Virus record (IMG/VR): IMGVR_UViG_3300021087_000575 | Span: 1 to 30,286 of that record | Strand: one strand, 5' to 3' | Length of the DNA stretch: 30,286 nucleotides | Source of the DNA: a virus | Part shown: in pieces, positions 1-30,286 of the stretch | Layout of the letters: each line of letters begins with the position of its first letter | Position numbering within the stretch: the stretch's first letter is position 1 | Notes under the pieces: generated by a model | What the model was told of the DNA's origin: nothing | Databases searched by the model: none | Seen by the model: only the letters and a program-made list of their open reading frames with translations | Translations under genes and position numbers: made by a program

Positions 1-7
1 TTGACCC

Positions 8-82
8 TCAGAGAAGGTATGCAATAATGATAGCGTAAAAACTAACCACCACATTCACAAGTTGTGCAATAGGATCATCCAT
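8..82 (-). CDS. 24-residue hydrophobic micro-ORF
   Basis: An ATG at 82 opens a 24-codon frame ending in TGA at 8-10. The predicted peptide starts MDDPIAQLV and is then almost entirely hydrophobic (VVVSFYAIIIAYLL), enough for one membrane helix. A GGAG lies about 9 nt before the ATG, which is the main support. It follows the gene ending at 162 on the same strand, so it would be the last visible cistron of the tRNA-containing operon. I do not recognise a family. A 25-codon frame can occur by chance, so this stays tentative. Confidence 0.35.
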   Translation of the reverse strand: MDDPIAQLVNVVVSFYAIIIAYLL

Positions 83-161
83 GATATTATACTCCAAAAT
101 ATTTCTTCAAAAAAGTACTGATTAACCGTGGATCAGCGCGAGACTATTTGTAGCGTCCAAC

Positions 162-485
162 CTATTCTTTAGTAGAAATGTCGCCCATCCGACGTTGGAC
201 TTTCTGGACAGCATTTCTTACTGTAACGGACTTCTTGTCCTTCTTACCGTAATCGCTGGCAAGTTTAGAATTTGGATTGGCATCAGAAATTTTAGAAAGG
301 ACTTCTTTGAAGCCATCATTCGGTTTTGTTCTGTCGCCAAGTCCACCCTTATTTAGAGACGGTGCTTTAATGTATGCACGTTCCAAGTGAGGATTGTCAA
401 TTAGAAATTGGTCGTAGTCTGACATAGATACGAACTTCTCTTCGTATTCCCCAGTTTCCGTGTTTTTAAAATCATACAGTGGCAT
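162..485 (-). CDS. conserved small phage protein, FmdB-like N-terminus without zinc cysteines
   Basis: This is a 107-residue soluble protein beginning MPLYDFKNTETGEYEEKF. The opening resembles FmdB-type zinc-ribbon proteins (MPxYxFxC...), but no cysteine is present, so metal binding by that fold is unlikely. The middle has NPHLERAYIKAPSL and the C-terminal third is basic (VRNAVQKVQRRMG). Similar proteins occur in T4-like marine phages as conserved hypotheticals (from memory). The start is set by AGGG about 9 nt upstream. It lies 19 nt after the encoded CCA end of the tRNA-Arg gene and is probably on the same transcript. Function unknown. Confidence 0.75.
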   Translation of the reverse strand: MPLYDFKNTETGEYEEKFVSMSDYDQFLIDNPHLERAYIKAPSLNKGGLGDRTKPNDGFKEVLSKISDANPNSKLASDYGKKDKKSVTVRNAVQKVQRRMGDISTKE

Positions 486-504
486 TACAAATCCCTAAGT
501 TATT

Positions 505-581
505 TGGTGCATCTGGTAGGACTCGAACCTACAACTCTCAGCTTAGAAGGCTGATGCTCTATCCAGTTGAACTACAGATGC
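505..581 (-). tRNA. tRNA-Arg (anticodon UCU), CCA encoded
   Basis: On the minus strand the sequence folds as a complete 77-nt cloverleaf: acceptor GCATCTG paired with CAGATGC, D-arm GTTC/GAGC, anticodon stem TCAGC/GCTGA around loop CTTCTAA (anticodon TCT), five-base variable region, T-arm GTAGG/CCTAC with loop TTCGAGT, discriminator A, and an encoded CCA at 505-507. It reads AGA codons. It begins 6 nt after the stop codon of the 59-aa gene and ends 19 nt before the 107-aa gene, so it must be cut from a polycistronic transcript. Confidence 0.97.
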
Positions 582-587
582 ATTTAT

Positions 588-767
588 TTAGGCAGTATGA
601 GTGCTAACCCATTCACCAGAAGTGTTGAAGATGGCAATTGCTTTGCCTTTCGCAATGTCAAACTTATTGCGGATGTAGTCGATGTCACCATCGGAGGGGA
701 AGTTTGTCAAATCACGCGACAATTTTACCACAAAGATCTCGTCCAGATCTTTTTCACTTTTAGCCAT
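588..767 (-). CDS. 59-aa hypothetical protein
   Basis: The minus-strand frame from ATG 767 to TAA 588 gives 59 residues: it begins MAKSEKDLDEIFVVKLS, has a central SDGDIDYIRNKF, and ends GEWVSTHTA. It is mixed alpha/beta in character with no cysteines or membrane segment. The start is supported by GAGGAA 6 nt upstream and by a TAATG overlap with the stop codon of the gene before it, which implies translational coupling. The tRNA-Arg gene starts 6 nt after its stop. I do not recognise a family. Confidence 0.7.
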   Translation of the reverse strand: MAKSEKDLDEIFVVKLSRDLTNFPSDGDIDYIRNKFDIAKGKAIAIFNTSGEWVSTHTA

Positions 768-1030
768 TATAATTCCTCATCAAAAAGGCGTTGCTCATTT
801 AGTTCGTCAGTCATCAGCACCAACTCAGAGTCAGTGAAATGATCGATCGAACCGTTGTGTCGGACGCCATAGCATCCTACCCATGCTTCAGCAAAGGCAA
901 TCTCAATATTATGGCGAGCAAACTGGTCGATAGTTTCGACACCTTTGTGCCGCCAATAAGTAGCAGTGGTTTGAAGTTTGAAAACTCGGTCTTCGTTCAA
1001 CTCATCAATATATTCAAGTAATGCATCCAT
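767..1030 (-). CDS. 87-aa hypothetical protein, first gene of an early operon
   Basis: This is an 87-residue acidic protein beginning MDALLEYIDELNEDRV, with a central aromatic stretch (AEAWVGCYGVRH). A longer frame could start at a TTG two codons upstream. I chose ATG 1030 because an AGAGAGAGA purine run sits 5-13 nt before it. An early-type promoter at 1058-1086 places the predicted transcription start near 1051, giving a leader of about 20 nt. It is the first cistron of a unit that continues into the 59-aa gene, tRNA-Arg and the 107-aa gene. Function unknown; small early phage proteins are often host-modifying (inference only). Confidence 0.75.
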   Translation of the reverse strand: MDALLEYIDELNEDRVFKLQTTATYWRHKGVETIDQFARHNIEIAFAEAWVGCYGVRHNGSIDHFTDSELVLMTDELNEQRLFDEEL

Positions 1031-1057
1031 AATCAATCTCTCTCTAATTTATACCCC

Positions 1058-1086
1058 ATTATGGAGCATTCAGAGAGAAAAGTCAA
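1058..1086 (-). promoter_or_regulatory. early (sigma70-like) promoter P1
   Basis: Minus strand: -35 TTGACT (1081-1086), 17-bp spacer, -10 CATAAT (1058-1063). The -35 is preceded by GC (GCTTGAC), as in most early promoters here. Just upstream (1087-1110) lies an AT-rich imperfect palindrome of T6 and A6 tracts that could act as an UP element. It heads the 87-aa / 59-aa / tRNA-Arg operon. Confidence 0.85.
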
Positions 1087-1112
1087 GCACTTTTTTGAAA
1101 AAAGTTGTGCGG

Positions 1113-1421
1113 TTACTTCTTGCCGCCAGTATTCTGAAATCCGAAGAATGCCGATACGATAGCGGCAACCGAGAGGAAGTAGATTGATGCGATATCTCCG
1201 ATGAGTTCTGCTGCCTTGTCCAGACCGAACATGACAGTGATGAAGATACCGCTTGGATAGAACAACATACCGACTAGAGAGAACCAAGCCATTTTGCGTT
1301 GCGCGTCTCTCATTGCATCAGCATCTTCAAGTTCCTTGCGTTTAAACTCGAGATACATTTTTTGTTCTTCGTCGGAGACTTTACCGTCTCCATTGGAATC
1401 TGCGGGGTGATGATCAGCCAT
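1113..1421 (-). CDS. EF-hand two-helix membrane protein
   Basis: This 102-residue protein carries a canonical EF-hand calcium-binding loop near its N-terminus (DSNGDGKVSDEE, residues 8-19: D, N, D, K, S and E at the usual ligand spacing). A charged linker with KRKELEDADAMRDAQRK follows, then two hydrophobic segments (about 45-65 and 73-95). The short tail is basic. AGGAGAG precedes the ATG, and a T4-type late promoter lies at 1440-1447, so it should be expressed late. It is the last gene of the lysis-type cluster after the DUF1353 gene. A holin-like or membrane-signalling role is possible, but neither is shown by the sequence. Similar proteins occur in T4-like marine phages (from memory). Confidence 0.8.
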   Translation of the reverse strand: MADHHPADSNGDGKVSDEEQKMYLEFKRKELEDADAMRDAQRKMAWFSLVGMLFYPSGIFITVMFGLDKAAELIGDIASIYFLSVAAIVSAFFGFQNTGGKK

Positions 1422-1439
1422 TATTCTCTCCTATTAATA

Positions 1440-1447
1440 TATTTATA
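1440..1447 (-). promoter_or_regulatory. late promoter TATAAATA
   Basis: An exact match to the T4 late consensus on the minus strand, in the 38-bp gap between the DUF1353 gene and the EF-hand gene. The expected transcription start is about 12 nt before ATG 1421, with an AGGAGAG ribosome-binding site in between. The phage encodes the matching late sigma factor (gp55) at 26679-27296. Confidence 0.75.
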
Positions 1448-1459
1448 GGAGAGAGGTTT

Positions 1460-2044
1460 TTAGATAGCTTTACAGTCTCGGTCGCGGTGACCATTCCACG
1501 CCACAAACCCACCAATTCTCAATGCCCAGTATGCCAGTTTGTTTAGGAAGTGAAATCCATTCTGCTCGATGCCAATATCACGGAACAATGCATCAGCTTC
1601 TTTCTGAGTCATTGGTTCAGAAGTTGCCTTCTTACCCTTCTTCAGAAGCACGGTGTACTTGTAAGCATAATCGTGAACCAGACCACCTACAAGAAGCACA
1701 CCAGTCGGTGACAGCCACGAGGCGAGGAATTTAGGAACAGAAGCACCATCAAAGACAAACCCTTTAGGGATGACATAGTTCTCGCCATTCAATGAGTAGT
1801 TCCAGTCTTTAGAGATTTCCCAAGTGCGGACACCGAGTAGCCACATTTTAATCGCTCCCCAGAATCCTTTACCAGCGGTTGGGATGGTGATAGGTTTCAT
1901 ATGTGGCATCTCACCGAACTTCAGACCAACGAGGGGTTCATCCTGATCAACACCAAATAGATTGATTATGAAGCCGACGATAACAAGTACGCCAAATACA
2001 GTAAACTGCCAAAAATTAATTAGTTGATCGATAATGAATTCCAT
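1460..2044 (-). CDS. DUF1353-family protein with N-terminal membrane anchor
   Basis: A 194-residue protein. Residues 8-30 are hydrophobic (one membrane segment). The C-terminal 120 residues carry the DUF1353 pattern: PKGFVFDGASVPKF, then GLVHDYAY with an His-Asp pair, then EADALFRDIG. DUF1353 proteins are common in tailed phages and have no established function; the conserved HD residues suggest a metal or catalytic site (inference). The start is supported by GAGGAAAAATA before the ATG and a TAATG overlap with the lipoprotein gene. Its place directly after a spanin-like pair suggests a role at the envelope late in infection. Confidence 0.85.
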   Translation of the reverse strand: MEFIIDQLINFWQFTVFGVLVIVGFIINLFGVDQDEPLVGLKFGEMPHMKPITIPTAGKGFWGAIKMWLLGVRTWEISKDWNYSLNGENYVIPKGFVFDGASVPKFLASWLSPTGVLLVGGLVHDYAYKYTVLLKKGKKATSEPMTQKEADALFRDIGIEQNGFHFLNKLAYWALRIGGFVAWNGHRDRDCKAI

Positions 2045-2454
2045 TATTTTTCCTCTGTTTCTTCTGTTTCTTCTGGTTCAGGTTCTGTACCAGAGATTGA
2101 ATTTTCATAGTAGATGATTATTTGTTTCTGTTGTTGGAGATATCTACCAACCTCAGCAACATTTAGTGCCAGCGTCTCATAAGAGCGAACAGCCATTGCG
2201 TAGAATACCCACGGATCGCCATTCTCTTTCTTATACTTCTCGATAAACTCATCCCAGTTATCAGCCGTGACAACATAGAAGTTTGCATCACCCAGCGTTA
2301 CAGGTTTCGGGTTACTTTGCAGAGGAATTTTTCTTTCGACTTCGACACTTTGCACGACCACTTGTTTTTCTGGTGATCGAAACATAGAACAACCACTAAT
2401 CGTTATTGATAGCAGTAAGACGCTCGATATCATCAAAAACTTTTTTCGTTGCAT
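2044..2454 (-). CDS. outer-membrane lipoprotein, candidate o-spanin (Rz1-like)
   Basis: This 136-residue protein has a basic N-terminus, a hydrophobic run and the lipobox ISGC at residues 18-21, so it should be a lipoprotein with its mature Cys at 21. Its body contains DNWDEFIEKYKKENGDPW and a helical stretch ending in QQQKQIIIYYE, followed by a Glu/Thr-rich tail. Its start lies inside the 3' end of the preceding gene, overlapping it by 59 bp in another frame, and is marked by a very strong Shine-Dalgarno (AAAGGAGG). An overlapping pair of coiled-coil membrane protein plus lipoprotein is the classic Rz/Rz1 layout. It is longer than most Rz1 proteins, and the function is inferred from architecture only. 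Confidence 0.7.
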   Translation of the reverse strand: MQRKKFLMISSVLLLSITISGCSMFRSPEKQVVVQSVEVERKIPLQSNPKPVTLGDANFYVVTADNWDEFIEKYKKENGDPWVFYAMAVRSYETLALNVAEVGRYLQQQKQIIIYYENSISGTEPEPEETEETEEK

Positions 2455-2782
2455 TGTTCACCCTCCTTTCAATTAATCCAGGTTTTGCAAGAGACAATCT
2501 AGACAAGTCGTGCTTCTGAAACTTCGACAACAGCTGGTCTTTATATTCTTCTGCTTTCTGCAGGTTGGTTTGGAGAGCGAGGTTTTGTTGTTCCATCTGA
2601 GATGCAAATGCAGCAGACTTTTGCAGTGCTTCCATATTTGCCTTTGCTACTGTTTCCAGCTTGGCATTATTATCGCGCAATGTGGCAATGCGGCTTTGCA
2701 TGTCTTTGTACTCGAAATAAGCACCAAACAAAACCGCACCGACAATGCCGAATACTGCTAAAAAAGCGTAAACCTTAAACAT
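2396..2782 (-). CDS. inner-membrane coiled-coil protein, candidate i-spanin (Rz-like)
   Basis: A 128-residue protein with one N-terminal membrane segment (about residues 4-22, AFLAVFGIVGAVLFGAYF). A long helical region rich in Gln, Ala and Lys (25-90) is likely to form a coiled coil. The conserved-looking C-terminal segment contains KPGLIERRVNNATKKVFDDIE. This N-in, periplasmic coiled-coil topology is that of phage inner-membrane spanins. The start overlaps the stop of the preceding small membrane gene (TAATG). The next gene begins inside its last 59 bp. Alternative: a virion or membrane protein unrelated to lysis. Confidence 0.72.
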   Translation of the reverse strand: MFKVYAFLAVFGIVGAVLFGAYFEYKDMQSRIATLRDNNAKLETVAKANMEALQKSAAFASQMEQQNLALQTNLQKAEEYKDQLLSKFQKHDLSRLSLAKPGLIERRVNNATKKVFDDIERLTAINND

Positions 2783-2949
2783 TACTCATCCGTGTAGATT
2801 GTCCACGCTCCATAAAAAATGGCAAACATGGCAATCAAACTAGCTAATGGTTTAAACATTAAGAATGCAAGACCTGCGACAATCAATACGACACCATCGT
2901 GACCTTTACGCTCCGAGAGTTTCATCTTAATTAAATCAAACATATTCAT
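2782..2949 (-). CDS. 55-aa membrane protein, candidate holin-like
   Basis: ATG 2949 opens a 55-residue frame: a basic N-terminus (MNMFDLIKMKLSERKG), then a hydrophobic stretch of about 30 residues (from VVLIVAGLAFLMF through FAIFYGAW) and a short acidic end. TAGGAGAA precedes the start, and its stop codon overlaps the ATG of the spanin-like gene. A late promoter (2973-2980) lies just upstream, making it the first late gene of the cassette. Size, membrane character, late timing and position before spanin-like genes fit a holin or pinholin, but no family was recognised and no endolysin is seen nearby. Confidence 0.7.
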   Translation of the reverse strand: MNMFDLIKMKLSERKGHDGVVLIVAGLAFLMFKPLASLIAMFAIFYGAWTIYTDE

Positions 2950-2972
2950 ATCATTCTCCTATTATAGTTCTC

Positions 2973-2980
2973 TATTTATA
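2973..2980 (-). promoter_or_regulatory. late promoter TATAAATA overlapping the gene 41 stop codon
   Basis: An exact T4 late consensus on the minus strand. Its first three bases (TAA-type overlap at 2976-2978) include the stop codon of the helicase gene. It is the only recognisable promoter for the holin-like/spanin-like/DUF1353 cluster and would let that cluster be transcribed late, independently of the replication operon. Confidence 0.8.
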
Positions 2981-4364
2981 CTTTGAAATCGTCATAGCTA
3001 TTAGACATTTTCGTACTGAATGTTCCGCTATCAAATGTTGCGTTGCTTTTGTTCTGACCACTATCGGTGATTTGATTCTGCACTTCTTCAGTCAAATCAA
3101 ACAGACGCATCTTAGATCGGTCTACGCCAACCATGAACCTCTTGTTAGATGTCGGATCGGCATACCGATTCTTCAACTGCTTTACCATAATCTGTTGTTG
3201 TTCTTCAAGTTCTTCTGTACTTATAAGAGCAAACATAAGGTCAGCGGTGGCAGGTAGACCGAATGATTCCGAGGTATCAGTCAACTCAACATCGCTGTTA
3301 CCATATCCAGATCGAGTCGTCTGTGTAGCAGAGACAATAGGAAGGTCGTGTTCAACAGCTAGACCGCGAAGTTCTTCAGCAATACTCTTGATGATTGTGT
3401 AGGAGTTTGCATTAGAACCTGCCTTGAACCGACTACTATTACAGATGTTTAGATAGTCAATGAAGATAATGTCTGGAGCAAAGTCACGCTTCAGTTTCAG
3501 TTCTTGTAGTAATGCTTTGAAGTGACCAGCATGAGCAGATGCAGTTGGATACTCTTTGATGATGAGTTTACCATCAATCTTGTTTTTGATTTTAGTTATC
3601 CGATCGTCAAACATCTTCTTCGGAAGGTCTTTCAAATCACCGATGGGGACATTCATCATATTCGCATCAATACGTTCAGCGATACGTTCCTCTGCCATCT
3701 CTAGAGTGATGTACAAGACGTTCTTACCCTGCGTGATACAAGCTGCTGCCATGTGACACATAAACAAAGATTTACCAACACCAGTACCAGCAAGAGCAAT
3801 ATTGAGTGTCTTGTTTGGCAGACCACCCTCAGTGATTTTGTTGAAATATTCTAGATCGAATGCGATCTTTTCTTCCACTCTATTGTAGAATTCATATCGG
3901 TCAAGAGAGTTTTCTATGTAGTCGTGACCGACATTATTATCGAACCCAACAGCAAGTGCATCAGAGAGAAGGGAAGGGAGTGCATCTTTTGAACGCTCCT
4001 TGTCCGAACCATCAATGATTTGAATACTATCCATAATAGCATTATAGACTGCCTTGTCTTTACAAAACTTCTCAGTTTCATCAACCAACCATTTGTCGTC
4101 TGCATCTGTGGCGTTTAACCCATTGATCAAAGTCTCGCATTGAACATACAAGTCTTCACTAATCTTTCGGTCATCCTGAAGTGCAATCAACAACGCACTT
4201 TTGGCTGGGGCATTATTATACTTTGCAACATAATCGAATATCTTCTCAAATACAATCCTGTCGTCAGACTCAGTAAAATAGTCTGACTTCAGAAAGGGAA
4301 TGACTTTACGAACATACTCTTCATTAGTCACTAGATTCGATAAAATTTGGGTCTCTATTCTCAT
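2976..4364 (-). CDS. 41: replicative DNA helicase gp41 (DnaB-like)
   Basis: A 462-residue homologue of T4 gp41, the hexameric 5'-3' helicase that unwinds DNA ahead of the fork and pairs with primase. The N-terminal domain (1-150) matches T4 gp41 in layout (ILSNLVTNEEYVRKVIPF...). The RecA-like core has Walker A GTGVGKSL at 193-200, then LEMAEERIAERIDANM, Walker B IIFIDYLNI, and KQLKNRYAD near the end. The ATG at 4364 is preferred over an in-frame TTG one codon earlier because AGAAGAGAA precedes it. It overlaps the zinc-ribbon gene by about 40 bp. An early-type promoter at 4487-4515 lies about 120 bp upstream. The primase partner (gp61) is not in this window. Confidence 0.97.
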   Translation of the reverse strand: MRIETQILSNLVTNEEYVRKVIPFLKSDYFTESDDRIVFEKIFDYVAKYNNAPAKSALLIALQDDRKISEDLYVQCETLINGLNATDADDKWLVDETEKFCKDKAVYNAIMDSIQIIDGSDKERSKDALPSLLSDALAVGFDNNVGHDYIENSLDRYEFYNRVEEKIAFDLEYFNKITEGGLPNKTLNIALAGTGVGKSLFMCHMAAACITQGKNVLYITLEMAEERIAERIDANMMNVPIGDLKDLPKKMFDDRITKIKNKIDGKLIIKEYPTASAHAGHFKALLQELKLKRDFAPDIIFIDYLNICNSSRFKAGSNANSYTIIKSIAEELRGLAVEHDLPIVSATQTTRSGYGNSDVELTDTSESFGLPATADLMFALISTEELEEQQQIMVKQLKNRYADPTSNKRFMVGVDRSKMRLFDLTEEVQNQITDSGQNKSNATFDSGTFSTKMSNSYDDFKV

Positions 4365-4527
4365 CAATAAATTCTCTTCTCACATCTTCAACACAGGTTT
4401 CACACAACGCCACCTCACCAGAAAGTTCTATTACATTTCCCTCGGTGGCGGTATTGTGAAAAACCAAAGCAGTTTCATCATCAGGTATTATACGCGAACA
4501 CCTGTCACAAGTCAAGGATTTACTCAT
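4324..4527 (-). CDS. zinc-ribbon small protein between uvsX and 41
   Basis: From ATG 4527 this gives 67 residues with two CxxC knuckles, CDRC near residue 7 and CETC near residue 40, typical of a single-zinc ribbon. The rest is acidic, ending DPNFIESSD. The start sits in the last codons of uvsX (TATGAGTAA), so translation is probably coupled to it. A recognisable GAGGAT is rather far upstream (about 16 nt). The 3' end overlaps the helicase gene. An early promoter lies inside its first codons. The role is unknown; DNA-binding or replication-associated small zinc proteins are common in T4-like phages (inference). Confidence 0.75.
   Translation of the reverse strand: MSKSLTCDRCSRIIPDDETALVFHNTATEGNVIELSGEVALCETCVEDVRREFIDENRDPNFIESSD
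4487..4515 (-). promoter_or_regulatory. early promoter P2 inside the zinc-ribbon gene
   Basis: Minus strand: -35 TTGACT (4510-4515), 17-bp spacer, -10 TATAAT (4487-4492, perfect). It lies within the first codons of the zinc-ribbon ORF, so transcripts from it would skip that gene's start and serve gene 41, whose ATG is about 115 nt beyond the predicted start. Here the -35 is preceded by CC rather than the usual GC. Confidence 0.65.
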
Positions 4528-5575
4528 AAGCGTTTGCGATATCCTCGTCAGATACCTCATCTTGCATAATAGCACCAGTAGAAATCAAATATCGTTGTTC
4601 AATCCAGTCAGTGAATGTCTTGTCAGATAGGATCGGCAACCAGAAATCTTTGTTGTAGGTTTCTTTGGCGCGATAGTTCTTACTGTCTGAACCATCAGAG
4701 GCAACTTGATACCAACCAACTTTAGGTTTGACCACATGACCAGATTCCAACGCCATGTCGAGTAGACCAGACCATTTACTGATGCCGCCTTCGAATGTTA
4801 CCTCGATTGGGATCTTAGACTTCTCACGGACATACCGAGACTTCTCAACATTGATGATGAAATTGTATCCTGTAATATCTGTGCCAGTTTTTTCTTGCTG
4901 ACGACCAATGATATAGATGTTATCGGCAGAATAATAGATACCTGTACCACCCGATACAACTGCTTTCGGGAACATACCAATTTCCATATAGGTATGATTC
5001 ACAACAATTGCGGGAATATCTTTAATTGTCAGATGAGGGGTAATCATTCGGAACAGAGACTTCATCTGTTTGGCGCGAGTCATATCCGCGACTGACTTAC
5101 CATCAAGCGCATCATCAACTTCTTTCTTGGACGCCAAGTTACCGACTGAGTCGACAACTACAATCACGTGATCACCACGCTCAATACCATTCAACTGAGA
5201 CATCACATCGTGCTTCAGCTGTTCGATGTCTGTGATTGGTGTATGAACAATGCGGTCTGTATCAATGCCGAAGCTGTCGAAATAACCCTGTGGCGCACCA
5301 AACTCTGAGTCATAGAACAACACAACAGCATCATCATACTTGTCTAGATATGCTTTAATCATCAACATAGCAAATGCAGTCTTGAAGTGTTTACTTGGTC
5401 CAGCAAAGACTGTCAATCCTGGAGTCAGACCACCATCAAGGCGACCACTCAATGCCACATTCAATGCAGGGACTGATGTTTGAATCAGATCCTTTGTATT
5501 AAAAAATTTAGATTTAGATAAAATATTCGAATCTTTGATTGTCGAATTCTTTTGTAGTTTTTCGATTAAACTCAT
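4520..5575 (-). CDS. uvsX: UvsX recombinase (RecA-like)
   Basis: A 351-residue strand-exchange ATPase that forms filaments on ssDNA for recombination-dependent replication. Walker A is GPSKHFKT at 59-66, the distinctive T4 UvsX form (T4 has GPSKSFKS). Walker B is VIVVVDSVGNL, followed by MTRAKQMKSLFRM and the loop segment VVSGGTGIYYSAD. The start ATG 5575 overlaps the MazG-like stop (ATGA). It sits in the order 43-MazG-uvsX-zinc ribbon-41. Its mediator UvsY and the branch-migration helicase UvsW are at the right end of the window. Confidence 0.97.
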   Translation of the reverse strand: MSLIEKLQKNSTIKDSNILSKSKFFNTKDLIQTSVPALNVALSGRLDGGLTPGLTVFAGPSKHFKTAFAMLMIKAYLDKYDDAVVLFYDSEFGAPQGYFDSFGIDTDRIVHTPITDIEQLKHDVMSQLNGIERGDHVIVVVDSVGNLASKKEVDDALDGKSVADMTRAKQMKSLFRMITPHLTIKDIPAIVVNHTYMEIGMFPKAVVSGGTGIYYSADNIYIIGRQQEKTGTDITGYNFIINVEKSRYVREKSKIPIEVTFEGGISKWSGLLDMALESGHVVKPKVGWYQVASDGSDSKNYRAKETYNKDFWLPILSDKTFTDWIEQRYLISTGAIMQDEVSDEDIANAYE

Positions 5576-5931
5576 AATCCCAATGCCTCTTTCACGTTTG
5601 GTTTAAAATATGTATCTGGCTTCATTACCTTCCCTGCTTCGTTCTTGATAACTTTGCCATCCACACACTTGCTCATATTAGATGCTTTGACTTCACGCCA
5701 CACATCATCAAAAGGAATGTTCAGTGTGTTTGCCATTCCTAGAATTACCCAGACCATGTCTGCCAATCCATCGGCGACTTCAACAATATCGCCCTTCTCG
5801 AACCCATCAATGGTTTCTTGCCATTCTTCTTTGATGAGATCCATATATAAATTTGCTTGTGCTGATTTCATTCCAACATCGCTGGGCTGTTCACAAGCGT
5901 CCATAAACTCTTTAACGTCAATTTGATACAT
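5572..5931 (-). CDS. MazG-like NTP pyrophosphohydrolase
   Basis: This 119-residue all-alpha protein has the MazG/PRA-PH metal-binding pattern: EEWQE (EExxE) at about 34-38 and EVADGLADM (ExxD) near 52. It ends with a phage-type extension containing GKVIKNEAGKVMKPDTYF. Such enzymes hydrolyse NTPs or dNTPs to monophosphates and pyrophosphate; phage versions are proposed to rebalance nucleotide or alarmone pools. I use ATG 5931, which overlaps the polymerase stop codon (TAATG); a longer frame upstream lies inside gene 43. The substrate cannot be told from sequence. Confidence 0.88.
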   Translation of the reverse strand: MYQIDVKEFMDACEQPSDVGMKSAQANLYMDLIKEEWQETIDGFEKGDIVEVADGLADMVWVILGMANTLNIPFDDVWREVKASNMSKCVDGKVIKNEAGKVMKPDTYFKPNVKEALGL

Positions 5932-8450
5932 TACGAAAATAAATCCTCTAGTGTGGCAACTGGTTTGGGTTTCCAACCGATGCTCTCTGCGACAGTATTT
6001 AGTGGTTCAATAAATGCCTTCTCGAACATCAACTCATAATCAACATACTTATGTAAGTCGAACTCGGGAGGGACTTTAGATGAGAATGCGATAACATTCT
6101 CGCCTAGTGTGTTAGGTTCTTTGAGATAAACAAACTTGATTTTATCGCCCTCGTTGATCAGAGGATACTTCATGTCAAGATTATTTTTCTTGAGCAGATC
6201 GTTATACAACAATGCACCCCGAACCTGAATTGGTGTTCCCTTCTGATATATGTCAGCAGTGGAACCATATTTAATAAGATTGTTACATCCACGAGGGAAT
6301 GAAATCTCTTCAACAGGTCTTGCTTTGAAGTCTTGCCAATTATCATCAACAAACTTTTGCAGCGCAGACTCATCTCCCGTCAAACAAATACCGACTGCCG
6401 ACTTCAAACTTTCTCGGACAGGAGCAGGAGTTGACGACCGAACGATCTCAAGACCCATCGCCTTCAGCTTTGGTTCCTCATAACGAACACCCTCGTTGTC
6501 CCAGACGTTGAGAGCATATCGCTTTTTAGCAACCCAAATACCTTTGTCGGCAATAGCTTCACGTTTGAAGAAGATCTTTTCCTCATAGGCATTTGTGTAT
6601 TCAGCCAGTTTTGTCATCGCCTTTGCGATGGCTGGCTCAATCTTTTCTTCACCGATCTTGTCGAGTAAGTCGACAATTTTCGATTTAGGAAGACCATTAT
6701 AATACTTTTTGACCAATTTGTCAAGGGTAATATAACAGGAATCTGTATCTGAATAGAAAGAGTAGACCTCACCCTCAGTACCACAAACCTCATTCAGATA
6801 TTCATCGAGTGCCTTTGCAGTCTCGCGGATGATAAACTGACCAGATAATGTAATACCCTCTGCAATCCGATCATCATAATATCTGAAGTACTGATTAGCC
6901 ATCGCACCATAGAGACTGTTCAACTGAATTTTACGAGCCATTTGGAAGTTGTTGTACTTTGCGATCTTGGCTTTGAGTGATGGATCTTTTGTCTTCTCAA
7001 ACTCGCGCTCGGTTTGTTTCATCAGCTTCTTATACTTCTGGCGGTCGTCAAAGAATGTCTGAGTTATCTCAGCAAACACGCCCTGTTTACCACGAGTAAA
7101 TGTAGCACCGTTTGCCGCCATGGCATTCTGTGTAGTGATGTCAGTATCTCGATTGAGTAACTTATCGACAGTCGTATCAATCGGTGCTTCATCAGACACA
7201 AGAGTCTCGGGAGACATATTGTATTGCATAATGATAGATGGATACAGTGACGTGGCATCGAAACTCAAGACCCAATCGTAACCGCCAATCTCAGGTTGCT
7301 GAACATATGCACCTTCAATCGTTCGACCCTCGTTCTCACGCTTCTGAGGAATCATAATGTTTTTCTTCAGCAGGTGATTGTAGAGCAAGCAGTCCCAAGT
7401 CCGAACCGAGGAATAGATGTCACCGAGATTACACTTGGCATCATACGCCATTGTGGCAATCAACTCAATCAGTTTCATCTTGTCTTCGAGTTCGTCAACA
7501 AGTTTACTATCGATGATGTTATAATCTACGAACCGATTCCAATCTTTCTCGTAAAACTCTCTGAATGTATCATAATTGTTTTCGAGTTTCTTGTGACCGA
7601 GTTCGACCTCAGCAATGTAATCTAGTTTGTACGACTCTCGGACTTGATAGGTAAACTTCTTGTAGAGATCTAGATAGTCGAGTTGGGCAACACCTTTGAT
7701 GTCATACAGAGTGTGTTCGCGACCCATCATCTTCACGCTTTTCTTGCGTGTCATATTGAATGGGCTGAATCCGTTTTTGACTTTGTTTTGTTTCTGCTCA
7801 TCCTGACCACCAAGAACTCTCGCACATCGGCTCATCAGATACGGAATATCGAAAAACTCGATGTTCCAGCCAGTAATAATATCTGGCGTATTCTGGAACC
7901 ACCATGTACCAAACTTGGTCAGCAACTCATACTCATCAACACAAGACTCATATGTGACATTGAGGTTCATCACCTCATCAGACTCAGGAGTCCAGTCACC
8001 ATCGCCCCACGTGAAGATCTCTTTGGTGTTGTTATTCACCACAGTGATCAGAGTGATTCGCTCTTTAGGATTATCAACATCAGGGAACCCATGCTCAGTC
8101 GTTGTCTCGATATCGAGAGACTGGATGTTCATCACAGACATATCAAACGGAACTTCATTTGGGTATCTGTCGGACAGATATTGATAGGTCAGATCGGTCT
8201 GACCATAGATAGGATAGTTACCGATCCCGTTGTAACTTTGCACAAACTCCCGACAATCAGAGGCACTGGTAAACTCAACTGGCTTTAGGTTTTCGCCATA
8301 GAGTCCCTTGATTTCTGATTCTTCGGGAGATCGAACATACAACTTTGGTTTGAAGGAAGGGTCACTTTCAGTGAATGCAACCCCATCGCGGTATCCTCTG
8401 GTCAATACGTTTTTACCGTACTGCCAACAATATGTATAAAATTCAGTCAT
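5931..8450 (-). CDS. 43: DNA polymerase gp43 (family B)
   Basis: An 839-residue replicative polymerase with 3'-5' proofreading (T4 gp43 has 898 residues). Exonuclease motifs: SLDIETT, GWNIEFFDIPY and YNIIDSKLVDEL. Polymerase motifs: A (FDATSLYPSI), B (KIQLNSLYGAMANQY) and C (YSDTDS). The C-terminal tail ends TLEDLFS, a likely clamp-binding peptide. I place the start at ATG 8450 (MTEFYTYCWQ), matching the T4 N-terminus MKEFY; in-frame GTG and TTG codons lie just upstream. No Shine-Dalgarno precedes it, and the early promoter at 8457-8485 puts transcription start at or next to the ATG, so the mRNA may be leaderless. Confidence 0.98.
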   Translation of the reverse strand: MTEFYTYCWQYGKNVLTRGYRDGVAFTESDPSFKPKLYVRSPEESEIKGLYGENLKPVEFTSASDCREFVQSYNGIGNYPIYGQTDLTYQYLSDRYPNEVPFDMSVMNIQSLDIETTTEHGFPDVDNPKERITLITVVNNNTKEIFTWGDGDWTPESDEVMNLNVTYESCVDEYELLTKFGTWWFQNTPDIITGWNIEFFDIPYLMSRCARVLGGQDEQKQNKVKNGFSPFNMTRKKSVKMMGREHTLYDIKGVAQLDYLDLYKKFTYQVRESYKLDYIAEVELGHKKLENNYDTFREFYEKDWNRFVDYNIIDSKLVDELEDKMKLIELIATMAYDAKCNLGDIYSSVRTWDCLLYNHLLKKNIMIPQKRENEGRTIEGAYVQQPEIGGYDWVLSFDATSLYPSIIMQYNMSPETLVSDEAPIDTTVDKLLNRDTDITTQNAMAANGATFTRGKQGVFAEITQTFFDDRQKYKKLMKQTEREFEKTKDPSLKAKIAKYNNFQMARKIQLNSLYGAMANQYFRYYDDRIAEGITLSGQFIIRETAKALDEYLNEVCGTEGEVYSFYSDTDSCYITLDKLVKKYYNGLPKSKIVDLLDKIGEEKIEPAIAKAMTKLAEYTNAYEEKIFFKREAIADKGIWVAKKRYALNVWDNEGVRYEEPKLKAMGLEIVRSSTPAPVRESLKSAVGICLTGDESALQKFVDDNWQDFKARPVEEISFPRGCNNLIKYGSTADIYQKGTPIQVRGALLYNDLLKKNNLDMKYPLINEGDKIKFVYLKEPNTLGENVIAFSSKVPPEFDLHKYVDYELMFEKAFIEPLNTVAESIGWKPKPVATLEDLFS

Positions 8451-8456
8451 GTACAC

Positions 8457-8485
8457 ATTATGCCCCAATCAGAGGCAAATGTCAA
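8457..8485 (-). promoter_or_regulatory. early promoter P3 abutting the gene 43 start codon
   Basis: Minus strand: -35 TTGACA (8480-8485, perfect, within GCTTGAC), 17-bp spacer, -10 CATAAT (8457-8462). Seven nt past the -10 is the A of ATG 8450, so the predicted transcript starts at the start codon. Confidence 0.85.
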
Positions 8486-8493
8486 GCACTGAT

Positions 8494-8814
8494 TTATGTG
8501 ATTATACTTTGTTTTTTAGGGGTGATGATACTGCTACCGTAGTGAGTATTGTACTCGTCCTTCATCTGGGAAGTCGGTTGCATAACAGCAATGACGTGCT
8601 GAGGCATAATATGCATTGTGTTCTCGTGTGCATATGGCGCGTATGGCGCAAGACCAATACTAAACTTACCGTCATTTTCAGTTGGCTGTAGGACAATCAC
8701 TGCTGGCTTTTGTAAGACGATGATTTGACGCTCATCTACAACGATGTCAGTAACCTGACCGATTACTTCCTCGCCAGAGGATAATTTTAAGATTTGGATT
8801 TGTGGTTCGCTCAT
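8494..8814 (-). CDS. Sm-like small beta protein (conserved hypothetical)
   Basis: This 106-residue protein begins MSEPQIQILKLSSGEEVIGQV, and its strand-rich pattern (IIVLQKPAVIVLQ, then HIMPQHVIAVMQP) fits a short Sm/LSm-type barrel, with a flexible polar C-terminal tail. The protein at 27427-27831 opens in the same way (IRVIRFADGSQIVACLE), so the two may be paralogues. AGGAA 8 nt before ATG 8814 supports the start. It lies between hsp20 and gene 43, just after a strong hairpin. RNA binding is plausible for the fold but is only inference; no family name is certain. Confidence 0.75.
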   Translation of the reverse strand: MSEPQIQILKLSSGEEVIGQVTDIVVDERQIIVLQKPAVIVLQPTENDGKFSIGLAPYAPYAHENTMHIMPQHVIAVMQPTSQMKDEYNTHYGSSIITPKKQSIIT

Positions 8815-8833
8815 GATATATTTCCTGATTGTT

Positions 8834-8854
8834 GGGGGAGCAATGCGCTCCCCC
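8834..8854 (-). other. strong 8-bp intergenic hairpin between hsp20 and the Sm-like gene
   Basis: GGGGGAGC (8834-8841) and GCTCCCCC (8847-8854) form a perfect 8-bp GC-rich stem with a 5-nt loop. On the minus-strand transcript it falls between the hsp20 stop and the ribosome-binding site of the next gene, and no U-run follows. On the plus strand it is followed by TTATTTAT. It could be a weak terminator, an RNA-processing site or a stability hairpin. Confidence 0.6.
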
Positions 8855-8862
8855 TTATTTAT

Positions 8863-9318
8863 CTACTCTTGTAGAAACTGTTTTTTGATTGCAATGGTTT
8901 TTGGCTTACGTTCTTCTGGAATGATATGTTCTAGAGAGATTGTAAGAATACCATCATTAAAGTTTGCACCTGCGACTTCAACGTCCTGATTTAATGCAAA
9001 TGTCTTGGTAAAGTTTCTCGCGCCAATGCCCTTGTGGACAAATTTACGATCGTCTTCAGCACCCTGAATGCCTTGCACAACAAGTTTGTTTCCTTCTGGG
9101 ACTTGAGTGATTGTCAACTCTTCATCGCTGAATCCAGCTGCAGCAAATTCAATAGTGTATTTGCCATCGCCTTCATCGACAATGTTATAGGGTGGATAAT
9201 TGTTGGAAAGTTCTGCCACATTATTTAGATTCTCGAATACTTGGTCGAATCCAATAGTGAATGGGGCAAGGTTTGATGCGATCTCATGGAGATCTCGTGC
9301 TCTGAATTTAGTAACCAT
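8863..9318 (-). CDS. hsp20: small heat-shock protein (Hsp20 / IbpA-like)
   Basis: A 151-residue alpha-crystallin-domain chaperone. The domain spans about 42-140: YPPYNIVDEGDGKY, FAAAGFSDEELTI, the GIGARNFTKTFAL segment and the closing FNDGILTISLEH with PKTIAI. Small heat-shock proteins hold unfolding proteins in solution, and T4-like marine phages often carry one. The start is set by AAGGAG 8 nt before ATG 9318. It has its own early promoter (9379-9407), and the mRNA probably begins with a GAAA-capped hairpin (9354-9372). Confidence 0.95.
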   Translation of the reverse strand: MVTKFRARDLHEIASNLAPFTIGFDQVFENLNNVAELSNNYPPYNIVDEGDGKYTIEFAAAGFSDEELTITQVPEGNKLVVQGIQGAEDDRKFVHKGIGARNFTKTFALNQDVEVAGANFNDGILTISLEHIIPEERKPKTIAIKKQFLQE

Positions 9319-9353
9319 AATGGTCTCCTTATATTAAGCGAGTTTTAATTGTT

Positions 9354-9372
9354 GCGATCCTTTCGGCATCGC
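9354..9372 (-). promoter_or_regulatory. 5' UTR hairpin of hsp20 mRNA with GAAA tetraloop
   Basis: Minus-strand RNA GCGAU-G-CC-GAAA-GG-AUCGC pairs into a 7-bp stem (one bulged G) closed by a GNRA tetraloop. The first base, 9372, is 7 nt past the -10 of the early promoter, so the structure would sit at the extreme 5' end of the transcript, where such hairpins protect mRNA from 5'-dependent decay. Confidence 0.5.
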
Positions 9373-9378
9373 ATTCTA

Positions 9379-9407
9379 TATATAATACTTTACGACAAAA
9401 ATGTCAA
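9379..9407 (-). promoter_or_regulatory. early promoter P4 for hsp20
   Basis: Minus strand: -35 TTGACA (9402-9407, within GCTTGAC), 17-bp spacer, -10 TATATA (9379-9384). The regA stop codon ends 2 bp upstream of the -35. The leader to hsp20 is about 54 nt. Confidence 0.85.
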
Positions 9408-9408
9408 G

Positions 9409-9822
9409 CTATTTTTTGCCAATATTATATTTGGTTATAAGTTCCCAATCGCCCTTTTCTTTGAACGAGAGAACTTTAATCTGACTCAGCGGTGCTTGTT
9501 CAGCATGCTGCTCTTCAGACATAATTGTCATCAATCCCCAATCGGAAAGTAATTTCGCGATTGTATTTCTGCGTTCTAAATCACCTTCACCAAAGTCTGC
9601 TGCCTTTCCATCAAGCGCAAACAGTTCTTTGAAGTGTGTGATGAAGTATCTACCTTGCTTGTGTAAAATATGACAAGACTGGTATAAAACTTGTTCTTTT
9701 CTGGAAGCAACGCCAATGCGGGATAAGGTTTCTCTAATCTTTAGAAAGTCATCTGCATCTTTTAAAGTGATTTCTAGCGGTGCGTATCCAGGATATTCAA
9801 TCTGGAAGAAATCTTCACTCAT
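9409..9822 (-). CDS. regA: RegA translational repressor
   Basis: A 137-residue homologue of T4 RegA, which binds start regions of early mRNAs and blocks their translation. It matches T4 RegA throughout: LEITLKDADDFLKIRETLSRIG, VLYQSCHILHKQGRYFITHFKE, DGKAADFGEGD, SDWGLMTI and SFKEKGDWELITKYNIG. It has an N-terminal extension of about 15 residues relative to T4. Two ATGs are adjacent (9825 and 9822); AGGAT spacing favours 9822. Unlike T4 (62-regA-43), a plus-strand gene lies between 62 and regA. The closest promoter-like element is a late motif at 9863-9870. Confidence 0.95.
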   Translation of the reverse strand: MSEDFFQIEYPGYAPLEITLKDADDFLKIRETLSRIGVASRKEQVLYQSCHILHKQGRYFITHFKELFALDGKAADFGEGDLERRNTIAKLLSDWGLMTIMSEEQHAEQAPLSQIKVLSFKEKGDWELITKYNIGKK

Positions 9823-9862
9823 CATAAATCCTATTCTTTTTCTTTTTAAGAGTGTCTGGATT

Positions 9863-9874
9863 TATTTATAAATA
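9863..9874. promoter_or_regulatory. palindromic bidirectional late promoter (TATTTATAAATA)
   Basis: This 12-bp perfect palindrome holds the T4 late consensus TATAAATA on both strands: 9867-9874 on plus, facing the dioxygenase gene at 9880, and 9863-9870 on minus, facing regA at 9822. The plus-strand copy ends only 5 bp before the dioxygenase ATG. Confidence 0.65.
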
Positions 9875-9879
9875 TCAGT

Positions 9880-10542
9880 ATGTCAGCAACTCACCAATAC
9901 TTTTTTCCCTGTAAGGATCTGCTTTCTCCTGAGGAGAGAATCATTCTCAAAAAACTTTGTGATGAAATATCGAGAGTCGGTGACCAATTACATGGTGGTG
10001 GTTATGAAGAAATTGCAGATCCACATTTCATTGCTGAGATATCCAAAGTTCACGAAAACACCACCAGTAAAAATTGGTCTGGTATATCAGAACCCAGCAT
10101 GATACAATCTATCCCAGAGTTTAAGCAGAAGTATCTTGACACAATCAACAACATTGTTGAGAGATACAACGGGGATGGTTGGAGATTCCTTGGGTCAAGA
10201 AATGACGAAGAATGTATTGCAATACACAGGGATCCAAAAATGGGATACATAACAAATATATCTATTCCACTCATTCCCGACTATGCATTTTTCAGACCAA
10301 CAAATTTCTACACCGATCTCAATAAAGAGAGTCTGATACACCAAGCCAATTATGAGGTATTTAGATCTCCTGCGATTTTAAATATGAGAAAACCACATAA
10401 TGCAGGTAATTTTTTCAGAGAACATTTGCTTGGTGTTTACAATGGTTCTAGTATAACATTTCAGGTTATGTTTCTGGACTCATATGATAACGTGAAATCA
10501 AAATTCAAACAGAAAGGTTGGTTATCGACCACCCCTTTCTAA
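9880..10542 (+). CDS. 2OG-Fe(II) oxygenase-like protein, only plus-strand gene
   Basis: A 220-residue protein with the residues of a 2-oxoglutarate/Fe(II) dioxygenase: HRD at 116-118 (HxD metal pair), NISIPLIP strand, distal His in KPHNAG (H173), and R180 as a candidate 2OG anchor, followed by a strand ITFQVMF. The arrangement resembles aspartyl/prolyl-hydroxylase-like proteins seen in T4-like marine phages. The substrate is unknown. It is transcribed against all its neighbours and overlaps the end of gene 62 by 21 bp. No Shine-Dalgarno precedes ATG 9880, and the late motif TATAAATA ends 5 bp upstream, so a leaderless late mRNA is predicted. Confidence 0.75.
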   Translation: MSATHQYFFPCKDLLSPEERIILKKLCDEISRVGDQLHGGGYEEIADPHFIAEISKVHENTTSKNWSGISEPSMIQSIPEFKQKYLDTINNIVERYNGDGWRFLGSRNDEECIAIHRDPKMGYITNISIPLIPDYAFFRPTNFYTDLNKESLIHQANYEVFRSPAILNMRKPHNAGNFFREHLLGVYNGSSITFQVMFLDSYDNVKSKFKQKGWLSTTPF

Positions 10543-10968
10543 TTTTTTCCTTATAACTTCCAACTGCTGATCAGTCAAGATTCTCAACGCACCCTGAGCA
10601 TGGGTGTCATTGTACCCATAATACTCTTTGACGATAGCCAAGTCTTCTTCCTTGATAGGTTTCAACCATTTGTTAAATCGTTTCTTGGGTCGAACAACGC
10701 CACGGAGGAAGTCAAACTGTGCCTTCTTATCGACATGAGGTCGGCTGTTCATTTCATTACAAGCAATCACCGTGTCAGCACCATAGCTGAGTGCCTTGTT
10801 GATGATGAACGCATTGTATTGTTTCTCAGACCAGTCGTCAACAATCATATCCGCTTTGGTGTGGTGGATGGCATTGACGAAATCAAATGGGCTGATTGTC
10901 TTTTTCTTTACTTTAAATTGTTCTTCGTCCAGCTGTACAACTGGATCTCCCATACCCTCAAGTGTCAT
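10522..10968 (-). CDS. 62: clamp-loader small subunit gp62
   Basis: A 148-residue homologue of gp62, which with gp44 forms the complex that loads the gp45 clamp. The match is to the shorter marine-phage form (T4 gp62 has 187 residues): SPFDFVNAIHHTKADM, YNAFIINKALSYGADTVIACNEMN, a QFDFLRGVVRPKKRFNKWLK stretch with its basic cluster, and a C-terminal ILTDQQLEVIRKKLERGG. ATG 10968 overlaps the TauD-like stop (ATGA). The last 21 bp overlap the 3' end of the convergent plus-strand gene. A promoter-like pair TTGACT-17-TATAAG lies inside its 3' end at 10550-10578. Confidence 0.92.
   Translation of the reverse strand: MTLEGMGDPVVQLDEEQFKVKKKTISPFDFVNAIHHTKADMIVDDWSEKQYNAFIINKALSYGADTVIACNEMNSRPHVDKKAQFDFLRGVVRPKKRFNKWLKPIKEEDLAIVKEYYGYNDTHAQGALRILTDQQLEVIRKKLERGGR
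10550..10578 (-). promoter_or_regulatory. weak early-type promoter inside the 3' end of gene 62
   Basis: Minus strand: -35 TTGACT (10573-10578), 17-bp spacer, -10 TATAAG (10550-10555). A transcript from here would run antisense through the plus-strand dioxygenase before reaching regA. It could be the early promoter for regA, which otherwise has only a late motif upstream, or a chance match inside coding sequence. Confidence 0.3.
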
Positions 10969-11747
10969 AATATATTCCTGTAATCGAATGCAATCCTGTG
11001 CAGTAATCTGTTTTCCATTCCAGCAAACTTATGTCTCTTATGCAGCGATAACCACTGCTCGCTGATTACAATGTCGCCATCTTTCCAGTGATGGTGGTAT
11101 TGATAGAATGGGTCTAAACAAAATTCTTTTAACTCGTCAAAAAATGGATCATATTCCTCATTGAATATTTGCAAGAACGGGAAATATAATCCCTCAACGC
11201 CTGCATCATTCTTATGGTAAATATCGAATGGCTCCTCACCAACATGGTCGAAAAAATATTCGCTGTCACTTATTCGCCCTTTTTCATAACCACACCAGAT
11301 CTTTTTTGTTTTTGCAGTTTCTTTCATATGCTCTGGTAGATCTTCCCAGACCTTCGCCATATTCAACCAGCTTGTAACAGAACCCTCAGAACCTTTAACA
11401 GCATACAACCAAATGAGTGGCCATCTTTTTTTATTTGAGGTTTGATTGGCATGCCAGTCTAACTCGGATACATGTCCAAACAGACCTTCCTTACCATCTT
11501 CGTCTTTTGCCCCAGTAACCCGAAGAACATTTTCGTTAACAGCAATTGGTTTTGTAAAATGTTTGATGTGTTCTTGTTCGTGATAATTCTCAACCTCACC
11601 AATCATCTTACAGAATCTGACTTGATCTTCTGGTGTCAGGTTTTTTTGGTCTTTAATTACGACAACTATATTTTCAAGTAATGCTTCACCGACTATTTCA
11701 GCCGTTGCTTCAGTAGCATTTTTTATATCAACTTCTAAGTTCAACAT
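10965..11747 (-). CDS. TauD/TfdA-like 2OG-Fe(II) oxygenase homologue with HxN motif
   Basis: A 260-residue protein of the TauD/TfdA fold: LRVTGAKDEDG near 75-85, then ELDWHANQT (H99-A-N101) where active family members have HxD, a distal His in WLSLHKR (H236) and the 2OG-binding Arg in LHRIAF (R251). The other landmarks are intact, so the fold is convincing. The acidic metal ligand is Asn, which could mean altered chemistry or loss of activity. The start overlaps gene 44 by 20 bp and the end overlaps gene 62 (ATGA), so it is fully built into the clamp-loader operon. Substrate unknown. Confidence 0.82.
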   Translation of the reverse strand: MLNLEVDIKNATEATAEIVGEALLENIVVVIKDQKNLTPEDQVRFCKMIGEVENYHEQEHIKHFTKPIAVNENVLRVTGAKDEDGKEGLFGHVSELDWHANQTSNKKRWPLIWLYAVKGSEGSVTSWLNMAKVWEDLPEHMKETAKTKKIWCGYEKGRISDSEYFFDHVGEEPFDIYHKNDAGVEGLYFPFLQIFNEEYDPFFDELKEFCLDPFYQYHHHWKDGDIVISEQWLSLHKRHKFAGMENRLLHRIAFDYRNIL

Positions 11748-12669
11748 TCGCCATAATCTCCGTGAGGCAAGCAGTCAAATTAATTTCCTGGTCGGCAACA
11801 AAAGCTGCCTTGTATTGATAGTCTGCAATGAGAAGAACAAGTTGTGGAACTTGCGCTGCTTTGTCCAAGAGCGTATCGTAGATCTTACGATAAACACCTT
11901 GCGGGTCTGCGTCAACATTGTTGGCGACCCATTGGCGCATTTTCTTCCAGTCCTTGTCACGCAGACTATCAACCAGTGCTTTGGTATTTACTTCAGCGAG
12001 GTTAGAAAGGATTCCCTCGTCAATTTTACCAGACACACTATAGCGTTGCAATTCATTGAGGACACGTCGATAATCAGGAAAATGTTTCATCAAAAGTTCA
12101 GCAAGGACTTTTTCAGAATACTCAACATTTTCTTGGTCGAGGATACGAGCCATTCGCTTCATAAAGCGAGCCGCCATCTGTTGGCGATTGGTCTTATCGA
12201 GTTTAAAATCCACGACCGTGGTTCGACTGTGTAACGGATCGATAATCCTGTTCTTAAAGTTACAGGTAAATATGAACCGACAGTTTGATGAGAACTCCTC
12301 AATGAATGCACGCAAGGCAGGTTGTGTTGAATTAGGATTCAGATAATCTGCTTCGTCAAGAATAACCACTTTTGGCTTGCCCACAAAGGACATAGTACTG
12401 GCGAAGTCTTTGATCTTTGTCCGAAGAACATCAATCCCAGACTCCTCAGAGCCATTGATAATAATATAGTCACATCCTAATTCATTACACAACGCACGAG
12501 CGACCGTCGTCTTGCCCGTACCAGCAGTACCACATAACAGCAAGTTCGAAATCTCTCCAGCTTCCACGAACTGTTGGAATGTATCCAAGAGAGAGGAGGG
12601 AAGAATACATTCCTCCAGTGTTTGTGGGCGGTATTTTTCAACCCAAAGAAATTCGTCTTGCTTCATCAT
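11728..12669 (-). CDS. 44: clamp-loader ATPase gp44
   Basis: A 313-residue AAA+ subunit (RFC/DnaX type) that opens and loads the sliding clamp with gp62. It begins FLWVEKYRPQTLEECILP, the usual RFC-box start, with Walker A GTAGTGKT at 47-54, DEAD at 105-108 (ILDEADYLN), sensor 1 FIFTCNFKNRI and the arginine-finger region HSRTT. The C-terminal helical domain follows. AGGAG precedes two adjacent ATGs (12669 and 12666). T4 gp44 is 319 residues. It is separated from gene 45 by a peroxiredoxin gene. Confidence 0.97.
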   Translation of the reverse strand: MMKQDEFLWVEKYRPQTLEECILPSSLLDTFQQFVEAGEISNLLLCGTAGTGKTTVARALCNELGCDYIIINGSEESGIDVLRTKIKDFASTMSFVGKPKVVILDEADYLNPNSTQPALRAFIEEFSSNCRFIFTCNFKNRIIDPLHSRTTVVDFKLDKTNRQQMAARFMKRMARILDQENVEYSEKVLAELLMKHFPDYRRVLNELQRYSVSGKIDEGILSNLAEVNTKALVDSLRDKDWKKMRQWVANNVDADPQGVYRKIYDTLLDKAAQVPQLVLLIADYQYKAAFVADQEINLTACLTEIMANVELRS

Positions 12670-12678
12670 ATAATACTC

Positions 12679-13284
12679 CTATCCAATTTTATCTTCAGAA
12701 CCTATACCATCTGATAGGTTCAACTGTAACGCTTCACCACCTGTATCATACTCCCTTCCTTCCAAAAAGGCAAGGATATTCTGCGGAGAAGATACACCAT
12801 ATGGGTCGTCCAAAGCATTGTTTGTAAAACCTCGTTCAACGAACGTCTGTTCGATCTCAAAGTTCTTCACAATCATAGCATAACGCCATGAACGAATACC
12901 GAAGCCAAGGTTGTCCTTGTAAACATCCATTCCCATGGAAGAAGTAAACTTACCAGATCCATCTGGGATTACTTTGACGTGTTCAAGTCCTTGATCTTCT
13001 GCCCACTTATTCATCACAAAGGTATCATTTACTGATACACAGAAGATGTTTTCAACACCTGCCTTCTGAAACCGAGGATATAACTCCTCGAAATCAGGAA
13101 GCTGGAATGTAGAACAAGTGGGAGTGAAGGCTCCAGGAAGTGCGAAGATAACACACTTCTCTCGACCTACAATCTCATGGGATAATTGCATTTCCCATGC
13201 GAAAGGATTATCACCACCAACGGATTCATCTCGAACACGGACGTGGTGTACCACATTTGGAATGCGGTGTGGAAATAAAGGCAT
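12679..13284 (-). CDS. peroxiredoxin (Prx5-type)
   Basis: A 201-residue thiol peroxidase. The peroxidatic motif is PGAFTPTCS (P50 to S58, with T54 and C57), and the conserved Arg lies in GIRSWRYAMIV, the typical Prx5/AhpC-TSA pattern. C82 (NIFCVSV) is a candidate second cysteine. The enzyme reduces peroxides at the expense of thiols. AAGGAG precedes ATG 13284. It is inserted between the clamp (45) and clamp-loader (44) genes and shares their early promoter, so it would be made from the start of infection, perhaps to guard against oxidative damage (inference). The C-terminal extension after EGREYDTG is polar and of unknown role. Confidence 0.93.
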   Translation of the reverse strand: MPLFPHRIPNVVHHVRVRDESVGGDNPFAWEMQLSHEIVGREKCVIFALPGAFTPTCSTFQLPDFEELYPRFQKAGVENIFCVSVNDTFVMNKWAEDQGLEHVKVIPDGSGKFTSSMGMDVYKDNLGFGIRSWRYAMIVKNFEIEQTFVERGFTNNALDDPYGVSSPQNILAFLEGREYDTGGEALQLNLSDGIGSEDKIG

Positions 13285-13293
13285 GGTGTCTCC

Positions 13294-13950
13294 TTAAATT
13301 ACAGAGTTTGGCTCGAGAGCCAGCCAGTATTTCATAGTCCCTGATTCATTTTCAAGGAACATAAACTTCTTTTGTGACAAGACGATCTTATAAGAATCGG
13401 CAATCACTTTGAAGTTCTCAACAGCGAGACGGCAATCAAACTCTTTATCAGTCTCACCAATAACCTGACGGAAGGTGTTACTACGAGGAGTTGATGGGTC
13501 ACCGACAGACAATGTCACTTCACCGTCACGACCAACAACACTCATTACTGGTGCACTGATAACAGAAGCAGCACGAGTGATAGTCGTGATTTGCTCTTTA
13601 TCCATCGTGAATTCAAAGAAGTTATCGACATCAATAGTCTTGTCAGGGGCAGCAGTAATGATAGATGGGTCTGCGTAGAAATACTCAAACTCAGCACCAC
13701 CGCTGTTGATTTTTAAACTCCCTTCACCAAGATCAAGATCTGGAGTATCAGTGAATGTCAGCAAACCCAACAGGCTGTTGAGGTCATAGATAGCGAACTC
13801 TTTGTCAAAAGATTCCGTCACTGTGGCGCGGGAGAAAATGTTCTTGCCAGCACTGATAGTGGCAAGGGTGTTACCTTCACGAACTAGAATGTTCGAGTTA
13901 ATCGTTGCGAAGTTTTTTAAGACTTCAAGGGTTGGTTTAGAAATGTTCAT
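13294..13950 (-). CDS. 45: sliding clamp gp45
   Basis: A 218-residue DNA polymerase processivity clamp (T4 gp45 has 228). It begins MNISKPTLEVLKNFATINSNILV, like T4 gp45's TTALLKNFATINSGIM, with AIYDLNSLLGLL and a C-terminal YKIVLSQKKFMFLENESG. In T4 the clamp also activates late transcription by contacting gp55 and gp33. The true start is ATG 13950, which has AGAGGAA at the right distance; an upstream in-frame TTG adds eight basic residues and is unlikely. It is the first gene of the 45-Prx-44-TauD-62 operon, driven by the early promoter at 13986-14014. Confidence 0.96.
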   Translation of the reverse strand: MNISKPTLEVLKNFATINSNILVREGNTLATISAGKNIFSRATVTESFDKEFAIYDLNSLLGLLTFTDTPDLDLGEGSLKINSGGAEFEYFYADPSIITAAPDKTIDVDNFFEFTMDKEQITTITRAASVISAPVMSVVGRDGEVTLSVGDPSTPRSNTFRQVIGETDKEFDCRLAVENFKVIADSYKIVLSQKKFMFLENESGTMKYWLALEPNSVI

Positions 13951-13985
13951 AATATAGTTCCTCTTTCTTTTCAAGTAGTTTCATA

Positions 13986-14014
13986 ATAATACATCATTAG
14001 TGCGCAATAGTCAA
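13986..14014 (-). promoter_or_regulatory. early promoter P5 for the clamp operon
   Basis: Minus strand: -35 TTGACT (14009-14014, within GCTTGAC), 17-bp spacer, -10 TATTAT (13986-13991). The stop codon TGA of the upstream gene (14011-14013) is part of the -35 box. The leader to gene 45 is about 29 nt. Confidence 0.82.
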
Positions 14015-14334
14015 GCATCTTCTTCATATTTTTTCAACTCAAATGTCAAGTTCGGATGTATCTCGTAAAAATCTACATCTTCTTGATTGACAGTTTGAGA
14101 GAAAAGGTTGATAATTTCTTCGAGTTGATCTTCATCACTCAATTTAATGGTAGTTGTGAGAGAAAGACCATCGATTGATATATGTTGTGAAAACATCCCA
14201 GAGTATTCGTCAACTTTTATTTTTATTTCTTCATAAATTCTTATAGTATCAACATTGGGTTCAGATGGACCAAACATATCACCAAGAGAATTTCGAGTTA
14301 TTATATAATCTATGCAGTAATTTCTTGAAGACAT
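14011..14334 (-). CDS. 107-aa protein of unknown function
   Basis: A 107-residue acidic protein beginning MSSRNYCIDYIITRNS, with alternating strands (IKIKVDEYSGMF, SIDGLSLTTTIKL) and an acidic helix EDQLEEIINLFSQ. It lacks the DSL phosphopantetheine motif, so it is not an acyl-carrier protein even though it lies in the lipid-gene operon. It starts inside the end of the preceding gene (25-bp overlap) and is the last gene of that operon. Its stop codon forms part of the next early promoter. I do not recognise it. Confidence 0.7.
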   Translation of the reverse strand: MSSRNYCIDYIITRNSLGDMFGPSEPNVDTIRIYEEIKIKVDEYSGMFSQHISIDGLSLTTTIKLSDEDQLEEIINLFSQTVNQEDVDFYEIHPNLTFELKKYEEDA

Positions 14335-14897
14335 TTTAAAATTTCTTTCTCATAATCGTCATAGTTTAGATACAGTGCAGTCTGTTCAGTGTACTTATAA
14401 TTCACAGGTGATTCATATTCCACGAATGGCATATTAGGAAATACCGTGTAGTCATTCTTCTTTGGATCGACAGTTTTTGACAAACTCTTCAATCTCCACC
14501 TATTATGCTCGTTCACAAAAAACATCATAGCGCGGTAATCATCTTTTGCAAATCTTACAACGTGATGAACAAGTTTTTGAATCACAGTTATACTTTTCTT
14601 TATGCCTAGATCTGGTATCACGTATAGTCTGACAGGGCAGACGAATATATTCTTATCGCCTTCATATGGATAGAACCCCATACCGCCAAGATACTTATCG
14701 TCTTCTTCGTATGCGAAATATCCACCCTCATCATACGCCTTCTGTTTGAAGATCTGGTGCAGCAATGTTTCTGGGCGATCCCACCAATCTAAGAATTCTA
14801 TGTTTTCAGCGGTTGGGTCTGTATTAAACTCAGCGGTCTTACACATATCAAAGAGTTTATTATCAACAATGTGTTGACTATCTATCCTCACGAACAT
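14310..14897 (-). CDS. possible GNAT-like acyltransferase (uncertain)
   Basis: A 195-residue soluble protein. The central pattern GYFAYEEDDKYLGGMGFYP, then a strand VCPVRLYVIPD, then a helix SITVIQKLVHHVVRFAK and MMFFVNEHNRWRL resembles the beta4-beta5/alpha layout of GNAT N-acetyltransferases. The acetyl-CoA loop (R/QxxGxG/A) is not clear; only DLGIKKS sits at that position. It starts 20 bp inside the desaturase gene with AAGG upstream. Its position after ketosynthase and desaturase genes would suit an acyl transfer step, but that is context only. Confidence 0.7.
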   Translation of the reverse strand: MFVRIDSQHIVDNKLFDMCKTAEFNTDPTAENIEFLDWWDRPETLLHQIFKQKAYDEGGYFAYEEDDKYLGGMGFYPYEGDKNIFVCPVRLYVIPDLGIKKSITVIQKLVHHVVRFAKDDYRAMMFFVNEHNRWRLKSLSKTVDPKKNDYTVFPNMPFVEYESPVNYKYTEQTALYLNYDDYEKEILKCLQEITA

Positions 14898-15597
14898 TCA
14901 GAAACCTTATAAAAAATTGGTATGGCGCGTCGATCAAACCGAACCTTGGGATTCCTGGATTCTTATGATGGAACTGATGGTACAACTCACCGCTATATAA
15001 TATTGAGAGGAGAGCATTGTTGACTGGTTTTTTATTTGGATGGCCAAGAAGATTCAAGGTGACTTGGAAAATATATGCAACACCAATCGTTGCCGCCCAG
15101 AAACCACCCAGACCAGACGCGATCATTAAACCCCCAGAGAGGATTGCAATTTCCCAATACCATCTTGCCTGAAATCCATATAGTCTATCTCTTATCATCC
15201 ATCTCGGTATTGATGTTACAGATGGTACACCATTGAATACCATAAAATTATCGAAAACACTATGTACGTTTCCATGTGGATCCTTTTCCGTGTCTGTAAA
15301 TCTATGATGGTTTCTATGTACGGATGCCCATCCCATACTCGGTGTCAATACGAATGCGTTACATAAGAACAGACTGACAATCTCTACAAACCTCGATGGT
15401 TGCCAAGACTTATGAGAACAGTATCGATGTTGAAACCCAGAAATAAGATATCCAACAAGAAGATTACTCGCGACCAACCAAACCAACAACTCAAAGATAG
15501 GCAATGTCGGTATCCAAAAGACTGAATATAATGTGCACATAACGTAGAACGCTGTGTGCATATATCCTGTCTTGTTACCGATTAGGGTTATTAGCAT
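14878..15597 (-). CDS. membrane fatty-acid desaturase (acyl-CoA/acyl-lipid type)
   Basis: A 239-residue integral membrane di-iron enzyme with all three histidine boxes: HRYCSH (57-62, HX4H), HRNHH (94-98, HXXHH) and HQFHH (207-211, HXXHH). Hydrophobic segments lie around 15-55, 70-88 and 150-182. The layout is that of delta-9/stearoyl-type desaturases, which insert a double bond into an acyl chain using O2 and an electron donor. It is shorter than most bacterial homologues (about 300 or more residues) but has no missing box. ATG 15597 overlaps the ketosynthase stop (TAATG). Desaturase genes are rare in phages; partner and substrate are unknown. Confidence 0.93.
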   Translation of the reverse strand: MLITLIGNKTGYMHTAFYVMCTLYSVFWIPTLPIFELLVWLVASNLLVGYLISGFQHRYCSHKSWQPSRFVEIVSLFLCNAFVLTPSMGWASVHRNHHRFTDTEKDPHGNVHSVFDNFMVFNGVPSVTSIPRWMIRDRLYGFQARWYWEIAILSGGLMIASGLGGFWAATIGVAYIFQVTLNLLGHPNKKPVNNALLSILYSGELYHQFHHKNPGIPRFGLIDAPYQFFIRFLNVREDR

Positions 15598-16760
15598 TAT
15601 ACTTCCAGAACTAATGAGGACGATTTACCACCAAAGGCAAACGAATTCTTCACTGCAATTTTTTTAGTTAGTTTCTGTTTGTATTTATACACATATTCCA
15701 AATCACAATCATCGATGTTGAAATTTTTTGGTATGACGCCATTACACAAACACATCACACTATAGATTGTCTCGTTGATTCCACTCGCTGCAAGAGAGTG
15801 ACCGATCTTAGACTTAAAACTCAACACAGGAGTTTCAGGAATGACTGCTTGTATTGCTGCATACTCTAGGTCATCGCCAATTGGTGTTGAAGTGCCATGT
15901 GCGTTTACGAATGCAACATCATCAAGATCAATACCATTTGTAACAGCAGACATCGATGCTTTCGCGCCAGTCATACTTAAATCAGGAGAGGTGGGGCTAC
16001 CGAGCGCACCATCTGTGTGGTGTGAGATGTTGTTTATGTAAGCGATTATTCCAGCACCACGTGCCTTTGCGTCAGACTCTTTTTCTAGGACGAGACAACC
16101 AGCACCCTCACCCATAATGAATCCATCTCGGTTACTATCAAAGGGACTCGATTTTGTACCGAGAGCACCCAATTGATTGAAGAGATACATATCATCGTCT
16201 ACAGCAGGAGTATCTGTGCCGCCAACAATTACATACTTGTGAGTCTTTAGAAGGTGTGTTGCATAGTCGATCGAATACAACCCTGTTGCGCATGCTGCAT
16301 CCATACTAACACAAGCACCGCGATAGTCAAAGGTTTGACTGATCAGTCCAGCTGTAAAATCATTTAGATATTGGACAGCAGTTCTTGGTGACAGACGTTT
16401 ACCATCACGCATCTTGTCAATGAATGGTCCAGCCTCAGTTTGTGGTTTGGCTGCAACCGAACTGAATACAACAGCTACATCGGTGCTGTCCATACCTGCA
16501 GTCGCCTGTTGCACAACGTGGAGTGCATTCTTAGAAGCCACAGTAAGAGAATTGTGCATCGGTTTGCGGATGCCTTCTGGAATATTGTATTCGGGAACAG
16601 AAGTCTTAAAACACTTCAACCCTTTGAGAGATTCAATCTCTGTCTCAAACTCTACAGGATCGATATATTCTTCACTCAACATATTTTCGAAACATTCCAT
16701 CGGACTTGTTCCGAGGTTGTCAACGATTCCCACACCTGTTATTACAATTCTATCATTCAT
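15597..16760 (-). CDS. beta-ketoacyl-ACP synthase (FabF/KAS II-like)
   Basis: A 387-residue thiolase-fold condensing enzyme with an intact active site: nucleophile C157 in DAACATG, H288 in NAHGTSTPIGD, and K316 and H321 in SFKSKIGHSLAASG. The N-terminus MNDRIVITGVG is the usual ketosynthase start, and NRDGFIMGEGAG and NSFAFGGKSS are further family landmarks. It should condense malonyl-ACP with an acyl chain, extending fatty acids or a polyketide-like product using host ACP, as no ACP gene is seen here. ATG 16760 is chosen for GGAA upstream; an alternative ATG lies at 16766. It overlaps the glycosyltransferase gene by 8 bp. Confidence 0.95.
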   Translation of the reverse strand: MNDRIVITGVGIVDNLGTSPMECFENMLSEEYIDPVEFETEIESLKGLKCFKTSVPEYNIPEGIRKPMHNSLTVASKNALHVVQQATAGMDSTDVAVVFSSVAAKPQTEAGPFIDKMRDGKRLSPRTAVQYLNDFTAGLISQTFDYRGACVSMDAACATGLYSIDYATHLLKTHKYVIVGGTDTPAVDDDMYLFNQLGALGTKSSPFDSNRDGFIMGEGAGCLVLEKESDAKARGAGIIAYINNISHHTDGALGSPTSPDLSMTGAKASMSAVTNGIDLDDVAFVNAHGTSTPIGDDLEYAAIQAVIPETPVLSFKSKIGHSLAASGINETIYSVMCLCNGVIPKNFNIDDCDLEYVYKYKQKLTKKIAVKNSFAFGGKSSSLVLEV

Positions 16761-17523
16761 TTCCATACTCAATCATCATTGTCTTGATGTTATCTAACAT
16801 TTTATTGTTTTTGATCGACTCCATAACCTGACCATCATCAGAGAAGTCATACATATACAGGAAATCCTCATCAGTCGAGGAGATCTCATGCACCTTCAGT
16901 AACTTTTTAACTTGAAGGAAATGTAAAAGATCCTCGGCAATGTCGAGGCTCTCATTGAATTTATAATTTGCCGCAGCACGGCTGTATAGAAGATACCGAT
17001 TAAATGGCTCTCCATTGAAAGTCTGAGAACGAATAAACTCTTTGTATTTGAAGTAATAGTCTAGATCTTCCTTTTCCCAAGTCAGACCGTGGCGCATAAT
17101 CTTGGGCAGTGTTTCAATATCGCTCAATGTGATCTTCTTACCGCTAGAGGATATTGCATATCCGTTAGTCAGGCATGCAACATCAAACTCGTTGTTTTCG
17201 ATCTCCTCATGTAATCGAGCAATACAAGTTTCAGAAATGTAATCATCTCCATCGATCTGAAGGAGATAATCAGCGTCAGTAGCGAGGAAGTATCTCAGGA
17301 CAGAGTTCTTTCCCATTCCTGGAGTCCCGTTCGACTTTGTTTTTGTCACAGGGAATCTATGATCAAAAGAAATTTGGGTCGCCAGAGAAGAGTAGTCGGC
17401 ATCAGTTGTATTAATAACGACGATCCGCTCATGAGGAGAGAGGTTTGAGTTCACGGATTCCAAACACCGCTTCAACTTCTCTGGCTTCCCATTGGTCAGG
17501 ATAGCGACCAAAACTTTAGCCAT
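16753..17523 (-). CDS. GT2-family glycosyltransferase
   Basis: A 256-residue GT-A fold enzyme: MAKVLVAILTNGKPEKLKRCLES is the nucleotide-binding start, and LLQIDGDDYI (DGDD at 91-94) is the metal-binding DXD region. GMGKNSVLRYFL lies between them. It has no membrane segment, so it is probably cytoplasmic, moving a sugar from an NDP-sugar to an unknown acceptor. ATG 17523 is chosen over upstream in-frame codons because AAGGAAC precedes it. The start overlaps the DUF3310-like stop by 8 bp. It is co-transcribed with the ketosynthase and desaturase genes, which hints at a glycolipid or modified-envelope product; DNA or virion glycosylation is an alternative. Confidence 0.88.
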   Translation of the reverse strand: MAKVLVAILTNGKPEKLKRCLESVNSNLSPHERIVVINTTDADYSSLATQISFDHRFPVTKTKSNGTPGMGKNSVLRYFLATDADYLLQIDGDDYISETCIARLHEEIENNEFDVACLTNGYAISSSGKKITLSDIETLPKIMRHGLTWEKEDLDYYFKYKEFIRSQTFNGEPFNRYLLYSRAAANYKFNESLDIAEDLLHFLQVKKLLKVHEISSTDEDFLYMYDFSDDGQVMESIKNNKMLDNIKTMMIEYGNE

Positions 17524-17830
17524 CTGAATGTTCCTTGTCGTGAACATACAGAGCAATTAAACCATAATGCAAGACTTTCAGTAAGTCTTTGCGATTGTAT
17601 CCATCTTTGTTTCCATAGCGTTGAGCATACTTCATAATGTTGCCGATGGTGAAACCCTCACCATGACCGCCATCAATAATAAACTCAGTGGCTTGAAATT
17701 TGTTTTGCGAATAATGCTCGCCATACGTGGCATCAACATACTTCTGAAGGTCAGCCATCAACTGACCCTCATTGTATTTGTAATCAATCAATCCATATTC
17801 CTCAGCAGTTATTTCCATAGACTCGGACAT
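17516..17830 (-). CDS. DUF3310-like protein
   Basis: A 104-residue protein whose second half fits the DUF3310 pattern found in many phages: ATEFIIDGGHGEGFTIGNIMKYAQRYGNK, with conserved E/H and KYxxRxxxK, followed by a helix NRKDLLKVLHYGLIALYV. Family members are phage proteins of unknown biochemical role, sometimes labelled nucleotide-kinase-like. ATG 17830 has GGAAAG upstream and lies 6 nt after the cobS stop, so it is the second gene of that operon. Its last bases contain the start of the glycosyltransferase. Confidence 0.82.
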   Translation of the reverse strand: MSESMEITAEEYGLIDYKYNEGQLMADLQKYVDATYGEHYSQNKFQATEFIIDGGHGEGFTIGNIMKYAQRYGNKDGYNRKDLLKVLHYGLIALYVHDKEHSDG

Positions 17831-17836
17831 CACTTT

Positions 17837-18991
17837 CTACTTTCCAAATAATTCATCTAATTCATCTTGAGACGCAACAACAGTCTCATCATCAGTCAGC
17901 GCACCAGCATCGACCTTGGTATATAGGTCAATGAATGCCGCACGAGTATCTTCATCGAAGCGATTCACGCACATCTCGATCGCTTTAAGGCGGTCATCGA
18001 ACATAGCGTAGGCATTGACGATGTGCTCAATACGACGAGTTGATACGAGGTCATCGATCGCGCCTTCGTTGAAGGTCTTGCGGATAACGTCAGCCCAGCG
18101 AACCAGCTTCTCAGCGAAGTCCTCATCGACCTTACCGACACGCTGCATCTTGCCAAGCACGATACGCTTCTCTTGTGATTCAGTAGGAAACTGTTGCTCA
18201 ATAGTGATAGCAAAACGCTCAAGGAATGCCTCATCAAGAATCTGGGCAGAGATAAACTTGCCATCATCAGAGCCACGACCCTTGGTGTTAGCAGTAGCGA
18301 CAACAGTGAAGCCAGCAGAAGGTGCGACCATCTCACCAGTCTTCTTGTTGAAGTATGGCTTACCCTCAAGGATAGCCTGCAGACACATCAGCTTGTTAGA
18401 GCCACGATCCAGTTCGTCTAGAATCAGAACCGAGCCACGCTTCATGGCGGTCAAAACTGGACCTTCACGATACACGACATTGCCATCAACCAGCGTGTTA
18501 CCACCGATCAAATCATCCTCGTCAGTCTCAACAGAGATATTGACGCGGATCGCTTCACGCTTTAGTTTAGCGCAAATTTGCTCGATCATCGTGGTCTTAC
18601 CATTACCTGATAGACCAGAGATGAAGGTAGGATAGAACAGACCAGACTTGATAATCTTGGTCAGGTCTTTGTGGAAGCCGAACGCCACATAGGTGGGGTC
18701 GACCACGGGGACGAGGTTATCAACCTCAACTGCAAGTTTGGCTTGCGTCACGACTTTTGCATCCTGTACTGGGGCAGGAGCGGTCACAGGAGCATTATTG
18801 CTCACAACAACCTTCAACCCTGCTGCATCTACAGCGTATTTATTGTATCCAACTTTGTTCTCGCGAAAGAACCAGTGGGGGTATGATATGCCGAGATCCT
18901 CAACGATCTGGGCAACTTCTGGACGACTGAATGTCTCTTGACTCTTGGCATTCAGGGCTTCAAATAGCTTCTCACGATTCAACTTACTCAT
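17837..18991 (-). CDS. cobS: CobS-like / MoxR-type AAA+ ATPase
   Basis: A 384-residue AAA+ protein. The N-terminal 60 residues form a small domain (EKLFEALNAKSQETFSRPEVAQIVEDLG), followed by an Ala/Pro-rich linker. The core has Walker A GLSGNGKT (126-133), Walker B LILDELDRG (DELDR 192-196), sensor VVATANTKGRG and the DEAFLERF box. Phage cobS genes are named after the cobaltochelatase subunit but belong to the MoxR ATPases, which usually work with a VWA protein. The gene just upstream encodes such a VWA protein. ATG 18991 is chosen for GAGAGGAT at 7 nt. It heads the operon through the lipid genes, from the early promoter at 19024-19052. Confidence 0.93.
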   Translation of the reverse strand: MSKLNREKLFEALNAKSQETFSRPEVAQIVEDLGISYPHWFFRENKVGYNKYAVDAAGLKVVVSNNAPVTAPAPVQDAKVVTQAKLAVEVDNLVPVVDPTYVAFGFHKDLTKIIKSGLFYPTFISGLSGNGKTTMIEQICAKLKREAIRVNISVETDEDDLIGGNTLVDGNVVYREGPVLTAMKRGSVLILDELDRGSNKLMCLQAILEGKPYFNKKTGEMVAPSAGFTVVATANTKGRGSDDGKFISAQILDEAFLERFAITIEQQFPTESQEKRIVLGKMQRVGKVDEDFAEKLVRWADVIRKTFNEGAIDDLVSTRRIEHIVNAYAMFDDRLKAIEMCVNRFDEDTRAAFIDLYTKVDAGALTDDETVVASQDELDELFGK

Positions 18992-19023
18992 AACATAATC
19001 CTCTCTCATCAAGTTATATACAT

Positions 19024-19052
19024 ATTATCGCTCATTCGAGCACAAAAGTCAA
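19024..19052 (-). promoter_or_regulatory. early promoter P6 for cobS and the lipid operon
   Basis: Minus strand: -35 TTGACT (19047-19052, within GCTTGAC), 17-bp spacer, -10 GATAAT (19024-19029). The TGA stop of the upstream VWA gene lies within the -35. The spacer contains a short inverted repeat (GCTC-ATTC-GAGC, 19030-19041) that could be an operator. Confidence 0.85.
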
Positions 19053-21304
19053 GCGATTTTTTCAATAAATTTACCTAAAAATTTGCGCGAGGTAGTCTTT
19101 TTCTTCTGGAACTTCTTGAATCCACGAACCAGATCACCTTTCTTATCACCTTCTACCTCCAACTCAGACTCCTCTCCGAGGTCTTTAGAGCGAAGGATGA
19201 ACGCTGTCGGGAAGCCATCCAGACCATCCATTTGGATGTATCCATCACTCAACCACTCTGTCTTCCAAGACTTCTCGAAGGCTTCTCCAGCATTCCAACC
19301 GTGCATATTTGTGTGGTATTGCCTGATTTGGTTCTTGCCTGCGTCACTCAGGAAGTAGTTTACAGTGCGAGACCCAGTGGTCTTGTCATAGTGAGCAATC
19401 AGCGTCTTACAGACCACATCGTTGAACCGCGAACTGTACAAGCGATCCGAGTGATTGCTCATGGTTGTCATACCGTTCTCACGGATAGCCACGCGATCAC
19501 TGCCATAGACATATGAGCGACTCGGAGACGACTGATTCCCCATACCAAGATGTCCAGTATTACCGCCATCTGTCAAGAACAGAGTGTTCAGAACATCAAT
19601 GCGGTTATTGTTGCGGAAGTCGATAGCGATATCGCGCATCAATAGGATAGTAGAGTCCAGCGGTGTACCACCAAGACCAAGATGATTTGGTAGATCATAC
19701 TGATTACAGTATGGCGCACCCGACTTGCGAGTCCTATAGTCAGAATATGCAGAGCCGACCATAAGCATCATCTGGTGTGCTTTCTTATACATCGTTGAAG
19801 ACATACCAGAGTGAAGCAGACGATTGATGCTCAGGTCTGTATCGACCAACTGAAGATCGCCTTCCTTTTGATTGTCGATATGATGTCTAGCATTCGGATT
19901 ACCGTAGTATCCACAAGTGAAAGAGTAGACCTCAAACGGGATACCAACCTTGCGGCAGAAGGCAACTTGAAGTAGCATCTGCTCAATGGTGGCTTGCATC
20001 TTGTTGTACATAGAACCAGAGAAGTCAATGACCATCAACATACCATGGTTCTTGCCATCAGGAGTAACAGTGCTGGACAGGAACACATCCTCAGTCAGCT
20101 TGGTTGCCCACAACTTGTTCATGTTCAAGTCACCAGTCTTGTGTTCACGAGACTTGGCAAGTTGGTTTGCTTTACGCTTGGCTTCGAACTGGGAGACCAT
20201 AAGGTTCAGGAAGGGACGATTCTTCTTGTTAAAATTGTTTACAAGAGTCTTTCCGCACTCATCAAACCCAATCCGATCAGCATCATCAAACCAGCTATGC
20301 TTCATGGTATCTGTAGAATAGAATTTATTGATGTCACGAAGATGTTTCTCAACACCATCGAGAGCATTCATATTCACGAACTTTTTGTAGTCCAGCTTGG
20401 GGAAGTTTACCCACTGGATATCACCACGAGTATTCTGGTCGATCAACTTGCCTTCGTTGTTGCGGAAGTTTTGGTCAGTGACAGAGACTGGCTCATCAGC
20501 ATAGTCATCTTCCATCGAGTCAAAGGATTGCTCATCATCTTCTACAGAGGATTCTGAGTCAGAAGAGTCAGACTCTTGCTCTTCATTAGACTCACCAGAG
20601 TCATCAGAGTCGTGGGTCTCACCCTCATCGCTCTCCTGATCATCTTGTGTCTCAGAGCCAGAAGTTTCAGAAGGTTCAAACCCATCTTCGTCTGACTCTT
20701 CATCTTGATCACCGTGGAAGGCATCAGAAAGATTCGTCTCTGTATCTTCTTCTTCTTTGGCATAGTCATACAATTCGTTGGAGACATCGACAACATCATC
20801 CCAAGTCTCACAGCGAGCAACACGGTCAACAAAGACCTGCTCTTCAGAGGTAAACTCGACATTGGCGAACATACCAACTTTGTAGAACAGATTGATTCGA
20901 TCGATCAGGGGATAATCATTGATGTTGTTATCACCGAGACCGAAGAAGTCCATCTCAAACAACTCGCGATATCCTTTGAAGAAACTCTTGGTGAGTCCAG
21001 GAAAACGCTTCTTGATGTCACGCTCGATACGGGCATCTTCAACAACATTAAGGAAGGACTTGAAGCCGCGACCCTTTGTCTCAATAGAATCGTGCCAACC
21101 CTCAAGTGGGGTATTCAGCGCATGGCTGACTTCGTGACCGATGAAGAGATCATACAGCTCATTGCTGATGTCAGACTTCAAGATAGGAAGGACGACTTTG
21201 CGCTCTTTCAGGTCAAAATATGCGGTGGGGACTTTCTTATGCTCGAGAGTAATATTCTCAGTAGCGAGCAATTTAGCCAGTGTACTTTTACGTTCGATTT
21301 CCAT
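19049..21304 (-). CDS. CobT-like VWA protein with HExxH metallopeptidase motif
   Basis: A 751-residue protein in three parts. The N-terminal region (1-180) has a zinc-peptidase signature HEVSH at 57-61 and a downstream NVVEDARIE (E89, D90) that could give the third ligand. A long Asp/Glu/Ser linker (about 185-275) follows. The C-terminal von Willebrand A domain has MIDAS residues DFSGS (D427, S429, S431), a Thr in GGTPLDST and an Asp in FLTDGG. This is the CobT-like partner class of MoxR/CobS ATPases, whose gene is directly downstream. It has its own early promoter and GAGGAG before ATG 21304. A phage chelatase is unlikely because no CobN is seen; a remodelling or protease machine is the better guess. 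Confidence 0.88.
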   Translation of the reverse strand: MEIERKSTLAKLLATENITLEHKKVPTAYFDLKERKVVLPILKSDISNELYDLFIGHEVSHALNTPLEGWHDSIETKGRGFKSFLNVVEDARIERDIKKRFPGLTKSFFKGYRELFEMDFFGLGDNNINDYPLIDRINLFYKVGMFANVEFTSEEQVFVDRVARCETWDDVVDVSNELYDYAKEEEDTETNLSDAFHGDQDEESDEDGFEPSETSGSETQDDQESDEGETHDSDDSGESNEEQESDSSDSESSVEDDEQSFDSMEDDYADEPVSVTDQNFRNNEGKLIDQNTRGDIQWVNFPKLDYKKFVNMNALDGVEKHLRDINKFYSTDTMKHSWFDDADRIGFDECGKTLVNNFNKKNRPFLNLMVSQFEAKRKANQLAKSREHKTGDLNMNKLWATKLTEDVFLSSTVTPDGKNHGMLMVIDFSGSMYNKMQATIEQMLLQVAFCRKVGIPFEVYSFTCGYYGNPNARHHIDNQKEGDLQLVDTDLSINRLLHSGMSSTMYKKAHQMMLMVGSAYSDYRTRKSGAPYCNQYDLPNHLGLGGTPLDSTILLMRDIAIDFRNNNRIDVLNTLFLTDGGNTGHLGMGNQSSPSRSYVYGSDRVAIRENGMTTMSNHSDRLYSSRFNDVVCKTLIAHYDKTTGSRTVNYFLSDAGKNQIRQYHTNMHGWNAGEAFEKSWKTEWLSDGYIQMDGLDGFPTAFILRSKDLGEESELEVEGDKKGDLVRGFKKFQKKKTTSRKFLGKFIEKIA

Positions 21305-21328
21305 AACATCTCCTCAACTCTTACACCT

Positions 21329-21357
21329 ATTATCGTTCATATTGAGGTAAATGTCAA
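21329..21357 (-). promoter_or_regulatory. early promoter P7 for the VWA gene
   Basis: Minus strand: -35 TTGACA (21352-21357, within GCTTGAC), 17-bp spacer, -10 GATAAT (21329-21334). The leader is about 18 nt, with GAGGAG before the ATG. Confidence 0.85.
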
Positions 21358-21406
21358 GCGTTTTCTGCTATTTCATTGAAAAAAGATTTCCTGTAAAATC
21401 AACAAC

Positions 21407-21787
21407 TTACTCAAATTTGTCAAAATATCTTGTGAGAGCCTTGATTTTTTCGATCTGTTTGTCGATAATCACAGCCCGATTTGGCCATCTGATGATGTCT
21501 TTCTCGGGATTCTTCTTTAGATTCAGGAGGAGGGGGAGGATTAGGTCTTCAACGTCTCTTAGCTTTACCGCCACATCCTGCTCCACGAGAGCACGGTGTT
21601 CGTTAACAGCACCTGAGTTATCGGATGAAAGGATACGAGCATCAAGCTGCTCGAGTTTATCCATAATGGCGTCAATCTGGTCAGAAGGGATCTCAGCCTG
21701 AACAGGTTGTTGTGTGGCGGTCGACACTTCTAGGTCGTCCTCGTCCACCATTGTGAACCCAAAATCATAATCGTCAGACATATTCAT
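21407..21787 (-). CDS. late acidic/helical protein, possibly virion-associated
   Basis: A 126-residue protein beginning MNMSDDYDFGFTMVDEDDLE, a very acidic start, followed by helical segments (IPSDQIDAIMDKLEQLDARIL) and a more basic C-terminal half (ILPLLLNLKKNPEKDIIRWPN...KALTRYF). A T4-type late promoter at 21803-21810 and GAGGAGC before the ATG show it is late-expressed, unlike the early genes around it. T4-like marine phages have similar proteins (from memory), and a structural or assembly role is likely from timing alone. Another in-frame ATG two codons in (21781) is possible. Confidence 0.8.
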   Translation of the reverse strand: MNMSDDYDFGFTMVDEDDLEVSTATQQPVQAEIPSDQIDAIMDKLEQLDARILSSDNSGAVNEHRALVEQDVAVKLRDVEDLILPLLLNLKKNPEKDIIRWPNRAVIIDKQIEKIKALTRYFDKFE

Positions 21788-21802
21788 TGCTCCTCTTCTT
21801 TC

Positions 21803-21810
21803 TATTTATA
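21803..21810 (-). promoter_or_regulatory. late promoter TATAAATA
   Basis: An exact late consensus on the minus strand, directly after the stop codon of the 64-aa basic gene. The expected start is about 10 nt before ATG 21787, with GAGGAG between. Confidence 0.8.
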
Positions 21811-22005
21811 TCAGGTGTTGTCGCCATCTGAATATTTCACTTTACTTTTATCATACAACTTGATGTGCTTACGGAGACGTTTGTTATATCCACGTTTGAT
21901 TTTCTTCGCCACACCTGATCTTGAGAGGTAGCAATAGAACCGTTTCGCGTCAGTCAGAGCGTCATACTCTGCACCGCCTTTCATTTTTATTCTTAACTTC
22001 TTCAT
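21811..22005 (-). CDS. 64-aa basic conserved phage protein
   Basis: This 64-residue protein is strongly basic (KKLRIKMKGG, KKIKRGYNKRLRKHIK) and contains the phrase GGAEYDALTDAKRFY, which I recall from small conserved proteins of T4-like marine phages. Nucleic-acid binding is likely from charge only. ATG 22005 overlaps the deformylase stop (ATGA). It closes the early 47-46-deformylase operon, and a late promoter follows its stop immediately. Confidence 0.78.
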   Translation of the reverse strand: MKKLRIKMKGGAEYDALTDAKRFYCYLSRSGVAKKIKRGYNKRLRKHIKLYDKSKVKYSDGDNT

Positions 22006-22517
22006 ACAAGTGACCTTGCCTTTTTCCGAATGTTCTTAACTGTCTTCTTCTTGATTGATTTTATCGCACGATCAAGTTTCAGCTTCGAAGCACGCTGAGT
22101 AAAATTCTGTCCAATCATATGGTCGTATTCGTGTAGGACAACTCTTGCCGCGAGATCTACAAATTCCTCAACGACATCTTCACCTTCTGTATTCTGATAC
22201 TTCAATGTAACTCGAGTCGGACGACGAATCATAAGGAATACTTCTGGTAATGATAAACAACCTTCCTTCACTAAATCAGTCTCCTCACCAACACCCATAA
22301 TAACTGGGTTGATGATGTATCTTGTAATGTCCTTGCCATCACCAAACACAAATACTTTCGCGTCTAGACCAACTTGGTTTGCTGAAAGACCAATGCCTCC
22401 CAATTCCTGTTGCTTCTTAAACAACGCATCACAAAACTCTTTAGCATCATGCTCTTCAAAGTCAAACTCTTTTGGCTCGCGCTTCAAGAGTTCATTACCA
22501 AAATCTATTAATTCCAT
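22002..22517 (-). CDS. def: peptide deformylase
   Basis: A 171-residue metalloenzyme that removes the formyl group from nascent proteins. All three motifs are intact: GIGLSANQ (41-48), EGCLSLP (85-91, metal ligand C87) and HEYDH (129-133, catalytic E130). It has a basic C-terminal tail (KSIKKKTVKNIRKKAR), so it is somewhat longer than minimal phage deformylases. ATG 22517 overlaps the gene 46 stop (TAATG). Deformylases are well known in marine phages, where they are thought to support turnover of host or phage proteins made during infection. Confidence 0.96.
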   Translation of the reverse strand: MELIDFGNELLKREPKEFDFEEHDAKEFCDALFKKQQELGGIGLSANQVGLDAKVFVFGDGKDITRYIINPVIMGVGEETDLVKEGCLSLPEVFLMIRRPTRVTLKYQNTEGEDVVEEFVDLAARVVLHEYDHMIGQNFTQRASKLKLDRAIKSIKKKTVKNIRKKARSLV

Positions 22518-24187
22518 TATACCATCACCGAATAGTTTTTTCTTTTCTCGAATTTTATCACGGATCTAAACTTATCAAACAACTGATCACCTTTGTGGCT
22601 GATCACGAATACGTTTGTGTCGTCTCCAATTGTATTTAGTAGAGTCATAACGTAATCCGTTCCGTTATTATCCAACGAACTATCAAACACCTCATCGAGA
22701 ATCAAAAGGTTGGTGCTTGCGCTGTTCTTCATCTTGGCTATAGTTCTCCAAGTAAACAACAGTGCCAAGTCGATACGTTGTTTCTCGCCCTCGCTGAACG
22801 AGGCATATGAGAACTTGTCGCGACCACGAGACTTAATCGTCTCATTAAACTTCTCATCTAAATTAAAGTTCACAAAGAAGTCCATTGCTGCAAGATACTT
22901 ATTTGCCAATGTATTAATAGCAGGAAGATACTGCTTGATGATTCTGGTCTTGATGCCAGTATCTTTCAGCAGTGCCGCCACAGCTTGCATATAATGCATC
23001 TGCTCATTCTTCTCTGAGCGTACACCATTTGCGGCAGTTACTTCTTTTGCGAGTTCTTTGAGTTTACTCTGCTCGGACTCGATATCAGCCACTCTGCTTC
23101 TTGCATCGCCCAACTCCGCATGTAAGCGTTGAAGATATTTTTGATTAGTTGTAATCTCATTGTTCGCCTCAATTATTTCAGACTGTAGATCTTGGTATTC
23201 AGTTATCAGACGATCCACTCGTTCGAATTCGTCTTGCATTTCTGAGGACGCTGTTTCGAGTTCTTTAATTTTGCCCACTCTCTCACTTTGTATTTCTTCT
23301 TTATGCTCGTGGGGAATACCCTGCTTACAGGTTGGACAGTCGTCGTGCTTTTCATAGAATTCTAATTCTTTGTTTATTTTTCTGACTTGGGAGATAAACT
23401 TTTCGTTGATGGCTTCGAGTCTTCTTCTTTTTGTGGGCGGGTCGCCCAGATTCTTCGCCTGCTCTGACTTAACTGCTGTGTCCGCTTTAATGTCCTCGAT
23501 CTTGCCGTCCAACTCATTTATCTCTCCTTCGATTTCGCTGATTTTGTCAGCCTTATTATTTTCTAGAGTTTCGATGTATCGTTTCTGGATAGTGGCTTTT
23601 TGTTTTGCAACCTCTACCTTTGATTCGATATCTCTAATCTCTCCTTGGATACCTGTCAGCTGTTGTTTCAACAGCCCATTCATAGTCGTGAAGATCTGGA
23701 TATCAAGGATATCTTCGATCACCTCGCGCCTAATATGTGCAGGGAGTTGCATAAATGGTGTGAACGAAGCACTCCCCAAAATAACAATCTGTGTAAACGA
23801 CTTGTAGTTCAAATTCAGAATAGATTCTTCAAGATACTTTTGTGTATCCTTCAGAGCAGCATCCTGATCAATCATCGTGCCATCGCGGTGAACCTCGAAG
23901 AAGTTTGGTTTGACACCGCGCATAACTTTATACTGCGACTTCCCAACACGGAACTCGACTTCAACCAGCAACCCCTTTTGATTGATAGAGTTTACCAACT
24001 GCGGTTTATTTATATTTCTGAATGGTTTGTTAAACAATCCAAAGCATAAAGCATCAAGGAAGGTAGACTTACCTGCACCATTATCACCCACAATAAGAGT
24101 GCTAGGAGAGCGAGTGAAGTTTACTTCAGTGAAGGCATTACCAGTCGACAGAAAATTCTTCCAGCGGAGTTTTTCAAAATAAATCAT
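22517..24187 (-). CDS. 46: recombination nuclease ATPase gp46 (SbcC/Rad50-like)
   Basis: A 556-residue SMC-like ATPase (T4 gp46 has 560). Walker A is GDNGAGKS (34-41), followed by the Q-loop region TQIVILGSASF. Two long coiled-coil arms (about 170-275 and 295-420) flank a zinc hook CPTC (284-287). The C-terminal half has the signature SFSEGEKQR, Walker B LLILDEVFDSSLD and a switch His in VISHKG. With gp47 it resects DNA ends and helps degrade host DNA, making ssDNA for UvsX. ATG 24187 overlaps the gene 47 stop (TAATG). Confidence 0.97.
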   Translation of the reverse strand: MIYFEKLRWKNFLSTGNAFTEVNFTRSPSTLIVGDNGAGKSTFLDALCFGLFNKPFRNINKPQLVNSINQKGLLVEVEFRVGKSQYKVMRGVKPNFFEVHRDGTMIDQDAALKDTQKYLEESILNLNYKSFTQIVILGSASFTPFMQLPAHIRREVIEDILDIQIFTTMNGLLKQQLTGIQGEIRDIESKVEVAKQKATIQKRYIETLENNKADKISEIEGEINELDGKIEDIKADTAVKSEQAKNLGDPPTKRRRLEAINEKFISQVRKINKELEFYEKHDDCPTCKQGIPHEHKEEIQSERVGKIKELETASSEMQDEFERVDRLITEYQDLQSEIIEANNEITTNQKYLQRLHAELGDARSRVADIESEQSKLKELAKEVTAANGVRSEKNEQMHYMQAVAALLKDTGIKTRIIKQYLPAINTLANKYLAAMDFFVNFNLDEKFNETIKSRGRDKFSYASFSEGEKQRIDLALLFTWRTIAKMKNSASTNLLILDEVFDSSLDNNGTDYVMTLLNTIGDDTNVFVISHKGDQLFDKFRSVIKFEKRKNYSVMV

Positions 24188-25248
24188 TATAAATTTTTTG
24201 CTTCAACATATAGACCCTTAACTACGTCCTTGAGTTTCTTGCGGTCTAAGTCAGTGTGGATGTTGTCGATATAATCATCGAGCAACGTGATAGTATCTTC
24301 AAGATTGAGATTGTCAGCATCAATAGCGTCATCCTCGAACTCCGAGAAGTCTTCAATGATTTTCATCTCAATCAAATCGCAAGATTCGAGTTTATCTATA
24401 AAGGTATCAAATGCAGAAAAATCGCTCTTGTTTACAACAACTACTTTTACCGAGCCACCAATAACGCTATCATAATCAACAGCGTCGAGACTTGATCGAG
24501 AATCATCGTCTGCGTCATTGTAATAGAATTTATGGAAGATGTTAAATGGGTTTTGAATAAACTCAAGTTCGTTTGTTCCTGTATCATAGATATGAAATCC
24601 TCTAGGGTCGTCATAATCGCTCCAAGTAATTTCATAAGGATTACCAAGATAAGTGATGTTACCATTACTGCTGCGGTGATGGAAATGACCAGAGCAGACA
24701 AGATCGAATTTATTAAATACTGCTGGATCCATGCCATGGTCATTCGCGTGACCTTTATACATCTGGAAACCAGAGAGTTCATAATGTCCGAAGCATACTT
24801 TAGCGTCTGTTTCATCTATTGCCTCCATCGTTTGCTTATAATTGTCAGAACAAATCCAAGGAGTGAATAGAATATCTCTGTTGTCAAAAGATAACTTTGT
24901 TACCTCTGGGTATATGGTGATGTTGTCATAGTCCTTCAATAACAACTCAGGGGAGTTTACCTCGTTGGTGTTCTTAAAGTAAGTGTCATGATTTCCAGGA
25001 ATCATATGCATATCAATGCCAAGATCTCTGCACTTGTCAAAGAAATACTCTCGGCATTTTTTATATGTATTGAAGTTAATAAACTTGCGACGATCAAAAA
25101 TATCGCCCAAGTGAATGATGGTCTTTATCTGCCGCTCTTCCAATTCAGGAAAAAACTTCTCTGTATAAAATTTCTCAAAGAAAGTGTCAAATGGAATAGA
25201 GTCAGACCGCGCACCGAAGTGCGTGTCAGTAATCAACGCAATTTTCAT
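24187..25248 (-). CDS. 47: recombination nuclease gp47 (SbcD/Mre11-like)
   Basis: A 353-residue calcineurin-like phosphoesterase (T4 gp47 has 339). The metal-binding motifs are all present: DTHFGAR (D7, H9), HLGDIFDRR, PGNHDTYF, GHYELSG and the closing GHFHHRS with LGNPYEITWSD. It is the nuclease subunit of the gp46/47 complex. AGGT precedes ATG 25248. It lies 7 nt after a conserved hypothetical gene and shares its early promoter. Confidence 0.97.
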   Translation of the reverse strand: MKIALITDTHFGARSDSIPFDTFFEKFYTEKFFPELEERQIKTIIHLGDIFDRRKFINFNTYKKCREYFFDKCRDLGIDMHMIPGNHDTYFKNTNEVNSPELLLKDYDNITIYPEVTKLSFDNRDILFTPWICSDNYKQTMEAIDETDAKVCFGHYELSGFQMYKGHANDHGMDPAVFNKFDLVCSGHFHHRSSNGNITYLGNPYEITWSDYDDPRGFHIYDTGTNELEFIQNPFNIFHKFYYNDADDDSRSSLDAVDYDSVIGGSVKVVVVNKSDFSAFDTFIDKLESCDLIEMKIIEDFSEFEDDAIDADNLNLEDTITLLDDYIDNIHTDLDRKKLKDVVKGLYVEAKNL

Positions 25249-25255
25249 AAGTTAC

Positions 25256-25798
25256 CTATGTTGCAAAATACCAGCTTGGTGTTTCACGTTTCGTCCACAC
25301 AGCCATCTTTGCTTTGGCGATGCGATAGTATTCACGATATGCTTCAATGGAGTCAGACTGTTTGAATTCGTCTGGCATTGCTTGGGGCATCTTGGTCATT
25401 GGACCATCTTTGATACCCATTGGTGCATTCTTTAAGATATGTTCTAACTTCTGTTGAGTCAGATGCACTCTACCATAGCGGTGTGTGTATTCCTTACAAA
25501 GTTCTTCCCACAAAGAATACAACCACATATAGTTACTGAATGACTCCCTCGCCCAGATACCAGAGGGGTGATTGATGTGTGATGCTTTGTAGAGAATTTG
25601 ATCTTGCTCTGAGTTGGGATGCTCCCAGCGAGCGATGCGTCGACCAGCGGCAGTCTTGTCATACCACTGAGTGCCATCGATGACACGGTGTGCTGTCGAC
25701 ATAAGTTGAGCATACTCGATAATCATTTTGACGACGTGTTTGTCGAGGTGTTGTTTAGCGGCAGTTTCGTAGTTCTCATCTAAGTAAAATATATTCAT
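25256..25798 (-). CDS. conserved phage protein of unknown function
   Basis: A 180-residue protein beginning MNIFYLDENYETAAKQHLDKHVVKMI, with AQLMSTAHRVIDG, LYKASHINHPSGIWARES and YMWLYSLWEELCKEYTHRYG. It is rich in His, Trp and Tyr in conserved-looking positions, like a catalytic or nucleic-acid-binding domain. I recall near-identical wording in many T4-like marine phages and some bacteria, always without a proven function. AGGAGG precedes ATG 25798, and the early promoter at 25828-25856 gives a leader of about 23 nt. It opens the 47-46-deformylase operon. Confidence 0.82.
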   Translation of the reverse strand: MNIFYLDENYETAAKQHLDKHVVKMIIEYAQLMSTAHRVIDGTQWYDKTAAGRRIARWEHPNSEQDQILYKASHINHPSGIWARESFSNYMWLYSLWEELCKEYTHRYGRVHLTQQKLEHILKNAPMGIKDGPMTKMPQAMPDEFKQSDSIEAYREYYRIAKAKMAVWTKRETPSWYFAT

Positions 25799-25968
25799 CT
25801 CATCCTCCTGAATACTTTAGTCCAATGATTATGCATCACTTTGCGTGCTAAGTCAAGATCTTTTTTTACTTCTGGATATGCAACAATACCGTTGTTGTAG
25901 TCTCGCTCATACGTCTCAATTATACGACGAGCGTCCGTCAAGGGCATCTTTAATTCTTCTTCGGGCAT
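25795..25968 (-). CDS. 57-aa hypothetical protein
   Basis: From ATG 25968 this gives 57 residues: MPEEELKMPLTDARRIIETYERDYNNG, then a basic end (NHWTKVFRRMR). I chose this start because GGAGA lies 5-9 nt upstream; in-frame ATGs at 25986 and 25947 are alternatives. The gene overlaps the previous one by 53 bp in another frame and the following gene by 4 bp (ATGA). Two early-type promoters lie nearby, one upstream (26003-26031) and one inside its 3' end (25828-25856). Function unknown. Confidence 0.6.
   Translation of the reverse strand: MPEEELKMPLTDARRIIETYERDYNNGIVAYPEVKKDLDLARKVMHNHWTKVFRRMR
25828..25856 (-). promoter_or_regulatory. early promoter P8 for the 47-46 operon
   Basis: Minus strand: -35 TTGACT (25851-25856), 17-bp spacer, -10 CATAAT (25828-25833), inside the coding sequence of the 57-aa gene. 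The -35 is preceded by TC rather than GC. Confidence 0.7.
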
Positions 25969-26131
25969 CTCTGTCTCCGAGTTCATATGCTTGTAAGAGT
26001 AAATTATACAACTCTTCAGCTGAAAAGTCAAGCACATTTTTGCGTTCAGCCTTGCCGCGCATATCTCGAATATATGCTATGAGATCGTCTTTATCAGTGC
26101 GATATTCGATGTCTTCAATATTTCTTATCAT
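25916..26131 (-). CDS. 71-aa hypothetical protein
   Basis: A 71-residue highly charged, mostly helical protein beginning MIRNIEDIEYRTDKDDLIAYIRDMRG, with LDFSAEELYNLLLQAYELGDRDARRR. The start overlaps the stop of the DexA-like gene (ATGA). An early promoter is embedded in its codons at 26003-26031. No family recognised. Confidence 0.65.
   Translation of the reverse strand: MIRNIEDIEYRTDKDDLIAYIRDMRGKAERKNVLDFSAEELYNLLLQAYELGDRDARRRIKDALDGRSSYN
26003..26031 (-). promoter_or_regulatory. early promoter P9 inside the 71-aa gene
   Basis: Minus strand: -35 TTGACT (26026-26031, within GCTTGAC), 17-bp spacer, -10 TATAAT (26003-26008, perfect). It can drive the 57-aa gene and those beyond it. Confidence 0.75.
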
Positions 26132-26679
26132 GTCCGTAAAATCTTTACCAGAGTGTTGGTTTGGCTGATAGCATCATCCAGAGCATTATGATGTGTATCG
26201 TCTTCAGTTGCTCGGATCTTTGCGTTGCTGACTCCGACCAGATTAGTCGCAGTTTTGAAACAATGGATATGCCAGTATTTCCAAGGTGGTTTCTCGTGTC
26301 CAATAGAGTACATGGCAGACTCTAGGATTTGCACATCAAACCCTGCGCTGTTACCCCAGATAGGGATAGACTTATCGCCATACCAATCACGGAACTCATT
26401 GATGGCTTTCTCAAACGGCATTGTGTCGACCATAAGTTGTTTCAGAGCATGCTTATTCTGCTTGCTCCACCATTCAATTGTACCTTTATCAATATGTCGA
26501 TCGTACTTCTTTGCTGTCGAAGCATCGATGTTTTGATAATAGGTATCAATAACACCTGTCTCGATATTGAATTTGGTCGCTCCAATAGATAGGATAGCTG
26601 CATTACCTCTCGTGCTGAGAGTTTCGATATCAACCATCACCTGATATTGTTTTGGATCCATGAAAAGTTGTGCGCTCAT
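26128..26679 (-). CDS. dexA: DnaQ-fold 3'-5' exonuclease (DexA / Rv2179c-like)
   Basis: A 183-residue DEDDh-type exonuclease: VDIETL gives the first two acidic ligands (D17, E19), with ILSIGATKFN, GTIEWWSKQN (the EWW phrase also seen in T4 DexA), NSAGFDVQILES with the third Asp, and HHNALDDAISQ with the His and fourth Asp. T4 DexA degrades DNA from 3' ends; relatives act on RNA. The length is shorter than T4 DexA (227). ATG 26679 overlaps the gene 55 stop (TAATG), with AAGGAA about 13 nt upstream. The exact substrate is open, so the gene symbol is by family resemblance. Confidence 0.85.
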   Translation of the reverse strand: MSAQLFMDPKQYQVMVDIETLSTRGNAAILSIGATKFNIETGVIDTYYQNIDASTAKKYDRHIDKGTIEWWSKQNKHALKQLMVDTMPFEKAINEFRDWYGDKSIPIWGNSAGFDVQILESAMYSIGHEKPPWKYWHIHCFKTATNLVGVSNAKIRATEDDTHHNALDDAISQTNTLVKILRT

Positions 26680-27296
26680 TAGTCTTTTGTTTCCTTGTCC
26701 ATATCTTGCATTACTTCAAGTTTCTCTTTGGCAAGTTTCAATGCTTCTTTGTCATCGAGGTATTTTGGTCTGCGCTTCTTCAATCCAGCTTTCTGATCAG
26801 CATGTTTCTCTTCTAGTTGTGCTGCTTCGTCAACTGCTTTTCGGATATACTCTAAATACTCGGTGTTTCCGTCATTGCCATCAGTATCAGACATCATCAA
26901 TTCTTGCATATCTAGACTACCGATAAACTTCTTCTTCGTATCCATCTGTTTCTTTTCTTTCTGAATACGACGAATGAATGCATAATAAGTAATCTGTGTG
27001 AAATATGCAAACGGATTTTTTGATTTCTCTGGATCGAAGTTATCAATATATGTGATACAGTTTTCGATACCGTCGAGAATCATCTCATCGCGGAATGTAT
27101 AGTTTACAAAGTTGGATTTATATGCGAGGTGGTTGCCGATCTTCACCATACATTCACCGAGATATTCGGTTACTCGAGGTTTTTGCTCACCAGCAGCTTT
27201 TGCAGCTTGCACTCGCTCCCTGTATGCGGTAATCGCAACAAGGAATTCTTTGTTGTCAACATAGTGTCGACTATTGGGATCTCTTCTTTTAGCCAT
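26679..27296 (-). CDS. 55: late sigma factor gp55
   Basis: A 205-residue sigma-70-family late factor (T4 gp55 has 185) that directs host RNA polymerase to TATAAATA promoters together with gp33 and the clamp. The region-2-like core YKSNFVNYTFRDEMILDGIENCI, then DNFDPEKSKNPFAYFTQITYYAFIRRIQKEKKQ, is almost the T4 wording. The C-terminal part is charged. ATG 27296 lies only about 3 nt after the start predicted from the early promoter at 27306-27334, so it may be translated from a nearly leaderless mRNA; GGTGA at 27301-27305 could serve on longer read-through transcripts. Confidence 0.96.
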   Translation of the reverse strand: MAKRRDPNSRHYVDNKEFLVAITAYRERVQAAKAAGEQKPRVTEYLGECMVKIGNHLAYKSNFVNYTFRDEMILDGIENCITYIDNFDPEKSKNPFAYFTQITYYAFIRRIQKEKKQMDTKKKFIGSLDMQELMMSDTDGNDGNTEYLEYIRKAVDEAAQLEEKHADQKAGLKKRRPKYLDDKEALKLAKEKLEVMQDMDKETKD

Positions 27297-27305
27297 AATA
27301 TCACC

Positions 27306-27334
27306 ATTCTACATTATTAATACAAAAATGTCAA
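27306..27334 (-). promoter_or_regulatory. early promoter P10 for gene 55
   Basis: Minus strand: -35 TTGACA (27329-27334, within GCTTGAC), 17-bp spacer, -10 TAGAAT (27306-27311). Its -35 faces that of a plus-strand promoter 35 bp away, giving an 8-bp inverted repeat TCAAGCAT/ATGCTTGA. Confidence 0.83.
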
Positions 27335-27369
27335 GCATAGTTTTATTTTAATTTTAATCAAAGTAATGC

Positions 27370-27398
27370 TTGACTATTACTAAGATCGTTGGTATAAT
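27370..27398 (+). promoter_or_regulatory. plus-strand early promoter P11, antisense to the flanking gene
   Basis: Plus strand: -35 TTGACT (27370-27375, within GCTTGAC), 17-bp spacer, -10 TATAAT (27393-27398) with an extended TGG before it. It is one of the strongest matches in the window and points into the minus-strand genes at 27427-29309. No plus-strand gene of known type follows. Confidence 0.75.
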
Positions 27399-27402
27399 CA
27401 GC

Positions 27403-27606
27403 ATGTCGCTGTTTGAAAGAGAAGTATTAATTAATCTTATTATTGTTCTTAGCTTCTATGTAATCAAGCAGGTCATCTGGACTCAGGGCATCAGCCATAG
27501 AGTTTGTTGTGGCTCTTTGCTGTTTGTCTTCAAAGAATATCTTTTTGACACATTGTTCGTATCCAGTAATGTGCGACTCTATCAGTTTAGCGACAACGAC
27601 GATTGA
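27403..27606 (+). CDS. possible leaderless 67-aa membrane ORF (or only an antisense RNA)
   Basis: ATG 27403 lies 5-7 nt past the plus-strand -10 box, at the predicted transcription start, and opens a 67-codon frame with a hydrophobic helix (VLINLIIVLSFYVIKQVIW) near the N-terminus. Most of it is antisense to the minus-strand gene at 27427-27831, which limits its freedom and may explain the open frame. It is reported because the promoter needs a product; the product may equally be a non-coding antisense RNA. Confidence 0.25.
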   Translation: MSLFEREVLINLIIVLSFYVIKQVIWTQGISHRVCCGSLLFVFKEYLFDTLFVSSNVRLYQFSDNDD

Positions 27607-27831
27607 GGAGGTCGACACCGTGAACGCAACGTCATCTGACAGACCCATCCACCCCTTCAACATATACGACTCACTTAGATAATCTTCATCTTCGTCTACA
27701 CCGCCAGAGTATATCTCAATCGGATACATCAAATTAACAAATGGAGTTGAGAGGTCATACTCTTTCTCGAGACATGCAACTATCTGAGATCCATCTGCAA
27801 ACCGTATTACTCGTATCTTATCAAAACTCAT
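27427..27831 (-). CDS. Sm-like small beta protein (conserved hypothetical)
   Basis: A 134-residue protein beginning MSFDKIRVIRFADGSQIVACLEKEYD, with strands VNLMYPIEIYSGG and FTVSTSSIVVVAKL and a polar helical tail (SPDDLLDYIEAKNNNK). The opening resembles that of the protein at 8494-8814, so both may be short Sm-type barrels. ATG 27831 overlaps the uvsW stop (ATGA), with AAGG upstream, so it is co-transcribed with uvsY-uvsW. Its 3' half is covered by the antisense plus-strand promoter transcript. Function unknown. Confidence 0.78.
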   Translation of the reverse strand: MSFDKIRVIRFADGSQIVACLEKEYDLSTPFVNLMYPIEIYSGGVDEDEDYLSESYMLKGWMGLSDDVAFTVSTSSIVVVAKLIESHITGYEQCVKKIFFEDKQQRATTNSMADALSPDDLLDYIEAKNNNKIN

Positions 27832-29309
27832 TTGTCAACCTTAACAAGTTTATATTTAAAACCTTCTTCATTATATAATTTAATCCGTTCAACTAAATGA
27901 TCAAGAGTGTAATTTTTCTTAGACTTCCAAGATAGGTCATCACCAATATCAAAGAGATTGCAAGCAACCTTATTATCTCCAAGACGTAGACCCCGACCGA
28001 TCGACTGCAAATTTCTTACTCTGCTTTTCGATGGTGAGGAGAACACCACATTATGCAGGTTCCTTATATTTATACCTGTCGAGAAAGTGCCATACGAGGC
28101 GACAATTATAGCGTCATCGCACTTCTCCGTCAAGGCACGTATCTCTTCGCGTTGCTCCGTATCAGTACCACCATAAACAAAATACACTGGTCTGTCTTTT
28201 GCTGCTTTCTTCTTAATCATATCATAGAGGACGTTTCCGTGTTTCTCCACAAACTGATATAGAACCAAGCTGTTTCCCTTCTGATCAATCACCAGATTGC
28301 TGATCAGATTATTTCTCCAATGATCGCGTACCAGCCAGTCAACTTCCTCCTGATACTTCATGGTCTTCATCGCCTTTCGCTCTTCATCTTTGTGTTGTAG
28401 CAATAGGCATGTGATGTTTAGATTTGCGACCTTACCATCTTCCATAAGTTCTTTGGTGGTGATAACCTTTGTCACATTACCGAAACAACCTTCCAGCACG
28501 AGGCGGTGAGTCTTTGTCCCGTCTAGCGTACCAGTGGTTCCGAATCTCCAATGTGCGTTCTGACACTTGTCAAGGATCGATGTAAGAGACTTCGCCTTGA
28601 ACAAATGCGCTTCGTCTCCATATACAACATCAAACTTCTCGAACCATTTCTTCGGAAACTTGTAGATAGATTGCCAAGTTGAGATGGTAACAGGGAATTC
28701 GTTTGATTTTTCTTTACCGCCATAGATTCGATGGCAGTTTTCGCTCGCTTGCCAATCAACAGCACTCGCGTAGTCTTGGAAGTCACCATACATCTGCTCG
28801 ACCAGCGAGGTCGTTGGAACAATAATCAGCTGCTTCTTATTTCTCTCTTGGTAGTACCGCATGAGAGTATAGATGATAAGAGACTTACCAGAAGCAGTGG
28901 GTGATAACAACAAAGACCTTGCGCCTTGAATACCTTTACGGACAGCTTGTACCTGATAATCTCTTATCTCGATCGGCTTTTCGCCACCATGTAGGTTTAA
29001 CTTCTTCGCAAAGTTCTCAATGTATTCAGTCGATACTATGTCACCCTTTGACTCAATGCGGTTGTCTACGGTGTACTCCAGCTGTGCAGAGAAGTCTAGG
29101 AGGTACTTTATCAGCCCAACAGGTAATTCTTTGTTGAACATATTAAACAGTCTTGCTTTACCGTCCCACATCCTTGATCTATATGCAGGCATGAATTTGG
29201 CTCCTGGAACATCAAATGTGAAGAAGTCATTTAGTTCCTGAAGTATTCCTGTGTCACACTCAACGTGCATGTGCACTGCATTTTTGTATGTGACAGTTAT
29301 GTCAGCCAT
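27828..29309 (-). CDS. uvsW: UvsW helicase (RNA-DNA / branch migration)
   Basis: A 493-residue superfamily 2 helicase. The N-terminal domain (1-110) matches UvsW style (FFTFDVPGAKFMPAYRSRMWDGKARLF). Motif I is SPTASGKS (136-143), Ia VPTTSLVEQ, II DEAH (232-235), III GTTGT, V GTFSTGINIRN and VI QSIGRGLR. T4 UvsW (503 aa) unwinds R-loops and moves Holliday junctions, which shuts off origin replication and aids recombination-dependent replication. ATG 29309 overlaps the uvsY stop (TAATG), so uvsY and uvsW are coupled; in T4 two small genes separate them. Confidence 0.97.
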   Translation of the reverse strand: MADITVTYKNAVHMHVECDTGILQELNDFFTFDVPGAKFMPAYRSRMWDGKARLFNMFNKELPVGLIKYLLDFSAQLEYTVDNRIESKGDIVSTEYIENFAKKLNLHGGEKPIEIRDYQVQAVRKGIQGARSLLLSPTASGKSLIIYTLMRYYQERNKKQLIIVPTTSLVEQMYGDFQDYASAVDWQASENCHRIYGGKEKSNEFPVTISTWQSIYKFPKKWFEKFDVVYGDEAHLFKAKSLTSILDKCQNAHWRFGTTGTLDGTKTHRLVLEGCFGNVTKVITTKELMEDGKVANLNITCLLLQHKDEERKAMKTMKYQEEVDWLVRDHWRNNLISNLVIDQKGNSLVLYQFVEKHGNVLYDMIKKKAAKDRPVYFVYGGTDTEQREEIRALTEKCDDAIIVASYGTFSTGINIRNLHNVVFSSPSKSRVRNLQSIGRGLRLGDNKVACNLFDIGDDLSWKSKKNYTLDHLVERIKLYNEEGFKYKLVKVDK

Positions 29310-29752
29310 TACATAAGTCCATTTGTAAATTTAGTCCACTCGATACCATTCTTAATATCCCAAGTCCTGCTGTGGAGGGATCGCATAACTCGGTCGAGGA
29401 AATCAACGACAGTGCGGATATACTCAACCTTGTTCATCTGTTCTTGTAAGTCATCGTCTGACTCGATCATCTCTGCCATGTCGTTTTTTAGAGGTTTGTT
29501 GCCGAGCCATTGATCCCAGCCAAGAGTTTCAAGTTCCTGTTTGGATAATTCTCCGCGCCAGTATTGTTGCTTGATTCTTCTCAGCTTGTAGAATGCACCC
29601 TCCGATTTTCGGAGTTGCAGCTTGAAGTTGGAAAGGTGGTTTAGATATTTTGAATGCAGTTCAGCAGTCTTGATTGTTGCTTTTCCGAGTTCTAACTCGT
29701 CAATCTTGCAATCGACTGCCCACGATTCTTGGAGTTCTTTTAATGTAATCAT
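29309..29752 (-). CDS. uvsY: UvsY recombination mediator
   Basis: A 147-residue protein (T4 UvsY has 137) that loads UvsX onto gp32-coated ssDNA. Recognised by the pattern LKELQESWAVDCKID, AELHSKYLNHLSNFK, RIKQQYWRGELSKQELE, an acidic MIESDDDLQEQ, and a C-terminal SLHSRTWDIKNGIEW, as in marine-phage UvsY. ATG 29752 has no Shine-Dalgarno. A near-match to the late motif (GATAAATA, 29762-29769) sits just upstream, so a late, nearly leaderless transcript is possible; read-through from the preceding gene (16 bp away) is the alternative. Confidence 0.88.
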   Translation of the reverse strand: MITLKELQESWAVDCKIDELELGKATIKTAELHSKYLNHLSNFKLQLRKSEGAFYKLRRIKQQYWRGELSKQELETLGWDQWLGNKPLKNDMAEMIESDDDLQEQMNKVEYIRTVVDFLDRVMRSLHSRTWDIKNGIEWTKFTNGLM

Positions 29753-29761
29753 AATATAATG

Positions 29762-29769
29762 TATTTATC
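29762..29769 (-). promoter_or_regulatory. late-promoter-like motif GATAAATA before uvsY
   Basis: One mismatch from TATAAATA on the minus strand, overlapping the stop codon (TGA, 29768-29770) of the structural-type gene. Predicted transcription start would be within about 5 nt of the uvsY ATG. Confidence 0.35.
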
Positions 29770-30286
29770 ACGTCAAATTTTCGATCTTGAAAGTCCTGTA
29801 TCTGAACCCTGCGATACCAGTGAAGTAGTCACCAGCACCTTGTGTGATATCAAAGTCAAGACCTTCCAGACTGGTTGGGAAGGCATCAAAGAATGTAATC
29901 TTGATAGTTGGGTTATTGTTTGAATCAAGAACAAATAGGTCAGCATCACTCACTTGGGCGATTGCTTCTTTTTTGCTCTTCTGTGCGGTGGCAGTCCTAT
30001 ACTCTTGCGACTTAATGAAGTCGGTAAACTGCTGATTTTTATCTGGGAAACCAAGACCAAACAGCCAGTTATACAATTCCTGATAGTTCGCCATGTCCTC
30101 TTGCACTAGGAATCTGATGATCAATTCACCAAACTGGATCTTATCTCCAGGAAATGGTAATGTCGCCAGAGGTGTTTCTACCTGTGGAGAACCGAGAGAT
30201 ATCTGTGGGATATTCGCAGCTTGACAGAAAAAAGAAACTTGGGGAATGTTAGCGATCTGAAATCGGAAACCGTTTGGGCGCAAGAA
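29768..30286 (-). CDS. phage structural-type protein, N-terminus beyond the window
   Basis: At least 172 residues, open through the right edge; an in-frame TTG at 30283 is not taken as the start because the frame continues. The visible part includes RPNGFRFQIANIPQVSFFC, NIPQISLGSP, FPGDKIQFGELIIRFLVQED, NYQELYNWLFGLGFP and a C-terminal FDAFPTSLEGLDFD. Short repeats of IPQ/IPxIS and the strand-rich body resemble tail-tube or baseplate-related proteins of marine T4-like phages (from memory). In T4, baseplate genes 25 and 26 lie next to uvsY, which supports a tail role. Exact identity is unsure. Confidence 0.7.
   Translation of the reverse strand, partial: FLRPNGFRFQIANIPQVSFFCQAANIPQISLGSPQVETPLATLPFPGDKIQFGELIIRFLVQEDMANYQELYNWLFGLGFPDKNQQFTDFIKSQEYRTATAQKSKKEAIAQVSDADLFVLDSNNNPTIKITFFDAFPTSLEGLDFDITQGAGDYFTGIAGFRYRTFKIENLT

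Follow-up and report, generated by a model that had tools for sequence, protein, structure and literature searches.

A co-inherited ketosynthase-desaturase pair of T4-like aquatic phages, a probable acyl-chain-remodelling unit exchanged as diverged alleles

We analysed a stretch of viral DNA of 30,286 nucleotides, called the window below (IMG/VR record IMGVR_UViG_3300021087_000575, positions 1 to 30,286), in which the genes for a GT2-family glycosyltransferase, a beta-ketoacyl-ACP synthase (KAS), a desaturase and a GNAT-fold protein form one overlapping run within a T4-like replication region, all on the minus strand (Table 1). This arrangement had been proposed in an initial annotation and was borne out by gene calls, Pfam domains and folds, as was the TAATG overlap by which KAS and desaturase had been said to be coupled. 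The other overlaps amount to 8 nt between GT2 and KAS (ATGAATGA), 20 nt between desaturase and GNAT and 25 nt between GNAT and the 107-aa ORF. The KAS reading frame covers 15597-16760 when read from its ATG and extends to 16772 when read from an upstream TTG. In this region three sites on the minus strand resemble promoters with a score of 10/12 or more; each is immediately ahead of a gene (peptidase, cobS or gp45), and between cobS and gp45 there is none. This agrees with the earlier placement of the cassette downstream of a cobS promoter; that site, a consensus match only, likely drives cobS through the cassette. The DUF3310 gene adjoins the KAS locus in two distinct phage lineages, as seen from gene order. 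Slots between core genes are known sites of variable cargo: HTVC008M carries S21, Hsp20 and a 2OG oxygenase between CobS and gp45.

Table 1. Features of the window between the gp45 and cobS flanks of the slot, flanks included
Feature	Position	Strand	Evidence or remark
gp45 sliding clamp, downstream flank of the slot	13294..13974	-	phrog_223
Promoter-like site upstream of gp45	13986..14014	-	TTGACT-17-TATTAT
107-aa ORF, rapidly evolving, distal end of the exchanged block	14011..14334	-	identity and dN/dS
GNAT-fold protein, 195 aa, without canonical Q/RxxGxG/A acetyl-CoA loop	14310..14897	-	structure model
Desaturase, membrane, stearoyl-CoA desaturase type, 239 aa	14878..15597	-	PF00487; start overlaps KAS stop
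KAS (phage-clade beta-ketoacyl-ACP synthase)	15597..16772	-	PF00109, PF02801; ATG start probably 16760
GT2-family glycosyltransferase, syntenic neighbour, partly co-exchanged	16753..17556 (ATG at 17523)	-	PF00535
DUF3310 protein	17516..17833	-	PF11753, phrog_480
CobS-like AAA ATPase, upstream flank of the slot	17837..19012	-	phrog_249
Promoter-like site upstream of cobS	19024..19052	-	TTGACT-17-GATAAT, consensus match only

The KAS has the attributes of the elongating FabB/FabF-type family: both Pfam domains (PF00109, E 9e-26; PF02801, E 1.5e-21), the Cys-His-His triad with its Lys, and a FabF fold, the AlphaFold model (pLDDT 87.8) finding its best PDB match in E. coli FabF (KAS II; 1kas, TM 0.89). 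The catalytic residues that had been described as intact, C157/H288/K316/H321 in ATG numbering (C161/H292/K320/H325 in TTG numbering), are invariant in 18 diverse relatives; in FabF numbering C163, H303, K335 and H340 are invariant in 35 phage representatives, and Phe400 and Asp265 are retained as well. The differences with bacterial FabF concern the gate and the acyl pocket. The bacterial gate motif consists of GFGG and Asn404 with Asp265 (PMC7138838). In the phage enzymes Asn404 is substituted in 31 of the 35 representatives (Cys, Ser or Asn at 404, Lys or Arg at 403), position 337 is Lys or Gln, residue 107, a Gly in 31/31 bacterial sequences, is Leu, Val or other, and the pocket motif GSGIGG is replaced, with short deletions near the pocket segment. 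The window KAS, considered together with these representatives, lacks the complete bacterial gate motif and the GSGIGG pocket, and because GSGIGG and Asn404 are lost its substrate may not be ordinary acyl-ACP. In the final tree, from which FabB and the KAS of one contig (L232) were left out, the latter because its long branch made its placement unsure, the phage KAS form a clade of their own (branch support 100/100, present in 100% of 200 bootstrap trees) and do not group inside the bacterial FabF clade. The identity with the bacterial KAS that were found is at most ~40%, and searches of 588 candidate stretches and of 142 alphaproteobacterial genomes brought up no close bacterial relative. The designation FabF-like was apt for fold and catalytic residues and understates the rest: as judged from alignment and tree, the window KAS belongs to a phage-specific clade with altered gate and pocket and would not be a captured host FabF. 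A reading of phage KAS as host contamination was set aside: the 29 KAS matches in the 'phages' collection (25-35% identical, mostly unannotated or apparent bacterial contigs) were rejected as relatives because the relatives from IMG/VR are 34-100% identical and syntenic.

The desaturase matches PF00487 (E 3e-8; 34 bits against a curated cut-off of 29.7) and, in PDB profile searches, the acyl-CoA desaturases 4zyo and 4ymk (E 5e-11). The three His boxes noted earlier are accompanied by an additional Asn-x3-His, as in SCD1, and ten positions in all (nine His and Asn182) are invariant in 11 relatives, fitting the dimetal ligand pattern of the stearoyl-CoA desaturases (SCD); these positions we take to be metal ligands by analogy with SCD1 structures. 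The window protein shares the His/Asn pattern of 4zyo and 4ymk but is shorter, and its substrate may be acyl-CoA, acyl-lipid or acyl-ACP. Its sole clear phage match is in Pelagibacter phage Mosig (28%), and cyanophage records gave none even at E ≤ 10.

For the 195-aa protein, listed before as a possible GNAT, no Pfam match was obtained, nor any match in phage records. Its structure model, of moderate confidence (pLDDT 75, pTM 0.73), supports that suggestion: it has 257 PDB matches at E ≤ 0.001 (Foldseek, E 7e-8), the best 50 of which are all GNAT-type acetyltransferases, and a GNAT fold is accordingly the prediction of the model. Those best 50 of 257 are ordinary small-molecule or protein acetyltransferases and do not include LuxI or FeeM. 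The Q/RxxGxG/A acetyl-CoA loop, absent from the protein, is also missing in six homologues. LuxI and FeeM, GNAT relatives that use acyl-ACP, are likewise known to do without the usual loop motif. The GT2 protein (PF00535, E 6e-9) has a DGDD motif visible in the translation, and the 107-aa ORF is only 32-35% identical between close phages (dN/dS 0.46-0.67).

KAS relatives are encoded at more than 60 viral loci, and KAS and desaturase lie side by side on at least 16 contigs; absence of the pair from all relatives, set beforehand as the refuting outcome, did not occur, and given this conservation the cassette is not a chance insertion. The homologues keep the same order and slot with dN/dS of about 0.06-0.2 (KAS 0.06-0.12, desaturase 0.08-0.20), and both genes are under purifying selection. 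The identities of the desaturases follow those of KAS closely (r=0.92, 136 pairs), those of GNAT (0.87), GT2 (0.50) and gp45 (0.26) in decreasing order: KAS and desaturase are co-inherited. A second T4-like lineage (L004-L013, L069) has the KAS-desaturase pair without GT2 or GNAT, desaturases are present in other KAS phages too, and some phages, one of them a 119-kb contig, have KAS without a detectable desaturase. The proposal that the four genes make up one pathway is only partly supported, since in other lineages the pair has neither GT2 nor GNAT next to it; the core of the module is KAS with desaturase, which GNAT follows well and GT2 poorly. As stated before, the window holds no ACP gene (PF00550), and neither do 30 related records; FabZ and PlsC-type acyltransferases were not found in related phages, nor was a FabG-type reductase above cut-off (two matches were below it), so that host ACP and the remainder of the host pathway would have to supply the rest.

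The block from KAS through desaturase and GNAT to the 107-aa ORF exists as three deeply diverged allele classes (29-60% identity between classes) in a single genomic slot, occupied in at least ten contigs, and different classes occur in phages whose flanks are about 99-100% identical. Between the window and one such contig (L243) the breakpoint is base-sharp, at the first hexamer of the gp45 promoter-like site, at the 107-aa stop codon; this junction is known from one contig only. L243 might be chimeric, but the comparison of the window with a 24.7-kb contig (L024) gives the same block independently. The block is swapped as a unit between near-identical phages, and a swap between classes so far apart would seem to exceed the need of simple fluidity control.

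A pair of this kind had been reported, contrary to the initial statement that no pathway with such a set was described. Freshwater pelagimyophages (group PMP-D, Zaragoza-Solas et al. 2020) carry 'fabF, stearoyl-CoA desaturase' (PMC7029224) and are likewise T4-like aquatic phages with a KAS and an SCD-type desaturase; compared by description, the relevant part of that source differs in being one sentence of gene content, with nothing on adjacency, phylogeny, active sites or allele exchange. Phage desaturases have also been described before as genes for membrane lipids (PMC7300359, PMC7678222), and those of cyanophages (Roitman et al. 2018, as cited in PMC8224337 and PMC7300359) have similarly been proposed to alter host membrane lipids; the window desaturase differs in showing no sequence kinship to cyanophage records at E ≤ 10, and the passages of the two citing papers that concern cyanophages mention no KAS partner. 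Predicted Rhodobacteraceae prophages also encode a FabF, but in acpP-fabF-fabG clusters that, as described, are ordered like the bacterial fab operon and include ACP and FabG (PMC8224337), whereas the window has neither and its KAS is divergent. Nothing on phage KAS was found in the literature beyond PMC7029224, PMC8224337 and the other papers cited here, and the phage KAS clade, the KAS-desaturase co-inheritance and the block exchange of three allele classes look new.

With slightly better than even confidence, we read the core of the locus as a unit of two enzymes by which T4-like aquatic phages would remodel acyl chains, and the wider block as one that is exchanged as alleles. Its most likely function, as suggested by the enzyme families, would be the lengthening and desaturation of acyl chains during infection via host ACP. 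The phage KAS would take acyl groups from host ACP and condense them with malonyl-ACP, host FabG, FabZ and FabI would complete each extension round, and the desaturase would then add a double bond, so that the membrane or envelope lipids made in infection would have altered chain lengths and unsaturation. The GNAT-fold protein, which travels with the pair in the window lineage, may attach an acyl or acetyl group to some product. The block would be exchanged via recombination in the conserved flanks, probably because the alleles differ in chain or substrate specificity suited to different hosts or conditions. The phages with KAS but no detectable desaturase, the loss of GSGIGG and Asn404 and the swaps between such distant classes speak against this reading.

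Other readings were weighed against this one. The co-variation of GNAT with KAS and their exchange in one block, the LuxI/FeeM-like lack of the loop motif and the alternative classes between near-identical flanks would all suit a dedicated phage product (an N- or O-acylated small molecule or a modified envelope lipid), its acyl group tailored by KAS and desaturase and attached by GNAT; by acting between phages, in superinfection exclusion or receptor masking, it would explain the allele swapping. We regard this as rather unlikely, given that GNAT is missing at the KAS-desaturase loci of other lineages and that its best 50 of 257 fold matches are ordinary acetyltransferases. Including GT2 in a four-gene pathway to an envelope glycolipid is quite improbable: where lineage-A contigs have the slot intact, GT2 adjoins and overlaps KAS, and the GT2 of class III cassettes is diverged (39-59% against the other classes), but GT2 follows KAS weakly, its N-terminal part is 0.87-0.90 identical (DNA) between the window and L024 where KAS is at background, it is missing beside the pair in other lineages, and glycosyltransferases are named as common cargo in such phages (PMC7029224).

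It is improbable, too, that KAS manipulates host fatty-acid synthesis without productive elongation, by decarboxylating malonyl-ACP or diverting acyl-ACP, next to a desaturase that is an independent fluidity gene. The KAS-only phages and the altered pocket and gate would agree with this, but the catalytic residues are all retained, Phe400 and Asp265 among them, and where both genes occur they are strongly co-inherited and under purifying selection. Hardly credible is a cassette without a role, be it a recent chance acquisition from a host or a product of chimeric assembly; the slot is of a kind known for variable cargo and the L243 junction was seen in a single contig, but across the slot an independent contig (L001) has proteins identical to those of the window, at least ten contigs have this slot filled, in three classes, dN/dS is far below 1, and the KAS clade is phage-only, with no close bacterial relative in the 588 stretches and 142 genomes searched. 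A further reading, doubtful but worth stating, is that the phage-specific KAS with its rebuilt gate makes, with desaturase and GNAT, a lipid or acyl product foreign to the host; the cassette would then be an exchangeable specificity locus, its alleles swapped for the part that their product plays in competition or in matching the host.

So far, most phage lipid genes have been recorded one at a time, as auxiliary genes acquired from hosts. In the present case a KAS clade with its own active-site signature has evolved within phages and, across T4-like lineages, is passed on together with a desaturase; the swapping of very different versions of the gene set by near-identical viruses suggests that the rewriting of host lipids is important and diversifying in infection; the evidence thus points to lipid remodelling as a central function. 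A SAR11 host was not adopted for the window: its core proteins are just 29-65% identical to those of HTVC008M and its gp43 is nearer to cyanophages (49.6%, versus 43.6% to HTVC008M), and for these reasons the host assignment is left open. The three allele classes are natural variants, in which the same phage backbone carries different enzymes.

The window comes from the genome of a T4-like phage and carries homologues of gp41, UvsX, gp43, gp44, gp45, gp46 and gp47 on its minus strand. The interval from cobS to the gp45 sliding-clamp gene contained, in order of transcription and with overlapping ends: a DUF3310 gene, a GT2 glycosyltransferase gene, a beta-ketoacyl-ACP synthase (KAS) gene, a membrane desaturase gene, a gene for a 195-aa GNAT-fold protein and a 107-aa ORF. 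The KAS residue numbers and the TAATG junction of KAS and desaturase given in the initial annotation were correct. Minus-strand promoter-like sites (at least 10/12) were found in the cassette region only before the peptidase, cobS and gp45 genes, so that transcription of the cassette probably starts at the cobS promoter, a consensus match and not proof. In Pelagibacter phage HTVC008M the same slot holds genes for ribosomal protein S21, Hsp20 and a 2OG oxygenase, and it thus looks like a general cargo site; a gene related to the window peroxiredoxin (50% identity) lies far off, at the genome end. Ribosomal protein S21 and peptide deformylase count as pelagimyophage core genes in a survey (PMC7029224); the window has probable genes for both, but its remaining core genes have diverged too far for SAR11 to be assigned as the host.

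Coordinates of the features discussed
Feature	Position	Remark
Peroxiredoxin	window 12679-13284	between gp45 and gp44 in the window's lineage
gp45 sliding clamp	window 13294-13974
107-aa ORF	window 14011-14334	end of the exchanged block
GNAT-fold protein	window 14310-14897
Desaturase	window 14878-15597
KAS	window 15597-16772
cobS	window 17837-19012
Ribosomal protein S21, peptide deformylase	window 21811-22517	probable
266-aa protein	L002:7266-8066	inserted between GT2 and KAS
Desaturase, Pelagibacter phage Mosig	L102:15007-15657
cobS-gp45 slot, HTVC008M	L247:41228-43359

The core of the cassette is the pair of KAS and desaturase. These genes lie side by side in the phages with the window's cobS-gp45 slot (lineage A), in lineage B (L004-L013 and L069), where they lie downstream of gp41 and DUF3310, and in L014/L195 and L232; several other records have both genes non-adjacent, and KAS without a detected desaturase also occurs. 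Pairwise identities, which are not independent and make the correlations descriptive, gave 0.92 for KAS-desaturase, 0.87 for KAS-GNAT, 0.50 for KAS-GT2, 0.38 for KAS-CobS and 0.26 for KAS-gp45. Of the four-gene set initially proposed the pair is conserved, but GT2 and GNAT are missing beside it in lineage B and GT2 follows KAS only loosely. Although gp43 is only 42-43% identical between the window and lineage B, KAS is 71-75% identical, and so the two genes have been passed between lineages of phages. The dN/dS values were 0.06-0.12 (KAS) and 0.08-0.20 (desaturase). The 266-aa protein, seen in one class I relative (L002), has a P-loop and a GRFQPWHHGHQ motif (HxGH nucleotidyltransferase-like).

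IMG/VR yielded 63 loci when searched with the window's KAS sequence, and 153 confirmed stretches when searched with an alignment of this KAS. The best clearly bacterial relatives were ~30-36% identical (84,980 species genomes searched), and 142 alphaproteobacterial genomes had no KAS above 40% over the aligned part. The exception was one KAS (38-41%) in a flavobacterial genome bin, where the contig that carries it is short and resembles phage sequence. In the maximum-likelihood tree a branch with 100/100 support set all phage KAS apart; this is a KAS clade that evolved in phages and was not recently captured from a host. A 6.5-kb contig with a phage-clade KAS (L106), binned into a Flavobacteriales MAG with a second, more ordinary KAS at another place, is probably phage sequence.

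The predicted KAS model (pLDDT 88) matches FabF with a TM of 0.89, and Cys163, His303, Lys335, His340, Phe400 and Asp265 (FabF numbering throughout) are invariant in all 35 phage representatives. These have lost the acyl-pocket segment GSGIGG and carry Lys/Arg for Thr/His at 403, Cys/Ser for Asn404 (31/35) and Lys for Met/Ala337 (33/35). In FabF the two gating loops are coupled through Asn404 and Asp265 (PMC7138838), so that the gate of the phage enzymes is rebuilt, and chain specificity may be altered. No ACP, FabZ or PlsC-type acyltransferase was found in the phages searched, nor a reductase above the cut-off, so that KAS must work within host type II fatty-acid synthesis. The analysis establishes sequence, fold, conservation and exchange, and from there on substrate, product and benefit are inferred; in the simplest reading, acyl chains would be extended and desaturated during infection.

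The lineage A slot holds three allele classes, based on ~10 contigs: I (window, L002, L003, L010), II (L022, L024, L243) and III (L244-L246). From class to class, identity is 40-63% for KAS, 28-45% for desaturase and 35-51% for GNAT, against 84-100% for gp45 and 91-99% for gp44. The window and L243 are ~95-100% identical in DNA across gp45-Prx-gp44 and ~55% across KAS-desaturase-GNAT-107-aa; the switch, seen in this one contig, falls in the final codons of the 107-aa ORF, at the first hexamer of the promoter-like site before gp45. The same block was found against L024 (edges near 16,750 and 14,030), and lineage B has this pattern for KAS alone (L018 against L020: KAS 57%, upstream proteins 94-99%, DUF3310 87%). 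Such exchange suggests that specificity matters, perhaps via host matching or phage competition. Desaturases are already known in phages, fabF and desC are among the auxiliary genes of virome surveys (PMC10653327), and a 2020 survey lists fabF with stearoyl-CoA desaturase for freshwater pelagimyophages (PMC7029224), which weakens the initial statement that no described pathway with this set was known. Nothing in the literature searched, of incomplete coverage, describes the phage KAS clade, its altered gate, the co-inheritance or the allele exchange.

In the desaturase, the dimetal pattern of the stearoyl-CoA desaturase type is intact at all ten positions; the GNAT-fold protein is recognisable only by its predicted structure and is without the usual CoA loop motif. 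The 107-aa ORF stays in place in several relatives despite fast evolution (dN/dS 0.46-0.67). The Mosig desaturase, 28% identical to that of the window, lies among genes for an N-acetyltransferase, dioxygenases and sugar modification.

Follow-up and report, generated by a model that had tools for sequence, protein, structure and literature searches.

The window, i.e., the whole 30,286-nucleotide stretch of IMG/VR record IMGVR_UViG_3300021087_000575 that was analysed, derives from a marine T4-like phage and carries a cobS-like ATPase gene together with a gene for a 751-aa protein in which a predicted gluzincin-like domain is joined, through an acidic linker, to a VWA domain (Table 1). We hold it to be rather probable that the two proteins make up one ATP-driven protein-remodelling machine, probably one that also cuts its substrate. 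The pair is already known and belongs to the core of T4-like cyanophages; such phage pairs usually go under the name of vitamin B12 genes, and the evidence gathered here points to remodelling and cutting instead. The published readings are in conflict, the pair being taken as the cobalt chelatase CobST in PMC8651126 and a metallopeptidase-vWA/MoxR pair of other phages being taken, in PMC7824862, as a chaperone pair.

Table 1. The gene pair, its domains and motifs, and the neighbouring features (positions in the window)
Feature	Position	Strand	Basis
751-aa gluzincin-like, acidic linker and VWA protein	19049..21304	-	ATG start; phrog_459 match
Predicted gluzincin-like N-terminal domain, residues 1-190	20735..21304	-	AF2 model, Foldseek, VIA-align
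HEVSH motif, residues 57-61, within helix 48-64	21122..21136	-	sequence, alignment, model
ED.RIE motif, residues 89-94, within helix 79-100	21023..21040	-	alignment, model
Acidic low-confidence linker, about residues 191-275	20480..20734	-	model confidence and sequence
VWA domain, about residues 415-751	19049..20062	-	MIDAS D427.S429.S431, T547, D579
cobS-like MoxR-type AAA+ ATPase, 391 aa from TTG	17837..19012	-	PHROG 249; AAA_5 129-249
Promoter-like site TTGACA-N17-GATAAT	21329..21357	-	precedes peptidase-VWA gene; TTGAC-N18-GATAAT without mismatch
Promoter-like site TTGACT-N17-GATAAT	19024..19052	-	precedes cobS; overlaps 3' end of upstream gene
T4-type late promoter-like box TATAAATA	21803..21810	-	precedes the 126-aa ORF, a gene upstream of the pair
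126-aa ORF upstream of pair, no assigned function	21407..21787	-	ORF list and loci of relatives
DUF3310 protein directly downstream of pair	17516..17833	-	PF11753, 38.1 bits

Both open reading frames lie where the earlier note had placed them, with the larger gene upstream of the cobS-like one across a gap of 36 bp. As adjacent genes with full-length profile matches (phrog_459 over residues 4-751 of 751, E 2.3e-174; phrog_249 for the ATPase, E 6.4e-107), they belong to the PHROG 459/PHROG 249 pair of cyanophages, and PHROG 459 is itself annotated as "peptidase". Families, gene order and the gp46/47-gp45/44 setting are all shared with T4-like cyanophages and pelagiphages.

The motifs of the larger protein are strictly conserved. 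H57, E58, H61, E89 and D90, the complete ED.RIE motif and the MIDAS residues D427, S429, S431, T547 and D579 are identical in all 42 distinct full-length relatives, the window's protein included (only ORFs of at least 650 aa were taken, 60 in number), and HExxH is present in 52/52 N-terminal domains of family members (96 domain matches, 10 partial ones set aside, 61 distinct, 52 after a 95% identity filter); these motifs are therefore not a product of chance. The earlier note had described an HEVSH, an ED pair, an acidic linker and a complete MIDAS, all of which were located, and its reading, which was to fall if close homologues had lost the HExxH, came through this comparison intact.

Since fold searches with the whole model returned matches to the VWA half only, the N-terminal domain was folded separately, and AF2 gave residues 1-195 alone a pLDDT of 89 and a pTM of 0.85. 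Foldseek placed minigluzincins at ranks 1-6 (best E 0.028, probability 0.97; no match at E 0.001 or better), and the first 19 rows of VIA-align comprised ZMPSTE24, ArdC, BlaR1, BepA, abylysin, jannalysin, selecase and IrrE/PprI, all of which we take to be HExxH proteins, at Z scores of 4.4-7.0, the best of them below the tool's caution level of 8. The nearest solved folds of the modelled domain thus appear to be gluzincin-type metallopeptidases, at modest scores, and the model shows the zincin-like topology for which the earlier note had wanted the N-terminus checked: HExxH lies on one helix and a glutamate on the next, and the invariant E89 would likely be the third zinc ligand. The order of strand, HExxH-helix and glutamate-helix is like that of the minigluzincins (jannalysin, abylysin, selecase) and of ArdC/IrrE/M48-type gluzincins, but the scores are weak, a match to their sequence families is lacking and the phage domain is fused to a VWA. 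A Pfam search recognised no zincin family in the window's N-terminal domain, and MPTase-PolyVal was matched in 2/48 family members (best E 0.024).

Beyond the linker, whose residues 191-268 have a pLDDT below 50 in the predicted model, the VWA half finds its closest Foldseek match in the NorD VWA (E 4.5e-4) and reaches Z 17.0 against the MIDAS domain of MDN1 (midasin) in the fold search; both of these are docking modules of AAA+ rings. The cobS-like ATPase matches midasin AAA, solved CobS and NorQ. A dynein-related/CobS/NorQ-group AAA+ protein thus adjoins a VWA with the MIDAS pattern DxSxS...T...D, as in MoxR-vWA pairs, and matches and conservation together uphold the earlier description of a MoxR/CobS-type ATPase next to a MIDAS-complete VWA protein with a gluzincin-like domain. 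NorQD, too, consists of an ATPase of the CbbQ/NorQ type and a VWA protein that docks on it, but the likeness covers the VWA half only, and a match to NorD implies no protease motif. Searching the PDB sequences with a profile of the 751-aa family alignment yielded nothing meaningful. PADLOC placed the 751-aa protein in no defence family and gave the ATPase nothing beyond weak matches to IetA (0.00093 and 0.0054).

The two genes travel together. A partner match is found in 64 of the 80 cobS loci and in 59 of the 69 loci with at least 2.9 kb on at least one side, all 10 misses having a contig end less than 400 bp from cobS on one side, and the co-occurrence survey called for by the earlier note gave the partner in 33/33 cobS loci longer than 10.5 kb. 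Record counts by name are equal for the two genes (Synechococcus 365/365, Cyanophage 61/61, Prochlorococcus 24/24), both are absent together from the T4-like S-B68, Pelagibacter phage HTVC008M carries the pair, and enterobacterial phages and phage-plasmids contain related ones. The pair counts exclude phage K (Herelleviridae), in which a CobS-like gene is present but nothing matches the 751-aa family alignment. The window's 751-aa protein shares at most about 33% identity over its length with deposited phage relatives and 55-100% with 6 marine virus contigs. A scan of genome contigs with the single protein detected no relative, and an alignment-based scan detected 21 related loci, many of them lying on short metagenome-bin contigs that look phage-like.

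As for the setting, gp46 lies near the pair in 31/33 cobS loci longer than 10.5 kb, the 126-aa ORF is kept upstream in 23/33 long loci, and dnaE, DNA polymerase or primase stands beside the pair in other phage lineages; several of these replication-module lineages share synteny and are not independent. TTGAC-N18-GATAAT occurs without mismatch at both promoter-like sites of Table 1 and, with at most one mismatch, 12 times in the window against 1.34 expected, so that the two separate promoters proposed earlier are real as sequence patterns, one before each gene. Their sigma-70-like form suggests that the pair may be expressed early; a literature search on the timing of cyanophage cobS expression gave nothing useful. 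T4-type late promoter-like boxes number 8 in the window against 0.93 expected. The ATPase more likely starts at the in-frame ATG at 18991 (384 aa) than at the TTG, because the end of the -10 box falls at 19024 and that ATG has an AGAGAGG ribosome site 8 nt upstream of it.

Taken together, the CobS/MoxR-type AAA+ protein would form a ring and hydrolyse ATP, and its partner would dock on the ring through the MIDAS-bearing VWA, in the manner of NorD on NorQ and of CobT on CobS. The gluzincin-like domain (HExxH plus E89), at the far end of a flexible acidic linker, may bind zinc and cleave a protein that the ring presents or unfolds. With low confidence, the substrate could be a phage or host protein that works in DNA replication or recombination, because the pair sits in the replication modules of several phage lineages, a position that is a weak pointer to the substrate. 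The pair probably acts in phage DNA metabolism, towards which its gene neighbourhood points at least as much as towards a host protein target; a host target or virion assembly are possible alternatives to a replication substrate.

It is unlikely, in our estimate, that the gluzincin fold serves in binding or regulation and cuts nothing, which would leave the pair as a remodelling chaperone and no more, in the way of NorQD or CobST. HExxH is absent from 30/30 cellular CobTs (counted anywhere in the ORF; the neighbourhood of the site was located by motif in only 13/30 loci) and from 3 of the 12 CobT-like proteins taken from other phages and plasmids, the rest of the protein being kept, so a scaffold role without catalysis is possible and cutting is not required everywhere; the 12 were picked by eye for diversity, and the 9 with HExxH give no frequency estimate. 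In the window's own family, however, the catalytic pattern does not vary, a constancy that one would not expect if the site were idle.

We regard it as similarly doubtful that the pair is a virion-assembly chaperone with a processing protease, as PMC7824862 proposes for a MoxR/vWA-metallopeptidase pair of group 2.2 jumbo phages (example proteins ASV44729.1 and ASV44728.2), cyanophages being placed there in group 2.1. Domain plan and gene pairing are the same, by description only, a MoxR-vWA system needed for archaeal virus tail assembly is cited there, and the late-type box lies one gene upstream of our pair; but the pair here lies among replication genes with a sigma-70-like promoter before each gene, the T4-like S-B68 manages without it, and CobS (tag 162) and peptidase (tag 163) of cyanophage S-SZBM1 are absent from its 30-protein virion proteome table. 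An assembly factor need not remain in the particle.

The relation to cellular cobaltochelatase goes deeper than the name. Judged from profiles, the 751-aa protein is a viral homologue of CobT, the usual partner of CobS, because a chain of profiles connects them: direct comparison of T4-like and cellular CobT N-terminal domains is not significant (probability 3%), and the link through intermediates reaches 98.3% and 86.9%. No Pfam family, CobT (PF06213) and CobT_C (PF11775) included, is matched by the 751-aa protein at E of 1 or better. The earlier statement that no other cobaltochelatase gene is present stands for CobN (TIGR02257), without a match within this 30-kb genome fragment, and falls for the VWA partner itself; that note had missed both the CobT homology and the core status of the pair in T4-like cyanophages. 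Cellular CobST, too, unites an AAA+ ring with a partner made of N-terminal domain, acidic linker and VWA, but its CobT has lost HExxH.

That an accessory CobST pair drives host CobN towards more cobalamin for nucleotide synthesis, the name "peptidase" being wrong (PMC8651126), seems very improbable to us: the partner's CobT homology, CobS as the best-matching named enzyme family for the ATPase and the CobN of S. elongatus, whereby marine cyanobacterial hosts could use the pair, are outweighed by an ATPase score of 99.2 bits against the CobS equivalog cut-off of 558.55 (TIGR01650, NCBIfam), by the protease motif that cellular CobTs lack, and by the phages of hosts without B12 synthesis that carry the pair, such as HTVC008M, whose SAR11 hosts neither need nor make B12 according to PMC8552899, as well as by the related pairs in enterobacterial phages and phage-plasmids, CobN having been found in 5/14 control genomes, E. 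coli not among them.

Among marine viral genes ascribed to "vitamin B12", cobS ranks with the most frequent; PMC9301287, for example, has it at 75% of Baltic water stations. If its constant partner is a VWA protein with a zinc protease and the pair also occurs in phages whose hosts make no B12, then cobS counts would measure protein remodelling and not vitamin synthesis.

What has drawn least notice is the likeness of cellular CobT to a dead gluzincin that nests within viral proteins. We give nearly even chances to the broader view that the protease of cellular CobT is dead, the chelatase motor having been recruited from a viral or mobile-element AAA+/VWA machine with an active gluzincin, and that most virome "cobS/cobT" auxiliary metabolic genes encode remodelling proteases; if true, this would account for how the N-terminal half of cellular CobT is folded and where it came from. 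A non-exhaustive literature search recognised no statement that this domain is a zincin, and the solved CobT chain 9uka is absent among the Foldseek matches listed, which proves nothing. The view arises because the phage CobT-domain proteins CRP-810, T5S1 and SSU5 exceed the Pfam CobT cut-off and yet keep HExxH, and because cellular CobTs (found in 40/150 genomes, the 30 that became loci being examined) nest among viral proteins: in a tree built on the C-terminal half, the 9 of these 30 that were included form one clade nested within viral proteins that carry HExxH (95/93 in the 12-row set).

Since a cobST reading and a MoxR-vWA/metallopeptidase reading are both in print, the pair formed by the cobS-like gene (a MoxR-type AAA+ ATPase, PHROG 249) and the gene for a 751-aa partner is of an already known kind. 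The available text of PMC8651126 describes the cyanophage pair as core cobST and the name 'peptidase' as mistaken, and that of PMC9503304 repeats both points; for group 2.2 jumbo phages, the available part of PMC7824862 describes a MoxR-vWA pair with an N-terminal metallopeptidase and proposes a role in virion assembly. What we add is that each reading is half true: judged by its sequence, the 751-aa protein is a CobT homologue that keeps a protease site.

PHROG 459 ('peptidase') covers this protein end to end (E 2.3e-174), and Pfam and NCBIfam gave no family for it. By tblastn, relatives were found in 463 phage records, every one below 60% identity, named Synechococcus (365), 'Cyanophage' (61), Prochlorococcus (24), Marine (7), Pelagibacter (3), and Stenotrophomonas, Ochrobactrum and Pseudoalteromonas (1 each). 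The earlier note had pointed to an N-terminal HEVSH (residues 57-61), and its conservation among homologues was borne out: across 42 aligned full-length proteins, all distinct, H57, E58, H61, E89, D90, R92, I93 and E94 of the N-domain (residues 1-190) do not vary, nor do the MIDAS residues D427, S429, S431, T547 and D579; in a broader set of 48 N-domains the first seven stay invariant, with E94 at 90% or more.

The full-length model is moderate (pLDDT 73.3, pTM 0.63; linker 191-268 below 50) and the N-domain, modelled by itself, scores well (pLDDT 89.0, pTM 0.85), with three short strands, an HExxH helix (48-64), a short helix and an ED.RIE helix (79-100). Foldseek against the PDB placed jannalysin, abylysin and selecase on top (E 0.028-0.32, none below 0.001), and VIA-align ranked ZMPSTE24 first (Z 7.0, rmsd 3.7, 135 aligned), followed by ArdC and BlaR1 (both 6.2), BepA (5.6), abylysin and jannalysin (both 5.5) and IrrE (5.3); we take the top 19 VIA-align matches to be HExxH zincins throughout. 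These scores are modest (Foldseek E at least 0.028, VIA-align Z at most 7.0), but the VIA-align ranking is uniform; the possible built-in protease of the earlier note finds partial support in this zincin-like topology. A viral library gave 16 N-domain matches at E <= 0.001, including proteins named CobT and VWFA and a haloarchaeal tailed-virus protein, and the C-terminal half matched NorD VWA and midasin MIDAS domains.

Nine of the 12 phage and plasmid CobT-like proteins that we read for HExxH carry it (RHph_N1_10, RHph_X66, SSU5, the E. coli and K. pneumoniae phage-plasmid types, the IncC plasmid, Saratov-15, CRP-810 and T5S1), and three are without it (nickie, BUCTxx99 and the Acinetobacter phage-plasmid type). 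The HExxH-bearing CRP-810 (57.5 bits), T5S1 (42.3) and SSU5 (129.6) exceed the Pfam CobT N-domain cut-off of 26.1, and PHROG 459 matches RHph_N1_10 (E 3e-9), SSU5 (1.3e-5) and the IncC protein (5.2e-5) around or across the motif. By hhalign, T4-like N-domains matched an intermediate phage set with probability 98.3, and that set matched cellular CobT N-domains with 86.9; T4-like against cellular N-domains directly gave 3.1. Cellular CobT occurred in 40 of 150 genomes (all genomes from one phylum); HExxH was found nowhere in the 30 of these 40 with loci, and at the site itself, which a motif located in 13 of them, the residues are DSMAL or DSIAL, with EQ.R(V/I)E for ED.RIE. A midpoint-rooted tree built from 30 C-terminal halves unites nine cellular CobTs in one clade (100/100) within a 12-row set (95/93) containing Saratov-15, CRP-810 and T5S1, all with HExxH, and the label 'lost' requires at least two changes. 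An active ancestor with two losses is likely, not proven, because long branches and midpoint rooting limit the tree. On the V. cholerae IncC plasmid, genes for an AAA ATPase, DUF3150 and a VWA protein (HENGH and NIFEDVRIE) are almost consecutive.

The cobS-like ATPase matches AAA_5 (59.3 bits) and, marginally above the cut-off of 20.6, CbbQ_C (20.8), and lies below the cut-off of the CobS equivalog profile (99.2 vs 558.55 bits); among solved structures, midasin, CobS and NorQ are related to it. Among 80 cobS loci from IMG/VR, the partner is present in all 33 longer than 10.5 kb and missing in 10 of 69 with room on one side, a contig end adjoining cobS in all 10. For the cyanophages, counts of records by phage name are the same for either gene, which need not mean identical sets. 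Both cobS and its partner are absent from cyanophage S-B68, reported without cobS in the available text of PMC10665884: the 751-aa family alignment found no partner match there, and PHROG 249 just one match of 25.8 bits. Pseudoalteromonas phage XG4 encodes the VWA and HEVSH parts in separate adjoining genes, in reversed order; its cobS match is divided across two ORFs, and the record is flagged unverified. A CobS-like match in Staphylococcus phage K (281 bits) spans four TAG codons, the annotated gene begins within it, and a search there for a CobT-like partner found none.

Coordinates of the features discussed
Feature	Record	Position	Strand
Peroxiredoxin-like gene	window	12679-13284	
cobS-like gene	window	17837-19012	-
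751-aa protein gene	window	19049-21304	-
126-aa ORF	window	21407-21787	
gp55-type sigma gene	window	26679-27296	
VWA/HEVSH genes	XG4 locus	4884-6083 and 6095-7126	
AAA ATPase, DUF3150 and VWA genes	IncC plasmid locus	1692-6965	
CobS-like match	phage K, KF766114.1	20402-21391	

As to function, genome position favours a role in DNA metabolism without demonstrating it. The window (30,286 bases) holds a T4-like gene set in the order tail tube, UvsY, UvsW, gp55-type late sigma, gp47/46-like nuclease; peptide deformylase, 126-aa ORF, 751-aa protein, cobS-like gene, DUF3310; glycosyltransferase, sliding clamp, clamp loader, DNA polymerase, UvsX and helicase, the polymerase being about 50% identical to those of Synechococcus myophages. 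The clamp and clamp loader genes flank a peroxiredoxin-like gene. In the 33 long loci gp46 accompanies the pair 31 times and the clamp 18 times; dnaE is nearby in RHph_N1_10, SSU5, nickie, BUCTxx99 and the Acinetobacter plasmid, and DNA polymerase and primase/helicase are likewise close to the pair in T5S1. Several lineages share synteny, and therefore perhaps three of these contexts beside replication genes are independent. The reading as a cobalt chelatase, in line with the printed cobST name, is weakened because the partner's protease motif is intact, because Pelagibacter phage HTVC008M carries the pair and its SAR11 host, according to the available text of PMC8552899, neither requires nor synthesises B12, and because related proteins occur in enterobacterial phages and phage-plasmids, with CobN turning up in 5 of the 14 genomes used as controls, E. 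coli not among them. That the products are virion parts is opposed by cyanophage S-SZBM1, whose pair genes (tags 162 and 163) do not appear in the 30-protein virion table of PMC9146016.

Promoter-like sites precede both genes, TTGACA-N17-GATAAT (11/12 positions) before the 751-aa gene and TTGACT-N17-GATAAT (10/12) before cobS; they are the top two of seven matches, a total that is not enriched (shuffled mean 7.2), and a narrower TTGAC-N18-GATAAT-like pattern is over-represented across the window (12 with at most one mismatch vs 1.34 expected). Late transcription of the pair is possible, because TATAAATA is also enriched there (8 vs 0.93 expected), with one copy before the upstream 126-aa ORF; the motif fits late promoters of the T4 type, as well as the presence of the gp55-type sigma gene. 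This ORF, without a family match, stands directly before the pair in 23 of the 33 long related loci and is possibly a third component of the system.
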